Assembly: GCA_012523775.1 (NCBI GenBank) | Contig: JAAYTK010000083.1 | Coordinates: forward strand, 1-57,903 | DNA from: Clostridiales bacterium | GTDB taxonomy: Bacteria > Bacillota > Clostridia > Lachnospirales > Lachnospiraceae | DNA length: 57,903 bases | Direction: 5' to 3' | Shown here: one piece after another, positions 1-57,903 of the stretch | How positions within the stretch are numbered: the first letter of the stretch is position 1 | Layout: every line of letters begins with the position of its first letter | Notes under the pieces: generated by a model | Database searches by the model: none | The model's input: the letters and a program-made list of their open reading frames with translations, nothing else | Told to the model about the DNA's origin: nothing | Made by a program: the position numbers and the translations under genes

Positions 1-134
1 AACAAACCACAGTCTTTTTCCACCTAAATTAAACCTTGATTAAAACCGGATTATAATTTTACACACCCTGTTGTATATTCTAACCGTTGATGTATAATTA
101 ATATAATTTCAATTGTATTAAGGTGTGAGTTGTT
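1..134. promoter_or_regulatory. Leader of the DUF3137/LemA pair with possible sigma-A promoter
   Basis: No gene is visible here. A possible promoter reads TTGTAT at 71-76, a 16-base spacer and TATAAT at 93-98, about 36 bases before the ATG at 135. The -10 matches consensus and the -35 is weak. The ribosome binding site AAGGTGTGAG is moderate. Anything upstream of base 1 is outside the window. Confidence 0.45.
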
Positions 135-1049
135 ATGAATGAGAAAATTTCACGTTTAGAAGAGCTTAGAGAAAAAACAGTTAAGCATATGCTAATTATT
201 CTTAGTATATCCGGCTTACTTGCTTTATCAATTGCATTTGTAGTAACTGCTCGTTCATATATAATGCCTCTGGGATTTTTCCTATTATTCTTTATAGGGT
301 TCATTACCTTTATAATACTGGCCTATACTACAGGTTGTTTTAAGAAGCTTAAAGAATTTAAGACCCAGTATAAGAAAATCTTTGTCGAAGTTCCTTTTCA
401 GCAGGCTTTTGGTCAGGTGTTCTGCGATTTTGACAATGGAATCAGCCAAGACATTATTAGTCAGACGAAATTGATAATGATGGGTAACAGATATTACACC
501 AACGATTATATTAGAGGTTCTTATAAAAATGTGGGCTTTGAACGGGCTGATATAAAGATTCAACGCCATACCTCAAACGGTAAAAGTTCCAGTACGGTAA
601 CCTATTTTAACGGTCGTTGGCTTATATTAGAATTTAATAAAAAATTCCATTTTGACTTGCAGATTATAGGAAAGGGTTTTTATTATTCACAAAAAAACCA
701 TTCCTTCTTAATAAGCGAGAAGCATCGCAGATACAAAATAGAGATGGAAGATATACGCTTTAATCAGCTTTTTAATGTATATGCTCAGAATGAACATGAG
801 GCGTTCTATATATTGACACCGCAGTTTATGGATGCTCTTAAGGATATGTATAATACTATGGACGGAGATTTTATGCTCGGCTTTATAGATAACAAGCTGC
901 ATGTGGCAATACATACTAGGAAGGATGCTATGGAGCCCTCATTATTTAAAAGCGTAAAGGACCCTAATCTCGGAGATGTTAAGCGAGAAATCAATACTAT
1001 TATCCATATTATAGACGAATTAAATTTGGATAGAGATATATATAAGTAA
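135..1049 (+). CDS. DUF3137-type membrane protein
   Basis: A 304-residue protein with two adjacent hydrophobic segments at about residues 19-40 and 45-68, followed by a long soluble domain. The pattern of a short N-terminal region, two membrane helices and a mixed alpha/beta domain, together with a LemA gene 44 bases downstream, fits the DUF3137 family, which often accompanies LemA. The biochemical role of that family is unknown. A Phe-Tyr-rich stretch around residues 165-200 is the best conserved-looking part. The start is the ATG at 135; no other start has a better ribosome binding site. The family call rests on overall pattern and neighbourhood, and no catalytic motif is visible. Confidence 0.7.
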   Translation: MNEKISRLEELREKTVKHMLIILSISGLLALSIAFVVTARSYIMPLGFFLLFFIGFITFIILAYTTGCFKKLKEFKTQYKKIFVEVPFQQAFGQVFCDFDNGISQDIISQTKLIMMGNRYYTNDYIRGSYKNVGFERADIKIQRHTSNGKSSSTVTYFNGRWLILEFNKKFHFDLQIIGKGFYYSQKNHSFLISEKHRRYKIEMEDIRFNQLFNVYAQNEHEAFYILTPQFMDALKDMYNTMDGDFMLGFIDNKLHVAIHTRKDAMEPSLFKSVKDPNLGDVKREINTIIHIIDELNLDRDIYK

Positions 1050-1093
1050 AAGGCGTAATATATTACAAAGTATAATTATAGAGGAGGATTGTC

Positions 1094-1636
1094 ATGCCAT
1101 TAGTATTTGCGCTACCCATAATATTACTATTTATAATTTTTGTTTGGTACATTTCTACCATGAACAGCCTGAGGCGTACAGAAGTTAAGATTGATGAAGC
1201 CCTGTCTTCTATAGATGTGGCTTTGACAAAAAGATTTGATGTTCTCACCAAGATGCTTGATATTTGTAAGAACTATATCAAATATGAGAAGGAAACCATC
1301 TTAGAAACCATTAAGTTACGGACGGGTATGAGCATGGAGGACAGAAAGACAGCTAATACCGATCTTGATAAGGCAAATAACTTCATTAATGCCGTTGCTG
1401 AGAATTATCCTGAGTTAAAATCCAGTGAGAACTTCAGACAACTGCAGGTATCCGTAATGGAAGTTGAAGAGCATCTTCAAGCCGCACGCCGCCTTTACAA
1501 CAGCAACGTATCTCAGCTTAACCAAAGGATTGTATCCTTTCCCAGCAGTATAGTCGCAAGAAGCATAGGCTTATCATCAAGACCGTTTTTCGAGGTGGAG
1601 GATAATAAGAAGCAGGACGTTGATATGAGTTTTTAA
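1094..1636 (+). CDS. lemA: LemA family protein
   Basis: A 180-residue protein with one N-terminal membrane segment (about residues 2-20) followed by an all-helical domain. The region after the anchor, with R-T-E-V-K-I-D-E-A and the later K-R-x-D-V-L motif, is typical of LemA, as is the ending around the conserved F-P motif (SFPSSIVA). LemA proteins are small anchored helical bundles of unknown biochemical function, often found with TPM-domain or DUF3137 proteins and linked to envelope stress. A strong GAGGAGG sits 7 bases before the ATG. It probably shares a transcript with the preceding gene and ends at the hairpin terminator at 1667-1703. Confidence 0.88.
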   Translation: MPLVFALPIILLFIIFVWYISTMNSLRRTEVKIDEALSSIDVALTKRFDVLTKMLDICKNYIKYEKETILETIKLRTGMSMEDRKTANTDLDKANNFINAVAENYPELKSSENFRQLQVSVMEVEEHLQAARRLYNSNVSQLNQRIVSFPSSIVARSIGLSSRPFFEVEDNKKQDVDMSF

Positions 1637-1666
1637 TATAAGATTTCAGAAGCCATAAACGTAATA

Positions 1667-1703
1667 GGCTATTACAATACTATTTTGTGATAGCCTCTTT
1701 TAT
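1667..1703 (+). terminator. Intrinsic terminator after lemA
   Basis: The arms GGCTATTACA (1667-1676) and TGTGATAGCC (1686-1695) pair with one G-T wobble around a 9-base loop and are followed by the T-rich run CTCTTTTAT. It closes the DUF3137-LemA transcript. Confidence 0.75.
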
Positions 1704-1792
1704 ATTATGCTTACATTTTCATATATAGTGTGGTAAACTATTCATACTTATATTTTATTTAAGTAATAGCATATAAATGTTTCGGAGGCGGT

Positions 1793-2980
1793 ATGAAAAA
1801 CACATATAGACAGCTAACTATAAAGTACGCATTTCTGCAAAGTACATATTGGATAAGTCAGTGCATAATATATAGCTTTGCAGCAGTATTTCTACAATAT
1901 AAAAATTTTAACAATACCCAGATTGGTATTGTTCTTTCTTTATCCGCAATTTTATCTATAGTGCTACAGCCTGCTATCTCTGCATTTGCAGATAAATCAA
2001 AGAAAAAGACTGTACGCTATATAATATTGACTATACTGTTAATTGTGTTCGGTATTACCGTTATTTTTAATATTTGGAATAATTCATTTATAATAATTGC
2101 ATCCATTTTTGTCATAATTAATGCTCTTCAAATTACACTAATTCCATTGTTAAACTCCATAGCACTGGAATTTCTGAATAATGGTTATCCCTTTAATTTT
2201 GGTTTAGCCAGAGGAACGGCCTCTATTGCTTTTGCATTTACCTCATATCTGCTGGGCCATGCCGTAAACAGATTTAGTCCGAGTATTATTCTGCCATTAT
2301 TTCTAATCAGCTATGTGCTTTTATTTATTGCAGCCTATATCTTTAGAGTTAAAACTCCTATGAATACGCTTGGCGGAAATGAGGATAGGGTTATACATCC
2401 TCCGGCAAGTGTATTGGGGTTTTTTATTAAGTACAAGCGGTTTTCATTCTTACTGATTGGTATTACCATGGTGTTCTATTCTCATAGCTTAATAAATACC
2501 TTTTTGATCAATATTATTGAGAACGCAGGCGGCGACAGTGCTGATATGGGTCTATCACTTACTATTGCCGCAGCCCTGGAGCTGCCTATGATGGCGGCAT
2601 TTACCCTTTTGGTTAAGAAGGTAAAATGCAGTACCTTAATTAAGATATCGGGGTTTTTCTTTTTTATAAAATCAGCCACAATCTGGCTTGCACCAAACGT
2701 AATGGCTGTTCATTTCTCGCAGGGTTTTCAGATGCTGTCTTTTGCAATGTTTACTCCCGCGTCCGTATATTATGTAAACTCAATTATTAACGAAGAGGAT
2801 AAGAATAAAGGTCAGGCAATACTGGGAGCCGCAACCATTGGAGTAGCAGGAACCATTGCTAATATCTCTGGTGGTAAGCTGTTGGATATAAGCGGTGTAT
2901 CTGATATGATGATGCTCGGTACCTTGGTGGCTCTTGTTGGCTTTGCCATAATTTTATTTTCTACGGAAAAATCACATTAA
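1793..2980 (+). CDS. MFS permease of the MFS_1-like (nucleoside/LacY-like) type
   Basis: A 395-residue protein with about 12 hydrophobic segments in two halves, the usual length for a major facilitator. The loop between segments 2 and 3 carries D-K-S-K-K-K (about residues 66-71), a form of the MFS A-motif. The opening (Y-x-x-L-Q-S-T-Y-W) and the run of small residues in the last helices resemble the MFS_1-like group that includes nucleoside and oligosaccharide symporters. The substrate cannot be told from sequence, and no sugar or nucleoside enzymes are adjacent. The ribosome binding site GGAGG lies directly before the ATG at 1793. It appears to be a single-gene unit. Confidence 0.8.
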   Translation: MKNTYRQLTIKYAFLQSTYWISQCIIYSFAAVFLQYKNFNNTQIGIVLSLSAILSIVLQPAISAFADKSKKKTVRYIILTILLIVFGITVIFNIWNNSFIIIASIFVIINALQITLIPLLNSIALEFLNNGYPFNFGLARGTASIAFAFTSYLLGHAVNRFSPSIILPLFLISYVLLFIAAYIFRVKTPMNTLGGNEDRVIHPPASVLGFFIKYKRFSFLLIGITMVFYSHSLINTFLINIIENAGGDSADMGLSLTIAAALELPMMAAFTLLVKKVKCSTLIKISGFFFFIKSATIWLAPNVMAVHFSQGFQMLSFAMFTPASVYYVNSIINEEDKNKGQAILGAATIGVAGTIANISGGKLLDISGVSDMMMLGTLVALVGFAIILFSTEKSH

Positions 2981-3062
2981 GAGCAACTTCATGATAAATT
3001 CTATGTTCATAATCATGCTGTATCTTAATATAATGTAGCAATACTACTATTAGGGTGCAGGC

Positions 3063-4025
3063 ATGAAGAAGATAGTTTATAAATTGGTGGCTGTCAGTGT
3101 AATTGTACTGCTACTGCCATTTGTTCTTACGCTTATATTTACGAAAAATAAAAAAGTCCATAATTCTTTGGAATCAATGGATTATATAATATATTACGAG
3201 AAGGACGGCAATAGGCAAAAGCTTGATTTCGATCAGTATCTGATTGGTATTGTGGCTGCCAATATGCCGGCAGGTTACCATATAGAAGCTCTTAAGGCTC
3301 AAGCCGTCATATCCCGTACATATGCTCTTTATAATATATCCATGTTATCAAAGGACAACCCAAGTCGAAAAGAATATACTACCGCAGAACTTGGATTATC
3401 TTATATTAGTCTGGACGAGATGGAGCAATATTGGGGAAGTGAAAATTATGTGAATTACTTTACTAAGCTTGAGAACTGTGTCTATAGTACAAAGGACGAA
3501 ATACTATTATATGATAACGATCTGATACTCCCTGTGTTTTTTGGCACAGGAACAGGGCATACAAGAAGTGCAAAGGATGCCTGGGGTGTCGATATTCCAT
3601 ATTTAAAAAGCGTGTCTAGTAAGCAGGATGTTACCTCTATTCATTATCTTAGAATTACAGAACATGATCCCGGTCTATTAATAGGAATATTAAAACAGGT
3701 ATATCCCTCTCTGGAATTAACTGAGGAGTCCTTCTTTAAGAGCATCAGTATAACAGAAAGGGATAGTATCGGCTATGTAACAGAAGTAGCCATTGATAAT
3801 ATAACAATATCGGGTGAGGAGTTTGCCAATATCCTTGGGTTAAATTCCAACCATTTTTATATCGAAGACTATGAGGGCAAGGCTCGAATAATCTGTACCG
3901 GAGTAGGGCATGGGGTAGGTCTTAGTCAATATGGCGCCAATGCCATGGCAGAAGAAGGCTATCCCTATAACGAAATTCTTCTTCATTATTATACCGATGT
4001 AAGGTTAATAAATCTTAATAATTAG
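3063..4025 (+). CDS. spoIID: SpoIID/LytB-domain protein, probable stage II sporulation protein D
   Basis: A 320-residue protein with one N-terminal membrane anchor (residues 8-26) and an extracytoplasmic SpoIID domain. Recognisable motifs are E-A-L-K-A-Q-A-V-I-S-R-T-Y-A (from residue 75) and the C-terminal G-H-G-V-G-L-S-Q-Y-G block. SpoIID is a lytic transglycosylase that, with SpoIIM and SpoIIP, removes septal peptidoglycan during engulfment. One oddity: the family motif usually reading A-x-E-M-P is A-A-N-M-P here (Asn67), so one conserved acidic residue is missing. It could be the sporulation protein or a SpoIID-like paralogue. No spoIIM or spoIIP is nearby. Its 3' end overlaps the convergent transglutaminase gene by 11 bases. 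Confidence 0.8.
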   Translation: MKKIVYKLVAVSVIVLLLPFVLTLIFTKNKKVHNSLESMDYIIYYEKDGNRQKLDFDQYLIGIVAANMPAGYHIEALKAQAVISRTYALYNISMLSKDNPSRKEYTTAELGLSYISLDEMEQYWGSENYVNYFTKLENCVYSTKDEILLYDNDLILPVFFGTGTGHTRSAKDAWGVDIPYLKSVSSKQDVTSIHYLRITEHDPGLLIGILKQVYPSLELTEESFFKSISITERDSIGYVTEVAIDNITISGEEFANILGLNSNHFYIEDYEGKARIICTGVGHGVGLSQYGANAMAEEGYPYNEILLHYYTDVRLINLNN

Positions 4026-6450
4026 CACTGTGGCTGTATCTCCTAACCAGGAATAAGAATTCCTCAATATGTAGCTTAAGCTTCTTGGTCTCATTCTCAT
4101 GCTCAGTCATTAATCCCCTATAAAAGGTATCAACCCTATCAAGCTGCATATCCGTGACTGGTATATCCCCATAACGGTATGCCATAAATACATTTACCAC
4201 ATCCGTAAACACTATATCATTATACTGATATCTGTCCTTAATCCTTTCGGCCAGTGACAGTAAGGTGTCCTGAGCTCCCAAAACAAAACCATTATATCTT
4301 AGCAAAAATAGAATCCGCAGGAATAACAGATACATTTTATTGTTATTATCATACCTTTCAAATTCCTTATGATATTTACGTCGCAATATAAGGTAGTAGG
4401 ATATTATTATAGTCAGCACTATGATTATTGTAGCCAGGAAAATCAATACGAGTAATAATAAATCATCCTTTTTGTCATTCCTGTAAGATTTCTCATAATC
4501 AATGTCTGGTACCTCATATATCGGAGGTGCTATTTCCATCCTGTTATAAGAGCTGCTACGACCATTATCCTCATATTTTCTCTTTGGAGCCCACATGGTA
4601 TATCTTTCTTCATGCATGGAGGGTGTGGCTTCAAAAGGAATCCAACCCACTCCGTCAAAATAAGCTTCTGTCCAGGCATGAGCATTACTGTTCCTTACCA
4701 GGAAACCTATATCATCCATATCTCCATAATTGACTACATAGCCCTCCACATAACGGGTTGGAATTCCTATGCACCGTCCCAGTACAGCCAATGCTGTTGC
4801 GAATGAGGTACAATACCCCTTCTTATTATCAAACAGGAAATAGTCAACAAAGTCCCTGCCCTCCGGCACCCTACCCGGCTCATAGCTATATTCGAATTCC
4901 AGAAGGTATTCTTCCAATGCCTTTAATTTATCATATCTGGTATCATGATTTTTAGTTATTTCAATAGCCAAATCCTTTACTCTCTCGGGTAAGTCCGGTG
5001 GTAAGTATGTATAACAATCATAGATAACCTTAGCCCGTTCCCTAAAAAGCTCATAGAAATCCTCTCTGTTTAGGACAAAATTTTCTTTGTCTCTTACGAA
5101 CATCTCGTCCTCCATAAAGGAGATTCTTTCACGGTCTATCTCCCTGTTTACATTATATGAAAAATCGTCCGCCATTCTGAGCATATTCTGAAATTCCGGA
5201 CCTTGCAGATTCAATTCAAAAAACGAAAGATTATACGCGGTCTTCTCCCCCTTAGGCTTTTGAAACGTCATTCCCGCATACTCCATATCCAAATAATACG
5301 CATGATTATCAAACTGGAACCATTTTATCTTAGAAGGATAAAAGAACGTCTTTGTCTTAATATTATTGTATATGACCTTTATAGATTTGGTTTCAGCGAA
5401 TCTATTATCATTAAATACCTGGGGATCCAGTCTCGACAAGCCATATAGCAGCTCCGCATAATCCATCTGATATTCCTGCTCATCAGGCAGATAATCCTCT
5501 TTACTCTTTTCCCAACTGTAGCCCGTATAGGTATCATTTACCGAACCGGTCAGGTATATGGGGGACAGGCCTCTTCTGCCGGTAATCTTAAGTGCCACCT
5601 TCTGACTGTTTACCAAATCCTTATTATCAAGGCTCCCCTCCTCCGAGTATCCGCTAAGAGAAATTGAAAAAATCCCCGCGCCATCGCTCATAAAGAACTC
5701 CCATTGTGTCATAAGTTTTTCAATTCTGTCCTTTATATTAAAATAAATATTCTTAACTCCTGTCCATTGTATGGGCTCGCTTTTTGATGGGAGTCCTGCT
5801 GCTATAAATGCCAGCAATATGCATACGGGAATTAAATAAAATACACTTTCTTTTTTATCTTTAATTCCGGTTCTCTTACTATATAATAAGCCGCTAAGCT
5901 CAATAAGAATATTTAGAATATAGAAAATACATATGCCTACTACAATCTTGCTCATATGTATATGGGCTACACTTAATATCACAAACAAAAGGACAATTAC
6001 CGCTCCAAGCAATATTCTATACAGCAGTTTTCTTATGATAAAGAAAAAGAGAATACTTCCTAATATGGACACGACTGCAAGGACCATATGTGCAGGAAAT
6101 ACTTCATACATATCATCCGTACGGTTATACTTTATAACCCAATCTACAATATCAGTTACCACTTTAATCGGATTCGTACTGCTTATTAATAATATTAGTA
6201 CCCCAACAACCAGCAAACCTAAAAGTACAAGATAGCTGATTGTGTTTTTCTTATACTTATCAAGCAAAAACAGTAATACGGCAGGTACTAAACTATATAA
6301 AACACAGATCAATACATGCACCTTAAGTACAAAATGCTCGTTAATCCAAAATATAAGTGCGAGTGTTAATATCATTCCCAACAGAGAATGATAGATCTTA
6401 TAGCCTTTTCTACTGTCTTGTTGCATGTGCTTCCCCCCAATACAGGACAC
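4015..6450 (-). CDS. Transglutaminase-like (TgpA-type) membrane protein
   Basis: About 811 residues. The N-terminal third has seven or more hydrophobic segments, followed by a large extracytoplasmic region with a transglutaminase-like core (K-G-Y-C-T-S-F-A-T-A-L with the candidate catalytic Cys; N-A-H-A-W-T-E with the His; later the E-A-T-P motif). A further membrane helix comes near residue 680 and then a cytoplasmic tail. This is the usual plan of the third gene in MoxR-DUF58-TgpA operons, whose substrate is unknown. Two starts are possible: GTG at 6450, overlapping the upstream stop (TAGTG) with GGAG seven bases ahead, or ATG at 6426 behind GGGGGG. I list the longer, translationally coupled form. 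Confidence 0.85.
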   Translation of the reverse strand: MSCIGGKHMQQDSRKGYKIYHSLLGMILTLALIFWINEHFVLKVHVLICVLYSLVPAVLLFLLDKYKKNTISYLVLLGLLVVGVLILLISSTNPIKVVTDIVDWVIKYNRTDDMYEVFPAHMVLAVVSILGSILFFFIIRKLLYRILLGAVIVLLFVILSVAHIHMSKIVVGICIFYILNILIELSGLLYSKRTGIKDKKESVFYLIPVCILLAFIAAGLPSKSEPIQWTGVKNIYFNIKDRIEKLMTQWEFFMSDGAGIFSISLSGYSEEGSLDNKDLVNSQKVALKITGRRGLSPIYLTGSVNDTYTGYSWEKSKEDYLPDEQEYQMDYAELLYGLSRLDPQVFNDNRFAETKSIKVIYNNIKTKTFFYPSKIKWFQFDNHAYYLDMEYAGMTFQKPKGEKTAYNLSFFELNLQGPEFQNMLRMADDFSYNVNREIDRERISFMEDEMFVRDKENFVLNREDFYELFRERAKVIYDCYTYLPPDLPERVKDLAIEITKNHDTRYDKLKALEEYLLEFEYSYEPGRVPEGRDFVDYFLFDNKKGYCTSFATALAVLGRCIGIPTRYVEGYVVNYGDMDDIGFLVRNSNAHAWTEAYFDGVGWIPFEATPSMHEERYTMWAPKRKYEDNGRSSSYNRMEIAPPIYEVPDIDYEKSYRNDKKDDLLLLVLIFLATIIIVLTIIISYYLILRRKYHKEFERYDNNNKMYLLFLRILFLLRYNGFVLGAQDTLLSLAERIKDRYQYNDIVFTDVVNVFMAYRYGDIPVTDMQLDRVDTFYRGLMTEHENETKKLKLHIEEFLFLVRRYSHSANY

Positions 6451-7640
6451 TAATATTCTCCGGTTAAAACATCTTCAATCTCATCTTTTGGCATAATCTG
6501 ATGTATGTCTGCTCCGGCTCTTTTCATATCCTCAATCATTTTCTTTGTATCTTCGGATATATCATCGCTGATAAATAATATGCATAGACGATTACCCCCT
6601 GATAACACCTTAAGCGAGCTAAGGTACAACTCCTTAGTAAGCTTTGCCGTGGCAACCACATAAAAAATTCCGTCATCTCCTCTTTGAAGACGTCTTGTCA
6701 TCAGTTCAGCAACGGAAGTTTTGGAATTAAATTTTATATTTACACAGGTTTTATAAAAGGCATTAAAATCTCCCTTTGAATATATGGATATGTTCCTTAT
6801 TCCATCCATATCATAAATTATATGGGAAGACGTTTTCCTTATTGCATAATAATTGGCAATGGCCAGTATACTCTCAATAATTTTATCCTCTGCGATTACT
6901 ACCCTCAGATCATCCTCCGTTATCTTTGAAAGATCCATAAAGAGCACTACCTCAGCCTTTGGCTTTTGATAATATTTTCTACTTAGCAGCTCACCGGCCT
7001 TTGCAGACGCCTTCCAATGAATCCTCTTTTTATTATCGCCAGGATTATATTTGCGTACCTCGGTATCCAGCTCCTCCTCTGTGGCATTGGTAAAAAATAC
7101 CGGATTCTTAGGGTCGATTAATGAGGGTGCAATACCAAGTTGATCCACATTTATTATTCTGGGTAATACTAATACCTTAAGCTTGGTGGCGATTGGATAT
7201 GTAATGGAAAAAAGATATAAAAAATCAGTAACCTCTATTGTATTTACACCTACGGCATACTCCCCACGATAATTACAGCGAAGCTTTGTATCCATACGCT
7301 CGGTATCGCTTGGGAGCAACGAATATTCCATGCTTTCTGTGGTTCTTCTAATGGTGGATTTGTCATAGAGAAAATTGACCTTAACATTACGAAATGCAAT
7401 ATAATCCTCGTTAGCTATCATAAAGGAGTAGTTGTTCCAGTCTCCTTTTACTACCACATAATTATCCATTGACTGATATATTTTAAATCTTATATATACA
7501 TACAGCGTATACAGAAAGGATATTATCGGTAAAAAAATTGCCAGATAAAAAAGCGCATAGGAAATATTGCCTCCGAAATAAGAGGCAAATACTCCACTCC
7601 CTATTATAAACATAATGCATAATAAACGATTTATTTTCAT
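6450..7640 (-). CDS. DUF58 domain protein
   Basis: A 396-residue protein with two N-terminal membrane segments (about residues 5-22 and 28-48) and a C-terminal DUF58 region, related to von Willebrand A folds. The DUF58 signature R-K-Y-N-P-G-D-N-K-K-R-I-H-W-K-A-S-A lies near residue 195, followed by an L-L-S-R-K-Y-Y segment and an F-M-D-L-S strand. These proteins pair with MoxR ATPases and transglutaminase-like proteins in a putative chaperone or envelope-assembly system. The gene lies 16 bases after moxR and its stop overlaps the next GTG, so the three are one translation-coupled operon. Confidence 0.88.
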   Translation of the reverse strand: MKINRLLCIMFIIGSGVFASYFGGNISYALFYLAIFLPIISFLYTLYVYIRFKIYQSMDNYVVVKGDWNNYSFMIANEDYIAFRNVKVNFLYDKSTIRRTTESMEYSLLPSDTERMDTKLRCNYRGEYAVGVNTIEVTDFLYLFSITYPIATKLKVLVLPRIINVDQLGIAPSLIDPKNPVFFTNATEEELDTEVRKYNPGDNKKRIHWKASAKAGELLSRKYYQKPKAEVVLFMDLSKITEDDLRVVIAEDKIIESILAIANYYAIRKTSSHIIYDMDGIRNISIYSKGDFNAFYKTCVNIKFNSKTSVAELMTRRLQRGDDGIFYVVATAKLTKELYLSSLKVLSGGNRLCILFISDDISEDTKKMIEDMKRAGADIHQIMPKDEIEDVLTGEY

Positions 7641-7656
7641 GTTGTCCTGCCCTTTT

Positions 7657-8604
7657 TTATTTTGCTTTATTGAGGATCGGTACGGGAATTTTTGATAAAA
7701 TATCCTTTATTATCTTATGAATTTTCGTCTGTGCAAGCTTTGCCTCAGGAGACAGTATAATTCGATGGGCTATAACAGGCACAGCAAGATTAATGATATC
7801 ATCGGGAATACAATATGTCCTTCCCTCAAGATACGCCTTTGCCTGAGAGGCACGAATCAAAGCAAGTGTAGCTCTGGGACTGGCTCCAAGGGATATATTG
7901 CTGTCATTTCTTGTTTCCTGAACAAACTTTGTTATGTAGTTGACTAAATCCCTATCCACCTTAACGGCTGTGACCTCTTCCTGCATCTTTGATATTGTAT
8001 CGCCATCAACAACAGGTTCCAGCTTGCCCTCGAAGTGCTTATTCAGAAATTTATCTGCCATTTTCTGCTCGTCGGTAGCCGAAGGATAACCGATTGATAT
8101 TTTCAGCATGAATCTATCTAGTTGAGCCTCAGGAAGATTATAAGTCCCAAGATAATCTATAGGATTCTGAGTTGCTATAACCATAAAAGGTCTAGGTAGC
8201 GGATATGTAGCGCTGTCAACAGTCACCTGCTTTTCCTCCATGGCTTCCAAAAGACTGGCCTGGGTCTTAGGTGAGGTACGGTTAATTTCATCAGCGAGTA
8301 CTATATTTGTCATAATCGCACCCTTGGAATACTCGAATTTTCCTGACTGCATATTATAGACGGACAAGCCCGTTACATCACTGGGCAGAGTGTCCGGTGT
8401 GAATTGAATTCTCGTAAATCCACAGTCTATAGTCTGTGCCAATGCTTTTGCCAGTGTAGTCTTGCCGACTCCCGGCACATCCTCCAATAACAGATGTCCT
8501 CCTGCGAGCAGCGTAATCAGTGTATATTCGATTACTTCCCGCTTCCCAACTATTAAATGCTCTATGTTATTTATCATTCTGTCAATTTTGCCCTGATACT
8601 CCAT
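7657..8604 (-). CDS. MoxR-family AAA+ ATPase
   Basis: A 315-residue AAA_3 ATPase. The Walker A is G-V-G-K-T-T, the Walker B is V-L-A-D-E-I-N-R, and sensor 1 lies in the A-T-Q-N-P segment. The family motifs E-A-Q-L-D-R-F and G-A-S-P-R-A are also present. MoxR proteins are thought to act as chaperones for metal-cofactor or envelope proteins; the specific client is unknown. I chose the ATG at 8604 because GGGGAGG lies 8-10 bases upstream and because the promoter at 8645-8673 would start transcription near 8638, inside the longer reading frame that begins at 8646. It is the first gene of the MoxR-DUF58-transglutaminase operon. Confidence 0.9.
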   Translation of the reverse strand: MEYQGKIDRMINNIEHLIVGKREVIEYTLITLLAGGHLLLEDVPGVGKTTLAKALAQTIDCGFTRIQFTPDTLPSDVTGLSVYNMQSGKFEYSKGAIMTNIVLADEINRTSPKTQASLLEAMEEKQVTVDSATYPLPRPFMVIATQNPIDYLGTYNLPEAQLDRFMLKISIGYPSATDEQKMADKFLNKHFEGKLEPVVDGDTISKMQEEVTAVKVDRDLVNYITKFVQETRNDSNISLGASPRATLALIRASQAKAYLEGRTYCIPDDIINLAVPVIAHRIILSPEAKLAQTKIHKIIKDILSKIPVPILNKAK

Positions 8605-8644
8605 TAAACAATCCTCCCCATAAGTTTTTTGTACCCTCTGTTTC

Positions 8645-8673
8645 ATTATAGGTTACTAAAAAACACCTATCAA
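8645..8673 (-). promoter_or_regulatory. Sigma-A promoter of the moxR operon
   Basis: On the minus strand, TTGATA (8668-8673) is followed by a 17-base spacer and a perfect TATAAT (8645-8650). Predicted transcription begins close to 8638, leaving a leader of about 35 bases before the ATG at 8604. Confidence 0.75.
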
Positions 8674-8708
8674 GGAATTAATTACATTAAATATACTGAT
8701 AATTACAT

Positions 8709-9695
8709 TTATTCTTTAATCTGACTCTGATATATATGTGTAATTATCGTCTCCATTGGCATTTCCTTGATGGATATGTCGGAAAAAGAACATTGCTGCG
8801 ACAGCTTTGCCATAAATTCATTTATGGTAATTATATCGAGGTCCACGCTTACTGTAAGGTTTACCGACTGTCTTTCAATAATACTGGCTCCGGGAATATC
8901 GATATTCTCAACCGCCTCCTGAAGAATAAGCTGTACGATTTTCTTTGCCCCCAGAACCTTTCTGAGATTTTCTATAGAGTCATCAAATACCTTTACTCCC
9001 TTATTAATAATTACAACATTTCTTGCCAATTCCTCAACATCCTCCAAGTCATGGGTTGTAAGAATAAAGGTTGTGCCCCTCCTATTCATTTCGTGTATAA
9101 AATCTCTGATACTGTTCTTTGCAATAATATCAAGCCCAATCGTAGGTTCATCAAGAAACACCACCTTGGGATGATGAAGCATGGCCATAATGAACTCGCA
9201 TTTCATTCTCTCCCCAAGAGAAAGAACTCTGGTTGGCCTTGTAATAAAATCCTCTACCATGAACAGCTTGGACATAAGACTTAACCGCTCATCATAATCC
9301 TTATCGGAAATACCATATATGGCTTTGTTCATGCGAAAGCTGTCAACAGGCGGTATGTCCCATATAAGCTGCGATTTCTGACCAAAAACCGCACCTATCT
9401 GATGCACATAAGCCTTTCTGTTCTTCGTCGGATTATAACCCATAACATCAATGCTTCCGCTGGTTGGATACAGGGTGCCCGTAAGCATCTTTATGGTTGT
9501 TGATTTGCCCGCTCCGTTAGGCCCAAGTATTCCTATGATATCTCCTTCCTTTACATTAAAAGACACATCATTAACGGCTATAACCGGAACCTTCTTTCTG
9601 AAAAATAAAGCCTTTAGACTTTCCTTGAATCCACTGCCCCGCTTATATGTAGTATACCTTTTCGTTAGACTTTTTACTGTGATTATATTCTCCAT
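8709..9695 (-). CDS. ABC transporter ATP-binding protein (COG4586-like)
   Basis: A 328-residue ABC ATPase with Walker A G-P-N-G-A-G-K-S-T, signature L-S-L-G-E-R-M-K and Walker B V-V-F-L-D-E-P-T, then the D-loop region G-L-D and switch His in T-T-H-D. It has a C-terminal extension of about 70 residues, as in the uncharacterised daunorubicin/viologen-type exporters whose operons encode one ATPase and two six-helix permeases. I chose the ATG at 9695 because AGGAG precedes it by a few bases, and the longer frame would run into the upstream permease gene. It is the last gene of the three-gene operon that starts at 11369. The substrate is unknown. Confidence 0.88.
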   Translation of the reverse strand: MENIITVKSLTKRYTTYKRGSGFKESLKALFFRKKVPVIAVNDVSFNVKEGDIIGILGPNGAGKSTTIKMLTGTLYPTSGSIDVMGYNPTKNRKAYVHQIGAVFGQKSQLIWDIPPVDSFRMNKAIYGISDKDYDERLSLMSKLFMVEDFITRPTRVLSLGERMKCEFIMAMLHHPKVVFLDEPTIGLDIIAKNSIRDFIHEMNRRGTTFILTTHDLEDVEELARNVVIINKGVKVFDDSIENLRKVLGAKKIVQLILQEAVENIDIPGASIIERQSVNLTVSVDLDIITINEFMAKLSQQCSFSDISIKEMPMETIITHIYQSQIKE

Positions 9696-9703
9696 AATTT
9701 CTC

Positions 9704-10546
9704 CTAACCTCCGACACCTTGATAAAGTCGTATCATATATCTGTATAAGTAAATACCAAATAAAAGAAACAGAAAACACGGTAGTATAACAACAAATACC
9801 TCCCAATTACATCTCCCCAGTAATGCTGCCGCCGGATAGTAGGCTATCATGGCAACAGGAATGAGAATAGAGGTGGCGAAGACAACCGATTTCGGGAAAA
9901 TACTCTGTGGGTATTTTCCAAAGCTTCTTATACTGCCGAATATTTCCGGTATACGGGAATTTCCTATCCATTTAAACGATATGGCGGCCATAATAAGCGC
10001 GATACCCAACATAACTAACACCCCAATGATAAAAAGGGCTATAAATTGAAGCCACATAAGTATTGAAGGTGCGGATATATTGAATAATGCCACCATAAAA
10101 ATAGTCAGTCCACCGATAAACAGGCCTATTCCCTCAAAGGAAAAGGTCCTAGCCATTAATATGAACATAGTATCAATCGGCAAAATTAATACCATTTCCA
10201 TATTGCCGTTTCTGACCATGTCCATAGTTACCCACATAACCCCATGAAAGGTCATATCCGCTATTGCCGTAGACATCGTAAAGATTGATTGAATTAGCAG
10301 CACCTCATAGACTGTCCAACCCTTAAAACCTGCACCTGAACCGTATATCAGCACAGTTATAAGCGGAAATATTATATCCCCCAGAAGCATAATCGTACAG
10401 TTTAGCAAAAAATTTAGGCGATAGGTGGATGCAGATGCAAATGCCACTTTTACGCATTCTCTGTATACGGTCAAATATCGTTTTATTCTAAATCTCTTAT
10501 GACTTCTTATTTTTATTACTTCTTTACCTTTATTCTTATTACTCAT
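9704..10546 (-). CDS. ABC-2 family permease, second subunit (COG3694-like)
   Basis: About 280 residues with six hydrophobic segments and a basic N-terminus (K-x-R-S-H-K-R-F-R-I-K-R). The segment around M-D-M-V-R-N-G-N-M-E-M-V-L-I-L-P-I-D resembles the conserved coupling region of this permease family. With the neighbouring permease it would form the membrane channel for the ATPase encoded next. I chose the ATG at 10546, preceded by GGGAG nine bases upstream within the end of the previous gene. A longer start at 10567 would overlap that gene by 17 bases and has no good ribosome binding site. Confidence 0.82.
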   Translation of the reverse strand: MSNKNKGKEVIKIRSHKRFRIKRYLTVYRECVKVAFASASTYRLNFLLNCTIMLLGDIIFPLITVLIYGSGAGFKGWTVYEVLLIQSIFTMSTAIADMTFHGVMWVTMDMVRNGNMEMVLILPIDTMFILMARTFSFEGIGLFIGGLTIFMVALFNISAPSILMWLQFIALFIIGVLVMLGIALIMAAISFKWIGNSRIPEIFGSIRSFGKYPQSIFPKSVVFATSILIPVAMIAYYPAAALLGRCNWEVFVVILPCFLFLLFGIYLYRYMIRLYQGVGG

Positions 10547-10550
10547 ATTC

Positions 10551-11369
10551 TTATGCTCCCACCCCATTGAATCTTCTCATAGACGCCCGGTATATTACCT
10601 CACTTAACAATATGGTTATACAAACCGCCAGGCCCTGAATGCCTACTATTACCGGAATGTCCATCCGTATCCCTGCCAATGCAAAATCCCCCGTAAAAAC
10701 CATAACAGGCACATATGACATGTAGGGGAACGGAAGGAAGAAAAGAATTTTCTGCAATGTCTGAGGAAAAAACACTAAGGGTATGAAAATACCCGAAAAC
10801 ACTCCGGACAGGAGATCAAATACCCTACGTATTCCGGATGACTGCGTAAACCAGAATGCTGTCATACCAAGAATATAATGTATATAAAAATTCATCAAAA
10901 AAGCAAGCATCACCGATAATATCGTCCATCCGATATATTTTGGTACCAGTGAAACTCTGAAAAGAACCGTAAAAATAATATAACAAGGGATAAACTCGAA
11001 TATTAGCCCAAGAACTCTATGACCCACCTTCTGAGAAAATGCGAAAAACCTATGATGAATCGGTCTTAGGGCAAAGGTCAAAAACTTCCCTGTCCGAACA
11101 AGCATCTGAAGATTCCAATCGGCAAAATCCATGGTTAAATATCCGATTAGGGTCGATGCACCGAAGTATGTGATTATCTGTGCTAAGTCCATACCGTTTA
11201 TCTGGGTTTTTCCTCCGTAGGCGGCACTCCATATAAAATACTGAACGATAAAATAAATCGGACCCACCCATATAGAAACCATTGAGTGGGTACGGTAAGC
11301 ACTCCACTCCTTATAGGTAACCACTGCGACTGCTCTCAAAATATTAAGATTTTTCCTGATAGTATTCAT
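10551..11369 (-). CDS. ABC-2 family permease, first subunit (COG4587-like)
   Basis: About 272 residues with six hydrophobic segments. The N-terminal K-E-W-S-A-Y-R-T-H-S motif followed by a long membrane helix is typical of the daunorubicin-resistance-type ABC-2 permeases. I chose the ATG at 11369 because GGAG lies six bases upstream; the frame stays open further upstream but across the promoter. The promoter at 11409-11437 serves the operon, and the order permease, permease, ATPase is the standard layout for this family. Confidence 0.82.
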   Translation of the reverse strand: MNTIRKNLNILRAVAVVTYKEWSAYRTHSMVSIWVGPIYFIVQYFIWSAAYGGKTQINGMDLAQIITYFGASTLIGYLTMDFADWNLQMLVRTGKFLTFALRPIHHRFFAFSQKVGHRVLGLIFEFIPCYIIFTVLFRVSLVPKYIGWTILSVMLAFLMNFYIHYILGMTAFWFTQSSGIRRVFDLLSGVFSGIFIPLVFFPQTLQKILFFLPFPYMSYVPVMVFTGDFALAGIRMDIPVIVGIQGLAVCITILLSEVIYRASMRRFNGVGA

Positions 11370-11408
11370 ATCCATCTCCGTGTCGGTACCGTATATTTGT
11401 TTTGGCAT

Positions 11409-11437
11409 ATTATACCATACGCATCCATATATTTCAA
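11409..11437 (-). promoter_or_regulatory. Sigma-A promoter of the ABC-2 exporter operon
   Basis: On the minus strand, TTGAAA (11432-11437) is followed by a 17-base spacer and TATAAT (11409-11414), about 40 bases upstream of the first permease ATG at 11369. Confidence 0.75.
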
Positions 11438-11471
11438 ACATTTGTTTGTGTGGCTGATATATAAAATATAT

Positions 11472-11500
11472 TTGCAAAAACCATGTAACTGGTCTAAAAT
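11472..11500 (+). promoter_or_regulatory. Probable sigma-A promoter of the TSCPD-murG unit
   Basis: TTGCAA (11472-11477), a 17-base spacer and TAAAAT (11495-11500) lie about 57 bases before the ATG at 11558. It is divergent from the ABC-2 operon promoter, with about 35 bases between the two -35 boxes. Confidence 0.55.
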
Positions 11501-11557
11501 GTACACTGAGTAAGTATAAAAGACAGAACATATAATTTATAGAAAGGATGTAACTCC

Positions 11558-11809
11558 ATGACATATAAGACATCAGGGGTGTGTAGCACCGAAATCGAGC
11601 TGGACATAGAGGAAAAAAGCGAAATCATCAGATCTGTAAGATTTAAGAATGGCTGTGCGGGAAACGCCTCAGGCCTATCCCGCCTGCTGGTTGGTATGAA
11701 GGTGGACGACGTTATCAAAAGACTTGAGGGAACCACCTGTGGAAACAAATCCACTTCATGTCCGGATCAGCTGTCTAAGGCCTTAAAGAAATGGAGGTCT
11801 TCAAAATGA
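11558..11809 (+). CDS. TSCPD domain-containing protein (TIGR03905-type)
   Basis: An 83-residue protein matching the small stand-alone TSCPD family: N-terminal T-S-G-V-C-S-T-E-I-E, the G-C-x-G-N segment, L-V-G-M-K-V-D-D-V and C-G-x-K-x-T-S-C-P-D-Q-L-x-x-A-L at the end. The Cys residues suggest metal binding, as in the related domain at the end of class II ribonucleotide reductases, where it is known as a C-terminal zinc-binding module. The stand-alone form has no defined role. Its TGA overlaps the murG ATG (ATGA at 11806-11809), so the two genes are translationally coupled, which is an uncommon neighbour for murG. Confidence 0.88.
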   Translation: MTYKTSGVCSTEIELDIEEKSEIIRSVRFKNGCAGNASGLSRLLVGMKVDDVIKRLEGTTCGNKSTSCPDQLSKALKKWRSSK

Positions 11810-12870
11810 AGCGTATCGTTTTAACCGGTGGCGGTACCGCAGGACATGTTACCCCATTAATAGCACTACTGCCCGCACTTACTAAAGAAAAATATGACAT
11901 TCATTATATAGGCTCATATGCGGGTATCGAACGTAAGCTTATTGAAGAATATAATATTCCTTATTACGGCATATCATCAGGTAAACTTCGTAGATATCTT
12001 GATTTAAAGAATATTACCGATCCCTTTAGGGTTATAAAGGGTTATTATGAGGCCAAAAGGATTTTAAAGAAGCTTAAACCGAATATACTCTTTTCTAAGG
12101 GTGGCTTCGTATCGGTACCTGTAGTTCTTGCGGCAAAAAAATGCCGTATTCCCGTAATTATTCATGAATCCGATATGACTCCCGGTCTGGCAAATAAGAT
12201 AGCTATACCAGCTGCCAAAAAGGTCTGTGCCAACTTTCCTGAGACCATGGCACACCTACCACCGGAGAAGGCAGTACTTACAGGTACACCCATACGTGAA
12301 GAACTGTTTTCAGGCAATAAAATAAAAGGCTTGGATTTTTGTGATTTCACGGCCAATAAGCCTGTGTTAATGATAATCGGAGGCAGCACCGGGTCAAGAA
12401 CAATTAATGATGTGGTAAGAGGCTTACTCCCCACCTTATTACGGGATTATCAGGTCATTCATCTATGCGGTAAGGGTAATTTGGACCCGAAACTTTCAAA
12501 TACGAAGGGATATGTGCAGTTTGAATATATCAAGAAAGAATTAAGCGATTTATTCGCCGCATCCACCCTCGTTATATCAAGGGCAGGAGCAAATGCAATC
12601 TGCGAGATTCTTGCTCTTAGAATTCCGAACATATTAATTCCTCTCGGATTAAATGCAAGTCGAGGAGATCAAATCTTAAATGCAGAATCCTTTGAGAATC
12701 AAGGCTTCTCTTATGTAATTAAAGAAGAGGACTTCACTGTCAGTAGCCTTTTAGAGGCAATCAACACTGTTATGGAGAACCGACATAAATATATTGAGGC
12801 CATGAATAAGAGTGAATTAAACAATTCTATAGACACAATTATGAAGCTAATAAAAAAGACTCAATTATAA
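11806..12870 (+). CDS. murG: UDP-GlcNAc:undecaprenyl-PP-MurNAc-pentapeptide GlcNAc transferase (MurG)
   Basis: A 354-residue GT28 glycosyltransferase that converts lipid I to lipid II at the inner face of the membrane. The N-terminal glycine-rich loop T-G-G-G-T-A-G-H-V-T-P, the H-E-S-D segment near residue 125, the second loop G-G-S-T-G-S and the UDP-GlcNAc-binding I-S-R-A-G-A-N-A-I-C-E motif are all present. The start is ATG 11806 because GGAGG sits seven bases upstream and the ATGA overlap couples it to the TSCPD gene. It is outside the usual dcw cell-division cluster, and lengths and motifs look intact. It ends 6 bases before a strong terminator. Confidence 0.93.
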   Translation: MKRIVLTGGGTAGHVTPLIALLPALTKEKYDIHYIGSYAGIERKLIEEYNIPYYGISSGKLRRYLDLKNITDPFRVIKGYYEAKRILKKLKPNILFSKGGFVSVPVVLAAKKCRIPVIIHESDMTPGLANKIAIPAAKKVCANFPETMAHLPPEKAVLTGTPIREELFSGNKIKGLDFCDFTANKPVLMIIGGSTGSRTINDVVRGLLPTLLRDYQVIHLCGKGNLDPKLSNTKGYVQFEYIKKELSDLFAASTLVISRAGANAICEILALRIPNILIPLGLNASRGDQILNAESFENQGFSYVIKEEDFTVSSLLEAINTVMENRHKYIEAMNKSELNNSIDTIMKLIKKTQL

Positions 12871-12875
12871 ACTTA

Positions 12876-12930
12876 AGCTTCTGTTATCCGATTATTCAGT
12901 TTTGGATAATCGGATAACAGAAGCTCTTTC
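12876..12930. terminator. Bidirectional terminator between murG and the HIT gene
   Basis: A perfect 20-base inverted repeat with arms at 12876-12895 and 12906-12925 around a 10-base loop. A pyrimidine-rich tail follows on the plus strand. It lies between convergent genes and can serve both. Confidence 0.85.
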
Positions 12931-12932
12931 TC

Positions 12933-13343
12933 TTATATATTGCTTGAAATCCTTTTGGCCAACTCCATGGCCTCACCATTCTTATATTCACCCGGCACCC
13001 ACTTCAGCTTAACGCTGTCTCCCTTATATCTTGGAATCAGGTGAAAATGGATATGGAACACGCTTTGTCCGGCATCTTCTCCATTATTTTGCAGAAGATT
13101 TAATCCGTCACAGTTTAGCTCCTTCTTCATAGCCTTTGCCACCTTTTTAGCGACTACAAGCACTTTCTTTGCAACCTCATCGTCTATTTCATAAAGATTT
13201 TCAAAGTGCTTCTTGGTAAGAATAATTGCATGTCCCCTCGAGGCTGGGGAAATGTCCATAATAACTTTAAAATCTTCATCCTCATAAAGAACAGAGGAGG
13301 GGATATCTCCCGATATAATTTTACAGAAAATACAGTTACTCAT
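12933..13343 (-). CDS. HIT family nucleotide hydrolase
   Basis: A 136-residue histidine-triad protein. The opening N-C-I-F-C-K-I-I-x-G-x-I-P-S and the catalytic triad motif H-I-H-F-H-L-I-P near residues 98-105 are characteristic of the Hint/PKCI branch, which hydrolyses nucleoside phosphoramidates and similar AMP conjugates. Cysteines at positions 4 and 7, and His and Cys elsewhere, may bind zinc as in bacterial homologues. AGAAGGAGG lies seven bases upstream of the ATG. It is a single-gene unit ending at the shared terminator with murG. Confidence 0.92.
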   Translation of the reverse strand: MSNCIFCKIISGDIPSSVLYEDEDFKVIMDISPASRGHAIILTKKHFENLYEIDDEVAKKVLVVAKKVAKAMKKELNCDGLNLLQNNGEDAGQSVFHIHFHLIPRYKGDSVKLKWVPGEYKNGEAMELAKRISSNI

Positions 13344-13457
13344 TCTATACCTCCTTCTCTATAATTTTAATTGCACTTTTTACCATTATTTGTTAATATC
13401 GTCTTAGTATTATTAATCAAGTATATATGATATGTTTTATATCAGAAAGGAGTTCAG

Positions 13458-14180
13458 ATGTATCAGGATTTTAGCTCTAATACTGATGATGCAATCCAAA
13501 GAATAATAAATGAAAACAATCGGACAACATCCTCTCTCTTACATGAACTCGGGAACCACTTATCTCTTATTAAGGGAACACTTCAATACATAGAGATAAA
13601 GTATCCCCAGTCCAGAGAATATAAGTATTGGAGCCAGTTGTTTGAACTGATTCAGGATATGGAGAATATGATGACCGATGCCTCTTTATTGAACAAGAAT
13701 TCTACCCTGAATATTAATAAAGCTAATCTATTACAAATAATTAAAGGCATTGTCGATAATTATATGCCCCAGGCCAATAATGAACAAAAACTTTTGTCAA
13801 TTAAAGCCTCCTCCGATTGTGAATCCGCACTCTCGTCATATCCCTGCGATTCAGACAAAATAAAGCATGCCATGTCAAATCTTATTAAGAATGCCCTTGA
13901 AGCCACTTCACCCGGTGATTTCATAGAAATCATGCTAGACCTAACCTCAAAGGACACGGACACCATGCTGTCAATACAGATACGCAATAATGGTCTTCCT
14001 ATACCGGAAGATGATATTGAATCTATCTTCCTTCCCTTTGTGACTCGTAAAAAGGGAGGATCCGGTATCGGTCTTCCCTTGGTAAAACGAATTATTGAAG
14101 GTCACCACGGAAGCATACAGGTATCCTCCTGTGAAGCACTGACCACATTTACTGTACTGCTGCCTCTTCCAAAGAACTGA
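13458..14180 (+). CDS. Small soluble sensor histidine kinase
   Basis: A 240-residue protein with no membrane segment. The H-box is L-L-H-E-L-G-N-H-L-S (His29), followed by a dimerisation helix, an N-box N-L-I-K-N-A-L-E-A near residue 142, and a G2 box G-S-G-I-G-L-P-L-V-K-R. It has the catalytic core of a histidine kinase without a sensor domain. There is no response regulator beside it, so it is an orphan that may feed a phosphorelay; sporulation phosphorelays in Firmicutes use soluble kinases of this sort. That role is inference only. AAAGGAG precedes the ATG at 13458. Confidence 0.82.
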   Translation: MYQDFSSNTDDAIQRIINENNRTTSSLLHELGNHLSLIKGTLQYIEIKYPQSREYKYWSQLFELIQDMENMMTDASLLNKNSTLNINKANLLQIIKGIVDNYMPQANNEQKLLSIKASSDCESALSSYPCDSDKIKHAMSNLIKNALEATSPGDFIEIMLDLTSKDTDTMLSIQIRNNGLPIPEDDIESIFLPFVTRKKGGSGIGLPLVKRIIEGHHGSIQVSSCEALTTFTVLLPLPKN

Positions 14181-14201
14181 TAAAGTCCGGCTTCGGCAGC
14201 A

Positions 14202-15200
14202 TTATAATATATTAAATTGAAACACCTGATCAAAGGTACGAAGTGTTTTAAAATTCCCCTTTGCGGTTAACTCCCCTGACATAAATGCTCCTTGGAAGGT
14301 GATTCGTCCAAGTACCAGTTTATTCATAATATCTCTGGTGGTTTTCGCAATAACATCCGCATCTGCTTTTTCACCATAATAACACTTAAGATGACTCTCT
14401 TGAATTTCAACGACTAAGGTTTTGTTAGTGTCTGATAAATGTATCGAGTAAGATGCTGAAAAATCCTCGAGGGGATGGAAATTCTCTCTAAGATTGCGAA
14501 TAAACTCCTGACCGCCATCACTTTCTCCGCTGTCCAGCATTTCCTTATATAGCTGAGTCAACTCCTCAATATCCTCTTTTTGCTTCTTTACATAAGTATC
14601 ATCCGAAACATACATTGACAACTGCTCACTCTCCTGAGGTGTCAATACTATTGAACTGCTCTTTAGGAGGTTCTGTCTGATAACCATATTGCTGGCAGGA
14701 AGCATTCTTCGTTTCTGATTTATGACTCGATAGTAAGACTCCGCTTTCTTTTCGATTAATTTGGCATATTCCGTATTTGTTTCAAACTCAATATGGTCTT
14801 CTACATAGGCTGATAAGCCACTATAGGGTATTCCTCCAAGCATTTCCCAGGCTTGTGTAAGTACAAGCTGTGCTTCTCTCTCCCCATATGTGGTTGCCGT
14901 AACGACCGGCATCATATAAAGCTTTTCCAGCTTTTCCTTATCAGCATATAGCCAGCAGGCATCTAAAAACTGCTGCATGTAGCCACCGATACCCATCCAC
15001 TCGACGGTGGTTGCCAATATAATACCGTCAGCCTCCTTTAATGTCTTAGGAAGCATGGCAATGGTATTCTTTTCTTCGTAAAGATTAAATCGGTTAACCT
15101 TTACTCTCAGCTCCTCAAACACCTCGGTCAGCTTTGTGATTACATATAATGTTGAATCCTCGATTAATCCCCTACCACCATAATAGATATTGATTCTCAT
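14202..15200 (-). CDS. Flavodoxin-fold protein with C-terminal SCP2-like domain
   Basis: A 332-residue protein. Residues 1-185 have a flavodoxin/NADPH-dependent FMN reductase fold: an opening strand, an I-L-A-T-T-V-E-W-M-G-I-G-G segment where the flavin-binding loop is expected, and F-L-D-A-C-W after it. Residues about 235-332 resemble SCP2 lipid-binding domains (L-V-V-E-I-Q near 266, the G-R-I-T-F-Q-G-A-F-M-S-G-E-L segment and the ending F-D-Q-V-F). The linker holds many charged residues. The combination suggests an oxidoreductase acting on a hydrophobic substrate; the substrate is unknown. It follows the rhomboid gene by 3 bases, so the two are co-transcribed. Confidence 0.72.
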   Translation of the reverse strand: MRINIYYGGRGLIEDSTLYVITKLTEVFEELRVKVNRFNLYEEKNTIAMLPKTLKEADGIILATTVEWMGIGGYMQQFLDACWLYADKEKLEKLYMMPVVTATTYGEREAQLVLTQAWEMLGGIPYSGLSAYVEDHIEFETNTEYAKLIEKKAESYYRVINQKRRMLPASNMVIRQNLLKSSSIVLTPQESEQLSMYVSDDTYVKKQKEDIEELTQLYKEMLDSGESDGGQEFIRNLRENFHPLEDFSASYSIHLSDTNKTLVVEIQESHLKCYYGEKADADVIAKTTRDIMNKLVLGRITFQGAFMSGELTAKGNFKTLRTFDQVFQFNIL

Positions 15201-15203
15201 AAA

Positions 15204-16289
15204 TCAACTCTCCTCCTGTCCTCCTTGGTACATTTTGGCCTTTTCTTCTTTAAGGGCTTTTGGCTTCCTGTATAGAATTATAGCCAGAATAACTCCCCCA
15301 ATAAAACCGCCAATGTGGGCAACATTATCTATACTGGCATTGGCTATTCCGCCGTAAAGGCTGAATATTGTAAACAATATTATCTGCCTGCTGCTTATGT
15401 CCTCTAGACGTCCTTTATTTACCAATAATATATATCCCATCGCCCCCACTATGCCAAAGATAGCGCCGGAGGCTCCAACGGACAGCACCAGTCTGTCTTT
15501 TATCATATTATATCCGATTGATGAAATACCTGCAATAATTCCGGAACCAAAATAAATAATAAGATATTTGATTTTTCCTGCTGCCCGTTCCAGATTGTCA
15601 CCTACAAAAAACAATACAACCATGTTGTTAATCAAATGCTCAAAATCCAAATGCAGAAACATCGAGGTCAGTATTCTATAATATTGCTTTTGCTCTTTAA
15701 CAAGATACCAAGACAGTGCTCCTCTTTGAAGTGCATAACCCTCTTCTCCAAATAATGATGTATGATGAGCAAGCAGGTATATTATAATATTGGCCACAAT
15801 AAAAATAGTGTTAATCAATGATACCCATTGAATCCTATGAGTCTGTGACCCGTAGGCTTTACTATATTGATCGAGTCCTGTGGTGTAAACATCACTATGA
15901 ATAATATCCTCGATTAAAGGAATCAGCTTGGTGAAATAAGGTGATTCATCCTCATATATAATTAGTCGTCTATTGGTCAGGTCAATAATAAAATGATCGT
16001 CCTGCTCCAGATAAAACCTTCTTGCCCTATCGGGTCTGCCTGTAAGTATTAATCCCAGCAGTCTAATATCAGAAAAACCACTTTGCTGAAAGCGATTCTT
16101 TATATTGTCTATTATCATCCTATATTCCTCGGGTGATATCTCCGTTCCCGATATTAAGCGAAGAGTCAGGATAATCTGTGTTCCCATATAGTCTGACAGA
16201 TAGAACATATCTACTGCATTAATATTAATTTCCAGCCGCTTATAATCCATGGCAAGCAATTGGATTGCTATAGCGTCTTCTATTCTCAT
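15204..16289 (-). CDS. Rhomboid family intramembrane serine protease
   Basis: A 361-residue protein. The N-terminal 150 residues are soluble, and the rhomboid core follows with six or seven hydrophobic segments. Catalytic-site motifs are visible: H-L-D-F-E-H-L-I-N-N-M in the second helix, the serine in G-A-S-G-A-I-F-G and the histidine in V-A-H-I-G-G-F-I-G-G. It would cleave transmembrane substrates within the membrane. The N-terminal domain is unusual in length and could serve recognition; I do not recognise it. AGGATAAG precedes the ATG. It forms a two-gene unit with the flavodoxin-SCP2 gene. Confidence 0.9.
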   Translation of the reverse strand: MRIEDAIAIQLLAMDYKRLEININAVDMFYLSDYMGTQIILTLRLISGTEISPEEYRMIIDNIKNRFQQSGFSDIRLLGLILTGRPDRARRFYLEQDDHFIIDLTNRRLIIYEDESPYFTKLIPLIEDIIHSDVYTTGLDQYSKAYGSQTHRIQWVSLINTIFIVANIIIYLLAHHTSLFGEEGYALQRGALSWYLVKEQKQYYRILTSMFLHLDFEHLINNMVVLFFVGDNLERAAGKIKYLIIYFGSGIIAGISSIGYNMIKDRLVLSVGASGAIFGIVGAMGYILLVNKGRLEDISSRQIILFTIFSLYGGIANASIDNVAHIGGFIGGVILAIILYRKPKALKEEKAKMYQGGQEES

Positions 16290-16361
16290 ATATCTTATCC
16301 TATTCTAATATATTATGAATCCTCATGTTTCGTATCAGGTCTCTATACTTATAATATCATA

Positions 16362-17855
16362 TTAATCCTCTGCCCAAGAAAAAGAACGCCCGATAGCCTT
16401 GTGCCATCCCTTTATCAGCTTCTCCCTTTTATCCTTATCCATATTAGGTTTAAAGATCTCGGATATAGCCCAGTTTTTCTTGATTTCTTCCTTGCTCCGC
16501 CAAAAGCCCACCGAAAGACCCGCCAGATATGCCGCCCCTAAAGCGGTTGTCTCAATACAATCAGGCTTTAGAACCTGTGTATCCAGAATATCTGCCTGAA
16601 ACTGCATAAGAAAACTGTTGGCACAGGCTCCTCCGTCCACTCTAAGGGATTTTAGACTTTCCTGCATATCATTTTCCATGGCCTTTAAAACATCATATGT
16701 CTGATAGGCTATTGATTCCAATGTGGCTCGAATAATATGTTCTCGATTACAGCCCCTGGTAATCCCTATAATAGCACCTCTGGCATACTGGTCCCAATAT
16801 GGAGCTCCCAATCCGGTAAATGCGGGAATAACATATATTCCGTTAGAATCCTCCACCTCACGGGCATATTTCTCACTTTCGGCAGCGGTGCGAATTAATC
16901 TTAGTTCATCTCTAAGCCATTGAACGGCGGCTCCGGCCACAAATACACTTCCCTCCAGTGCATATACTGCTTTGTTATCCGAGCATGCCGCTATTGTCGT
17001 TAATAAACCATGTTTGCTTATGACGGCCTCTTCTCCTGTGTTCATCAGTAGGAAGCAGCCTGTACCATAGGTGTTTTTAGCCTCTCCCTTGTCAAAGCAG
17101 CATTGACCGAACAATGCCGCCTGCTGATCTCCTGCCGCCCCGGAAATGGGTATCTCTTCACCAAAAATCGCTCTGTCCGTGTAACCATAAATACAACTCG
17201 ACGGTTTAACCTCAGGCAGCATGGCATATGGTATGTCAAGCTCCTTTAACAGCTTTTCGTCCCATTTTAGCTCCTTAATATTAAATATCATGGTTCTGGA
17301 AGCATTGGTATAATCCGTGACAAAGGTTCTTCCTTTAGTCAGATTCCATATCAGCCATGTGTCCACCGTTCCAAAGAGAAGGTTTCCTTTCTCGGCTTCC
17401 TTTCTCGCACCGGGAACCTTATCCAATATCCATTTTATCTTTGTACCGGAAAAGTATGCATCCGGAATCAATCCCGTCGTCTCTTTTATATATGGCTCCA
17501 AGCCCTTTAACTTTAGTTCATCTATCATCTCTGAGGTTCTTCTGCACTGCCAGACAATCGCATTGTATACAGGCTGTCCGGTATTCTTATTCCACGCGAT
17601 TGTTGTTTCCCTCTGATTTGTTATGCCAATTGAAGCAATCTCATCCGCTCCGGCTCCCAGCTTTGCCATGGCTTCAGTTGCCACCGAAATCTGTGATGAC
17701 CATATCTCCACCGGATCATGCTCAACCCAACCCGGCTTGGGATAATACTGTGTAAATTCCTTCTGAGCCATACTCTTTATATTGCCTGCTTTATCAAATA
17801 TAATACAACGGGAGCTTGTTGTCCCTTGATCGAGAGCCATTACATATTTTTTCAC
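16362..17855 (-). CDS. glpK: Glycerol kinase
   Basis: A 497-residue FGGY-family kinase, the normal length for GlpK, converting glycerol and ATP to sn-glycerol 3-phosphate in the cytoplasm. The phosphate-binding opening D-Q-G-T-T-S-S-R, the W-R-x-x-x-T-x-x glycerol-site region (Q-C-R-R-T-S), [14 protein letters not shown] and the adenosine motif V-D-G-G-A-C-A-N are intact. I chose the GTG at 17855, which starts M-K-K-Y-V-M-A-L-D as in relatives, behind GGGG. No glpF or glpD is adjacent. It has its own probable promoter and the Tad-operon terminator lies just upstream. Confidence 0.94.
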
Positions 17856-17889
17856 ATATATACCCCATTTCATATGTCATATTGCTATT

Positions 17890-17919
17890 ATTGTAACATT
17901 CTTACACAGTCATGTACAA
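17890..17919 (-). promoter_or_regulatory. Probable glpK promoter
   Basis: On the minus strand, TTGTAC (17914-17919) precedes an 18-base spacer and TACAAT (17890-17895), about 35 bases upstream of the GTG start. The spacer is one base longer than optimal. I see no catabolite-responsive element. Confidence 0.5.
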
Positions 17920-17933
17920 TATATTTTCTCAAC

Positions 17934-17956
17934 AAAAAAGCGGTGTAAACCGCTAA
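17934..17956 (-). terminator. Terminator at the end of the Tad pilus operon
   Basis: Read on the minus strand, AGCGGT and ACCGCT pair around a 4-base loop (17939-17954) and are followed by a run of six T. It lies just after the stop of the FHA gene, so glpK is transcribed separately. Confidence 0.75.
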
Positions 17957-17963
17957 TTTAGTT

Positions 17964-19289
17964 TTATTCTTCATTGGTTTGAAAGAAATATCTGATTCCG
18001 GCGATTGTCACCTCATTGCCTTTCAGAATTTCATATCTTTGATAACAGGACAGAGGTTCTCCGTTTAGACAGGTCCCGTTCGTCGAATTCAGATCCGTTA
18101 TATAATATATGTTATCCCCTCTGGTTATCTTGACATGATATCTGCTTATCACTTCATTATCCAGAAAATAATCTACATTGTCTTTTTGTTTGCCGATAAT
18201 AAAGGGAAATTCGTTAATGTTTATAATATCATATGCCGCATTATCCTCAGGCTCCAGGTAGCATCCTGAGTATGGAGTCACTTTGTTTAGCAAAACAGTA
18301 GGATTGGACGGTTTTTCTTTCCCTTCATCAGGAATTTTCTTTACATAAGGCTCTTTAGGGCTTATTCTTTCAGGCCTCGGATCGATATATTCATGCCTGC
18401 TGATGATTCTGGTCAGCCTGTTATTCTTATTCCAAATGATTTTCATCAGATAACCGATTATAATCAATAAAACTAAAAGCAGGGCCGTAAGCTTGCCGTA
18501 ATCTATTCTTTTTCCCATAGAAGTATATATAATTCTTGTGCTTATGGCTAAGATTAGCAGGGCTATGCCTCCTATGATGCTTGCCCCCGTATAGATATAG
18601 GTTCTCAAGGGATAATAATACTGCTCGGTGTCATCATATATTTTCTCCGGCATAACGGGTATTTGGTTTTCCCTGGCCTTGTCGTCTGTTTCAGGTTTCG
18701 CTTCAGATAGATTGGCATAGGGATTTCTTATATCTTTTATATCCCTTTTACTTCCACGTATGGCCGACAGTAATTTACTAAAGGAAAACCCTTCGTCACG
18801 ACACACCGCATATAGGTTGTACACATAAAGAACAGCATCTCTGTCACCGTATTCCAGCTTATTCATTATATGCTCTGTTAATGATACTATCTGATTTCTT
18901 AAATCTTTGTTGTATCCGGGATAATAGCATATATTAAGTTGCGTGGTTGCCAGGTCGATATACATATGCTCCGGTTCCAGAATCAGATCATTCTCATTAA
19001 GGAGATATTCGTAGGTTTGCTCTACCAAATCAGCCAGATTACTAAATAGCCCCTTAACTCTCTCATAACTAATTGTATTCTTCGTATATAGGGTTTCCAT
19101 GGATTGCTTTGAAGTAATATCGTAGTAATATAAAACCCTATTATCGATAGTCCTCGGCTCGGGTCTTATAACACCCTTAAGATTATTCGCCTGTAACATA
19201 TGTACACAATAGTACTCGTCATCGCTGTTATCTTTCTTGTGTAAAACAAGATAACTGCTATGAAGATCCCTTTTATAGCTGACTTCCAT
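17964..19289 (-). CDS. FHA-domain membrane protein of the Tad locus (DUF6382-like N-terminus)
   Basis: A 441-residue protein. Residues 1-200 form a soluble domain like DUF6382. Two membrane helices lie near 232-252 and 260-280, and a C-terminal FHA domain spans about 360-430, with F-I-I-G-K, S-R-Y-H-V and N-S-T-N-G-T, the residues that bind phosphothreonine. It is the last gene of the pilus operon, 13 bases after a TadE gene, so it probably links pilus assembly or secretion to Ser/Thr phosphorylation signalling at the membrane. No kinase is encoded nearby. AAAAGGAGG precedes the ATG by seven bases. Confidence 0.85.
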   Translation of the reverse strand: MEVSYKRDLHSSYLVLHKKDNSDDEYYCVHMLQANNLKGVIRPEPRTIDNRVLYYYDITSKQSMETLYTKNTISYERVKGLFSNLADLVEQTYEYLLNENDLILEPEHMYIDLATTQLNICYYPGYNKDLRNQIVSLTEHIMNKLEYGDRDAVLYVYNLYAVCRDEGFSFSKLLSAIRGSKRDIKDIRNPYANLSEAKPETDDKARENQIPVMPEKIYDDTEQYYYPLRTYIYTGASIIGGIALLILAISTRIIYTSMGKRIDYGKLTALLLVLLIIIGYLMKIIWNKNNRLTRIISRHEYIDPRPERISPKEPYVKKIPDEGKEKPSNPTVLLNKVTPYSGCYLEPEDNAAYDIININEFPFIIGKQKDNVDYFLDNEVISRYHVKITRGDNIYYITDLNSTNGTCLNGEPLSCYQRYEILKGNEVTIAGIRYFFQTNEE

Positions 19290-19302
19290 CGTTATCCTCC
19301 TT

Positions 19303-19866
19303 TTAATCCGGTAAAAGCTTCCCTAGCTTTTCCTTTAATTCATCAAACCCCTTTACCCTTGAACCGGTATCTAATATGACCTCTGATATACGTACCGATT
19401 CGGCAGGATTATGGTATGCAGACTTAGCCTCAAATACCAAGGATTTGTCAAAGGATAGCATCTTCAAAACTCCCCTAAATGGACATTTAAATTTCCCCTC
19501 TACTCTGGCAGAAATGCTTAGAACTCCTTTAGTAACTCTAACCTCTTTAATTTCTGTGGCAAGAAAGCAATCGGATAGTCTCTTTCTTAGATATGCTTCT
19601 ACATCGGCTGCCGTTGTGCCGGACTTATTAAATATTCGGCTGACTAATCCCTGATTTATTTCTTCATAGTTGACTCTACCTGTGGCAATATCGGCTCCAT
19701 GCTTATGATATAGTATGGCCTTATGTAAAACCGAATCCGTAACTGACTGTATTCTGCTGTAATCATGAAGGTAAAATGACAAATATATTATAAAAACCAT
19801 GGTAAATAATACGATAGGCATAACAAATACAGCCTCTACGGTAAAGCTTGCCTTAACCTTTTTCAC
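19303..19866 (-). CDS. TadE-type pseudopilin (second copy)
   Basis: About 187 residues with the TadE signature: a short basic leader, then A-S-F-T-V-E-A-V-F-V-M-P and a long hydrophobic helix. A prepilin peptidase would be expected to cut just before the helix, at the A-S-F-T-V-E site. I chose the GTG at 19866, with GGGGG nine bases upstream. A GTG at 19890 overlapping the upstream TGA is possible but has no ribosome binding site. The rest is a mixed domain without cysteines. It is probably a minor pilin in the Tad pilus, encoded directly after the A24 peptidase. Confidence 0.82.
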   Translation of the reverse strand: MKKVKASFTVEAVFVMPIVLFTMVFIIYLSFYLHDYSRIQSVTDSVLHKAILYHKHGADIATGRVNYEEINQGLVSRIFNKSGTTAADVEAYLRKRLSDCFLATEIKEVRVTKGVLSISARVEGKFKCPFRGVLKMLSFDKSLVFEAKSAYHNPAESVRISEVILDTGSRVKGFDELKEKLGKLLPD

Positions 19867-19886
19867 CGTATATGTCCCCCTTTCAT

Positions 19887-20318
19887 TCACTTAATCTGTA
19901 CCATAAGAACGATATATGCCAGCAGGATAAACGGTATAAAAGGAATAGCCTTCTTTCTGTCTGCACGCCTTAGTATCAATAGTACAATGGAGAATAGGGC
20001 TGCGAATAATAATGCAAGAGCAAACAACTCCATATTGCCCCAGAATCCCAGTTCTATTCCGGTAACTCCCAGAATCAACCCGTCACCCATGCCTATTTTT
20101 CCTGATGTTAGCTTACTAAGAATTAATACTCCTATACCAGGCGTAATTCCCAGCAATCTGTCCAAAACAGATAACGTCGTCGAAAAAGGGATGCAAATAC
20201 ATATAAGCACCATACCCAGTATTACTACCCACAGTCTTATCTTCTTCCACCTAATATCCTGAACTGAAGTTATAATCAGCAAAATGCCAACTAATCCTCT
20301 TCCAACATAATTCCACAT
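19887..20318 (-). CDS. A24 family prepilin peptidase (TadV/CpaA-like)
   Basis: A 143-residue membrane protein, the short form without the N-terminal methylase domain, as in Tad systems. The two catalytic aspartates are in S-V-Q-D-I-R near residue 22 and in G-M-G-D-G-L near residue 78 (the GxGD motif). It should cleave the Flp pilin and TadE-type pseudopilins at the membrane. It lies between two TadE genes, which fits that role. The ribosome binding site AGGAG is 11 bases before the ATG, a little far. Confidence 0.88.
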   Translation of the reverse strand: MWNYVGRGLVGILLIITSVQDIRWKKIRLWVVILGMVLICICIPFSTTLSVLDRLLGITPGIGVLILSKLTSGKIGMGDGLILGVTGIELGFWGNMELFALALLFAALFSIVLLILRRADRKKAIPFIPFILLAYIVLMVQIK

Positions 20319-20339
20319 CTATAATTTATCTCCTGTAAT

Positions 20340-21230
20340 TTATTTTCCACAGCGTTTACATGGCAATCTGTCTCCTACCTCCGAAAGAGGTATTTTCTTT
20401 ACATTTCTTTTTATTTTTGAACATTCCTTATCACTGTGATACCTGTCACCGTATGCTGTGATATAAAAGGTTCCCGTCTCAGATTCCTTACCACGGCAGC
20501 AGGCTTTACACTCATAATATTTCCCTCCGTTTTTGTTTCTCTGCCAGGTTGGCTTACCGATAATGGCTTCTACCGACAAGCTTATATGGGAGCAGCTTCT
20601 GCTTCTGTGATATACCGTGCCACTCTCGGTAACATATACCATCGTCTCATCATTGTCCTCCTCCTCAACAAAAGAATAGAGAGCCGTAAGCTGATGGCCA
20701 TTCCATCCACGAAGCCTTACTCTTTGTATGGTATCCATTTCAAGAAGGTCAAAAAGCTTAATGGGAATTCTAATCCTATACCTGGCAATAATATCAATGT
20801 CATTATTACCCTGTAGCACCTTAGAGCCGTCGAAGCTTATTCCGTCGAAGCCCCCGACTATAAAAGGGTGATTTCTCTTAACCTTGCTAAGTTTACTTTC
20901 TACGGCATATTTAATTCCTACCCTATTGACAATTGCTCCGGTTATCTCCTGTAATCCGGTCTGAATTTTCTCATCCAAAAAGGAGGATTCTATGGATTCG
21001 ATATCATCTGCGTCCTGAAAATCCGAATACACATATGCCGCCCTTGCCATACTTAATCCCGCTTCTGTCATGGCCTTCTGTAGGCTCTCTTGAAAGATAA
21101 TTGTCTGTAAAATATACAGAAAGCACATAAACAGGAATAAAAAGAGCGGGAGTATCAATGATGCCTCTACTGTCAGAGAGGCATTTGAATTTCTTCGTTT
21201 TATATTAGATAATTTCTTTCTCAGCTTCAT
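20340..21230 (-). CDS. TadE-type pseudopilin with C-terminal double Cys motif
   Basis: A 296-residue protein. The N-terminus has the pseudopilin form (basic leader, then A-S-L-T-V-E-A-S-L-I-L-P and a hydrophobic helix at about 18-44). The middle is a mixed domain. The last 90 residues hold two similar modules, each of the form H-x(4-5)-C-S-x-I followed about 30 residues later by C-x-x-C (V-Y-H-R-S-R-S-C-S to C-K-A-C-C, and R-Y-H-S-D-K-E-C-S to C-K-R-C-G-K at the very end), which suggests metal binding or disulphides outside the cell. GGGGG lies six bases before the ATG, directly after the long stem-loop at 21245-21385. Confidence 0.82.
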   Translation of the reverse strand: MKLRKKLSNIKRRNSNASLTVEASLILPLFLFLFMCFLYILQTIIFQESLQKAMTEAGLSMARAAYVYSDFQDADDIESIESSFLDEKIQTGLQEITGAIVNRVGIKYAVESKLSKVKRNHPFIVGGFDGISFDGSKVLQGNNDIDIIARYRIRIPIKLFDLLEMDTIQRVRLRGWNGHQLTALYSFVEEEDNDETMVYVTESGTVYHRSRSCSHISLSVEAIIGKPTWQRNKNGGKYYECKACCRGKESETGTFYITAYGDRYHSDKECSKIKRNVKKIPLSEVGDRLPCKRCGK

Positions 21231-21244
21231 ATTCCCCCTATAAT

Positions 21245-21385
21245 GTGGTCTGGAATGCCCGTTCTTCTAATAAATGTAATATATGCAAATGATTTCTTGG
21301 AGAGAGACTTATTTGATTTGATTGATTTAATAGATTTGATATAAGATATGAAAATTTCTTTAGAAGAGCGGACATTCCAAACCAC
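21245..21385 (-). repeat. Long imperfect inverted repeat within the pilus operon
   Basis: Arms of 26 bases at 21245-21270 and 21360-21385. In the operon's RNA they pair throughout except for one C-A mismatch and two G-U pairs. The 89-base interior is AT-rich with repeated TTTGAT-like words. It fills the 177-base gap between the DUF5702 gene and the TadE gene, ending 14 bases before the TadE start. It has no T-run and so is not a classical terminator. Confidence 0.75.
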
Positions 21386-21407
21386 CTTATTAAGGGCTTT
21401 ATCTTTA

Positions 21408-23933
21408 TCAGTAGCTATAATGTGTCAAAAGTTCAAGCTCTTTATTTATATCTTTATTTATATATTTATGCATGAACTGAAGAGTTGTAAAAGCAGGCTT
21501 AACCTTGAACGTGGCTTTGGCTTCATATCCAAATACACAGTTTTGCATATTGAAGTCTACTCCATATCTGACTTTAATGTTTTCCTGGATTAAATCCATC
21601 ATACGATATGTAAGCTTTCGTCTATTGGTCAGGCACAGGAATAATGTCAGGTAATCTTTATAGGAAAAGCCATTTTCATCTTTATATCCCGAGGCCTTGC
21701 TTCGTATATTGTCTCTGGTCAGTATCAGCAGGTCGCTATATCTTAACTCCACCTTTTTCTTTAGAATCGGTAGCTCCTTACCAATTAACAAAGCACAGGT
21801 ATCTACCAGACCGGAGGCGAATGCTAATAATATCATCAGTAATCCTTGCGTGATTGCGACTAATATAGGAAGCCCCGTAAAGCCCACCAGCTTGGAGGCT
21901 ATGGTTTTTGCCTCGCTCCATTTCTCCTTGTCACCCAGTATGGTTACAAAATTCAAGAGAGTTCTTAACAGTATCAGTCTTCCGATGACTGCCTGTAAAT
22001 TCTCCTTATCGATGCCATTGCCACAGATAAGATATTCCCATTCATAGGTCAGCACTGTCGGCTTTCTTCCTTCCTTTTCTTCCTCTTTAACCGGAAATCT
22101 ATAATAGTGCTCATCTATATATTGCTGAACCAATATTCTTTCCAGTATCTCATCGGCAGCATTACCAATAAGTGCCCCAAGGCTATAATCACCGAAACTG
22201 CCAAACAGGCCTCCCATGCCAGTGCTTTTATTCCCGATACTCATTCCCTTGAACATAGTCGAAAAAGAAAACCCCTCGCTGTTATCTGAAATCATTTCTA
22301 TTACAGACGGCAGCATCTCCATTGATATTTCGTTTTCCGATATGGTCTTAGGATCAATTACCAGGCTGGTTATGCCTTCTTCTATAAGCTCCTTAATGCT
22401 GTCCAAATAATCCGGTGTGTCCTCATCATCGATTACCAGAGTACTGTAATTAATATTAAGTCCGTTAGTATCATATGAAAGTATCGCTTTAGTCGCTTCA
22501 TCATAGGCTTTTTTCGCACCTTTGTAATCCAGATCCGATAATGCAATGCTGCCTTTGTCAAAGTTATCTACACATACTCTGAGCACTTCGTAATTATTGG
22601 CAAGCTTCTCCTTCATCCCGGGAAAATCATAGCCGTTTTCGTTATCTGTCTGATACCTTTTAATCTCCTCAAGTCCCTCCAAAAGGCTGCCCAATACACT
22701 TTCATCCAAGCTGCCCTTATGTCTTTCAAGACTGTTCTCATATGAAATAATTAGCGGTCCCGCTTCCTGTGAAGTTATAATTATTTGTTCCAATTCCGCA
22801 ATCGCCTGTTCCGTTGCGGTTAGGCTTCCGGAAGCTAACTCACTGATTTTAAAGCCATAGGTTCTTATGGTATTTATGCAGTTCATTTCCTCCTCTTTAT
22901 AGGCCTCTATATCCTGCAGTATGGTTTCCTTTTCCTCATCAAGCTCGGAGATTCTTTCCTCTGCCTCGGTAATATCGGATTTAATATCATCCGTGTCGAT
23001 TTCTTTTTTCTCACTATCCGCTAATCTTTCCTCCAGCTGCTTGAGGGTTTCTTCCTCCTTTTCCTTCTCCTCCCGAATATTATCTATTCTACCGTTTAGA
23101 TCTCCCACGGCAGCACTTATTTTTTCCAGCCTTTCAAAGCTGCTGTCAATCATTTTCAAAGACTCTGTCGGGTCTGTATATTCATCCTGTAAAGCAAGGA
23201 ATATGGCTTCGTTATTTATTCCTACGCTTTCCATGGTCGGAGATCCAAATAAGATTTTCTTTGCATAGCATTGCTCAGTCCTTAGAGTACCGCTCTTTCC
23301 CTTAAGAAGTCCCTTTCTGCTTGTGGATAGACCGTCGATGTATTTCATCAGAGCAAGAATTCCCTCGTCTATGGTAACCAGCTTCTCCTCCAGAGCCACT
23401 TTTTCCTCGTATATAACACTGACTTTTTTGGGTTGCTCGAGTAATGATGCCTTATCCAAAAAGAACTCTGCCACATTTCCTAAGGTTTTGTATTTCATAT
23501 ATTCTGTGACCTCATGAGTAAATATCTTTCCTCTATAATCTACAAGCATGACTTTGTCCAAAATCTCCAGCGTTTCCAATGAGGTGTTATGCATATTCAA
23601 ACGATAATATGCACCATAAAGACCTTGGCCGGGGCTTAGTGTATAGGAAATATAATCCAGCATATTTTGAGCTATTATGCTGTCTGTCTCAGATGCCTCA
23701 CCGTCAGAAGCATACAGTCCAAGAATATGGTATTCCTTCATTAGGGGTCCATAAAACCCGGCCAGGACAGAATCCATGGAGGTTATTAATGATCTCTCGG
23801 CAAATATTCTCGCGGTGCTTTGCCTGGCTCCCTCTATAACCGTTAAGACTAAGGATAGGACTAATAATAGTATAAGACTTAAAAATACGGTTATTGATCC
23901 TTCATGACATCGGTGTCTATTATATCTTTCCAA
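21408..23933 (-). CDS. DUF5702 pilus-locus protein with long coiled coil
   Basis: An 841-residue protein. An N-terminal helix begins with G-S-I-T-V-F-L-S-L-I-L-L-L and has the feel of a pseudopilin-like, TadG-like anchor. Residues about 265-420 are strongly charged with heptad character (many E, K, L, I), predicting a coiled coil. Two further hydrophobic segments lie near 700-730. The overall plan matches DUF5702 proteins found in Clostridial Tad loci, whose function is unknown. The start is TTG at 23933, behind GAGGGCGG seven bases upstream. It follows the Flp pilin gene by 14 bases and precedes the long inverted repeat. Confidence 0.82.
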   Translation of the reverse strand: MERYNRHRCHEGSITVFLSLILLLVLSLVLTVIEGARQSTARIFAERSLITSMDSVLAGFYGPLMKEYHILGLYASDGEASETDSIIAQNMLDYISYTLSPGQGLYGAYYRLNMHNTSLETLEILDKVMLVDYRGKIFTHEVTEYMKYKTLGNVAEFFLDKASLLEQPKKVSVIYEEKVALEEKLVTIDEGILALMKYIDGLSTSRKGLLKGKSGTLRTEQCYAKKILFGSPTMESVGINNEAIFLALQDEYTDPTESLKMIDSSFERLEKISAAVGDLNGRIDNIREEKEKEEETLKQLEERLADSEKKEIDTDDIKSDITEAEERISELDEEKETILQDIEAYKEEEMNCINTIRTYGFKISELASGSLTATEQAIAELEQIIITSQEAGPLIISYENSLERHKGSLDESVLGSLLEGLEEIKRYQTDNENGYDFPGMKEKLANNYEVLRVCVDNFDKGSIALSDLDYKGAKKAYDEATKAILSYDTNGLNINYSTLVIDDEDTPDYLDSIKELIEEGITSLVIDPKTISENEISMEMLPSVIEMISDNSEGFSFSTMFKGMSIGNKSTGMGGLFGSFGDYSLGALIGNAADEILERILVQQYIDEHYYRFPVKEEEKEGRKPTVLTYEWEYLICGNGIDKENLQAVIGRLILLRTLLNFVTILGDKEKWSEAKTIASKLVGFTGLPILVAITQGLLMILLAFASGLVDTCALLIGKELPILKKKVELRYSDLLILTRDNIRSKASGYKDENGFSYKDYLTLFLCLTNRRKLTYRMMDLIQENIKVRYGVDFNMQNCVFGYEAKATFKVKPAFTTLQFMHKYINKDINKELELLTHYSY

Positions 23934-23947
23934 CTGTAACCGCCCTC

Positions 23948-24130
23948 TTATGGTGTATTTAATGTATCAACCTGTTCGTTAATAGTCTCAAATACGCTGT
24001 TGATTATATTAGTTATTTGCTCTCGAAAAATTACCACCAGCAGTATTAATACCAAAAGTATTAAAATTATTTCCACAACACCAATACCATCAACATCTGA
24101 ATTAAAGAAATTAATAATTTTATTTTTCAT
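23948..24130 (-). CDS. Flp1-like type IVb major pilin
   Basis: A 60-residue peptide (64 from the alternative GTG at 24142). A short leader M-K-N-K-I-I-N-F-F-N-S-D-V-D-G-I-G is followed by V-V-E-I-I-L-I-L-L and an amphipathic tail. The Glu a few residues into the hydrophobic helix is the classic pilin Glu5-type position. It matches Flp1-like pilins of Gram-positive Tad systems and should be the major subunit, processed at G-I-G|V-V-E or close by. AAGGCGG lies upstream. It sits between tadC and the DUF5702 gene. Confidence 0.85.
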   Translation of the reverse strand: MKNKIINFFNSDVDGIGVVEIILILLVLILLVVIFREQITNIINSVFETINEQVDTLNTP

Positions 24131-24192
24131 TCTTTCATACACCGCCTTATAAGTAGCTTCCTTTCTAAAGATTTATAAACGTATACATATTT

Positions 24193-25683
24193 CTACATTC
24201 TAAACGAGATAAATGCCGGTATGATTATAATGACCAATACCACTAACAGTAGCATTATCATCGGCCCAAGCAGCTTTGTAGACGCTTCTTCACCAAGCCT
24301 TTTTGTATTTTCCTTTCGTTCACCAAAGGCCTCCATAGCCTCTTGTCTAAGTATTTCTACCATGTTCCTGCTTCCCTTCTTTAAATTCTGTATAAGCACA
24401 GAGCTAAATTTCATATAAGGTAGCAGTCCCACTCTTATGCCAAACTGTTCATAAGCATTTGCCTCGGGAATCCCCAGTCTAAGCTCATTTAATGTATAAA
24501 GCATTTCTTCATATGCATATCGCCTACATCCCCTTTTATCTTCTATCCTCTGCCTGTAATCCTGCGCTATCTTGCTCCATGCCTGCTTAATGGTCATTCC
24601 TGCGTTAACCAGTAGATTGAACTTATTAATTATCTCAGGATAATCGAGAAGCATTTGATTCTGTCTAAGCTTCATACTGTTATCAAGGTGCCTGTCCCTG
24701 TAAAACCAAATCAGTACGGAGCCGAACACGCCAATTATTAGAATTGATAATGCTATATCACTTTCAGGCATATACCATGTAACAGAATAATTTCCTACCT
24801 GTTCGGGAAGATGCCATTCCTTAGACATTCCGGTCTCCTCCTCGATTATGTCAAGGGTATTCTGAAGCTCCTTTAGAAGAACTCTCTTCTGATCCGACTT
24901 AATCGGCCATATTGTCAAGGGTATTGTATGCTCCACCCTTCTGTCTTTGTATTTTAAGACGGCGGTAACCGTGGTTTCTTTTCCCTCATCCGGTATTTTC
25001 TCATTAAAAAGTACTCCGTTACCTGAAATCAGGCGGTAATCATTTGGTATCCATTCGACAGTTATTCCTGTATCGGGGATACTTCTGATAAAGGATAAAT
25101 CTTTACTTACATGTTCTGCGGCCTCATTGTCTCCAAGCATCATAATCTCCAGATATGGAATGGCTTTACCCAATACCTCTTTCCATTCCTCATCGGAATA
25201 AATACGCTTCATATTCTGTACGACTATCTCATCCTCATATATATCACCGCTATCTTCCTTGTTTTCCATACGAAATTTAAGCTTTAACGGCCTGCTGTTC
25301 TCGCCCTCCTCCGGTCTTATTATATTAGTTCCAAAGATTTCGGATTTAGTTACAGCAGACTGAATGGAAGCAATCAAAGAAATACATGAAAAGGCAAAAA
25401 TTATAAGAGCGACAAGAGATGTTTTCTGATACCAGTAAAGCCTTATTTGTGTGTCTTTATGATCGGAAATGTTAAGAGCCTGAATCTTTCTCGATATATC
25501 AACTTTATTTAATACTTTATTCTTAAGGCCGGTCTTTGATAGGATTAAATCGGCCATAGGATAAAGAAAATAAAGCTTATGTTGCCCTTTGTCTATGTCT
25601 GAAGGCATATTTTCAGGATGCCTCAGAGACAAAATATATAAAAGTAGTAAAAGAATAACTATTAACAGATTTACATATAGCAT
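24193..25683 (-). CDS. TadC-like inner-membrane platform protein with extra Ig-like region
   Basis: A 496-residue protein. The C-terminal 170 residues are a type II secretion F domain (L-L-D-Y-P-E-I-I-N-K, A-G-M-T-I-K-Q-A-W, P-Y-M-K-F-S, ending in a hydrophobic helix pair). The N-terminal part carries two membrane helices, then about 200 extracytoplasmic residues (roughly 110-315) with a beta-rich segment (T-G-I-T-V-E-W-I-P, N-G-V-L-F, T-T-V-T-A-V-L) resembling the atrophied bacterial Ig fold. Normal TadC is about 300 residues, so this insertion is unusual. With TadB it forms the platform around the CpaF ATPase. Confidence 0.85.
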   Translation of the reverse strand: MLYVNLLIVILLLLLYILSLRHPENMPSDIDKGQHKLYFLYPMADLILSKTGLKNKVLNKVDISRKIQALNISDHKDTQIRLYWYQKTSLVALIIFAFSCISLIASIQSAVTKSEIFGTNIIRPEEGENSRPLKLKFRMENKEDSGDIYEDEIVVQNMKRIYSDEEWKEVLGKAIPYLEIMMLGDNEAAEHVSKDLSFIRSIPDTGITVEWIPNDYRLISGNGVLFNEKIPDEGKETTVTAVLKYKDRRVEHTIPLTIWPIKSDQKRVLLKELQNTLDIIEEETGMSKEWHLPEQVGNYSVTWYMPESDIALSILIIGVFGSVLIWFYRDRHLDNSMKLRQNQMLLDYPEIINKFNLLVNAGMTIKQAWSKIAQDYRQRIEDKRGCRRYAYEEMLYTLNELRLGIPEANAYEQFGIRVGLLPYMKFSSVLIQNLKKGSRNMVEILRQEAMEAFGERKENTKRLGEEASTKLLGPMIMLLLVVLVIIIIPAFISFRM

Positions 25684-25694
25684 GATAATAATCC

Positions 25695-26438
25695 TTATAA
25701 TTCTATAGCGATGATTTTATCGATAATACGATAAGTAAACAGATAGATTAGCAGAAGAAATGTCATTACGAGAATTCCGAATAAGTTATAATATAAGGGG
25801 TCTAAGAAGCCAGGTGAGAAAACAGACAGATAGCACAATATACCCACGGGAACGAACTTCATTATGGTGGCTTCGAATTTCTTAGCAGCAATCATGGTTA
25901 AAATCTCCCGTTTTATCTCCAGCTTATTGCTAATTATATTTCCGGTCGCCTTAATAATTTGAACCATATCTCCGCCGGTGCGTTTAGCTGTGGCAAAAAC
26001 CTCTGCAAAGCTGATTATATCCTCAATATTGCTACGTTCGCCAAAATCACTCAGTGCCTTTTCTACCGTTATATTTATCTGAATTCGCTTGACAAGATAG
26101 GTGAACTCCCTGATAATCATGGCTCCCTCGGGATATATTTGCTTTAAATCCTTAATAGCCTCTATAAATGCATGCTCTGCGCTATATCCTGCCGATAAGG
26201 CGGAAGACAGACTGTTAATACCGTCACGAAATTCAAGATTTAACTGCCATTTTCTCTTTTTTATCAGCTCCTTATTCTTATTTTTATAATATAAACAGAT
26301 TAAGGGGCTTAGCATTATAATACCAAATATACTCTTATAAAAGACGCCTCCCAATACCATAACAACTATTAATCCTTCAATGGTATACCTTATCTTTTCC
26401 TTCAATGAAAATCGGTATATATCATAATTTTCAATCAT
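25695..26438 (-). CDS. TadB-like type II secretion F family protein
   Basis: A 247-residue protein with a short N-terminal hydrophobic pair, a cytoplasmic F domain (R-D-G-I-N-S-L-S-S-A-L-S-A-G-Y-S, G-D-M-V-Q-I-I-K-A-T near 155) and two C-terminal membrane helices. It is the partner of the TadC protein encoded 11 bases downstream. The start is ATG 26438 behind GGGTGG. It lies immediately after cpaF in the operon, the order typical for Tad loci. Confidence 0.88.
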   Translation of the reverse strand: MIENYDIYRFSLKEKIRYTIEGLIVVMVLGGVFYKSIFGIIMLSPLICLYYKNKNKELIKKRKWQLNLEFRDGINSLSSALSAGYSAEHAFIEAIKDLKQIYPEGAMIIREFTYLVKRIQINITVEKALSDFGERSNIEDIISFAEVFATAKRTGGDMVQIIKATGNIISNKLEIKREILTMIAAKKFEATIMKFVPVGILCYLSVFSPGFLDPLYYNLFGILVMTFLLLIYLFTYRIIDKIIAIEL

Positions 26439-26459
26439 TAAACCACCCTTCTTTGAAGC

Positions 26460-27671
26460 CTATGGCTTAATACCGGCACGTATTAGCTTCTCAGTATAGT
26501 GTAATTCATTGACCACCTCCAGATTTCCTGTTATCTTTCCATCTTCCTCTCCATATTCTTTGAACCTATATAGAGGGTTTAAGGTGATTTCATTATTATC
26601 CATACCGATTACCTCGGCTATTTCCAGTACCCTTCTTGACTTATCTCTAAGCCTTCCTAAATGAACGATTATATCTATGGCAGATGCAATCTGTCTTCGT
26701 ACGGCCATAAGAGGGATATCCGCTCCCAGAAGAACCAGAGATTCCAGTCGACTTAGCATATCGGCCGGAGAGTTGGCGTGACCTGTAGAAAGCGAGCCTT
26801 CATGTCCTGTATTAAGAGCCTGTAACATATCGATTGCGGCCTCATCTCTAACCTCTCCCACGATAATCCTATCCGGTCTCATCCTTAGGGACGTCTTTAT
26901 CAGATCTCTTATTGTGACTTGATTATTACCCTCAGTGTTACCGTTCCTGACCTCCATACGAACCAAGTTGTCAATTCCCTTCAACTGTAATTCAGCAGAA
27001 TCCTCAATTGTTATAATCCGTTCACCGTTAGGTATATAATTTGACAGCACATTGAGAAATGTGGTTTTACCCGAGCTTGTCCCACCGCTTATGAATATAT
27101 TGTATTTCGCGATAACCAGCTTTTCCAAAAATGAGGCAGCCTCTTGGGTTATGGATCCGTATTCGATTAGCATATCAATTGTGATTGCATTTTCGGGAAA
27201 TCTTCTAATCGTAATCACAGGTCCGTCTATGGCTATGGGAGGAAGAACAATATTCACCCTGGAGCCATCCGGTAATCTGGAATCAACTATTGGACTAGAG
27301 GCATTAACGATACGGTTAGAATGAGATACCATCTGCTGTATCACATCCTCCAATTTTTCCTCAGATTCAAAGCTTTTTGCACTTCGAAAAACAACACCGT
27401 CTTGCTCATAAAATATATCACTTATGCCATTAACCATGATTTCAGTTATGGTTGGATCCTCTATCATATCCTGGAGAACATCCAGCCTGCGTATGGAATT
27501 GAAGATTTCTCTTCTAAGCCTTCTTTTTTCCTGCATGCTGATATAATTCTCTCTGCTCTTATGAACCAAAACCTCGTCTATGGTATTAAAAAGCTTCTCA
27601 TCAGATATCTCAGCGTTCAGATCGATACTGTCAAGCACATCCTGTTGCAGCTTATCCTTTAAACAGCTCAT
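26460..27671 (-). CDS. cpaF: CpaF/TadA family secretion ATPase
   Basis: About 403 residues. It contains the GSPE family core: I-M-V-N-G-I-S-D-I-F, Walker A G-G-T-S-S-G-K-T-T, the Asp box with I-I-T-I-E-D-S-A-E-L, Walker B I-I-V-G-E-V-R-D-E-A and the His box G-H-E-G-S-L-S-T-G-H-A-N. It powers Flp pilus extension at the cytoplasmic face. I chose the ATG at 27671 because AAAGGAG lies six bases upstream; this overlaps the preceding gene by 20 bases. All catalytic motifs are intact. Confidence 0.93.
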   Translation of the reverse strand: MSCLKDKLQQDVLDSIDLNAEISDEKLFNTIDEVLVHKSRENYISMQEKRRLRREIFNSIRRLDVLQDMIEDPTITEIMVNGISDIFYEQDGVVFRSAKSFESEEKLEDVIQQMVSHSNRIVNASSPIVDSRLPDGSRVNIVLPPIAIDGPVITIRRFPENAITIDMLIEYGSITQEAASFLEKLVIAKYNIFISGGTSSGKTTFLNVLSNYIPNGERIITIEDSAELQLKGIDNLVRMEVRNGNTEGNNQVTIRDLIKTSLRMRPDRIIVGEVRDEAAIDMLQALNTGHEGSLSTGHANSPADMLSRLESLVLLGADIPLMAVRRQIASAIDIIVHLGRLRDKSRRVLEIAEVIGMDNNEITLNPLYRFKEYGEEDGKITGNLEVVNELHYTEKLIRAGIKP

Positions 27672-28677
27672 GACGGCTCCTTTCAGACAATATTTCAGCA
27701 ATCAATTCCTCCGTCATAGGCTTTATAGCGGTATATATATTCTCCGGTAAAGGTTTGTCACCTGCTATCTGCCCGGTAGTAGGAAGTATGATTCTGTTGA
27801 TATTCAGTTGCTCCACCATAATACCGGAAAGCCTCATCTGTTCCTCCCATTCCTTCGATACCAGCTCTTCATAAGGTGATGCGCATGCTGCAATGCATTT
27901 CACACTACAACGACTTAAAATTTCCATGGTTGCTTCCGTGTATATTCCTAAATAGAATACTACCAGCTCATAATCCGTATGCTCTCTTATATCATCCATA
28001 AACCTGACAATATCCTCTTTGCATATTGTTAACAAATCGAATCCATGGGAAGGCCCCGAAAGATATGAAAGCTTTTCCGAATAATTAAGATAGGCTTTAA
28101 TTTTACTAATATAGTCCTCTTTTCTTTCCCTTAGGTAATATATAAGCTCAGACATTGACCGATTGCTGCTTTCATTATTTATCATAAAGGATACAGGTAA
28201 CTGCTCAAAGGATATATACAATACCTTTCCTTTGCCAGACAGTCCTTTAGCCAATGCCCAGGCATAGGATAGCTTCTCTTCTCCGGGGACAGGTGAAAAA
28301 ACACCGATAAACTTGGCCCTGCCCTGAAGCTCATTACTGTTATTGTCCTCCAGTCTCGTATAGCATGATAATATTTCTGAGGCAATCTTTTCAGCCGACT
28401 GATATTTATAAATTTCCCCGGCCTTTTCATTTATACCGTTTTTTTCGGAGCTAAGCCTAAAAATATACTTTATATTTTCTATCTTAATTTTATTGGAAAA
28501 ATCCTCCCCTCCCCATAAAAGAATTTCAATTGGCTGATTTTTTAAGAACTCCAACAGGCTTTCCTTTTTAGTGAACAGTAAGGCCTCAAAGTCCTCCCAA
28601 TCACATTTATTGAAATACTCCATAAGACGGGATGCATACAATATATCACTATCATAAACAGCCAATAGCTTATACAA
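27652..28677 (-). CDS. TadZ/CpaE-like protein with degenerate P-loop
   Basis: A 341-residue protein. The first 110 residues resemble a receiver-like domain (Y-D-S-D-I-L-Y-A near the start, a strand ending in L-L-W-G-G), and the rest a MinD/ParA-like fold, as in TadZ/CpaE, which positions the pilus machine. Where the deviant Walker A should be (K-G-G-x-G-K-T-T), the sequence reads S-P-V-P-G-E-E-K-L-S near residue 129, so nucleotide binding is doubtful. The start is TTG at 28677 behind AGGAGG at a good distance. It is the first gene of the Tad operon and overlaps cpaF. Confidence 0.75.
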   Translation of the reverse strand: MYKLLAVYDSDILYASRLMEYFNKCDWEDFEALLFTKKESLLEFLKNQPIEILLWGGEDFSNKIKIENIKYIFRLSSEKNGINEKAGEIYKYQSAEKIASEILSCYTRLEDNNSNELQGRAKFIGVFSPVPGEEKLSYAWALAKGLSGKGKVLYISFEQLPVSFMINNESSNRSMSELIYYLRERKEDYISKIKAYLNYSEKLSYLSGPSHGFDLLTICKEDIVRFMDDIREHTDYELVVFYLGIYTEATMEILSRCSVKCIAACASPYEELVSKEWEEQMRLSGIMVEQLNINRIILPTTGQIAGDKPLPENIYTAIKPMTEELIAEILSERSRHELFKG

Positions 28678-28903
28678 GGTCTTACCTCCTGTTATGAATA
28701 TAACGATATAAAATTGATTACTAAGTTAATGGAATAAACGCAGAAATAACATTGCGAACAGCCGTATGGCTAAGATATATGGAAGGGATAATCTAAGAAT
28801 ACATAATTTAGAAGCTATTGTCAATATATTCCTTTTGCTTTTTTGATTTTTGTACCTTTCTACAAAAAAACCGTATTTTAGATGATGATTTGCACAAATT
28901 ATG
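28678..28903. promoter_or_regulatory. Tad operon promoter region
   Basis: On the minus strand, TTGACA (28819-28824), a 17-base spacer and TATTCT (28796-28801) form a likely sigma-A promoter about 120 bases before the TTG at 28677. The intervening leader has a small hairpin with arms AGCC and GGCT and no clear terminator. I see no strong terminator after bofA, so some readthrough from bofA is possible. Confidence 0.6.
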
Positions 28904-29185
28904 TCAGATGGAGTAATAGAAAGCCAATCCGTAGAGCAAAATAAATCCGGGAAGTCCTAAAAGTCCGTTAGAAAGAATCGTGAAAGCATTAACACCGACT
29001 GAGATGTGGTAGCCACCAAGCCTTAGAACAAAATCCAAAAGATAGATTCCTGCGGTTCCCACAAATGCTCTAAGCAAAAAATCCATTATCAGATCCGACC
29101 TCTTCCTGATAATGCAGAATCCGATAAAAGCTACACATGCAATAATAATTATAATTAATATGAGCTTTTCCATAATATTTACCAC
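28904..29185 (-). CDS. bofA: Pro-sigma-K processing inhibitor BofA family protein
   Basis: A 93-residue protein with two or three hydrophobic segments and the BofA C-terminal motif G-V-N-A-F-T-I-L-S-N-G-L-L-G-L-P-G near residues 62-78. In Bacillus subtilis BofA restrains the SpoIVFB protease that activates pro-sigma-K in the mother cell. Here the family member is upstream of the pilus operon and divergent from a DUF2508 gene. The listed start is GTG 29185 behind AGAAGGA, which is close. An ATG at 29173 beginning M-E-K-L-I-L-I is an alternative. Confidence 0.85.
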   Translation of the reverse strand: MVNIMEKLILIIIIIACVAFIGFCIIRKRSDLIMDFLLRAFVGTAGIYLLDFVLRLGGYHISVGVNAFTILSNGLLGLPGFILLYGLAFYYSI

Positions 29186-29309
29186 TGATCCTTCTAATAC
29201 TCTTAATACAACCTATAATAATATATACGTTTTTATCCAAAATATTCTAACTAAAAGAATAATTGGATATTATTCTGACTATACTAATAACATAATACTA
29301 GGGAAAGTG

Positions 29310-29546
29310 ATGGTGAAAATGAAATTATTCTCCAGAAAAAAGCGCCCAACTGAAGATCTTCTATTAAAGGAAATTAATAAGACGAAGCTTGCCTTAGAGG
29401 CGGCATACTCACAGTTTGAATACGTTGTTGATCCCGACTTAATTGACAGCTGCATATACGAATTGAATGCGATACAGAATCGGTATAAATATTTATTAAA
29501 ACAAGCCAAGGCCTCTGAAAAAAGCTATATGGAAACAAAATCCTAA
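29310..29546 (+). CDS. DUF2508 (YaaL-like) protein
   Basis: A 78-residue helical protein, K-L-F-S-R-K-K at the start followed by a long charged helix (L-L-L-K-E-I-N-K-T-K-L-A-L-E-A-A) and Y-V-V-D-P-D-L-I-D-S-C-I-Y-E-L, characteristic of the YaaL family. In Bacillus subtilis yaaL lies directly upstream of bofA in the recR region. Here the two neighbours remain adjacent but divergent. Function is unknown. ATG 29310 follows AGGGAAAG; an ATG at 29319 is also possible. It ends before the terminator at 29561. Confidence 0.82.
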   Translation: MVKMKLFSRKKRPTEDLLLKEINKTKLALEAAYSQFEYVVDPDLIDSCIYELNAIQNRYKYLLKQAKASEKSYMETKS

Positions 29547-29560
29547 TTTCTTTACAACAC

Positions 29561-29600
29561 AAACAGGCAGCCCATTGAAAAATGGACTGCCTGTTTGCTA
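29561..29600. terminator. Bidirectional terminator between DUF2508 and fliS
   Basis: AAACAGGCAG (29561-29570) and CTGCCTGTTT (29587-29596) pair, with an inner CCATT/AATGG stem around the tetraloop GAAA and one C-A mismatch. It lies downstream of two convergent genes and has flanking A/T runs for both directions. Confidence 0.8.
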
Positions 29601-29709
29601 AATAGGAATCTCCGTCTTTTCTTTAGTATATTCCAGGTCACCATTTGTTGTAATCTTCTTTTGTAGCTTCTCTCTTATGTACTTTCATATGTCTCTTTAG
29701 TATGTGGCT

Positions 29710-30189
29710 TTATGCAATGAACCCTCGGCTTTTATTACCGGGATCTATAAACGTCTCATTTAAGGATCCCTTGCCGTAGGTTAAGCCCGCGTAGAGCTGT
29801 TGGGTGTTACGCATCATAGGACCGCTTTTATCAGCCTTACTAACTTCCTTAAACCCACTTAACAGCTTTTCTAATATTCTTTTCGCATTCTGAAGGGTTC
29901 TTGGGTCCTGCCTTACAATAGCCGTTATTATATGCTTATTCGTATATAGATAAAGACTAAGTAAATCATAAGAAATCTTATATCTGTAATCTAAGGTTGC
30001 CATAAGTTCGCTTACATACTTCTGTGCTCCTTTAAGCTCCTTATCATAATTATAAAGGTCATTCTCCTGAAATAACTTCTCAGCCTCTTCAATCTTAGCT
30101 AAAGTCATTTCATACATGATTACAATTAATTCACTTCTGGATGCCTGCGTTATTCGTGTGGCAAAAGATTGCATAGCTTCTCTAGTCAT
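29710..30189 (-). CDS. fliS: Flagellar export chaperone FliS
   Basis: About 159 residues, all helical, with the FliS pattern: S-E-L-I-V-I-M-Y-E-M near residue 22, Y-N-Y-D-K-E-L-K-G-A, S-L-Y-L-Y-T-N-K near 85 and the central I-L-E-K-L-L-S-G-F segment. FliS binds the disordered C-terminal end of flagellin in the cytoplasm and stops it polymerising before export. It is downstream of flagellin on the same strand, 45 bases away. The ATG at 30189 was chosen because GGAGG lies eight bases upstream. The C-terminal 30 residues are longer than in short FliS forms. Confidence 0.9.
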   Translation of the reverse strand: MTREAMQSFATRITQASRSELIVIMYEMTLAKIEEAEKLFQENDLYNYDKELKGAQKYVSELMATLDYRYKISYDLLSLYLYTNKHIITAIVRQDPRTLQNAKRILEKLLSGFKEVSKADKSGPMMRNTQQLYAGLTYGKGSLNETFIDPGNKSRGFIA

Positions 30190-30233
30190 ATATATTACCT
30201 CCACATTATTGTATTAGCCTTCTTGCCATCGTA

Positions 30234-31811
30234 CTACTGCTGTAGTAAGGATAATACGTTCTGTGGTCTCATATTAGCCTGTGCCAGCATGGCGGTACCT
30301 GCCTGTGCAAGAACATTCTTCTGTGTATATTCTGCCATTTCCTCTGCCATGTCCACATCCTCAATACGGGATAATGATTCTGTCATGTTCTCTGATGTAA
30401 CGTCCAGATTGGATATGGAATGCTCAAGACGGTTTTGGTATGCACCAAGCTTAGACCTTATGGCTGATACCTCGTTAATGGCTATATCAAGAAGAGTAAT
30501 TGCTTTCTGTGCACCGTCTGCTGTTCCGATGTTTACCTTATCAACTCCGAGAGTCTGAGGTGTCACCTTCGGTATTCTTACAGACATAATCTGACCCTCA
30601 TTGGCACCAATCTGAAGGTCCATTGGGCCTGCATCCAGTACAGATACCGTAATTTCCTCAACAGTATCTGTTCCGGTTATTGAACCATCAGTAGGATCTG
30701 AGGTGGCGTCTGTGATCCTGGCGTCTTCAAATTCAGTACCGACTGTTCCGGGATCAACCTCGAATACCATCTTAAAATTATTGCGGTCCGATACCGTGAC
30801 TTTGTTGCCTCGAATTGATACGGTGGCTGTATTCTCGAATAAGGAATCCGAACCGAATACAACATTGGCCTTTGCATCCGTTCCATAGGCCTGTGCACCG
30901 GATACGGTTAATCCAAGTAATTCACACAATCCGGGCTTATCACAGTGTATATCTATTTTCTGATCAGAGCCGTAATCTCTGGTAACGAATACCAGACTGT
31001 CTCCGTTTTCCATCTGCTTACTGCTATATCCTGCCATCTCAAGATTCTCGTCGGTCACAGGATAGGTTTCGTCATCTATCAAGGTGGTATCAACTGCAAA
31101 CACATTGACATTGACATTATCACAGGCATCTCTTATCTTTTGGAATACTTCATCGACGGTATCTCCTACATTAACCTTTACGGTCTCGCCGTTAATATTA
31201 ATCGATCCCGCCTCATCTTCGCCAATTTTTCTTGTTGCGGTGGTTTCTCCGGCTCCCAGAACAACCGCATTACCTACAATAACAGCCTGTCTGGCATCTT
31301 GGGTAATCTCAATTGAATAATCTCCAACCTCTACCGTGTCTGATAACGATATAAGACTGACACTGTTATTACTGGAGAATGATTTTCTGTCTATATTACC
31401 GTCCAGTAATGTCATGGTGTTAAACTCTGTTGTCTCTGATATTCTTGTGATTTCTTCGTTTAACTGATCGATTTCAGCCTGAATTGCAATTCTGTCTTCA
31501 GTGGTATATATACCATTGGCGGACTGAACGGATAGCTCTCTCATTCTTTGAAGCATTGATTCCACTTCGATAAGAGCTCCTTCAGCGGTCTGTATGACAG
31601 ATATTCCATCGGATGCATTTCTTGATGCCTGCTCCAAGCCGGATATCTGTGTTCTCATCTTCTCTGAAATTGCAAGTCCTGCCGAATCATCAGCCGCGCT
31701 GTTGATACGGTAGCCCGAGGACAATCTCTCTAGGCTGGCATCTAACAATTTGTTGGTTCTGGAAAGCTGATTATTAGCTTTTAATGCTGAAATATTATGG
31801 TTAATTCTCAT
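30234..31811 (-). CDS. fliC: Flagellin
   Basis: A 525-residue flagellin. The N-terminal D0/D1 region opens M-R-I-N-H-N-I-S-A-L and contains R-L-S-S-G-Y-R-I-N-S-A-A-D-D-S-A-G-L. The C-terminal D1/D0 region has R-S-K-L-G-A-Y-Q-N-R-L-E-H and ends in V-L-S-L-L-Q-Q. Residues about 150-415 are a variable, acidic, Thr-rich central part that would form the outer surface (D2/D3). The protein is exported through the flagellar apparatus and is longer than minimal flagellins of about 275 residues. The upstream leader has a hairpin with a GGA-containing loop. It is followed by fliS. Confidence 0.95.
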   Translation of the reverse strand: MRINHNISALKANNQLSRTNKLLDASLERLSSGYRINSAADDSAGLAISEKMRTQISGLEQASRNASDGISVIQTAEGALIEVESMLQRMRELSVQSANGIYTTEDRIAIQAEIDQLNEEITRISETTEFNTMTLLDGNIDRKSFSSNNSVSLISLSDTVEVGDYSIEITQDARQAVIVGNAVVLGAGETTATRKIGEDEAGSININGETVKVNVGDTVDEVFQKIRDACDNVNVNVFAVDTTLIDDETYPVTDENLEMAGYSSKQMENGDSLVFVTRDYGSDQKIDIHCDKPGLCELLGLTVSGAQAYGTDAKANVVFGSDSLFENTATVSIRGNKVTVSDRNNFKMVFEVDPGTVGTEFEDARITDATSDPTDGSITGTDTVEEITVSVLDAGPMDLQIGANEGQIMSVRIPKVTPQTLGVDKVNIGTADGAQKAITLLDIAINEVSAIRSKLGAYQNRLEHSISNLDVTSENMTESLSRIEDVDMAEEMAEYTQKNVLAQAGTAMLAQANMRPQNVLSLLQQ

Positions 31812-31928
31812 TATCGTTCACATTCCTTTCTTTTGGGCTGCCATACCCCTCCTTGAACGATGGACAGCATAATACTTTTTTTATATATTTATTTCAGCAA
31901 CCTCCATGTGGCCGAATTGATCATATTG
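31812..31928 (-). promoter_or_regulatory. Flagellin leader with GGA-loop hairpin
   Basis: Between the DUF6240 gene and flagellin, the minus-strand leader holds a hairpin at 31838-31867 whose arms pair C-T-G-(T)-C-C-A-T with A-T-G-G-C-A-G and whose loop contains AAGGAGGGG. A second GGA is in the AAAGGAATG just before the start, about 12 bases from the ATG, which is further than usual. I see no sigma-28 promoter in this gap, so flagellin may be transcribed from upstream. GGA-loop hairpins are the usual binding sites of CsrA, which controls hag in Bacillus. Confidence 0.4.
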
Positions 31929-34900
31929 TTATGCCACCGCGATATCTGATTCTTCTGCAGAACGAATCATATTAATAAACGCTTTCGCTACGCGGTATAA
32001 GAGTCTCTCCGTCTCCGGACCCTTTATTTCTTCCGGGTCATTTAAGTCCTGATATGTATATCCAATATCTCTTGCCTGGTGTAAGCAGAAATTCATCTGA
32101 TTGATTCCGATACCCTCATCTGACAGATCTGCTTTCAATTTATCTGTCTGAGCCTCAAGTATTTTAAGACTTTCTATATAATCAGACGAAATATATCCCT
32201 TTAGTATTCTATCCTTTATTGAGGCCTCTGCTCTAATGCTTCCTAATTTATCCGATAACAGCGTGACAGTAACCTTTCCACCCGCTGACTTCCCTCGAAT
32301 AATGGTTAGGTTTACATTAGTGATTTTTCCTGAGGTCTCAAGCGGTATATGATAGAACTCCCGTTTAGCCAGGTTTTTAAGAAAATGCATCTGCATTCCA
32401 ATGGTCTTAAGCTGAGTAAGACGGTTAAAATCCATTTGCTTATCGGCCGCCTCTTCCTCTATAGCAGCCTTTACTTCCTGATCCAGTTGTTCATATGCCT
32501 CTGCCATAGTTTCCTTATCGATTAATGTATCGACAAGTTCTGTCTTTTTCTTAAGTCTATTCCTTAATTTTTCGGTACTTTCATCCTTTTTCTTGTTTTT
32601 TTCCTCTAGAATACCGAAGAGTTTTTTAAATCCCGCTCCGCTATTATTTAAAATATGTCCTGCCATCACCAAATTAGCTGTAGTGCAAGGCAGTTGAAAA
32701 TCATTTAGAAAGCGTATGGCCTGATCGCTTTTGCTGAGTATATTCTGAAGCTCCTTAAATTTTTCATTATAATATGCCTGATCTTCTGATGGATAATTCT
32801 GCATATTTTTCAACTGATCCAATAGCTTCTCAGTAGACATATTGGCTATTGTCTCCCACCCATGTTCACTATAAAGCTGATGCAGCTTATTCGGTGTCAG
32901 GCTTTCAAGAAGCTCCTTTATAATGGCATTCTGAATTTCGTTTTGTGTCATTTGCCCGGAGTTATCTAATATGATGGGATCATTCTTAAATACGACTCCC
33001 AACTGGTCGGTTATGGATTCCTTTATGGCAATAGCTTCCTGTAGGACTCCAAACTCATCATCGATTGCATAGTTCATTTCACCCTTCTTATTTGTGCGAA
33101 GGGCCGTCAGTAAATGGCTTAAGGTTACCTCCTGTTCAGCTTTAATTAAGGCCCCCAAGGCTGCACCGTCTGACTTTTCTATCTGATACAATAATCTATA
33201 TATTCCTATATAAGCTTTTCTTTCGGATTCTGAAATATCATCCTCTTTTTCCAGCTTATAAAGAAATGAGCTGTATTTTTCCAGCGATGAGTAGCCCTGA
33301 TTTTTTAGCCTGTCTATATGGCTGTTCAGCTGGTCTATGGGAAGCTCCATCGGATTCATCCCGTCTCTGATTATTTGCAGCGTTATCTCCGGATTCAAAT
33401 TCTCCAGAAGATAATTAACGCTTAAATCATATGCCTTAACCTGTTCTATGGACTCCTTGGTTATCTCCATATTGTTATAGCCCAGAATTCTGATGGCTCT
33501 TTGGTTAAATGAAGTGTCCTCAATTCCCATTTCCTCCATAAGAGAGCCCATATTGGCAAATGCTTTCTTTATACTGTCTCCATACTCAGCATTAGGCTTA
33601 GTAAATAAAGCTTCGTATGACTTCTTTGCCTTCTCAAGCTTGGTAAAAATACTCCTGCCTGCTTCCAACAAGCCTGAAACCGTCTGAATCCTTCTGTCAC
33701 TCAGGGTCATACCTAATACCTGTACCGGCATTGTCTTTAACTCATCTACGGTTTCCTTGGTCATATGTAATAGTCTTATAGAGGCTTCGTCCGGCTCCAT
33801 TTCATATTGATTAAAGAGCTCTTTATAGTAGATTCCTTCCGCAATACGCAGCTTTTCTACTATTTTTTCCAATGCCTCCGTGTCGATGTCAAAACCCTTA
33901 TTTCCCAAGCGTTGGACGGCTTCCTTAGTCATTTGAAGACGGATTTCCTCCAGCTGTCTTCTTGCGGTTATTGAATTAAACAGTCTTTTCTTCGCAATTC
34001 TTTCCTTATCTATAAGGAGGGCATCTCCCGGGAGTTCTCCCTGCTTCATACCGTCAATGATACTGTCGAATACCTTATCCTTACTATAATTCTTTGCCAA
34101 TTCCTCAAGGCCTATTAATAAGCTGATATTATCCTCCGTCAGGGGTATATTATTTTCTATTAACCATCTTGCCCCTTCGAGAACCTCATTGTCTGCCTTA
34201 AGGCCGGCCTTGTCCACAATCTCACTTACCTGAGTCGAAAGCTTATTCCATTCAGAATCTGAAAGCTTTTTTATGTTTATATCATTCTGTTTGCTGTATC
34301 TTGCCTTATATAGATTCTCAACGGATGGTTTAAGCTCTTTCCTAAGAATAAATAAGATATCCCTTCTGCTAATTTGAGGAATATCATCACTCAGCTTTAA
34401 GGCCACCTTAATCCGTTCGACTGACTCCTTAGAAACTGGAAGATTCTCAGCATCCATTCTATTAATAATATCCTTCTCTGATATATTTTTCGGTTTCTTT
34501 GTAACAGCTTCCTTTTTATCCGAAGCTCTCTCTATGGAAGCTTTGGTATCATAGTTGTAATCCTTGATTAACTGTACGGCAAAGACAAGTGATTCAATAG
34601 TCAAACTCTCTACCTGAACGCCTTCTTCACTAAGCCTCTGATAATCCTGTGCCGTCATACTGTTTAAGATACTCTCTATCCGGGATTTTATAATATTATA
34701 CGATTTATCCTTATTACGCTGGTGAATATTTTGCCCTTTCCTGGACAGCATAATATCGCCGTCTGTATCAGGGCTCCTCAATGATGCTCTCGGATTATGG
34801 TAAGGGTTAACCATAAATTCCTCTCTGCCAAGAGCTGTCTTACTTTCATTGCTTTTCATATTATCTTTAATTGCTTGAGACTGTCGAAGTATTTCTAATA

Positions 34901-34937
34901 TAATGTCCAGTCCGTTATCTGTGTTAATACTTCTCAT
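31929..34937 (-). CDS. DUF6240 protein with FliK-like C-terminal domain
   Basis: About 1002 residues with no signal peptide or membrane segment. The body is helical, with at least seven loose repeats of a form like N-(L/I)-P-(V/L)-(T/S)-x-E-(S/N)-(I/V)-x-x-(I/L), for example near residues 165, 270, 395 and 500. The last 130 residues (Y-H-I-P-L-E-T-S-G near 860, then N-L-T-I-I, V-T-V-T-L, L-G-S-I-R-A-E-A) resemble the Flg_hook domain at the end of FliK hook-length proteins. It lies upstream of flagellin under a sigma-28-like promoter. I chose ATG 34937; a TTG at 34949 is also open. The FliK-type role is inference. Confidence 0.7.
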   Translation of the reverse strand: MRSINTDNGLDIILEILRQSQAIKDNMKSNESKTALGREEFMVNPYHNPRASLRSPDTDGDIMLSRKGQNIHQRNKDKSYNIIKSRIESILNSMTAQDYQRLSEEGVQVESLTIESLVFAVQLIKDYNYDTKASIERASDKKEAVTKKPKNISEKDIINRMDAENLPVSKESVERIKVALKLSDDIPQISRRDILFILRKELKPSVENLYKARYSKQNDINIKKLSDSEWNKLSTQVSEIVDKAGLKADNEVLEGARWLIENNIPLTEDNISLLIGLEELAKNYSKDKVFDSIIDGMKQGELPGDALLIDKERIAKKRLFNSITARRQLEEIRLQMTKEAVQRLGNKGFDIDTEALEKIVEKLRIAEGIYYKELFNQYEMEPDEASIRLLHMTKETVDELKTMPVQVLGMTLSDRRIQTVSGLLEAGRSIFTKLEKAKKSYEALFTKPNAEYGDSIKKAFANMGSLMEEMGIEDTSFNQRAIRILGYNNMEITKESIEQVKAYDLSVNYLLENLNPEITLQIIRDGMNPMELPIDQLNSHIDRLKNQGYSSLEKYSSFLYKLEKEDDISESERKAYIGIYRLLYQIEKSDGAALGALIKAEQEVTLSHLLTALRTNKKGEMNYAIDDEFGVLQEAIAIKESITDQLGVVFKNDPIILDNSGQMTQNEIQNAIIKELLESLTPNKLHQLYSEHGWETIANMSTEKLLDQLKNMQNYPSEDQAYYNEKFKELQNILSKSDQAIRFLNDFQLPCTTANLVMAGHILNNSGAGFKKLFGILEEKNKKKDESTEKLRNRLKKKTELVDTLIDKETMAEAYEQLDQEVKAAIEEEAADKQMDFNRLTQLKTIGMQMHFLKNLAKREFYHIPLETSGKITNVNLTIIRGKSAGGKVTVTLLSDKLGSIRAEASIKDRILKGYISSDYIESLKILEAQTDKLKADLSDEGIGINQMNFCLHQARDIGYTYQDLNDPEEIKGPETERLLYRVAKAFINMIRSAEESDIAVA

Positions 34938-35033
34938 GTATATGTTCAATCCTTCCTGGGTAATTCTAATATCTTTTTAATGTTATATTCTGTAATATCT
35001 GCTATAGTATTATTTATATCTGTTATGAAATAT

Positions 35034-35061
35034 ATTTCGGCGTAAATAAGGTAAAACTTTA
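35034..35061 (-). promoter_or_regulatory. Sigma-28 (SigD/FliA)-type promoter
   Basis: On the minus strand, TAAAGTTT (35054-35061) is followed after 12 bases by GCCGAAAT (35034-35041). The flagellar consensus is TAAAGTTT, 11 bases, GCCGATAA, so the -35 is perfect, the spacer is one base longer and the -10 keeps GCCGA. It lies about 97 bases upstream of the DUF6240 ATG and would place that gene, and perhaps flagellin and fliS, in the late flagellar regulon. Confidence 0.65.
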
Positions 35062-35131
35062 TCTTCTTATGACGTCAGGATACGAATAGACTTAAATTAG
35101 CACATATTATATTTTCATTTTGGAGGTAGCA

Positions 35132-36910
35132 ATGTTAAGCAGAAAAATAAAGCAATTTATTATTCTAGGCGTGATCTCGTTAATTATTTCCTTGTGCGGT
35201 GGATGTGACCAGCCATCGATTCGGGAATCTCAGCAGAATTTATTTGATAATTTTATTATCGAGCTCTTCGTAGAAGAAGTTCAATCAGATACATTATCAT
35301 TGAATTATACCATTGCACATCCTGAGAAATATGGCATCGTACATACCGAAGCCACTTTGGGAGAATACACCATAAATTATATGAAAGAACAGCTGATGAC
35401 TTCCGAGATGCACCTTAATGAACTGAAACAATTCGATTATAATGAGCTGACTGCCGATCAACAACTTATATATGATATTCTTATGAATTACCTGGAGTCT
35501 GAGCTGGAATTGGGTAAATATCTTTATTATATAGATAGCCTGAAACCTACCACCGGGCTACAAGCCCAGTTACCGATTCTTCTTGCAGAGTACAATTTCT
35601 ACGAAAAAGGCGATATTGACCGATATTTGGATCTGCTGGTCTGTGTAAAGGATTATTTTGAAGATGTGGGTGAATTTGAAAGAGAAAAATCGAAGCGTGG
35701 CTTATTTATGACCGATGCGGTGGTAGATAGGATTATAGAACAATGTGAAGCCTTTATAGAAAATCCTGATGAGAACCTATTAATAGAATATTTTGACGAG
35801 AAAATAAATCACTTCGAAGGGCTCTCCGATTCAGAGAAGAAAGAGTACAGGGAGGAGAACAGAAAACGTGTTCTTTCCTATATTATACCCGCCTATGAGG
35901 GATTAATCGAAGTGCTAAGCGAGCTTAAAGGAACCGGAACAAATGAAGCCGGTCTGTATTACTATCCCGAAGGGCAGGCTTATTATGAATGTCTTTTTAG
36001 GATAAAAACAGGCTCTGATAAGAGTATGAAGAATATAGCCAATATGCTTGAAACAGCCATCGGAGACGGAATATTCAGCTTAACAAAGCAGACCCTTTCC
36101 AATCCTATGATATTTGAAAAATTTGAGTCCTTTACATCCTTTCCTCTGACAGATCCGGTTGAAATTATAGAGGATTTGAAGAAGGAAATACTGGACGATT
36201 TTCCTGAGCCCATAGATGTAAATTATGAGATTAAATATGTCCATGAATCTCTGTCCGATTATCTTAGCCCTGCCCTGTATTTGATACCTGCCATCGATAA
36301 TTATACAGAAAACAATATCTACATAAACGGAAATGATCTTGAAACCTTATCCAGAATATATACTACCGTTGCCCACGAGGGCTATCCGGGTCATTTATAT
36401 CAAAATGTTTATTTCAGGAGCAAGGAACCTGCTCCCATAAGAAGCCTTCTTACCTTTACCGGATATGATGAGGGATGGGCTACATATGTGGAGTTTTATT
36501 CCTATCAACTCTCGGGAATAGATGAGGATTTGGCAAACCTGTTAGTATCGAATAACGAAATAGTTCTTCTGATGTATGCCCGGGCAGACATCGGCATTCA
36601 TTATGAGGGCTGGGATAAGACTAAGGCGCTTTCCTATATAGGGCAACTGGTCGGTGACGAAGACATAGCACTTAAAATATATGATACCCTACTGGAGGAG
36701 CCTGCAATATATCTTCCGTATGCTGTTGGATATCTTGAAATAATGGAATTAAGAAATATGGCCATGAAAGCAAAGGGTGATGATTTTGATATAAAGGAAT
36801 TTCATAAATTTCTACTGGATATAGGTCCGGCCCAATTTTTCGTTATAAAGGACCGTATGGAATCCTGGCTAAATAGCGACAACTTGGTTCAGAATAATGC
36901 ATCAGATTAA
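35132..36910 (+). CDS. DUF885 family lipoprotein, putative metallopeptidase
   Basis: About 592 residues. The N-terminal signal has a lipobox ending L-C-G-G-C near residue 25, so it should be a membrane-anchored lipoprotein. The DUF885 zinc motif V-A-H-E-G-Y-P-G-H (near residue 412) and the following D-E-G-W-A-T-Y-V-E (near 445), supplying the third ligand, are intact. The family is thought to contain secreted zinc carboxypeptidase-like enzymes; the substrate is unknown. The ATG at 35132 was chosen because TGGAGG precedes it by five bases; the upstream TTG at 35120 lies within that site. It shares a terminator region with metG. Confidence 0.85.
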   Translation: MLSRKIKQFIILGVISLIISLCGGCDQPSIRESQQNLFDNFIIELFVEEVQSDTLSLNYTIAHPEKYGIVHTEATLGEYTINYMKEQLMTSEMHLNELKQFDYNELTADQQLIYDILMNYLESELELGKYLYYIDSLKPTTGLQAQLPILLAEYNFYEKGDIDRYLDLLVCVKDYFEDVGEFEREKSKRGLFMTDAVVDRIIEQCEAFIENPDENLLIEYFDEKINHFEGLSDSEKKEYREENRKRVLSYIIPAYEGLIEVLSELKGTGTNEAGLYYYPEGQAYYECLFRIKTGSDKSMKNIANMLETAIGDGIFSLTKQTLSNPMIFEKFESFTSFPLTDPVEIIEDLKKEILDDFPEPIDVNYEIKYVHESLSDYLSPALYLIPAIDNYTENNIYINGNDLETLSRIYTTVAHEGYPGHLYQNVYFRSKEPAPIRSLLTFTGYDEGWATYVEFYSYQLSGIDEDLANLLVSNNEIVLLMYARADIGIHYEGWDKTKALSYIGQLVGDEDIALKIYDTLLEEPAIYLPYAVGYLEIMELRNMAMKAKGDDFDIKEFHKFLLDIGPAQFFVIKDRMESWLNSDNLVQNNASD

Positions 36911-36968
36911 TAAACACAAAATAAGTCCAGGGAAAATAATGCTTTAATAATTGTTTCAAAAAACGAAT

Positions 36969-37015
36969 AGGAGTGGGCATATCAGCTTGATATACCCACT
37001 CCTGAATCTTATTTT
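36969..37015. terminator. Bidirectional terminator between DUF885 gene and metG
   Basis: A 16-base stem with arms 36969-36984 and 36988-37003 (one C-A mismatch) around the loop GCT, followed on the plus strand by a T-rich run. It lies in the 127-base gap between the two convergent genes. Confidence 0.8.
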
Positions 37016-37037
37016 AATATGGCTTCTTAATCAATTA

Positions 37038-38996
37038 TTAACTGATTTCAGCACCTGCAGGCATATCCTTTTCCGGTACCATTAATGCCAGATTACCCTC
37101 CGCATCCTCTGCACAAAGAAGCATTCCCTCTGACAAAAGTCCTGCCAATGTCGCAGGCTTTAAGTTAACCACGACCATAACCTTCTTTCCAACCATTTCC
37201 TCGGGGGTGTAATGGCCTTTAATTCCTGATACGATCTGCTTTACCTGAGATCCGATTTTAACCTGAGAGCATAAAAGTTTCTTGGATTTTTTAACTTCCT
37301 CACAGGCAATGATTTCTCCTACCTGAAACTGCAGCTTTGCAAAATCATCATAGGTAATTTCAGGCTTAGCCTCTATATCAATTGCAGCTTCAGTCTCTTG
37401 ATCCTGATTCTTATCGGCCTCTTCGGAAGCCTCCACCTTCTCTAACACTTCCTTTATATCCAGTCTGGCAAATAATATCTCCGGCTTATCTGTTACCTTT
37501 GTTCCTGACGGATACAGACCAAATGTCTTAATCTCTTCGGCTGTTCTTTCTTTTCCTGACAGCTGTATGAAGATCTTATCTGCTGTTTCCGGCATAAAGG
37601 GTTTTAACAGACTTGCTCCGATACATATGCTTTCCACAAGATTATATAATACTGTTGCAAGGCGGTCCTTTTTGTCCTCTTCCTTTGCCAGTATCCAAGG
37701 CATTGTCTCATCAATATATTTATTGCATCTCTTAAACAGATTAAATATTTCGGTTAGTGCATCGGCAACTCTTAGTTTTTCCATCTTGGCAATAACCCTG
37801 TTCGGTGTGTCCAGGACAAGCTTCTTTAACTCATCATCAACGGGCTCATATACCTTGCCGTCTTTAACTATACCGTCAAAATATTTATTTGACATTGATA
37901 TGGTACGGTTTACAAGATTACCGAGAGTATTTGCCAGCTCTGAATTGATTCTTTCGACTAAAAGCTCCCAGGTGATGATTCCGTCATTATCATAGGGCAT
38001 CTCATGGAGAACAAAATATCTTACGGCATCCACGCCAAACAGCTTCACTAAATCGTCTGCATATAAGACATTTCCTCTGGATTTACTCATTTTATCCCCT
38101 GAGCCTCCCTGTAAAAGCCATGGATGTCCAAATACCTGCTTTGGAAGAGGGATATCAAGCGCCATAAGAATAATCGGCCAATAAATAGTATGAAATCTAA
38201 GTATGTCCTTACCGATAAGGTGCAAATCTGCCGGCCAATATTTATTAAACTGCTCGCTGCTGTTACCGTCAGCATCATACCCGATTCCGGTAATATAATT
38301 ACATAAGGCATCTATCCATACATACACCACATGTTTGTTATCGAAATCTACCGGGATACCCCATTTAAATGAGGTTCTTGAAACACATAAATCCTGCAGA
38401 CCCGGCTTTAAGAAGTTATTGACCATCTCATTTTTCCTGGACTCCGGTTGAATGAACTCCGGATTCTCCTGAATATGCGCCATTAGTCTGTCTGCATATT
38501 TGCTCATTTTGAAAAAGTATGCATCCTCCTTGGCATATTGTACCTCTCTGCCGCAATCCGGACATTTTCCATCCTTAAGCTGTGATGTTGTAAAGAAGGA
38601 TTCACAGGGAGTACAATACATTCCTTCATAATAACCTTTGTAAATATCGCCCTGGTCATACAGTTTCTTAAATATCTTCTGAATCTGCTTCTCATGGTCC
38701 GGATCTGTCGTTCTGATAAATTTATCATATGAGGTATTCATCATATCCCAAATATCCTTGATTAATCCGGCAATATTATCCACATATTCCTTCGGACTGA
38801 TCCCGGCTTCCTTGGCTGCAAGCTCAATCTTCTGCCCGTGTTCGTCAGTTCCGGTCTGCAGAAATACATCATAGCCTTCCCATCTTCTGAATCTGGCAAT
38901 ACTGTCAGCCAATATAATTTCATAGGTGTTACCGATGTGTGGCTTGCCTGATGTATATACTATGGCTGTTGTAATATAATATGGTTTTTTACTCAT
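37038..38996 (-). CDS. metG: Methionyl-tRNA synthetase
   Basis: About 652 residues. The class I motifs P-H-I-G-N (HIGH-type) and K-M-S-K-S are present. A four-Cys zinc knuckle (C-T-P-C near residue 127 and C-P-D-C near 144) marks the zinc-containing type. The C-terminal 110 residues are a tRNA-binding domain of the Trbp111/EMAPII kind (D-F-A-K-L-Q-F-Q-V-G). It charges tRNA-Met. I chose the ATG at 38996, six bases after AAAGGAAG; the frame extends two codons further. The leader contains a T-box riboswitch, so expression responds to uncharged tRNA-Met. Confidence 0.96.
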   Translation of the reverse strand: MSKKPYYITTAIVYTSGKPHIGNTYEIILADSIARFRRWEGYDVFLQTGTDEHGQKIELAAKEAGISPKEYVDNIAGLIKDIWDMMNTSYDKFIRTTDPDHEKQIQKIFKKLYDQGDIYKGYYEGMYCTPCESFFTTSQLKDGKCPDCGREVQYAKEDAYFFKMSKYADRLMAHIQENPEFIQPESRKNEMVNNFLKPGLQDLCVSRTSFKWGIPVDFDNKHVVYVWIDALCNYITGIGYDADGNSSEQFNKYWPADLHLIGKDILRFHTIYWPIILMALDIPLPKQVFGHPWLLQGGSGDKMSKSRGNVLYADDLVKLFGVDAVRYFVLHEMPYDNDGIITWELLVERINSELANTLGNLVNRTISMSNKYFDGIVKDGKVYEPVDDELKKLVLDTPNRVIAKMEKLRVADALTEIFNLFKRCNKYIDETMPWILAKEEDKKDRLATVLYNLVESICIGASLLKPFMPETADKIFIQLSGKERTAEEIKTFGLYPSGTKVTDKPEILFARLDIKEVLEKVEASEEADKNQDQETEAAIDIEAKPEITYDDFAKLQFQVGEIIACEEVKKSKKLLCSQVKIGSQVKQIVSGIKGHYTPEEMVGKKVMVVVNLKPATLAGLLSEGMLLCAEDAEGNLALMVPEKDMPAGAEIS

Positions 38997-39106
38997 GTTC
39001 ATCTTCCTTTCCGTCTTATTGGATCTAAACTCTTCATTTATTCTGCTTGTAATTTTTTGATTTTCCGTATAAAGTTTTTACTGAACAGGACGAACTTTTC
39101 TGTTCA

Positions 39107-39383
39107 ATAAAAAACTCCCGTCTTTAATATTTAAAGACGAGAGAACTTCCCGTGGTACCACTTTAATTTACTTATGTCTTGCGATCATAAGCCTCAGTCG
39201 CTGCAAATACAGCCAAGCATGATAACGGATGCCGCCGTCATAGCCTAAGAATTAATTCCTCGGTATGCCGCTCCAAGACCATCTTCGTCAGCTTCTGCAA
39301 ATCTCCCCTTCTCAGCTACCGGGGTTCTCTGTCGACTGTTCCACTGATTACTCTTCTCTTCATAGCTTTTTTCGTTATGATTA
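39107..39383 (-). promoter_or_regulatory. T-box riboswitch for tRNA-Met upstream of metG
   Basis: On the minus strand the conserved T-box core A-A-A-G-T-G-G-T-A-C-C-A-C-G-G-G-A-A-G lies at 39146-39164. It is followed by a terminator hairpin (arms 39115-39127 and 39131-39143) and a run of six T. Upstream are the AG-rich Stem I signature G-A-G-A-A and a G-A-A-G-A-T-G-G segment (about 39277-39284) whose ATG is the likely specifier codon for methionine. Readthrough occurs when the NCCA end of uncharged tRNA pairs with the T-box. Confidence 0.9.
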
Positions 39384-39389
39384 TCACAA

Positions 39390-39418
39390 AGTATAGCACG
39401 TATTTATCTCTTTGTCAA
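39390..39418 (-). promoter_or_regulatory. Sigma-A promoter of the metG T-box transcript
   Basis: On the minus strand, a perfect TTGACA (39413-39418), 17-base spacer and TATACT (39390-39395). The transcript would start near 39383. Confidence 0.8.
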
Positions 39419-39511
39419 ACAAGTAATAATGCAAAAATTATATGAGTATGATATACTTTGAAAAGTAGCTTTATTGCTACAATTTAATCTTATTGGTGAG
39501 AAGGAGTCGTT

Positions 39512-41632
39512 ATGATAAACAATAACCGCTTATATAAAAAATCACTGCCTAAAGGTATTATGCTTATGATTATAGTATTTGCCATAATACTTGTCCCTAT
39601 TGGCTGTGACAAGAAAAGCAACGGCATTTCCGATAAATCCGATACAAACGTAACCCCAATTGTCACTGTCTCAGACAGTAAAGACAATACAAAGGATATT
39701 ATTACGGATAAGCCTGCTGATGATGACGCTTCGGATGAGGCAGCAGTAAATACGGGAAGCATCAATAATCCGCAACCCCCTAACTTTATTAATGCCGAAG
39801 GCACATACTTAGATACCCGAATATCGGTTCCTGAGGGATATAGCCGTGTTGACTCTTCGGCAGATGAGCTTACCGGATTCATAAGAACCATCCCGCTAAA
39901 GGAGCATGGCAGTGACGTTCTGAAATATGACGGAAACCCCATAGGCAATCAGGATAATCATGTGGCGGTATTTGATATAGACGTCGGGCAAAGGGATTTA
40001 CAGCAATGTGCCGATTCAATCATGCGAGTATATGCCGAGTATTTTTGGTCACTCGAAGAATATGACAAAATAGCATTTCACCTGACCAATGGATTTTATA
40101 TGAATTATTCCAAATGGCGGGACGGATATCGTATACGGGTAGACAACAATAATGTAACCTGGACCAAATCTGCTTCCTATGATGACTCCTACGAGACCTT
40201 CAGAAAGTATTTGGAAATGGTGTTCGCATACGCAGGAACCCTTTCTCTGGCCTCTGAAAGCAAACCGATATCCTTGGATGATTTAATGCCCGGTGATATG
40301 CTCCTACAGGGTGGAAGCCCCGGTCATTGCGTACTGGTAGTCGATATGGCTGTTAATGAGAGCGGTGCCAGGTGCTATCTGTTGGCGCAGGGATATATGC
40401 CTGCACAGGATTTTCATGTTCTTACGAATCCTTTGCATCCTGAAGATCCCTGGTATTATGAAGAAGAAATGACTTTTCCAATCGTAACTCCTTCATGGAC
40501 ATTCAATGAGGATTCCCTAAGACGATGGACAGATTTTGACCTTTCGCAGTGGGCAAAGGTGAGTATACCTACAATGTCTACTCATATCGGTGATTCAGAC
40601 CAGGTTAATCAGGTAACGCTTCTGGCTGTAGGTGACAATCTTATTCACATCGAGGTGGTGCAAAGCGGTCAGCAGGAGGACGGTACCTATAGCTATAGTC
40701 ATTTATATGATGAGATTAAAGACGTGATTTCGGCTGCAGATATCGCTGTAATAAATCAGGAAACCATTTTGGGAGGTAAGGATCTGAAATATTCCGGTTA
40801 TCCTGCTTTTAATTCTCCAACAGAAATTGGAGATGCCATAGCGGAAGCCGGCTTTGATGTTGTTCTTCATGCGACTAACCATACCATGGACAAGGGATTA
40901 CAGGGTGTAATAAACACCTTCGAGCATTGGGATAAACATCCCGATATAACCGTATTGGGTATAAATAAAACCGAAGAGGACCGTAATAAGGTTCCTATAG
41001 TTGAAAAAAACGGTATAAAATTAGCCATGCTAAATTATACATATGGTTTAAACGGCTACAAGGTTCCAAAGGACAAGCCTTATCTGGTAAATATGCTGGA
41101 TCGCGATCAAATGGAGGAGGACATAAAAAAAGCCCGCGAGGTCGCAGATTTTATAATAGTCTTTCCTCATTGGGGAACGGAATATGTCTATGAACCCATA
41201 AGAACTCAAAGAGAGCTTGTGGATTTTTATTATGAGCTTGGAGTTGACTTGGTGATAGGTACACATCCCCATGTTATTCAGCCGGTGGAGTGGATCACAT
41301 CAGATTCAAGCCATAATATGCTGGTGTATTATTCACTTGGTAACTTTCTTTCATATCAAAAAGAACCTGCCCGTATGCTTGGCGGGATTGCCCATGTAAC
41401 CATAACAAAGGATCAAACCGGCACTTACATAAGCGATGCCGCTATAACACCTATAGTGACCCATTATGAACATGGCCCTGCTGATTATAATTACGGTATT
41501 TACAAGCTATCAGAATATACATCTGAGATGGGAGACAGGCACGGTGTGTCGGATATTGCCACGGAGGGAGATTTCTCATATGAAGAAACCCTACGTACCG
41601 CCAAAAAAGTGCTCGGTGCCTGGTATAAATAA
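39512..41632 (+). CDS. DUF4846-CapA (PGA_cap) fusion lipoprotein
   Basis: A 706-residue lipoprotein with lipobox V-P-I-G-C (Cys32) and an acidic Thr/Asp-rich linker to residue 90. Residues about 95-345 match DUF4846 (K-I-A-F-H-L-T-N-G-F near 180; P-G-D-M-L-L-Q-G-G-S-P-G-H). Residues about 365-640 are a CapA/PGA_cap metallophosphatase-like domain: A-V-G-D-N-L-I-H, N-Q-E-T-I-L, A-T-N-H-T-M-D, H-W-G-T-E-Y, G-T-H-P-H-V-I-Q-P and S-L-G-N-F. Such proteins are linked to polyglutamate or other surface polymers. The final residues G-A-W-Y-K are encoded by a diverged copy of the local GGTACC repeat. GAGAAGGAG precedes the ATG. Confidence 0.85.
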   Translation: MINNNRLYKKSLPKGIMLMIIVFAIILVPIGCDKKSNGISDKSDTNVTPIVTVSDSKDNTKDIITDKPADDDASDEAAVNTGSINNPQPPNFINAEGTYLDTRISVPEGYSRVDSSADELTGFIRTIPLKEHGSDVLKYDGNPIGNQDNHVAVFDIDVGQRDLQQCADSIMRVYAEYFWSLEEYDKIAFHLTNGFYMNYSKWRDGYRIRVDNNNVTWTKSASYDDSYETFRKYLEMVFAYAGTLSLASESKPISLDDLMPGDMLLQGGSPGHCVLVVDMAVNESGARCYLLAQGYMPAQDFHVLTNPLHPEDPWYYEEEMTFPIVTPSWTFNEDSLRRWTDFDLSQWAKVSIPTMSTHIGDSDQVNQVTLLAVGDNLIHIEVVQSGQQEDGTYSYSHLYDEIKDVISAADIAVINQETILGGKDLKYSGYPAFNSPTEIGDAIAEAGFDVVLHATNHTMDKGLQGVINTFEHWDKHPDITVLGINKTEEDRNKVPIVEKNGIKLAMLNYTYGLNGYKVPKDKPYLVNMLDRDQMEEDIKKAREVADFIIVFPHWGTEYVYEPIRTQRELVDFYYELGVDLVIGTHPHVIQPVEWITSDSSHNMLVYYSLGNFLSYQKEPARMLGGIAHVTITKDQTGTYISDAAITPIVTHYEHGPADYNYGIYKLSEYTSEMGDRHGVSDIATEGDFSYEETLRTAKKVLGAWYK

Positions 41633-41634
41633 TT

Positions 41635-41681
41635 CGGTACCAGGTACCGTACCTGGTACCGAATCGGACGGTACCTGGTAC
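41635..41681. repeat. GGTACC-rich palindromic repeat, copy A
   Basis: A 27-base perfect palindrome, 41635-41647 mirrored in 41649-41661 about a central C, built from CGGTACCAGGTAC. A partial second unit follows at 41669-41681 (ACGGTACCTGGTAC). It starts 3 bases after the CapA stop codon, and the last coding bases 41615-41629 are a diverged copy of the same unit. Confidence 0.85.
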
Positions 41682-41688
41682 AAAAAAG

Positions 41689-41755
41689 GATAAGATTGGC
41701 TAAAAAGGTGCCCCCGTATAGGTTGCACGTTTTAACCAATCTTATCTTTATTTAT
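41689..41755 (+). terminator. Terminator after the CapA gene
   Basis: Arms 41689-41705 and 41730-41746 pair over 17 bases with one mismatch, with an additional GTGC/GCAC pairing inside the loop, and are followed by TTTATTTAT. It lies between the two GGTACC repeat clusters. Confidence 0.75.
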
Positions 41756-41894
41756 CTACCCTCTCGCTCCCCCAGCCTCATTCCTCTGGCTCATACCTTC
41801 TCCAGTACCAACCTATTCTAGATTAACAAAACTTATCGAAAATGTCAATACTTTTTAGGATTATCGTAATTTTATTAACATATTGCATAAAAAA

Positions 41895-41963
41895 GGTACC
41901 AGGTACCGTACCTGGTACCGCCTATTTTTGTACCTGGTACCCAGTATGGTACCCGGTAGGGTT
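41895..41963. repeat. GGTACC-rich palindromic repeat, copy B
   Basis: The same 25-base palindrome as copy A at 41895-41919, followed by degenerate units at 41929-41941 (TTGTACCTGGTAC) and 41947-41960 (TGGTACCCGGTAGG). The second part lies inside galE and codes for its last residues, including the stop at 41922-41924. The 140 bases between the terminator and this copy (41756-41894) hold no gene that I can see. Confidence 0.85.
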
Positions 41964-42953
41964 TTTGCTTTGCCAGTTATATGAATCTCTGCACATCTGC
42001 TCGATATCTCTTTTCGCCCTCCATCCAAGCTCCTTATTGGCCTTTGACGGGTCTGCATAGGATGTGGCGATATCACCCGGTCTTCTGTCTGTTATCACAT
42101 ATGGAATCTTCTTGTTGCAGGCTTTCTCATAATTACGAATGACCTCAAGTACGCTGTAGCCTCTGCCGGTACCGAGATTATACGTAACCAGTCCTGGCTT
42201 TTCCTCCAGCTTCTCGATTGCCTTGATATGTCCTATGGCCAGGTCTACCACATGAATATAATCTCTTACCCCGGTTCCGTCCGGTGTATCATAATCATCC
42301 CCAAACACATTGACTTTCTCCAGCTTGCCCAATGCCACCTTTGCTATATAAGGCACAAGATTGTTGGGAATTCCATCAGGATCCTCCCCGATTTCTCCGC
42401 TTTCATGGGCACCTATCGGGTTAAAATATCTTAATATGGCAATGTTCCAGCTTTTATCTGCCGCATACAAATCCCTAAGGATATCCTCTATCATAAGCTT
42501 AGTCCGTCCGTATGGATTAACAGCAGACAACGGGAATTCTTCGGTTATTGGCACCGTCTGTGGATCTCCGTATACTGTCGCGGAGGATGAAAAGACGAGC
42601 TTCTTCACATCATACTGCTCCATGACCTCAAGCAAAGTAACAGTTCCGATTACATTGTTATCATAATACTGTAAAGGCATCTTACAGGATTCACCTACAG
42701 CCTTAAGACCGGCAAAATGAATAACCGCATCTATATCTTCTTTTTTAAATATTCTTTCCAATGCTTCTTTATCACGAATATCATTCTCATAAAAGGTGAT
42801 TTTCTTTCCTGAAAGCATTTCTACCCTTTTAATGGCTTCTATACATGAGTTGCTAAAATTATCCACAACCACAACATCATATCCTGCATTTAATAACTCC
42901 AGGTCCGTATGGCTTGCTATAAATCCCGCTCCGCCTGTTACCAATATCTTCAT
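41922..42953 (-). CDS. galE: UDP-glucose 4-epimerase
   Basis: A 343-residue extended short-chain dehydrogenase. The NAD-binding G-G-A-G-F-I-A-S-H, the catalytic Ser/Thr region S-S-S-A-T-V-Y-G and the Y-G-R-T-K (YxxxK) motif are intact, as is the L-R-Y-F-N-P-I-G-A-H segment. It interconverts UDP-glucose and UDP-galactose. ATG 42953 was chosen because AAGGAGG lies eight bases upstream. The normal family ending W-Q-x-K-N-P-x-G-Y is followed here by H-T-G-Y-Q-V-Q-K, which is encoded by repeat copy B and is likely an acquired tail. Confidence 0.94.
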   Translation of the reverse strand: MKILVTGGAGFIASHTDLELLNAGYDVVVVDNFSNSCIEAIKRVEMLSGKKITFYENDIRDKEALERIFKKEDIDAVIHFAGLKAVGESCKMPLQYYDNNVIGTVTLLEVMEQYDVKKLVFSSSATVYGDPQTVPITEEFPLSAVNPYGRTKLMIEDILRDLYAADKSWNIAILRYFNPIGAHESGEIGEDPDGIPNNLVPYIAKVALGKLEKVNVFGDDYDTPDGTGVRDYIHVVDLAIGHIKAIEKLEEKPGLVTYNLGTGRGYSVLEVIRNYEKACNKKIPYVITDRRPGDIATSYADPSKANKELGWRAKRDIEQMCRDSYNWQSKNPTGYHTGYQVQK

Positions 42954-43036
42954 TATTTGTTCCTCCTTTATTATGCTCAATCCACAGATTTTCTAATATA
43001 TTGTTAGTGGCCTTCTCACATCATGACTCTGTTACC

Positions 43037-43064
43037 ATTATATAACAAGTTTGATAAATAACAA
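43037..43064 (-). promoter_or_regulatory. Probable galE promoter
   Basis: On the minus strand, TTGTTA (43059-43064), a 16-base spacer and TATAAT (43037-43042), about 85 bases upstream of the galE ATG. Confidence 0.5.
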
Positions 43065-43171
43065 TATTTTTTACCCAATTCCCACTTTATAACATGTTAA
43101 TCCAACATATAAATGTGCTATAATATAAGAGTCTAATCCGATGAACTTAATATGTTGAAAGGAAGTATACC

Positions 43172-44158
43172 ATGGGAAAATTATTTTCCTTCCGGTATGC
43201 CCTTCTTATAAGCATTCTTTTATTAAGTATCAGTTCATATGGCTTTGTTAAGGCTTATTTTCCGACTCAGAATAAGTCAGATAATCCAACTATACAACAG
43301 AGTCAAGATACTATTACGGAATCTTCCTTAATAACCATCCCGCCATTATTACATGGTGAAAAAGTAATAAATGTGCTTGGCACGAATATATCTCTCGGAG
43401 AAAGTACCGAGAGCATTATAAACAAGCTTGGCAGCCCAAGCCGTATTGCCAAGACTGAGATGGATTTCAGTTATTACATATATAACAATAATTATAGCAA
43501 GCTTTTGTTTATTGCGATAGGGGACAATCAGGTTGTGGGTTTCTATACCGACTCCATTGATTTTGATTATCTTGGTATTACATCCGGATGCAGTCTGGAT
43601 GAAGTAAACCGAATACTCGAAATGGATTACGATATGAATAGTGTTTTAACACACACCACTGATACCTATACCATATATATACTATTGGACGAAATCGGAA
43701 CACAAGGGGTTACGGGAATATTTCTCTTAGGAGCAGACGTGAACGAGGCTGAATATACCTCTGAAGTTATTAGAGATGTTGAGCTTATGGTTTATGATCT
43801 GACCAATTCTATCCGAAGAAGAAATAATATTCCGTTATTATCCTGGTCCTCGTCTGCTGCCAAGGCTTCAAGAAAGCATTCTATTGATATGGCTGAAAAC
43901 CGTTTTTTTGATCACTATGGATCATATAATAAATCCCCGGGGGATAGACTTAAAGAGGAAGGCATTCATTATCAATCAATAGGAGAGAATATCATTGCAG
44001 GATATGGAACTGCAATTTTCTCCAGCCATGCATGGTTTAACTCACCAGAGCACAGAGAAAACATACTGAATAAAGACTACAGAAGCTTAGGAGTTGGGTT
44101 TACATATCAGGAAGACAGTATATACAAAACCTATATCACACAGAAATTTTTCAGATAA
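43172..44158 (+). CDS. CAP-domain (SCP-like/YkwD) extracellular protein
   Basis: A 328-residue protein with an N-terminal signal anchor (residues 5-26). Residues about 60-190 resemble the CAP-associated N-terminal domain (S-I-I-N-K-L-G-S-P-S-R and G-F-Y-T-D-S). Residues about 210-328 form a CAP domain: S-R-K-H-S-I-D-M-A-E-N, F-F-D-H, G-E-N-I-I-A-G and P-E-H-R-E-N-I-L. Such proteins are secreted or surface-bound and of unknown activity, common in spore-formers. A TATAAT at 43119-43124 is a possible -10. AAAGGAAG precedes the ATG. Confidence 0.86.
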   Translation: MGKLFSFRYALLISILLLSISSYGFVKAYFPTQNKSDNPTIQQSQDTITESSLITIPPLLHGEKVINVLGTNISLGESTESIINKLGSPSRIAKTEMDFSYYIYNNNYSKLLFIAIGDNQVVGFYTDSIDFDYLGITSGCSLDEVNRILEMDYDMNSVLTHTTDTYTIYILLDEIGTQGVTGIFLLGADVNEAEYTSEVIRDVELMVYDLTNSIRRRNNIPLLSWSSSAAKASRKHSIDMAENRFFDHYGSYNKSPGDRLKEEGIHYQSIGENIIAGYGTAIFSSHAWFNSPEHRENILNKDYRSLGVGFTYQEDSIYKTYITQKFFR

Positions 44159-44285
44159 AAATTAAGTTAAAAATATTTTAGTGCATCTTAAAATATAGTA
44201 TTATACAAAGAATAATTGCTGATACTATTTTAGCCTTGATTAATAGGTACATTATAATGTATCCTTATACATGGGAGGATAGTGT

Positions 44286-45029
44286 ATGAATCAGCAGTTA
44301 TTTCATAAGGTATGTGATGATGTCATTGGACAACAGCCGGGTTTAATGGGTGTGGGTACCTTGGGCGAAAAGACTGTGCACTCCGTCCTAAAAAACTATT
44401 ACGATACCAATGATAATAATCACGAAATTAAGATAGACGGCTTTATTGCAGACATATGTAACGGAAATGAAATAATAGAAATACAGACACGAAGCTTTGA
44501 TCGTTTACGAAAAAAACTGCCCGTATTCCTGGATCGTTATCCTGTAACAATAGTCTATCCGATTCCATATATAAAATGGATTCGTTGGGTAGACCCACAG
44601 ACAGGTGAAATAACTCCACCCAGGAAATCACCGAAAAAGGGGACTCCTTATTCTATCTTTCCTGAGCTTTACAAGATAAAGAATTATCTGTTAATACCAA
44701 ACCTCAGACTAAAGATTGTTATGCTTAATATGGAGGAATATCGATTCTTAGATGGATGGAGCAAGGACAAGAAAAAAGGCTCCTCCCGATGTGATCGTAT
44801 TCCCATAGATTTAATTCAGGAAATACATATAACCTGTCCTGAGGATTATTCCCTTCTTATACCGGAAGCCTTGGGGGACGAATTTACCTCGAAGGATTAT
44901 AAGAAAGCCTCCGGTCTGTCTATGGGCGCTTCAAACATAGCGGTAAACATCCTTAATCATATAGGCTGTATTACAAGAATCGGGAAGAAAGGACGAGCTT
45001 ATCTTTACGCCAGAAAAAAATATAAGTAA
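44286..45029 (+). CDS. Uncharacterised protein, PD-(D/E)XK-like core plus C-terminal winged helix
   Basis: A 247-residue protein that I do not recognise by name. Residues 20-75 have the order of a PD-(D/E)XK nuclease core: G-E28-K in the first helix, D56 in F-I-A-D-I, then E65-I-Q67 in a strand (E-x-Q in place of E-x-K), followed by a basic helix R-S-F-D-R-L-R-K-K-L. A conserved-looking Y-P-I-P and W-V-D-P-Q-T-G follow. Residues about 195-245 look like a winged helix (F-T-S-K-D-Y-K-K-A-S-G, ending R-A-Y-L-Y-A-R-K). It lies between the CAP gene and the S1-domain gene. A nuclease activity is inference. GGGAGG lies six bases before the ATG. Confidence 0.6.
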   Translation: MNQQLFHKVCDDVIGQQPGLMGVGTLGEKTVHSVLKNYYDTNDNNHEIKIDGFIADICNGNEIIEIQTRSFDRLRKKLPVFLDRYPVTIVYPIPYIKWIRWVDPQTGEITPPRKSPKKGTPYSIFPELYKIKNYLLIPNLRLKIVMLNMEEYRFLDGWSKDKKKGSSRCDRIPIDLIQEIHITCPEDYSLLIPEALGDEFTSKDYKKASGLSMGASNIAVNILNHIGCITRIGKKGRAYLYARKKYK

Positions 45030-45034
45030 ATAAT

Positions 45035-45082
45035 AAAGGAGGTATGGGGGTTATGATAATAACCCCTTCTACACAACCATGA
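45035..45082 (+). promoter_or_regulatory. Leader of the S1-domain gene: distant Shine-Dalgarno, hairpin and overlapping mini-ORF
   Basis: AAAGGAGGT lies at 45035-45043, 36 bases before the only possible in-frame start (ATG 45079), since the frame has no ATG, GTG or TTG back to the stop at 45034. Between them is a hairpin with 8-base arms, GGGGTTAT (45047-45054) and ATAACCCC (45059-45066), around GATA. A mini-ORF beginning at ATG 45044 or ATG 45053 ends with a TGA at 45080-45082 that overlaps the S1 ATG. Confidence 0.7.
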
Positions 45083-46032
45083 GTACAGAAAATTCAACAA
45101 CCACAAACGACAACAAAAGCTTAGAGGCCTTACCCTCAATGGATGAATTTAAAGATCAAATCGACAATTCCTTTAAAAAAATCGTCGAGGGTGATATCCT
45201 AAAGGGCACAGTAATCGGTATTGCAGATACCGAGGTTAATTTGGATTTGGGATATTATACTGAGGGTGTAATCAAGCTGGAGGAACTAAGCAACGACCCC
45301 AACTTCTCGATTAAGACAGATGTCATTATGGGTGAAGTTATATCCGCTGTCGTTCTTAGCAAGGATGACGGAGAGGGCCGTATTCTGTTATCAAAGAAGC
45401 AGGCGGACGACGTCCTTTCCTGGGAAAAGCTGTCCGAGGATATGGAATCCAAGACTAAGGTAAAGGTAAGAATAGCTCAAGCCGTAAAGGGTGGTGTTGT
45501 AGCTTATCTATACGGTATCCGGGCTTTCATTCCCGCATCTCAACTGTCCATAGATTATGTTGAGGACCTGGAAACCTGGGTGGGAAAAGAGATAGAAGCA
45601 ATCGTAATAACCGCCTCACAGGAAGAACGTAGACTTATTTTGTCCGGAAAAGAAGTAGAGTTGGAAAATGCCAATAAAAAAAGGGAAAGCAGGATATCAA
45701 AGTTAACCCGTGGGCTGGTAACGACGGGAACTGTTGATAAAATTATGCCATATGGCGCCTTTGTAAATATTGGTGAGGGTCTGTCCGGTCTGCTCCATAT
45801 ATCTCAAATCAGCGAGAAAAGGATCAAGTCTCCGAATGAGATTATTAAGGAAGGGGAAACCGTAACCGTTAAAATCCTTGATATCAAAGACGGTAAAATA
45901 AGCCTAAGCATGAAGGCAGTCGAAGACAAGGATGATATGGTCGTAGATGTTGAAGATACCCCTTCGTCCTATCAATCCGGCGAGGAGGTAACCACCAGTC
46001 TTGCATCATTATTAAAGAACATTAAGCTTTAA
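45079..46032 (+). CDS. rpsA: S1 RNA-binding domain protein (ribosomal protein S1 homologue)
   Basis: A 317-residue protein with three S1 folds: residues about 35-108 (G-D-I-L-K-G-T-V-I), 125-190 (A-F-I-P-A-S-Q-L, the form with the glycine-rich loop) and 208-280 (G-L-V-T-T-G-T-V-D-K-I-M-P-Y-G-A-F-V). The third is the best conserved. The tail is acidic. This matches the short S1 homologues of Firmicutes, which bind mRNA and may or may not join the ribosome. It is not associated with cmk or lytB/ispH, the common neighbours. Its leader has an unusual hairpin and mini-ORF. A terminator follows at 46040. Confidence 0.85.
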   Translation: MSTENSTTTNDNKSLEALPSMDEFKDQIDNSFKKIVEGDILKGTVIGIADTEVNLDLGYYTEGVIKLEELSNDPNFSIKTDVIMGEVISAVVLSKDDGEGRILLSKKQADDVLSWEKLSEDMESKTKVKVRIAQAVKGGVVAYLYGIRAFIPASQLSIDYVEDLETWVGKEIEAIVITASQEERRLILSGKEVELENANKKRESRISKLTRGLVTTGTVDKIMPYGAFVNIGEGLSGLLHISQISEKRIKSPNEIIKEGETVTVKILDIKDGKISLSMKAVEDKDDMVVDVEDTPSSYQSGEEVTTSLASLLKNIKL

Positions 46033-46039
46033 AAAATTA

Positions 46040-46066
46040 GGGGCTGCATCGCAGCCCCTTTGTATT
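46040..46066 (+). terminator. Terminator after the S1-domain gene
   Basis: GGGGCTGC (46040-46047) and GCAGCCCC (46051-46058) form a perfect 8-base stem around a 3-base loop, followed by TTTGTATTT. It can also serve the convergent gene that ends at 46076. Confidence 0.85.
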
Positions 46067-46075
46067 TACATTTTA

Positions 46076-46690
46076 TTATAAGAAAGGTAATAGGTCCAAT
46101 AGGTACAATATTATAAATGCAATTGCTCCCAAGCCAATAAACTGCAGTATAAACAGCAACCATAATAAGGCTCGGTTGCCTTTCACTGTCTTATGTATCT
46201 TAAGATAATTTTCCCGTAAACCGGCCTGTTCTTCCTTAATATGGTATAACAACTGCTTATGCATCTCTGACATTTCCGTGTTCATATTATTTATCATTCG
46301 CTTGTCGAGTTCTTCCAGCTTATAATTAGTCTCGATGAGGGTCGCTGCTAAGCTTTCCATCTGGTCTAATGCTTTTCTTCCCTGATTAAGAGCCTCTTCA
46401 CTTTGCTCCTGAGACCATCCGCTTTCCTTAAGCTTTATCTCCTCCAATTGCAAGAGAATCTCTTCCATCTGATTCATTATCTGAGACAGCTGCATCGATG
46501 TCTGAACGATGGATAGATGGCCTTCAACGGGTTGATTGTCCGCAAGGCTGAGTCTTTGAATAAACTCCTCCATGGACTGTTTATAGCGTTTTAGTACTTC
46601 TTTATACTGAGTCAGTCGAAAATCATTTCTGTCCTTGGTTTGGTCTTGGTCAGTATTCTCCTTGTTTTTTAAAAAAGGAAATAGACTCAT
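46076..46690 (-). CDS. Uncharacterised coiled-coil, tail-anchored protein
   Basis: A 204-residue protein that I do not recognise. Residues 30-165 are strongly helical with heptad-like Leu/Ile/Met spacing and many Glu, Lys and Gln. A single hydrophobic helix at about 178-200 ends the protein, followed by D-L-L-P-F-L, so it is likely tail-anchored with its coiled coil in the cytoplasm. The gene follows the small alarmone synthetase by 21 bases on the same strand and is presumably co-transcribed. No catalytic motif is visible. Confidence 0.6.
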   Translation of the reverse strand: MSLFPFLKNKENTDQDQTKDRNDFRLTQYKEVLKRYKQSMEEFIQRLSLADNQPVEGHLSIVQTSMQLSQIMNQMEEILLQLEEIKLKESGWSQEQSEEALNQGRKALDQMESLAATLIETNYKLEELDKRMINNMNTEMSEMHKQLLYHIKEEQAGLRENYLKIHKTVKGNRALLWLLFILQFIGLGAIAFIILYLLDLLPFL

Positions 46691-46711
46691 TTGTACCCTC
46701 CTCTAACCGAA

Positions 46712-47512
46712 TTATACTCCAAAGCCAAAAAGCATTCGGTTCTTTCCTGGTTTTTTCTTATCCTTACTATCCTTCTTTATGTCCTCGTTATCCTCTTTGT
46801 TCTGCTCCTCATCTACAATTGTTCCGAAGGATTCCACCGCATATGATTTGTATATTCCTTCACTATTAAAATCCTTTGACTGCTGCTCTGAATATTTTTG
46901 AATGTCTTCATTTATTGAAAGCATTTTTTTATCTAAGTATGAAACCAGCTCCGAGCATTCCCTCAGTTCTCTTCTAATATGGTCCGGTGCATTTCCTTCA
47001 AACTTATAATAAATCTTGTGCTCCAGGCTTGCCCAAAAATCCATGGCTATTGTTCTTATCTGTATCTCAACCTTAGTATCTATGGTAATATTAGACAGAC
47101 AAACAGGTATGGCAACAATCATATGATAACTTGTATACCCATTCGGTTTTGGGTTGGCGATATAATCTTTTATTTTTAACACCTTTATGTCCTTTTGTGA
47201 GGATATCAAGTCGGCAATTCGGTAAATATCTGATGTAAAGGAGCAGATGATTCTAATACCTGCAACATCATTAACAAATTTTATAATATTATCAACGGTC
47301 AATTCTTTATTATATTGTCTTAATTTTTTTGCAATGCTTTGCGGAGTCTTAAGTCTGGACTTAATATGCTCTATGGGGTTATATTGATGCGTCAGTTTAA
47401 GCTCATTATTAAGTATTTCCAGTTTTGTGTTTATTTGTTTCAATGCCGCATCATATAGTAATAGAACGTGGCTCCACTCCTCCGCTTTATTATACATTAT
47501 AGGTAGTTCCAT
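46712..47512 (-). CDS. Small alarmone synthetase (RelA/SpoT domain, RelQ/YjbM-like)
   Basis: A 266-residue protein with a (p)ppGpp synthetase domain and no HD hydrolase, TGS or ACT domain. Key parts are I-K-S-R-L-K-T-P-Q-S-I-A-K-K-L, the catalytic-strand region V-N-D-V-A-G-I-R-I-I-C-S-F near residue 90, G-Y-T-S-Y-H and V-E-I-Q-I-R-T-I-A-M-D-F-W-A-S-L-E-H-K. It transfers pyrophosphate from ATP to GTP or GDP. After the domain there is a charged C-terminal tail of about 50 residues, ending K-P-G-K-N-R-M-L-F-G-F-G-V, which is longer than usual. AAAGGTTGTGA is a weak ribosome binding site. Confidence 0.88.
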   Translation of the reverse strand: MELPIMYNKAEEWSHVLLLYDAALKQINTKLEILNNELKLTHQYNPIEHIKSRLKTPQSIAKKLRQYNKELTVDNIIKFVNDVAGIRIICSFTSDIYRIADLISSQKDIKVLKIKDYIANPKPNGYTSYHMIVAIPVCLSNITIDTKVEIQIRTIAMDFWASLEHKIYYKFEGNAPDHIRRELRECSELVSYLDKKMLSINEDIQKYSEQQSKDFNSEGIYKSYAVESFGTIVDEEQNKEDNEDIKKDSKDKKKPGKNRMLFGFGV

Positions 47513-47820
47513 TCAATCACAACCTTTGCTGATGTATAGTCAAACCGCACAAAATTTTCAGTCATAGTCGACCCAATATGTACAGTATAACATATAATTA
47601 TGAACAAAGATTGAAGATTGAAAATTTTAATTAAAAGTTAATAATATCGTTATTATTTTATTTATTTTAAGCACCTACACTGGCAGCTATCACAATATTA
47701 ACAATTGAAATTGTAATTATAGCAATAATGGAATAAATTATACGTTTTATTATCATATTGAGGTTGGTATAGTTAATCCTCTGGCATATTACAATATTTA
47801 AAATAATTTGAAATTTATTA
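47513..47820. other. AT-rich intergenic region, no gene seen
   Basis: About 300 bases between the divergent alarmone synthetase and the ABC exporter leader. It is AT-rich, with no open frame of note and no clear hairpin. The promoter for the alarmone synthetase must lie here, but I cannot point to a convincing one. Confidence 0.6.
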
Positions 47821-47849
47821 TTGACAATAGCAATTCTTACATATATAAT
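47821..47849 (+). promoter_or_regulatory. Near-perfect sigma-A promoter of the ABC exporter leader
   Basis: TTGACA (47821-47826), a 17-base spacer and TATAAT (47844-47849). The transcript would begin near 47857, giving a leader of about 305 bases before the first ABC gene. Such a strong promoter is consistent with control after initiation. Confidence 0.88.
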
Positions 47850-47884
47850 GTTGGCAGACTATTACAGAAAGTGAGGTAAAACAT

Positions 47885-47995
47885 ATGACTTTATTATTAG
47901 CTAGAAATCAAATCGGTACAAAACATTTTAACGCTATAGCTATGTCCTTATGTAGAAATACCTCATGGAACTGTAAGAATCGAATTCGTTCATAA
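47885..47995 (+). CDS. Leader peptide ORF upstream of the ABC exporter
   Basis: A 36-codon ORF, M-T-L-L-L-A-R-N-Q-I-G-T-K-H-F at the start and S-W-N-C-K-N-R-I-R-S at the end. GTGAGG lies eight bases before the ATG. Codons 24-28 (47954-47968) overlap the antiterminator segment, and the terminator follows 68 bases after the stop. The arrangement suggests a regulatory leader peptide like BmrB of Bacillus subtilis, with no sequence relation that I can see. A secreted peptide exported by the transporter is an alternative, but no processing enzymes are encoded. Confidence 0.72.
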   Translation: MTLLLARNQIGTKHFNAIAMSLCRNTSWNCKNRIRS

Positions 47996-48096
47996 GTTAT
48001 CCAATCCAACCCTGCTGCCTTTGGAAAGGATTAACTAAAACAATCCGGATTTTTGCTTGTTTGCCGTGGTATTTCTGCCACGGCTTATTTTATTTT
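47954..48096 (+). promoter_or_regulatory. Attenuator: antiterminator and terminator pair
   Basis: The terminator has arms GCCGTGG (48063-48069) and CCACGGC (48078-48084), an 8-base loop and the tail TTATTTTATTTT. Within the leader ORF, AGAAATACC (47954-47962) is exactly complementary to GGTATTTCT (48068-48076), which includes part of the left arm and the loop. After a 2-base bulge, ATGG (47965-47968) pairs with CCGT (48064-48067, one G-U). The antiterminator would have 13 pairs and exclude the terminator. The remaining 66 bases up to 48162 precede the first ABC gene. Confidence 0.8.
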
Positions 48097-48162
48097 AAGC
48101 TTTAGCCCGGTTTTTGACTACCGAACGTAATGCATCTAGGGAATGCAAGAAATGGAGGAGTA

Positions 48163-49932
48163 ATGAATAAACTGTCTTACTATTTTAAGAAATATTGGTA
48201 TGCGTATGCATTTGCACTTTTTTGTACTGTGGTTTCAGTCATTATGGATATGGTTTCTCCACAGATTACAAAGCGTATTATAGATCAGGTAATAATCGGT
48301 GGCGAGGTGGAATTGCTTACCTCTCTATTATTAATGATTCTGTTCATTGGATTTGGAAGGGCTATATTTGCCTATTTCAAGGAACTGGTTTTTGATACGG
48401 TTAGTTCAAAAATAGCTTCAAAGCTAAGAAAACGATTGTTTACCCATATTCAGGGTCTGTCGATCAGCTTTTTTGATGAGAACAATACCGGAGAGCTTAT
48501 GTCAAGAGTAAAGGATGATGTGGATAGAATCTGGGCTGCTGCCGGATATGTCAGCATGCTTATCTTCGAGGTAATCATCCATACCGGAATTGCATTGTTT
48601 TTTATGTATAGACTAAGTCCCGGCCTGGCAATTATACCGACAATTGTGCTGCCCGTCGTAGCAGGTCTTGCGATTCTGATGGAGAATAAGCTGGGTAAAA
48701 TATATGAGCAAATCAGCGAACAAAACGCCAAGCTAAATACCGTCGCACAGGAGAATCTTTCCGGTGTTCGTACGGTTAAATCCTTTGCAAGAGAAAAATT
48801 TGAGATAAAGAAATTCCTGTCTCATAATAAGCAGTATTATGATTTGAATATGAAGCAGTCCAAGGTATTTATAAAGCTTTATCCTTATTTTCAGCTGATT
48901 ACAAAGCTTCTCCCTATGATAGTAATTTTATTTGGGGGATATAAGGTTATAAATGGCGATATTACTCTTGGAACCTTAGGCGCCTTTACCGAGTACTCTA
49001 TGAACATAGTATGGCCTATGGAAATGCTGGGTTGGCTTTCAAACGATTTGGCCGCAGCGTTTGCTTCCTATAAGAGAATTAAAAAGATATTCGCTCAAAA
49101 ACCTGTAATAATCGAGTCTGACAACCCTGTTATTTTGGATGAGGTTCAGGGCTCGGTAGAATTCGATAAGGTGTCATTGACTATTAATGATAAAAAAATT
49201 CTCTCGGATATTAGCTTTAAGCTGCCGGCAGGTAAAACCATCGGTATAATGGGTGCCACAGGCACAGGAAAAACATCAATCGTTAATATTTTACAACGGT
49301 TTTATGATGTGTCGGAGGGAGAAATTCGGCTGGACGGTGTTAATATTAAGGATTTAACCTTAAAGCAGCTTAGGGGAAGCATATCCCTCGTTATGCAGGA
49401 TGTTTTCCTGTTCTCTGATACAATAAACGAAAACGTTAAATTAGGAAACAGAGACCGAATTATACAGGATGAGGTGATTAAAGCGGCCAAATATTCACAG
49501 GCAAGTGAATTTATCGACAAGATGGATGACCGCTATGAAACAATTATCGGAGAACGTGGAGTCGGACTGTCCGGCGGTCAAAAGCAGAGAATCAGTATTG
49601 CCAGAGCCTTAGCTAAGAAGGCACCCATACTTATACTGGATGATTCTACTTCTGCTCTCGATATGGAAACAGAGCATTTAATACAAAAATCACTGTCTCA
49701 GATTGATTCCACTAAAATAATAATTGCCCACAGAATATCAGCTGTAAGAAATGCCGATGAAATTATTATTCTGGAGGACGGTAAGATCACTGAGCGGGGA
49801 ACACATGAAACTCTCCTTAAGGAGAAAGGATATTACTATCAGACCTACTTAGCACAGTACGGTGAATATTCTTCGAATCACAGCTTATCCCGTACCGGAT
49901 CTGATGACAGGGAGGTGGCCATATGTCAATAA
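48163..49932 (+). CDS. Heterodimeric ABC exporter half with degenerate site (BmrC/YheI-like)
   Basis: A 589-residue half-transporter with six membrane helices (residues 1-310) and an ATPase domain. Walker A is G-A-T-G-T-G-K-T-S, the signature L-S-G-G-Q-K-Q-R, and Walker B I-L-I-L-D-D-S-T, where the catalytic Glu is replaced by Asp. This combination marks the degenerate-site partner of heterodimeric multidrug exporters such as BmrC. ATG 48163 was chosen because GGAGGAG directly precedes it; the frame extends to 48130 but those starts lack a site. Its stop overlaps the next start by 10 bases. It is controlled by the leader attenuator. Confidence 0.9.
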   Translation: MNKLSYYFKKYWYAYAFALFCTVVSVIMDMVSPQITKRIIDQVIIGGEVELLTSLLLMILFIGFGRAIFAYFKELVFDTVSSKIASKLRKRLFTHIQGLSISFFDENNTGELMSRVKDDVDRIWAAAGYVSMLIFEVIIHTGIALFFMYRLSPGLAIIPTIVLPVVAGLAILMENKLGKIYEQISEQNAKLNTVAQENLSGVRTVKSFAREKFEIKKFLSHNKQYYDLNMKQSKVFIKLYPYFQLITKLLPMIVILFGGYKVINGDITLGTLGAFTEYSMNIVWPMEMLGWLSNDLAAAFASYKRIKKIFAQKPVIIESDNPVILDEVQGSVEFDKVSLTINDKKILSDISFKLPAGKTIGIMGATGTGKTSIVNILQRFYDVSEGEIRLDGVNIKDLTLKQLRGSISLVMQDVFLFSDTINENVKLGNRDRIIQDEVIKAAKYSQASEFIDKMDDRYETIIGERGVGLSGGQKQRISIARALAKKAPILILDDSTSALDMETEHLIQKSLSQIDSTKIIIAHRISAVRNADEIIILEDGKITERGTHETLLKEKGYYYQTYLAQYGEYSSNHSLSRTGSDDREVAICQ

Positions 49933-51698
49933 ATGCAATAAGAGATGACGAGCAAATGAGCTCGGTCAATAAAAAAACCACTATGCTTCGCTTGTTCCGT
50001 TATCTATTAAAATATAGGTTAACAATCGTGATCGTTATTCTGATTATGCTGATAACGGTTGCAATCTCGATAATTAATCCTCTGCTAATTGAACGGGCAA
50101 TTGACGTTCATATAGCCAACAAGGATGTAAGAAATTTAATAATGCTAATCGGTTTTGCCTTAGGAATAAATCTGGTATTTATCATATTGGTAAAAACAAG
50201 AATGTTCCTGATGGCAAAAATGTCAAATGATGTATTGCTTAGAATAAGACAGGAGTTATATACCCACATACAGAAACTCAGCTTTAACTTCTTTGACAGC
50301 AGACCGACGGGAAAAATTCTTGCGAGAATCATAGGGGATGTTAATTCCCTGAAGGATGTGCTTTCCGATAGTGTTACGACACTTATACCGGACTTTGTAA
50401 CTATAAGTGCAGTGGTAATCATAATGCTTCTGAAGAATTGGCGCCTGGCACTGGCATCCTTAGTCAGCCTTCCGCTTATGCTTGGTGGTTTATGGTATAT
50501 CGAAACAAGGGCCCATTTAAGATGGCGTATTCATAGGAAAAAAAGCTCGAATCTAAATGCCTTTGTTCATGAGGATCTGTCCGGAATGAGAATTATTCAA
50601 AGCTTTACGGCAGAGGGAGAAACTGAGGAAGATTTTGACCAGCTGCTTGCTGAGCATAGAGGTTCATTTATGAAGGCAGTGGTTATAAACGATGCTTTTT
50701 TCTCCGTAATAGACATCAGCTGGGGACTCGGTACTATCGCTATGTATTATGTGGCAATCAAGCTTATGGGTATAGGGGTGGATAATGTAGGAACCTTAAT
50801 ATCCTTCGGTATATATATTGGTATGTTTTGGCGCCCTATTATGAATTTAAGTAACTTCTATAATAAGCTGATTACTAATATATCAGGTGCAGAGCGAATC
50901 TTTGATATTCTGGACACCAAGCCTGAGATATCGGATGCCTCCCATGTTGAGGAGATGCCCGTTATTAAAGGCGAGGTAACCTTTGATCACGTAACATTTG
51001 CATATGATGGTGATACACAGGTTCTAAACGATGTCAGCTTTACCGTTAAGCCGGGAGAAACCATTGCCTTAGTCGGTCCCACAGGAGCAGGAAAAACAAC
51101 CATCGTTAACCTTATAAGCCGTTTTTATGATGTTCAGCAGGGGAACGTATATATTGATGGCTTGAATGTTAAAGATGTGTCCATCGAGAGCTTAAGAAGA
51201 CAGATGGGAATTATGACTCAGGATAACTTCCTGTTCTCCGGTACGGTAAAGGATAATATAAGATACGGTAAGCTGGATGCTACCGATGAAGAAATTATTG
51301 CGGCAGCTAAGGCCGTCAATGCCCATGATTTTATCATGAAGCTTGAGAACGGCTACGATACGGAGCTAAGGGAAAGAGGCGGCGGGCTCTCTATCGGACA
51401 GCGACAGCTACTGGCCTTTGCCAGAACCATGGTTTCTATGCCAAAAATATTAATACTGGATGAAGCCACATCGAGTATCGATACCCATACCGAGCTGTTG
51501 GTTCAGCGGGGCATTGAGGCGTTGCTTAAGGGTCGTACATCATTTGTAATCGCCCATAGGCTGTCTACAATAAGTAAGGCGGACCGTATATTTGTAATCG
51601 ACCAAGGAAAGATATTGGAGGAAGGCAACTCCGAAGAACTCCTTGCAAAAAAAGGTCTGTATTACGACCTATACATGGCACAGTTTAAGAATATATAG
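49923..51698 (+). CDS. Heterodimeric ABC exporter half with catalytic Glu (BmrD/YheH-like)
   Basis: A 591-residue half-transporter with six membrane helices in the first 330 residues and an ATPase domain. Walker A is G-P-T-G-A-G-K-T-T, the signature L-S-I-G-Q-R-Q-L (altered from LSGGQ) and Walker B I-L-I-L-D-E-A-T with the catalytic Glu. It complements the preceding subunit, giving one consensus and one degenerate ATP site, as in BmrCD. Substrates of such pumps are drugs or lipids; the actual one is unknown. GGAGG lies seven bases before the ATG and the genes overlap by 10 bases, so translation is coupled. A terminator follows at 51723. Confidence 0.92.
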   Translation: MSINAIRDDEQMSSVNKKTTMLRLFRYLLKYRLTIVIVILIMLITVAISIINPLLIERAIDVHIANKDVRNLIMLIGFALGINLVFIILVKTRMFLMAKMSNDVLLRIRQELYTHIQKLSFNFFDSRPTGKILARIIGDVNSLKDVLSDSVTTLIPDFVTISAVVIIMLLKNWRLALASLVSLPLMLGGLWYIETRAHLRWRIHRKKSSNLNAFVHEDLSGMRIIQSFTAEGETEEDFDQLLAEHRGSFMKAVVINDAFFSVIDISWGLGTIAMYYVAIKLMGIGVDNVGTLISFGIYIGMFWRPIMNLSNFYNKLITNISGAERIFDILDTKPEISDASHVEEMPVIKGEVTFDHVTFAYDGDTQVLNDVSFTVKPGETIALVGPTGAGKTTIVNLISRFYDVQQGNVYIDGLNVKDVSIESLRRQMGIMTQDNFLFSGTVKDNIRYGKLDATDEEIIAAAKAVNAHDFIMKLENGYDTELRERGGGLSIGQRQLLAFARTMVSMPKILILDEATSSIDTHTELLVQRGIEALLKGRTSFVIAHRLSTISKADRIFVIDQGKILEEGNSEELLAKKGLYYDLYMAQFKNI

Positions 51699-51722
51699 TT
51701 GTGTCTATGAATTAACTTAAGG

Positions 51723-51757
51723 GACTGTTTCAAAATAACATTTTGAAACAGTCTTTT
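51723..51757. terminator. Bidirectional terminator after the ABC exporter operon
   Basis: Perfect 14-base arms at 51723-51736 and 51740-51753 around the loop AAC, followed by TTTT. The two-component system's last gene ends at 51756, so this hairpin serves both convergent operons. Confidence 0.88.
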
Positions 51758-53186
51758 AAAATCTTCTTTTTGGTATGGTTACTATAAAACTGGTACCCTT
51801 AGTAAACTGGGTACGGACCTTTATTTTGCCGGTATGTGCAAGAATGATTAGCTTTGCCAGGGAAAGCCCTAGCCCGTGACCGCTGATATTTTGACTTCTT
51901 ACATGCTCGGATCTGTAAAATCTGTCAAATATATGCTCCACATCATTTCTGGTCATGCCTACACCAGTATCTTGGACTGTAATAACACAATCTCCCTTAT
52001 GGTTTTGACATAGGATCGTAACCTCATCACCATCGTTAGAATACTTAATTGCATTATCTATAAATATCCGAATGGCCTGCTTCAATGCCTGCTGATCACC
52101 ATATACCTCTACATCCTCCAGTATTGGGCTGTTAATAATACGGTTTTCTGTAACCAGTCTGGTTTCCTTAACCATATCCTCAACCATAGGCCTCATATTG
52201 AATCTCTTCTTATGAAGCTTTAAGGTCTTTTTATCATGTCTTGATAAGAAAAGAAGCTTTTCCACAAGGTCCTGCATCGCACGGGCTTCATTTTGTATGG
52301 CTTCTATGGATTCCTCCAGTACCTCTTTATTGGTGGAGCCCCAGCGATCCAGCATATTTGCATATCCCTGGATTACCGCAATCGGTGTCCTAAGCTCATG
52401 GGAGGCATCCGATACAAATTGCTTCTGACTTTCATAAGAGGTTTCTATTCTATCGAGCATCTCATTAATAACATTTGCCAAATCCTTCAGTTCATTCTGA
52501 GTTCCGGCCACATTCAGCCTTGCACTATGTAGGTTATGGGCGCTCATGCGGCTTGCGGTTGCTGACATTATCTGAAGCGGTTCGAACAGCTTCTCATCGC
52601 TCTTTCTTCCTTTCTTAATAATAAGAGTAACTATGACAATATAAAGGATAATCAGCTTCCATAGCATTGACAGAAAGCTTTTATAACTACCTGTTAAATC
52701 ATATTGAAAGATTACCTGATAAGGTTCCTCATCAACCGAAAACTCTATTTCCTCATTAACAACCAATATATGATTCTCGCTTTTTCTGTCAAAATGAATC
52801 CCATGAAAGAATGCCTTATCGGATGTTGGGTGATATGCTATGTCGTTATAAACTTCTTCTCCTGTGTCAGTATGTTCTATTTTCATGGAAAGGCCCTGCA
52901 TAAAATAAGGATTAACATATAAGCTTCCTTCTGACTCACTGATGGAAGCTATTATGTCATCGGCCATCTTGCTGTAACCTTCTTTTTCCGTATACATATA
53001 TATAAGAAAGAGTCCGATTATAAGTAAAATCCCATGGGTTATAAGCAGCTTGAGATATCCCATTGAAATCCGAAACAGAATAGACAGCCTCAAGCTATTC
53101 AAGAATGCCAATCTCTTATTTCGAATAGGGAGAATTATTTTTACCAATGTCCGACGTATAAATTCTAAAAAATTATCCCAGCTCAT
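51756..53186 (-). CDS. Membrane sensor histidine kinase (ArlS/CusS-like)
   Basis: A 476-residue kinase. Two membrane helices lie near residues 46-66 and 180-200, flanking an extracytoplasmic sensor of about 110 residues. A HAMP-like linker (about 205-258) follows, then a HisKA domain with S-D-A-S-H-E-L-R-T-P-I-A-V-I and a HATPase with N-A-I-K-Y-S, D-T-G-V-G-M and G-H-G-L-G-L-S-L. It is the partner of the response regulator encoded upstream. The N-terminus is preceded by an extra 40 cytoplasmic residues. It is convergent with the ABC exporter genes, which makes those genes plausible but unproven targets. Confidence 0.9.
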   Translation of the reverse strand: MSWDNFLEFIRRTLVKIILPIRNKRLAFLNSLRLSILFRISMGYLKLLITHGILLIIGLFLIYMYTEKEGYSKMADDIIASISESEGSLYVNPYFMQGLSMKIEHTDTGEEVYNDIAYHPTSDKAFFHGIHFDRKSENHILVVNEEIEFSVDEEPYQVIFQYDLTGSYKSFLSMLWKLIILYIVIVTLIIKKGRKSDEKLFEPLQIMSATASRMSAHNLHSARLNVAGTQNELKDLANVINEMLDRIETSYESQKQFVSDASHELRTPIAVIQGYANMLDRWGSTNKEVLEESIEAIQNEARAMQDLVEKLLFLSRHDKKTLKLHKKRFNMRPMVEDMVKETRLVTENRIINSPILEDVEVYGDQQALKQAIRIFIDNAIKYSNDGDEVTILCQNHKGDCVITVQDTGVGMTRNDVEHIFDRFYRSEHVRSQNISGHGLGLSLAKLIILAHTGKIKVRTQFTKGTSFIVTIPKRRF

Positions 53187-53223
53187 ATTATCCCCTTTTG
53201 TCTAAGCATATAAATGATGTGTT

Positions 53224-53901
53224 TTAATCCTTAATAATATAGCCTACTCCTCGAACTGTTGAAATCAGATGAACGCCATATTTCTCATCTATTTTCTGTC
53301 TTAAATATCTTATATATACATCTACAACATTTGTATCTCCAAAATATTCATAGTCCCATACATGATTCAGAAGCTGTTCTCTGCTAAGAACGATATTCTT
53401 ATTACGTATCATGTATTCAAGGAGTTCATATTCCTTCTTCGTTAAGGTCAGTTCGTCCTCTCCATAATAAGCGCTTCTGCTTGCGAGATTTAGTTTTAAT
53501 TTCCCTATTTCTAAGTTTTCAAGCTTCGGCTCCTTCTGATTCTTCTTTCTGTTGAGAGCCACACGGATTCTTGCAAGCAATTCTTCAATCGCAAAAGGCT
53601 TAGTCATATAATCATCCGCTCCGGTGTCAAGACCTGCCACCTTATCTGACACATCATCCTTGGCTGTAAGCATTATAATGGGAACCTGGGATTCCAGACG
53701 AATTCTGCGGCATACTTCAATACCGTTTATCCCTGGAAGCATAATATCCAATATTACCAAATCCACATTCTCCTTCAGGGCCTTCTCCAAACCCTGTCTG
53801 CCTTCGCCGGCTATCAGTACTTCGTATCCCTCATGCTTCAACTCTAATTCTAAAAACCTGGCTATTTTTAGCTCATCCTCTATAATTAAAATCTTCGCCA
53901 C
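53224..53901 (-). CDS. OmpR-family response regulator (ArlR-like)
   Basis: A 225-residue protein. The receiver domain has E-D-E near residue 8, the phosphoacceptor Asp in L-V-I-L-D-I-M-L-P (Asp52), T-A-K-D and K-P-F. A winged-helix DNA-binding domain follows from about residue 130 (L-T-K-K-E-Y-E-L-L, H-V-W-D-Y-E-Y, V-D-V-Y-I-R-Y-L-R-Q-K-I, T-V-R-G-V-G-Y). The start is GTG 53901 behind GGGAGGG. It is the first gene of the two-gene operon with its own sigma-A promoter at 53940. Its targets cannot be told from the window. Confidence 0.92.
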   Translation of the reverse strand: MAKILIIEDELKIARFLELELKHEGYEVLIAGEGRQGLEKALKENVDLVILDIMLPGINGIEVCRRIRLESQVPIIMLTAKDDVSDKVAGLDTGADDYMTKPFAIEELLARIRVALNRKKNQKEPKLENLEIGKLKLNLASRSAYYGEDELTLTKKEYELLEYMIRNKNIVLSREQLLNHVWDYEYFGDTNVVDVYIRYLRQKIDEKYGVHLISTVRGVGYIIKD

Positions 53902-53939
53902 CTGGTATCCCTCCCTTAATTTATCAATATCTGATTCTT

Positions 53940-53968
53940 ATTGTAGCTTTTGACAAAGGATTTTTCAA
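53940..53968 (-). promoter_or_regulatory. Sigma-A promoter of the two-component operon
   Basis: On the minus strand, TTGAAA (53963-53968), a 17-base spacer and TACAAT (53940-53945), about 40 bases before the GTG start of the response regulator. Confidence 0.7.
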
Positions 53969-53997
53969 CATATCTATATTAGAATTTAATTAGAAAT

Positions 53998-54044
53998 GAA
54001 AAGGAAGGCAAGGATAAGAGCTTTATACCTTTTCCCGGCCTTCC
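53998..54044 (-). terminator. Terminator after transketolase
   Basis: On the minus strand, GGAAGGC (54038-54044) pairs with GCCTTCC (54003-54009), with inner pairing of AAAAGG and CCTT, and is followed by TTTTC. It separates tkt from the two-component operon. Confidence 0.7.
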
Positions 54045-54077
54045 AAAAATTCAGTTATTATTAAATAAAAGAGTTCT

Positions 54078-56063
54078 TTAGCTTAATGTGGTTTTTACAG
54101 CCTTTACTACATTATCTACTGTAAATCCAAATTTCTCAAAAAGAACATTTGCGGGCGCAGATGCGCCAAAGCTGTTCATAGCTATAATAGCACCATCCAA
54201 TCCAACATATTTTTCCCATCCGAAACCGGATAATGCCTCTACAGCCACTCTTGCTCTAACATTCTTAGGAAGAATACTTTCCTTATATTCATCTGACTGC
54301 GCTTCAAATACATCCATAGATGGCATACTGACTACTCTTACATCAATACCCTCTTTTAACAGCTCTTCCTGGGCACCTATTCCGAGCTGCACTTCAGAAC
54401 CGGTTCCGATGATAATTGCATCGGGAACATCTTTCTTGGAATCGGAGACTATATAAGCACCCTTTAATGCCTCCTTCGAGGATCCCTTAAGCTGTGGCAG
54501 GTTCTGACGAGACAGAACCAGAGCTGTCGGTGTGTTTTCAGATGTAATAGCATAGTACCAGGCTGCAATACATTCTGTCGCATCCGCCGGACGATATACA
54601 GTGAAGTTTGGCATAGCGCGAAGCATTGCCAACTGCTCAATGGGCTCATGGGTCGGTCCGTCCTCACCTACACCGATACTGTCATGGGTAAATACATAGG
54701 TTAAAGGCATTCCCATAAGAGCGGATAATCTGGCCATTGGCTTTACGTAGTCGCTAAATACAAAGAATGTAGATACATATGGCTTTAAACCGCCGTGTAG
54801 CGCAAGACCGTTTCCTATTCCCGCCATGGCTAATTCTCTTACACCAAAATGTAGGTTGCGTCCGCTGTAATTATTTCTGGAGAATGAACCCTCGTCCTTC
54901 ATTAATGTCTTTGTTGAAGGTGCCAGGTCTGCACTTCCACCGATTAAATTAGGAAGACGATTTTTAATCCTGTTTATTACCTGTCCGGATAGATTTCTGG
55001 TAGCATCGGGTTTATCATCATATGCCCAGAAGTCTTCATCATTAATTAAATCCTTAGCAGCATTTTTATCATGATACTTATCCCATAGCGCTTTCATTTC
55101 GGGATATTCTTTACTGTAGCTATAAAATAGTCTATTCCATTCCTCTTCAACCAAGGCATTCTTCTTGGCAATAGCCTTATAATTCTCATATATTTCTTCG
55201 GGAACCTCGAAAGCAGTCTCAGATGTCCAACCAAGCTTTTCTCTTAAGGCCTTTACATTCTCTACTCCTAGTGGCTCTCCGTGTGCACTTGCCATGCCCT
55301 CCTTTGGACTGCCGTAACCGATTTTAGTCTTGATGGTTATCATAGAAGGTCTGCTTAAGTCTGCCTTGGCAGCCTCAATTGCGGCACCGATCTCATCCAG
55401 ATTATTACCGTCTTCGACAACTAGGGTCTGGAAGCCAAAAGCTTCAAACTTTTTCTTAACATCCTCGGTGAATGCTATATCTGTATCGCCCTCAATGGTA
55501 ATTTTATTTGAATCGTACAGCACGATTAATTTACCTAGTCCAAGTGTTCCTGCCAGCGACATCGCCTCAGAGGTTATGCCCTCCATTATACATCCGTCTC
55601 CACCGAGAACAAATGTATAATGATCCACTACGGGATAGCCTTCCTTATTAAATATGGCTGCAAGATGAGCCTCTGCCATTGCCATTCCTACAGCAGTGGC
55701 CATTCCAGCTCCCAGAGGACCGGTTGTCGCTTCAACGCCAACGGTATGTCCGTATTCCGGATGACCCGGTGTTAAAGAGCCGTCCTGTCTAAACTGTGCC
55801 AAATCCTCAGATGTCAGACCATAACCAAACAAATGTAATAATGAATATAATAGCATGGACCCATGGCCACCTGATAAGATGAATCTATCTCTGTTCGGCC
55901 ATTTTGGATTTGCAGGATTATGCTTCATATGTTTTGCCCACAATTCATAAGCCATTGGAGCGGCTCCAAGGGGGAGGCCCGGATGTCCTGAATTGGCTTT
56001 TTGTACTCCATCAGCGGATAAAACTCTGATGGCATTAACTGACATTATGTCTATATTGCTCAT
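54078..56063 (-). CDS. tkt: Transketolase
   Basis: A 661-residue thiamine-diphosphate enzyme of full length. The first half contains H-P-G-L-P-L-G-A-A-P-M, the substrate-site S-G-G-H-G-S, and the cofactor motif G-G-D-G-C-I-M-E-G-I followed by the D-S-N-K segment. The pyrimidine-domain Glu lies in H-F-G-V-R-E-L-A-M. H-D-S-I-G-V-G-E-D-G-P-T-H-E-P is the transketolase signature. It moves two-carbon units between sugar phosphates in the pentose-phosphate pathway. A GGAGG lies before the ATG. It appears to be a single gene, with a possible TTGACG promoter at about 56180-56190 (weak). Confidence 0.95.
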   Translation of the reverse strand: MSNIDIMSVNAIRVLSADGVQKANSGHPGLPLGAAPMAYELWAKHMKHNPANPKWPNRDRFILSGGHGSMLLYSLLHLFGYGLTSEDLAQFRQDGSLTPGHPEYGHTVGVEATTGPLGAGMATAVGMAMAEAHLAAIFNKEGYPVVDHYTFVLGGDGCIMEGITSEAMSLAGTLGLGKLIVLYDSNKITIEGDTDIAFTEDVKKKFEAFGFQTLVVEDGNNLDEIGAAIEAAKADLSRPSMITIKTKIGYGSPKEGMASAHGEPLGVENVKALREKLGWTSETAFEVPEEIYENYKAIAKKNALVEEEWNRLFYSYSKEYPEMKALWDKYHDKNAAKDLINDEDFWAYDDKPDATRNLSGQVINRIKNRLPNLIGGSADLAPSTKTLMKDEGSFSRNNYSGRNLHFGVRELAMAGIGNGLALHGGLKPYVSTFFVFSDYVKPMARLSALMGMPLTYVFTHDSIGVGEDGPTHEPIEQLAMLRAMPNFTVYRPADATECIAAWYYAITSENTPTALVLSRQNLPQLKGSSKEALKGAYIVSDSKKDVPDAIIIGTGSEVQLGIGAQEELLKEGIDVRVVSMPSMDVFEAQSDEYKESILPKNVRARVAVEALSGFGWEKYVGLDGAIIAMNSFGASAPANVLFEKFGFTVDNVVKAVKTTLS

Positions 56064-56248
56064 TATATTTCCTCCTTTAAATAAATGTAATTTTCACTTG
56101 GAATAAATCTGCTTATTAAAGCTAGTGTGTCGCATACAATACTAAATATACAATAAAATACGTTATGTGGCAACCGTCAATTGATAAACTTTTCCTATGA
56201 TTTTTATTGTGAAACTTCTCCTCCATATGAATTTATATCTTCATATAA

Positions 56249-56968
56249 TTATAGCTTAGAAAAGATCTCTCCCAAGCCTGCATTTATCAATAAATCTGCC
56301 TCCCGGTCATATGGTGTAACAGATTTATTTATTAATACCATCTTATCTTTGGAATAATATCTTATTAGACCCGATGCCGGATATACGCTTAAGGATGTTC
56401 CCCCAATAATAAGTATGTCCGCTTCCGCGATTGCATAAATCGCTTTGGAGACAACCTCATCATCTAAGCCTTCTTCATAAAGCACAACATCAGGCTTTAT
56501 TATACCTCCGCATTCACAGGTGGGTACTTCCTCAGCCTCCATAATTTTATCAATGGTATAAAATTGACGGCATTTCATGCAATAATTTCGATACACGGAC
56601 CCATGAAGCTCTAAAACATTTTTACTTCCTGCTCTCTGGTGAAGTCCATCGATATTCTGAGTCACTACAGCCTTTAGCTTTCCCGTGTTTTCCAGCTCGA
56701 CAAGCTTTAGATGGGTTATATTTGGCTCGGTATCTTCGTAAATCATCTTCTCCTTATAAAACCTATAGAACTCCTTTGTATGTCTTATGAAAAAGCTATG
56801 ACTTAATATGGTTTCCGGAGCATAATCATACTTTAGGTGATATAAGCCGTCAACACTACGAAAATCCGGTATTCCGCTTTCCGTTGACACCCCGGCACCT
56901 CCGAAGAAAACAATGTTATCACTTTTGGCAAGCCAATGTTTCAACTTATCAATACTTCTTTGTAACAC
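56249..56968 (-). CDS. NAD-dependent protein deacylase (sirtuin, CobB-like)
   Basis: A 239-residue sirtuin. The NAD-binding G-A-G-V-S-T-E-S-G-I-P-D-F-R, the T-Q-N-I-D-G-L-H-Q motif, the catalytic His in L-E-L-H-G-S and a zinc-binding set C-M-K-C (near 131) with C-E-C-G (near 150) are present. C-E-C is an unusual short spacing for the second Cys pair, usually C-x-x-C, but still plausible. It removes acyl groups from lysines using NAD. AGGAGG precedes the ATG. It is a single gene between tkt and the tRNA cluster. Confidence 0.93.
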   Translation of the reverse strand: MLQRSIDKLKHWLAKSDNIVFFGGAGVSTESGIPDFRSVDGLYHLKYDYAPETILSHSFFIRHTKEFYRFYKEKMIYEDTEPNITHLKLVELENTGKLKAVVTQNIDGLHQRAGSKNVLELHGSVYRNYCMKCRQFYTIDKIMEAEEVPTCECGGIIKPDVVLYEEGLDDEVVSKAIYAIAEADILIIGGTSLSVYPASGLIRYYSKDKMVLINKSVTPYDREADLLINAGLGEIFSKL

Positions 56969-57078
56969 AGTATCCTCCTTTGATAACCTACAGCATATTA
57001 ATAATAGTAACCCTGTTCCGATTCTATGTCAAATTATCAACCATATATTATAAGGATAAATATACAAGTTCAACAAAA

Positions 57079-57099
57079 AACGACCTAAAATAGGTCGTT
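57079..57099 (-). terminator. Terminator of the tRNA operon
   Basis: On the minus strand, arms AACGACCTA (57091-57099) and TAGGTCGTT (57079-57087) pair around AAA/TTT and are followed by TTTT. It ends transcription after tRNA-Lys. Confidence 0.85.
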
Positions 57100-57103
57100 A
57101 TTA

Positions 57104-57176
57104 TGAGACATCGGGGACTCGAACCCCGGACACCTTGATTAAAAGTCAAGTGCTCTACCGCCTGAGCTAATGTCCC
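57104..57176 (-). tRNA. tRNA-Lys (UUU)
   Basis: A 73-base cloverleaf. Acceptor GGGACAT pairs with ATGTCTC (one G-U). The anticodon loop CTTTTAA gives UUU. The discriminator is A and no CCA is encoded. It is the last gene of the tRNA cluster. Confidence 0.95.
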
Positions 57177-57195
57177 CTTTAATATAATATTAAAA

Positions 57196-57268
<73 letters not shown>

Positions 57269-57306
57269 ACGGTATACTTCGTCTCTTAATGACGCAAATA
57301 ATTGAA

Positions 57307-57380
<74 letters not shown>

Positions 57381-57448
57381 ATATTATTTTGTTCGCATAC
57401 CATATTGCTAAGCGGCGAACTTATATATATTATATGGCTTACGCCAAA

Positions 57449-57530
57449 TGGATGGGGAAGGATTCGAACCTTCGAAAGCATCGCTAACAGATTTACAGTC
57501 TGCCCCCTTTGGCCACTCGGGAACCCATCC
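57449..57530 (-). tRNA. tRNA-Tyr (GUA)
   Basis: An 82-base tRNA with the long variable arm typical of bacterial tRNA-Tyr. Acceptor GGATGGG pairs with CCCATCC. The anticodon loop CTGTAAA gives GUA. Confidence 0.95.
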
Positions 57531-57561
57531 ATATAATATCAACAATCGAGTCTTTGTTGAA

Positions 57562-57634
57562 AGCCGATGATCGGACTCGAACCGATAACCTGCTGATTAC
57601 AAGTCAGCTGCTCTGCCAATTGAGCCACATCGGC
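57562..57634 (-). tRNA. tRNA-Thr (UGU)
   Basis: A 73-base cloverleaf. Acceptor GCCGATG pairs with CATCGGC. The anticodon loop CTTGTAA gives UGU. The discriminator is T. Confidence 0.95.
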
Positions 57635-57652
57635 ATTTCATTTTAAAATCAA

Positions 57653-57725
57653 TGGGACCTATAGGGCTCGAACCTATGACCCCCTGCTTGTAAGGCAGGT
57701 GCTCTCCCAGCTGAGCTAAGATCCC
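57653..57725 (-). tRNA. tRNA-Val (UAC)
   Basis: A 73-base cloverleaf. Acceptor GGGATCT pairs with AGGTCCC (one T-G). The anticodon loop CTTACAA gives UAC. The discriminator is A. Confidence 0.95.
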
Positions 57726-57825
57726 TTGGGATTATTATGTACTATATCATATATTTCATTCCTTGAAATATATGTATCTTGTCACATAATATAAATTTAT
57801 ATAACAATTAATTTTAATTGTAAAA

Positions 57826-57899
57826 CGACCCAGAAGGGACTCGAACCCTCGACCTCCGCCGTGACAGGGCGGCGCTCTAACCAACTGAGCCACTGGGCC
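57826..57899 (-). tRNA. tRNA-Asp (GUC)
   Basis: A 74-base cloverleaf. Acceptor GGCCCAG pairs with CTGGGTC. The anticodon loop CTGTCAC gives GUC. The discriminator is G. It is the first tRNA visible; the operon promoter and possibly more tRNAs lie beyond the window end. Confidence 0.94.
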
Positions 57900-57903
57900 A
57901 ATA

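Follow-up and report, generated by a model that had tools for sequence, protein, structure and literature searches.

A predicted ribosome-sensing transcription attenuator ahead of an ABC exporter gene pair in Lachnospiraceae

The window, meaning the whole analysed stretch of 57,903 nucleotides, carries on its forward strand a two-gene ABC exporter operon with a leader region. From the sequence alone, the original prediction placed there a TTGACA-17-TATAAT promoter, a 36-codon ORF with its own ribosome binding site (RBS), an intrinsic terminator and, 3' of it, two ABC half-transporter genes. All of these parts, and the complementarity described below, agree with the sequence base for base; they are listed here together with the pairing segments.

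47821–47849, plus strand: sigma-70-type promoter, TTGACA-17-TATAAT, with 12/12 consensus matches
47871–47878, plus strand: segment 1, the leader RBS GTGAGGTA, also the predicted anti-antiterminator strand (folding, complementarity, and swap test and covariation with segment 2)
47885–47995, plus strand: leader ORF of 36 codons, MTLLLARNQIGTKHFNAIAMSLCRNTSWNCKNRIRS (ORF reading)
47954–47968, plus strand: segment 2, AGAAATACCTCATGG, inside the leader ORF (complementary to the RBS and to the terminator left arm and loop)
48063–48071, plus strand: segment 3, the terminator left arm, RBS-like (GTGGTA / GAGGTA; hairpin, complementarity, comparison with relatives)
48068–48076, plus strand: predicted antiterminator 3' strand, composed of the left-arm end, the loop and the first right-arm base (complementarity; the native partner beats swapped ones)
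48076–48096, plus strand: segment 4, the terminator right arm and T-rich tail (hairpin; the stem covaries in relatives)
48163–49932, plus strand: ABC half-exporter 1 (ABC1), Walker B LILDD (degenerate), signature LSGGQ (sequence motifs)
49923–51698, plus strand: ABC half-exporter 2 (ABC2), Walker B LILDE, signature LSIGQ (degenerate); its start overlaps the ABC1 end
51717–51759, plus strand: terminator-like hairpin 3' of the two-gene operon (hairpin search)

The hairpin of the leader terminator (48063–48084) is comprised of nine pairs, six of them G-C, with a loop of four, and the T tract after it is interrupted. It begins 67 nt past the leader stop codon. The sequence AAGTGAGGT sits 5' of the leader ORF. 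Promoters resembling that of the window were seen by eye upstream of many relatives' leaders, and ABC1 has an alternative in-frame start at 48130.

The degenerate motifs, LILDD in ABC1 and LSIGQ in ABC2, characterize the exporter pair as a heterodimeric type with one degenerate ATP site, which we take to be the BmrCD pattern. The designation “BmrCD-like” thus holds for the type of exporter. Among the solved structures listed, however, ABC2 scores higher with TM288 (E 9.6e-121) than with BmrD (7m33_D, E 1.3e-105), and for ABC1 the 60 sequences listed out of 186 did not include BmrC. The pair probably exports drugs, these being its presumed substrate. A search of a plasmid collection matched the exporter in 142 records at E up to 1e-80, all below 60 percent identity; a close plasmid copy is therefore absent from that collection.

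An exact complementarity between the ORF and the terminator had been described, and it was verified: AGAAATACC at 47954–47962 pairs with GGTATTTCT at 48068–48076, and past a 2-base bulge four more pairs join 47965–47968 with 48064–48067 (helix 2:3, the antiterminator). A further helix had been overlooked. The RBS (47871–47878) is complementary to the ORF segment 47959–47966 (helix 1:2), and six extra pairs, TTACAG/CTGTAA, flank this helix in the minimum-energy fold. Because segment 2 is also complementary to the RBS, the leader RBS would act as an anti-antiterminator. A Watson-Crick run of 9, as in helix 2:3, arose in 5/2000 dinucleotide shuffles of the window's ORF; with G-U pairs allowed, it arose in 406/2000, so that evidence for this helix from the single sequence is modest. 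For helix 1:2, a 7-base Watson-Crick run occurred in 77/2000 shuffles and an 8-base run including G-U pairs in 534/2000; support from the window alone is weak, and that from comparison with relatives appears stronger. When 47856–48080 is folded, a stretch that stops partway through the right arm, the minimum-energy structure is the antiterminator (z -1.59); for 47856–48104 it is the terminator (z -2.55).

A leader ORF with its own RBS, followed by an intrinsic terminator and then the gene, was found in the window and upstream of 69/78 ABC1-related genes vs 2/212 control genes; in the remaining 9/78 relatives no leader was detectable. Segment 2, chosen solely by its complementarity to the RBS (duplex of -9 kcal/mol or better), paired better with the left arm and loop of the terminator than any other leader window did in 35/78 relatives vs 0/212 controls, and in 37/70 when the limit on duplex energy was lifted. 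Furthermore, swapping partners among leaders disclosed matching of both helices. For the RBS and segment 2, none of 20000 permutations was as good as the native pairing (21 clusters). For segment 2 and the terminator, 221/20000 were as good; with fixed anchors the corresponding values were 0/20000 on 50 haplotypes and p from 0 to 0.00025 on 38 groups, 18 of which are single loci unclustered with the rest. The control combination of RBS and terminator showed no matching (13249/20000 as good). Helix 1:2 is accordingly the stronger and better matched pairing in these tests. A change of partners is seen even within the genus, with GGAAAAACC facing GGTTTTTC in L101 vs GAAATACC facing GGTATTTC in the window.

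Helices 1:2 and 3:4 (the terminator) covary across 53 leaders, with 13/17 pairs altered on both sides, in an alignment (A2) that was fitted to the structure. Covariation of helix 2:3 on a close 18-leader alignment, part of which has a one-base bulge, was equalled by 46/500 shuffles. Alternative helices therefore recur with matched partners across Lachnospiraceae relatives, weakly so for 2:3 on the close alignment, and the original prediction thus withstood its own test, which asked for conservation or covariation of these helices. The antiterminator strand lies inside the ORF, excludes the terminator and is under pairing constraint according to the swap tests, though not beyond shuffles on that alignment.

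To characterize the effect of a ribosome, 74 leaders were folded with a ribosome placed at given codons, and antiterminator pairs were counted. The set derives from 99 loci (L115 was left outside these), after removal of 21 without the strict RBS/segment motif and four without a terminator option; since L059 and L119 share one leader peptide, its members are not fully independent. Without a ribosome, leaders formed a mean of 1.19 antiterminator pairs. Placing the ribosome at codon 1 gave a mean of 5.06, at codon 10 a mean of 1.23, and on segment 2 a mean of 0.00. A ribosome at codon 1 raised the number by more than one pair in 47/74 leaders and lowered it in none; in 27/74 the shift was at most one pair.

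The window is a less clean case. Equilibrium folding without a ribosome gives 9.14 pairs of helix 2:3 vs 1.58 of 1:2, and likewise favours 2:3 with a ribosome at codons 8–20, so default termination must rely on helix 1:2 forming first during transcription. Among seven leaders folded singly, a clean codon-1 switch is present in L022, L030 and L050 only. Folding of L058 resembles that of the window, the switch of L019 is weak (1.39 antiterminator pairs at codon 1 and 4.91 at codon 3), and L094 shows no antiterminator switch in this folding. Once the right arm is present, nearly all terminator pairs form in every state shown but two, both in the window: 4.02 pairs form when the ribosome is at codon 1, and 6.75 when it is at codon 3. 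Antitermination would consequently have to be kinetic.

We suggest, with a probability of roughly 0.7, that the leader attenuates transcription in response to ribosome position, by means of three helices (1:2, 2:3 and 3:4) that exclude one another. An attenuator had been proposed from the window, and the architecture shared by relatives and their matched helix partners support it, as does the occurrence of this leader type ahead of other translation-related genes; sequence comparison shows its parts, their conservation and the constraints on their pairing. In the default state without a ribosome, segment 2 would be paired with the leader RBS, the terminator would form and the exporter genes would be off. 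A ribosome that has translated through would cover segment 2, again allowing the terminator to form. A ribosome held on the first few codons would instead cover the RBS and release segment 2, which could then pair with the RBS-look-alike left arm of the terminator and let transcription enter the exporter pair. That a stall in the early codons frees the ORF segment for readthrough, as originally suggested, agrees with the average of the footprint model, with the amendment that segment 2 is normally held by the leader RBS; the model hence predicts that, on average, readthrough is set off when a ribosome occupies roughly the first codons. We infer that the leader is translated and in which direction the switch works in cells. 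Inducers would be drugs that arrest ribosomes during initiation or early elongation, e.g. lincosamides and pleuromutilins. The sharp prediction is that start-trapping inhibitors induce and mid-ORF stalls mostly do not.

Leader ORFs in the 74-leader set are 24–53 codons long, with the switching segment at codon 17–37. Different relatives read segment 2 in different frames, with all three in use (56/16/2), and RNA, rather than peptide, thus seems to be selected. Peptides are variable throughout the set, and the exporter leaders' codons 2–23 have a pN/pS of 1.10 in five close relatives. This unconstrained first part, the use of three frames and the lack of the RLR motif (0/74 leaders) or of any other conserved arrest motif in the set all argue against a peptide-specific drug-arrest leader, such as ErmCL or the RLR leaders, in which the nascent peptide makes the stall drug-specific. 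The ORF does look real, a pattern centred on Y-x(3)-T-S-V is common to most rsgA-type leaders, and RLR was seen in an ORF of L046, outside the set, and in an ORF that lies further upstream in L041; with these points weighed, such a leader still appears unlikely. Conservation at the RNA rather than peptide level would also suit a ligand- or protein-binding RNA switch with an incidental ORF. No T-box, riboswitch or other Rfam family reached its gathering score at the leader, the best weak match in 47780–48200 being tsr26 with 26.5 bits vs a cut-off of 141. No compact conserved fold was seen beyond the three helices, and RBS, start codon and open frame are present in 74/74 leaders, a set selected for having them. 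We consider a switch of this kind very improbable.

Asn makes up 107/708 early leader codons in 38 representatives (15.1 percent vs 3.75 percent in ABC1, about fourfold), and 37/38 have at least one Asn codon. This enrichment is superfluous to the early-stall model and is a point against it. It is what would be expected of an amino-acid or tRNA-charging attenuator, in which a shortage of charged tRNA stalls the ribosome at regulatory codons and the exporter answers starvation, and a few leaders do permit helix 2:3 with a ribosome deeper in (at codon 12 in L030 and at codons 16–20 in L058). However, Asn codons are scattered without a fixed run (codon -10, counted from the anchor, is overrepresented, 15/38), a ribosome at codon 10 yields on average no antitermination in the footprint model, and none of the identified downstream genes (exporters, ABC-F-like, RsgA, GNAT, RqcH) is for Asn metabolism, which leaves little probability for this reading. 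Finally, the RBS/anti-RBS hairpin could merely limit translation of the leader itself, with the terminator as a constitutive attenuator and its complementarity to segment 2 incidental. The greater strength and better matching of 1:2 than 2:3 and the weak covariation of 2:3 on the close alignment fit this proposal. Against it, 2:3 partners are matched beyond permutation, and segment 2 outdoes every other leader window in 35/78 relatives vs 0/212 controls; it seems very doubtful.

The closest known system is the bmrB leader of bmrCD in Bacillus subtilis, which is induced by lincomycin, erythromycin and chloramphenicol and requires leader translation; its three predicted structures lie within nt 60–162 of the coding region, and the anti-antiterminator role is left open in the portion of the account used here (PMC4191407). 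Common to both are a translated leader ORF (here predicted), a terminator, an antiterminator, a predicted anti-antiterminator and a two-gene ABC exporter. In the window, however, the anti-antiterminator would be the leader RBS, upstream of the start codon, and the terminator begins 67 nt after the leader stop, so that the placement of all three structures within the leader coding region, as in bmrB, is not found; this comparison concerns architecture. Attenuators of the ABC-F genes vmlR, cplR and tiaA/are5sc share with the proposed switch antitermination upon an early stall (here inferred), caused there by lincosamide/pleuromutilin-type stalls at the start codon or early codons (PMC9226507, PMC10201436, PMC12421871). 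In vmlR, antitermination results from preventing an anti-antiterminator, and in tiaA/are5sc the antiterminator hairpin includes part of the uORF RBS. The uORFs named in these sources have 3, 4 or 9 codons, in contrast to 24–53 here, where the ORF itself contains the switching segment, and the vmlR uORF Shine-Dalgarno sequence is described as single-stranded, whereas here the leader RBS is predicted to pair with segment 2.

The hflXr/rli80 attenuator of Listeria monocytogenes, also with an anti-antiterminator, controls an HflX-like factor conferring lincomycin and erythromycin resistance and parallels leader-rsgA loci found in relatives; it differs, in the sections cited, by a 14-codon ORF with an RLR motif and by a factor that is HflX-like and not RsgA (PMC6310831). 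The toiL/topAI uORF of Escherichia coli senses several classes of ribosome-targeting drugs, start-codon stalls included, and differs in unmasking the RBS of the next gene, in Rho termination and in responding to stalls at various uORF sites, as the cited excerpts describe (PMC12121999). In the portions of the open-licence PMC literature surveyed, no description of such an attenuator, or of an attenuated RsgA, was recognised.

Searches with the 36-aa leader peptide gave hits in 17/397 genomes at E up to 0.1, the sole recognised overlap with a leader, besides the window, being L004 of the same genus, and a strict search for the triple pattern found 1/397 genomes. At E up to 0.05, the attenuator architecture was detected in 40/334 Lachnospiraceae genera sampled; outside the family it occurs at least once (G465). 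L117 (model R1 only), weak second matches L123–L125 and the R2 match G358:C11 were left out of this survey. Covariance-model matches L152 and L158, which have no leader ORF, and L170 were judged false.

Leaders of this type also stand ahead of genes for RsgA paralogues, GNAT-RsgA fusions, RqcH, an ABC-F-like protein and further ABC exporters, and Asn-metabolism genes are absent among the identified genes downstream. We lean slightly towards a class of attenuators centred on Lachnospiraceae. In this class the RBS of the leader would be the anti-antiterminator, the terminator left arm an RBS mimic and the RNA a sensor of ribosomes stuck at the start, and the attenuators would govern a regulon for translation stress that comprises pairs of ABC exporters, the ABC-F-like protein, RqcH and a second RsgA, either by itself or as a GNAT fusion. 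To our knowledge, drug-inducible attenuators have been reported gene by gene, in Bacilli, Listeria, Clostridioides and actinobacteria, and we know of no earlier link between attenuator control and a second RsgA, GNAT-RsgA fusions or RqcH, the ribosome-related genes to which this architecture points. If the proposal is true, the second RsgA would be an undescribed drug- or stress-induced factor acting on the ribosome, parallel to HflXr. The RNA logic, an anti-Shine-Dalgarno segment within a leader ORF combined with an RBS-like terminator arm, is searchable. Among the loci of this type, L120 is a GNAT-RsgA locus identical with L149.

The leader in front of the two ABC half-exporter genes contains the promoter (consensus matches at 12/12 positions), the 36-codon ORF and the terminator hairpin of the original prediction. 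These elements and the genes behind them are as follows.

47821-47849, promoter
47871-47878, ribosome binding site (RBS) of the leader ORF
47885-47995, leader ORF, 36 codons
47959-47966, ORF stretch complementary to the RBS
48063-48084, terminator hairpin
48163-49932 (+), first half-exporter gene, ABC1
49923-51698 (+), second half-exporter gene, ABC2

The 9-base complement between the ORF (47954-47962) and the terminator (48068-48076), which had been claimed as an antiterminator, is exact, and four further pairs follow beyond a 2-base bulge. A Watson-Crick run of 9 was reached in 5 of 2000 dinucleotide shuffles of the window ORF, and in 406 of 2000 when G-U pairs were counted; in the window alone, this complementarity is only moderately improbable. 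A transcript ending at 48080, within the right arm of the terminator, adopts the antiterminator fold (z -1.59), and one ending at 48104 adopts the terminator fold (z -2.55). The full fold disclosed a helix overlooked in the original prediction, in which the RBS GTGAGGTA pairs with the ORF stretch TACCTCAT, extended on the outside by six pairs, TTACAG/CTGTAA. Both the RBS and the left arm of the terminator pair with one ORF segment, which therefore has two partners. The partners are themselves similar (GAGGTA vs GTGGTA in the window), and in the related locus L050 GGTAATTT is present in both. We consider it probable (about 0.72) that the leader is a ribosome-sensing transcription attenuator with three mutually exclusive helices, RBS/segment (anti-antiterminator), segment/terminator left arm (antiterminator) and the terminator itself.

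In ABC1 the Walker B motif is degenerate (LILDD) and the signature is good, while ABC2 shows the reverse, with Walker B LILDE and the degenerate signature LSIGQ. One degenerate site is typical of heterodimeric exporters, such as TM287/288 and BmrCD. The description of the exporter as BmrCD-like holds for these complementary motifs, but among solved structures ABC2 scores better with TM288 (9.6e-121) than with BmrD (1.3e-105). Neither half matched an NCBIfam family above its curated cut-off among the 25 matches listed per half.

A search of genome contigs with ABC1 gave 133 confirmed relatives, and the best 80 of these 133 loci were used. Window ABC1 shares 82 percent identity with its counterpart in Herbinix hemicellulosilytica (Lachnospiraceae) and up to 88 percent with loci in metagenome-assembled genomes, of which one carries the label Anaerolineaceae. 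The window genome itself comprises 2.26 Mb in 110 contigs, with a completeness of 99 percent. Inspection of 25 upstream regions of 400 bases revealed the leader in most of them, in the order RBS, start codon, variable N-terminal codons, (T)ACCTC segment, and G+C-rich hairpin with a T tail; in L029 and L039 a complete leader was not visible in this interval. Automatic search of the 80 loci and the window found RBS, ORF, terminator and an assigned anti-RBS segment in 70/81 regions and did not detect the leader in nine, a further two being too short. With the window and the two short loci left out, RBS-ORF and terminator occurred in 69/78 ABC1 regions vs 2/212 upstream regions of other ORFs (at least 200 codons, same loci, identical procedure). 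The segment both formed an RBS duplex at least as stable as -9 kcal/mol and was the terminator's best partner in 35/78 ABC1 regions, as against 0/212 controls.

Pairing constraint was addressed by swapping partners among 21 clusters at 75 percent ABC1 identity (20000 permutations). Native RBS/segment duplexes average -12.37 vs -10.79 kcal/mol when permuted (0/20000 equal the native value), and segment/terminator duplexes -7.33 vs -6.47 kcal/mol (221/20000); for the control pair RBS/terminator, swapping was no worse (-4.43 vs -4.52 kcal/mol, 13249/20000). A further test anchored segments by their RBS complement and terminators by their last GG; in the 50 distinct haplotypes present among 74 loci, 4.58 of 7 segment/terminator positions were paired natively vs 4.12 after permutation (sd 0.11; 0/20000). 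Drawing one locus per group from 38 groups gave p between 0 and 0.00025, the groups not being fully independent because 20 are ABC1 clusters and 18 are single loci not clustered with the rest. Partners change even within the genus, from GGAAAAACC/GGTTTTTC in L101 to GAAATACC/GGTATTTC in the window. The attenuator reading stood up to the covariation check proposed for it, with one weak result. In 18 close leaders, the RBS/segment and terminator helices are 95.4 percent paired (0/500 shuffles), and both-side changes affect 13 of their 17 pairs in 53 model-aligned leaders, an alignment fitted to the structure. The segment/terminator helix, borne out by the swap tests, is 81.5 percent paired in the same 18 leaders, against 38-61 percent in slid registers, but 46/500 shuffles matched its covariation score, partly because some relatives have a one-base bulge.

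Among 74 leaders, the segment falls in reading frame 1 in 56, in frame 0 in 16 and in frame 2 in 2, so that it is translated as ITS, NTS, LPHG, KLP etc.; its position is codon 17-37, and it precedes the stop by 4-21 codons. The conserved feature seems to be RNA rather than peptide. In five close leaders, codons 24-36 have a pN/pS of 0.59 and codons 2-23 one of 1.10. In early codons (2 to about 20) of 38 representatives, Asn accounts for 107/708 vs 3.75 percent in ABC1, a frequency about four times as high. Relative to shuffled codons, Ala and Met are in excess as well, and Pro, Glu, Tyr and Asp are depleted; the low Glu and Asp may reflect avoidance of RBS-like GA-rich codons.

The 74 leaders were also folded to approximately the terminator loop, with a ribosome covering 30 nt placed at defined positions. 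The mean number of segment/terminator pairs was 1.19 with the ribosome absent, 5.06 and 5.01 with it at codons 1 and 2, 1.23 at codon 10, and 0.00 on the segment. At codon 1, 47 leaders gain more than one pair, none loses more than one, and 27 are unchanged (at most one pair). On average, therefore, a ribosome held at the leader start would promote segment/terminator pairing and readthrough, and an absent or advancing one would favour termination. Seven leaders folded singly gave mixed results. A clean switch at codon 1 was observed in L022, L030 (also at codon 12) and L050, and L019 responded weakly; no segment/terminator pairing was found in L094. The window and L058 preferred this pairing to RBS/segment even without a ribosome (in the window, 9.14 vs 1.58 pairs). 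With the right arm present, nearly all terminator pairs formed in the states shown; the exceptions were two window states, with the ribosome at codon 1 (4.02 terminator pairs) and at codon 3 (6.75). These mixed cases, together with the near-complete terminator, imply that folding order during transcription must matter. By analogy with the stalling described for vmlR (PMC9226507) and tiaA/are5sc (PMC12421871), the preference for stalling at the start would fit drugs that hold ribosomes during initiation or soon after it.

A covariance model of close leaders (R1) matched 21/397 family genomes at E up to 0.1. A broader model (R2) gave 48 matches in 43/387 family genomes at E up to 0.05, a limit that allows up to about 19 chance matches, E-values being rough; 32/48 were at E up to 0.001. 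The downstream gene was inspected for 47/48.

Genes downstream of R2 matches (of 47)
ABC1 or relative, 54-83 percent identity outside the window: 26
RsgA GTPase: 8 (L139, L141, L143, L145, L148, L150, L154, and L156 with a 143-codon ORF between)
GNAT-RsgA fusion, about 530 aa: 3 (L149, L161, L162)
GNAT gene: 1
GNAT remnant, by eye: 1
ABC-F-like protein, 267 bits, under the family cut-off of 380: 1
other ABC exporters: 2
54-codon ORF, then RqcH (NFACT_N, 7.6e-111): 1
small ORF: 1
contig end: 1
apparently false, no leader there: 2

The ABC-F-like protein, an ABC exporter ORF of 777 codons and a further, second pair of ABC genes belong to loci L157, L160 and L165. The arrangement of leader, 54-codon ORF and RqcH belongs to L122/L164, whose small ORF has in common with that of L106 the pattern W-A-x-x-E-x-x-Y-N-C (by eye). 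At the level of the taxonomic class, matches at E up to 0.01 were obtained in 5/196 genomes. Three of these, among them the window genome, belong to the same family and G465 belongs to another; the match in G405 was considered false. In G465, the RBS GGAGGGTA pairs with a TTACCC segment in the ORF (minimum-energy fold, z -3.95) beside a terminator-like hairpin, and an ABC exporter gene follows.

Four of the 11 RsgA and fusion loci were found at E up to 0.001 and the rest at 0.0011-0.048; these higher-E candidates rest on visible RBS, segment and terminator and on the repeated gene. All 11 RsgA-type proteins passed the Pfam PF03193 cut-off, and 7/7 tested passed that of NCBIfam TIGR00157. A second, stronger RsgA match exists elsewhere in 11/11 of these genomes, indicating that the leader-linked RsgA is a paralogue; the window genome and its congener G254 have one strong match each. 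In 14 RsgA-type leaders, pairing reaches 96.1 percent in the RBS and terminator helices and 97.6 percent in the nearly invariant segment/terminator helix, whose covariation is not above shuffles (500/500).

Ribosome-mediated transcription attenuation of resistance genes is a kind of control already known, and bmrB is functionally the nearest known system, with a different layout. No Rfam family matches the window leader. In open-licence papers, which miss most subscription journals, we did not recognise a long leader ORF with an internal anti-RBS switching segment, an RBS acting as anti-antiterminator with a look-alike terminator arm, or attenuator-linked RsgA/RqcH.

The divergent neighbour of the exporter (46712-47512, -) is similar, below cut-off, to the small alarmone synthetase YjbM, and 14/15 loci tested have a relative (65-84 percent identity) close to the exporter, the exception being L034. 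On the other side, a hairpin (51717-51759) separates the exporter operon from convergent sensor kinase and response regulator genes (51756-53901, -). The window also contains a T-box leader (39130-39372, -; 98.6 bits) and a cluster of seven tRNA genes (57104-57899, -).
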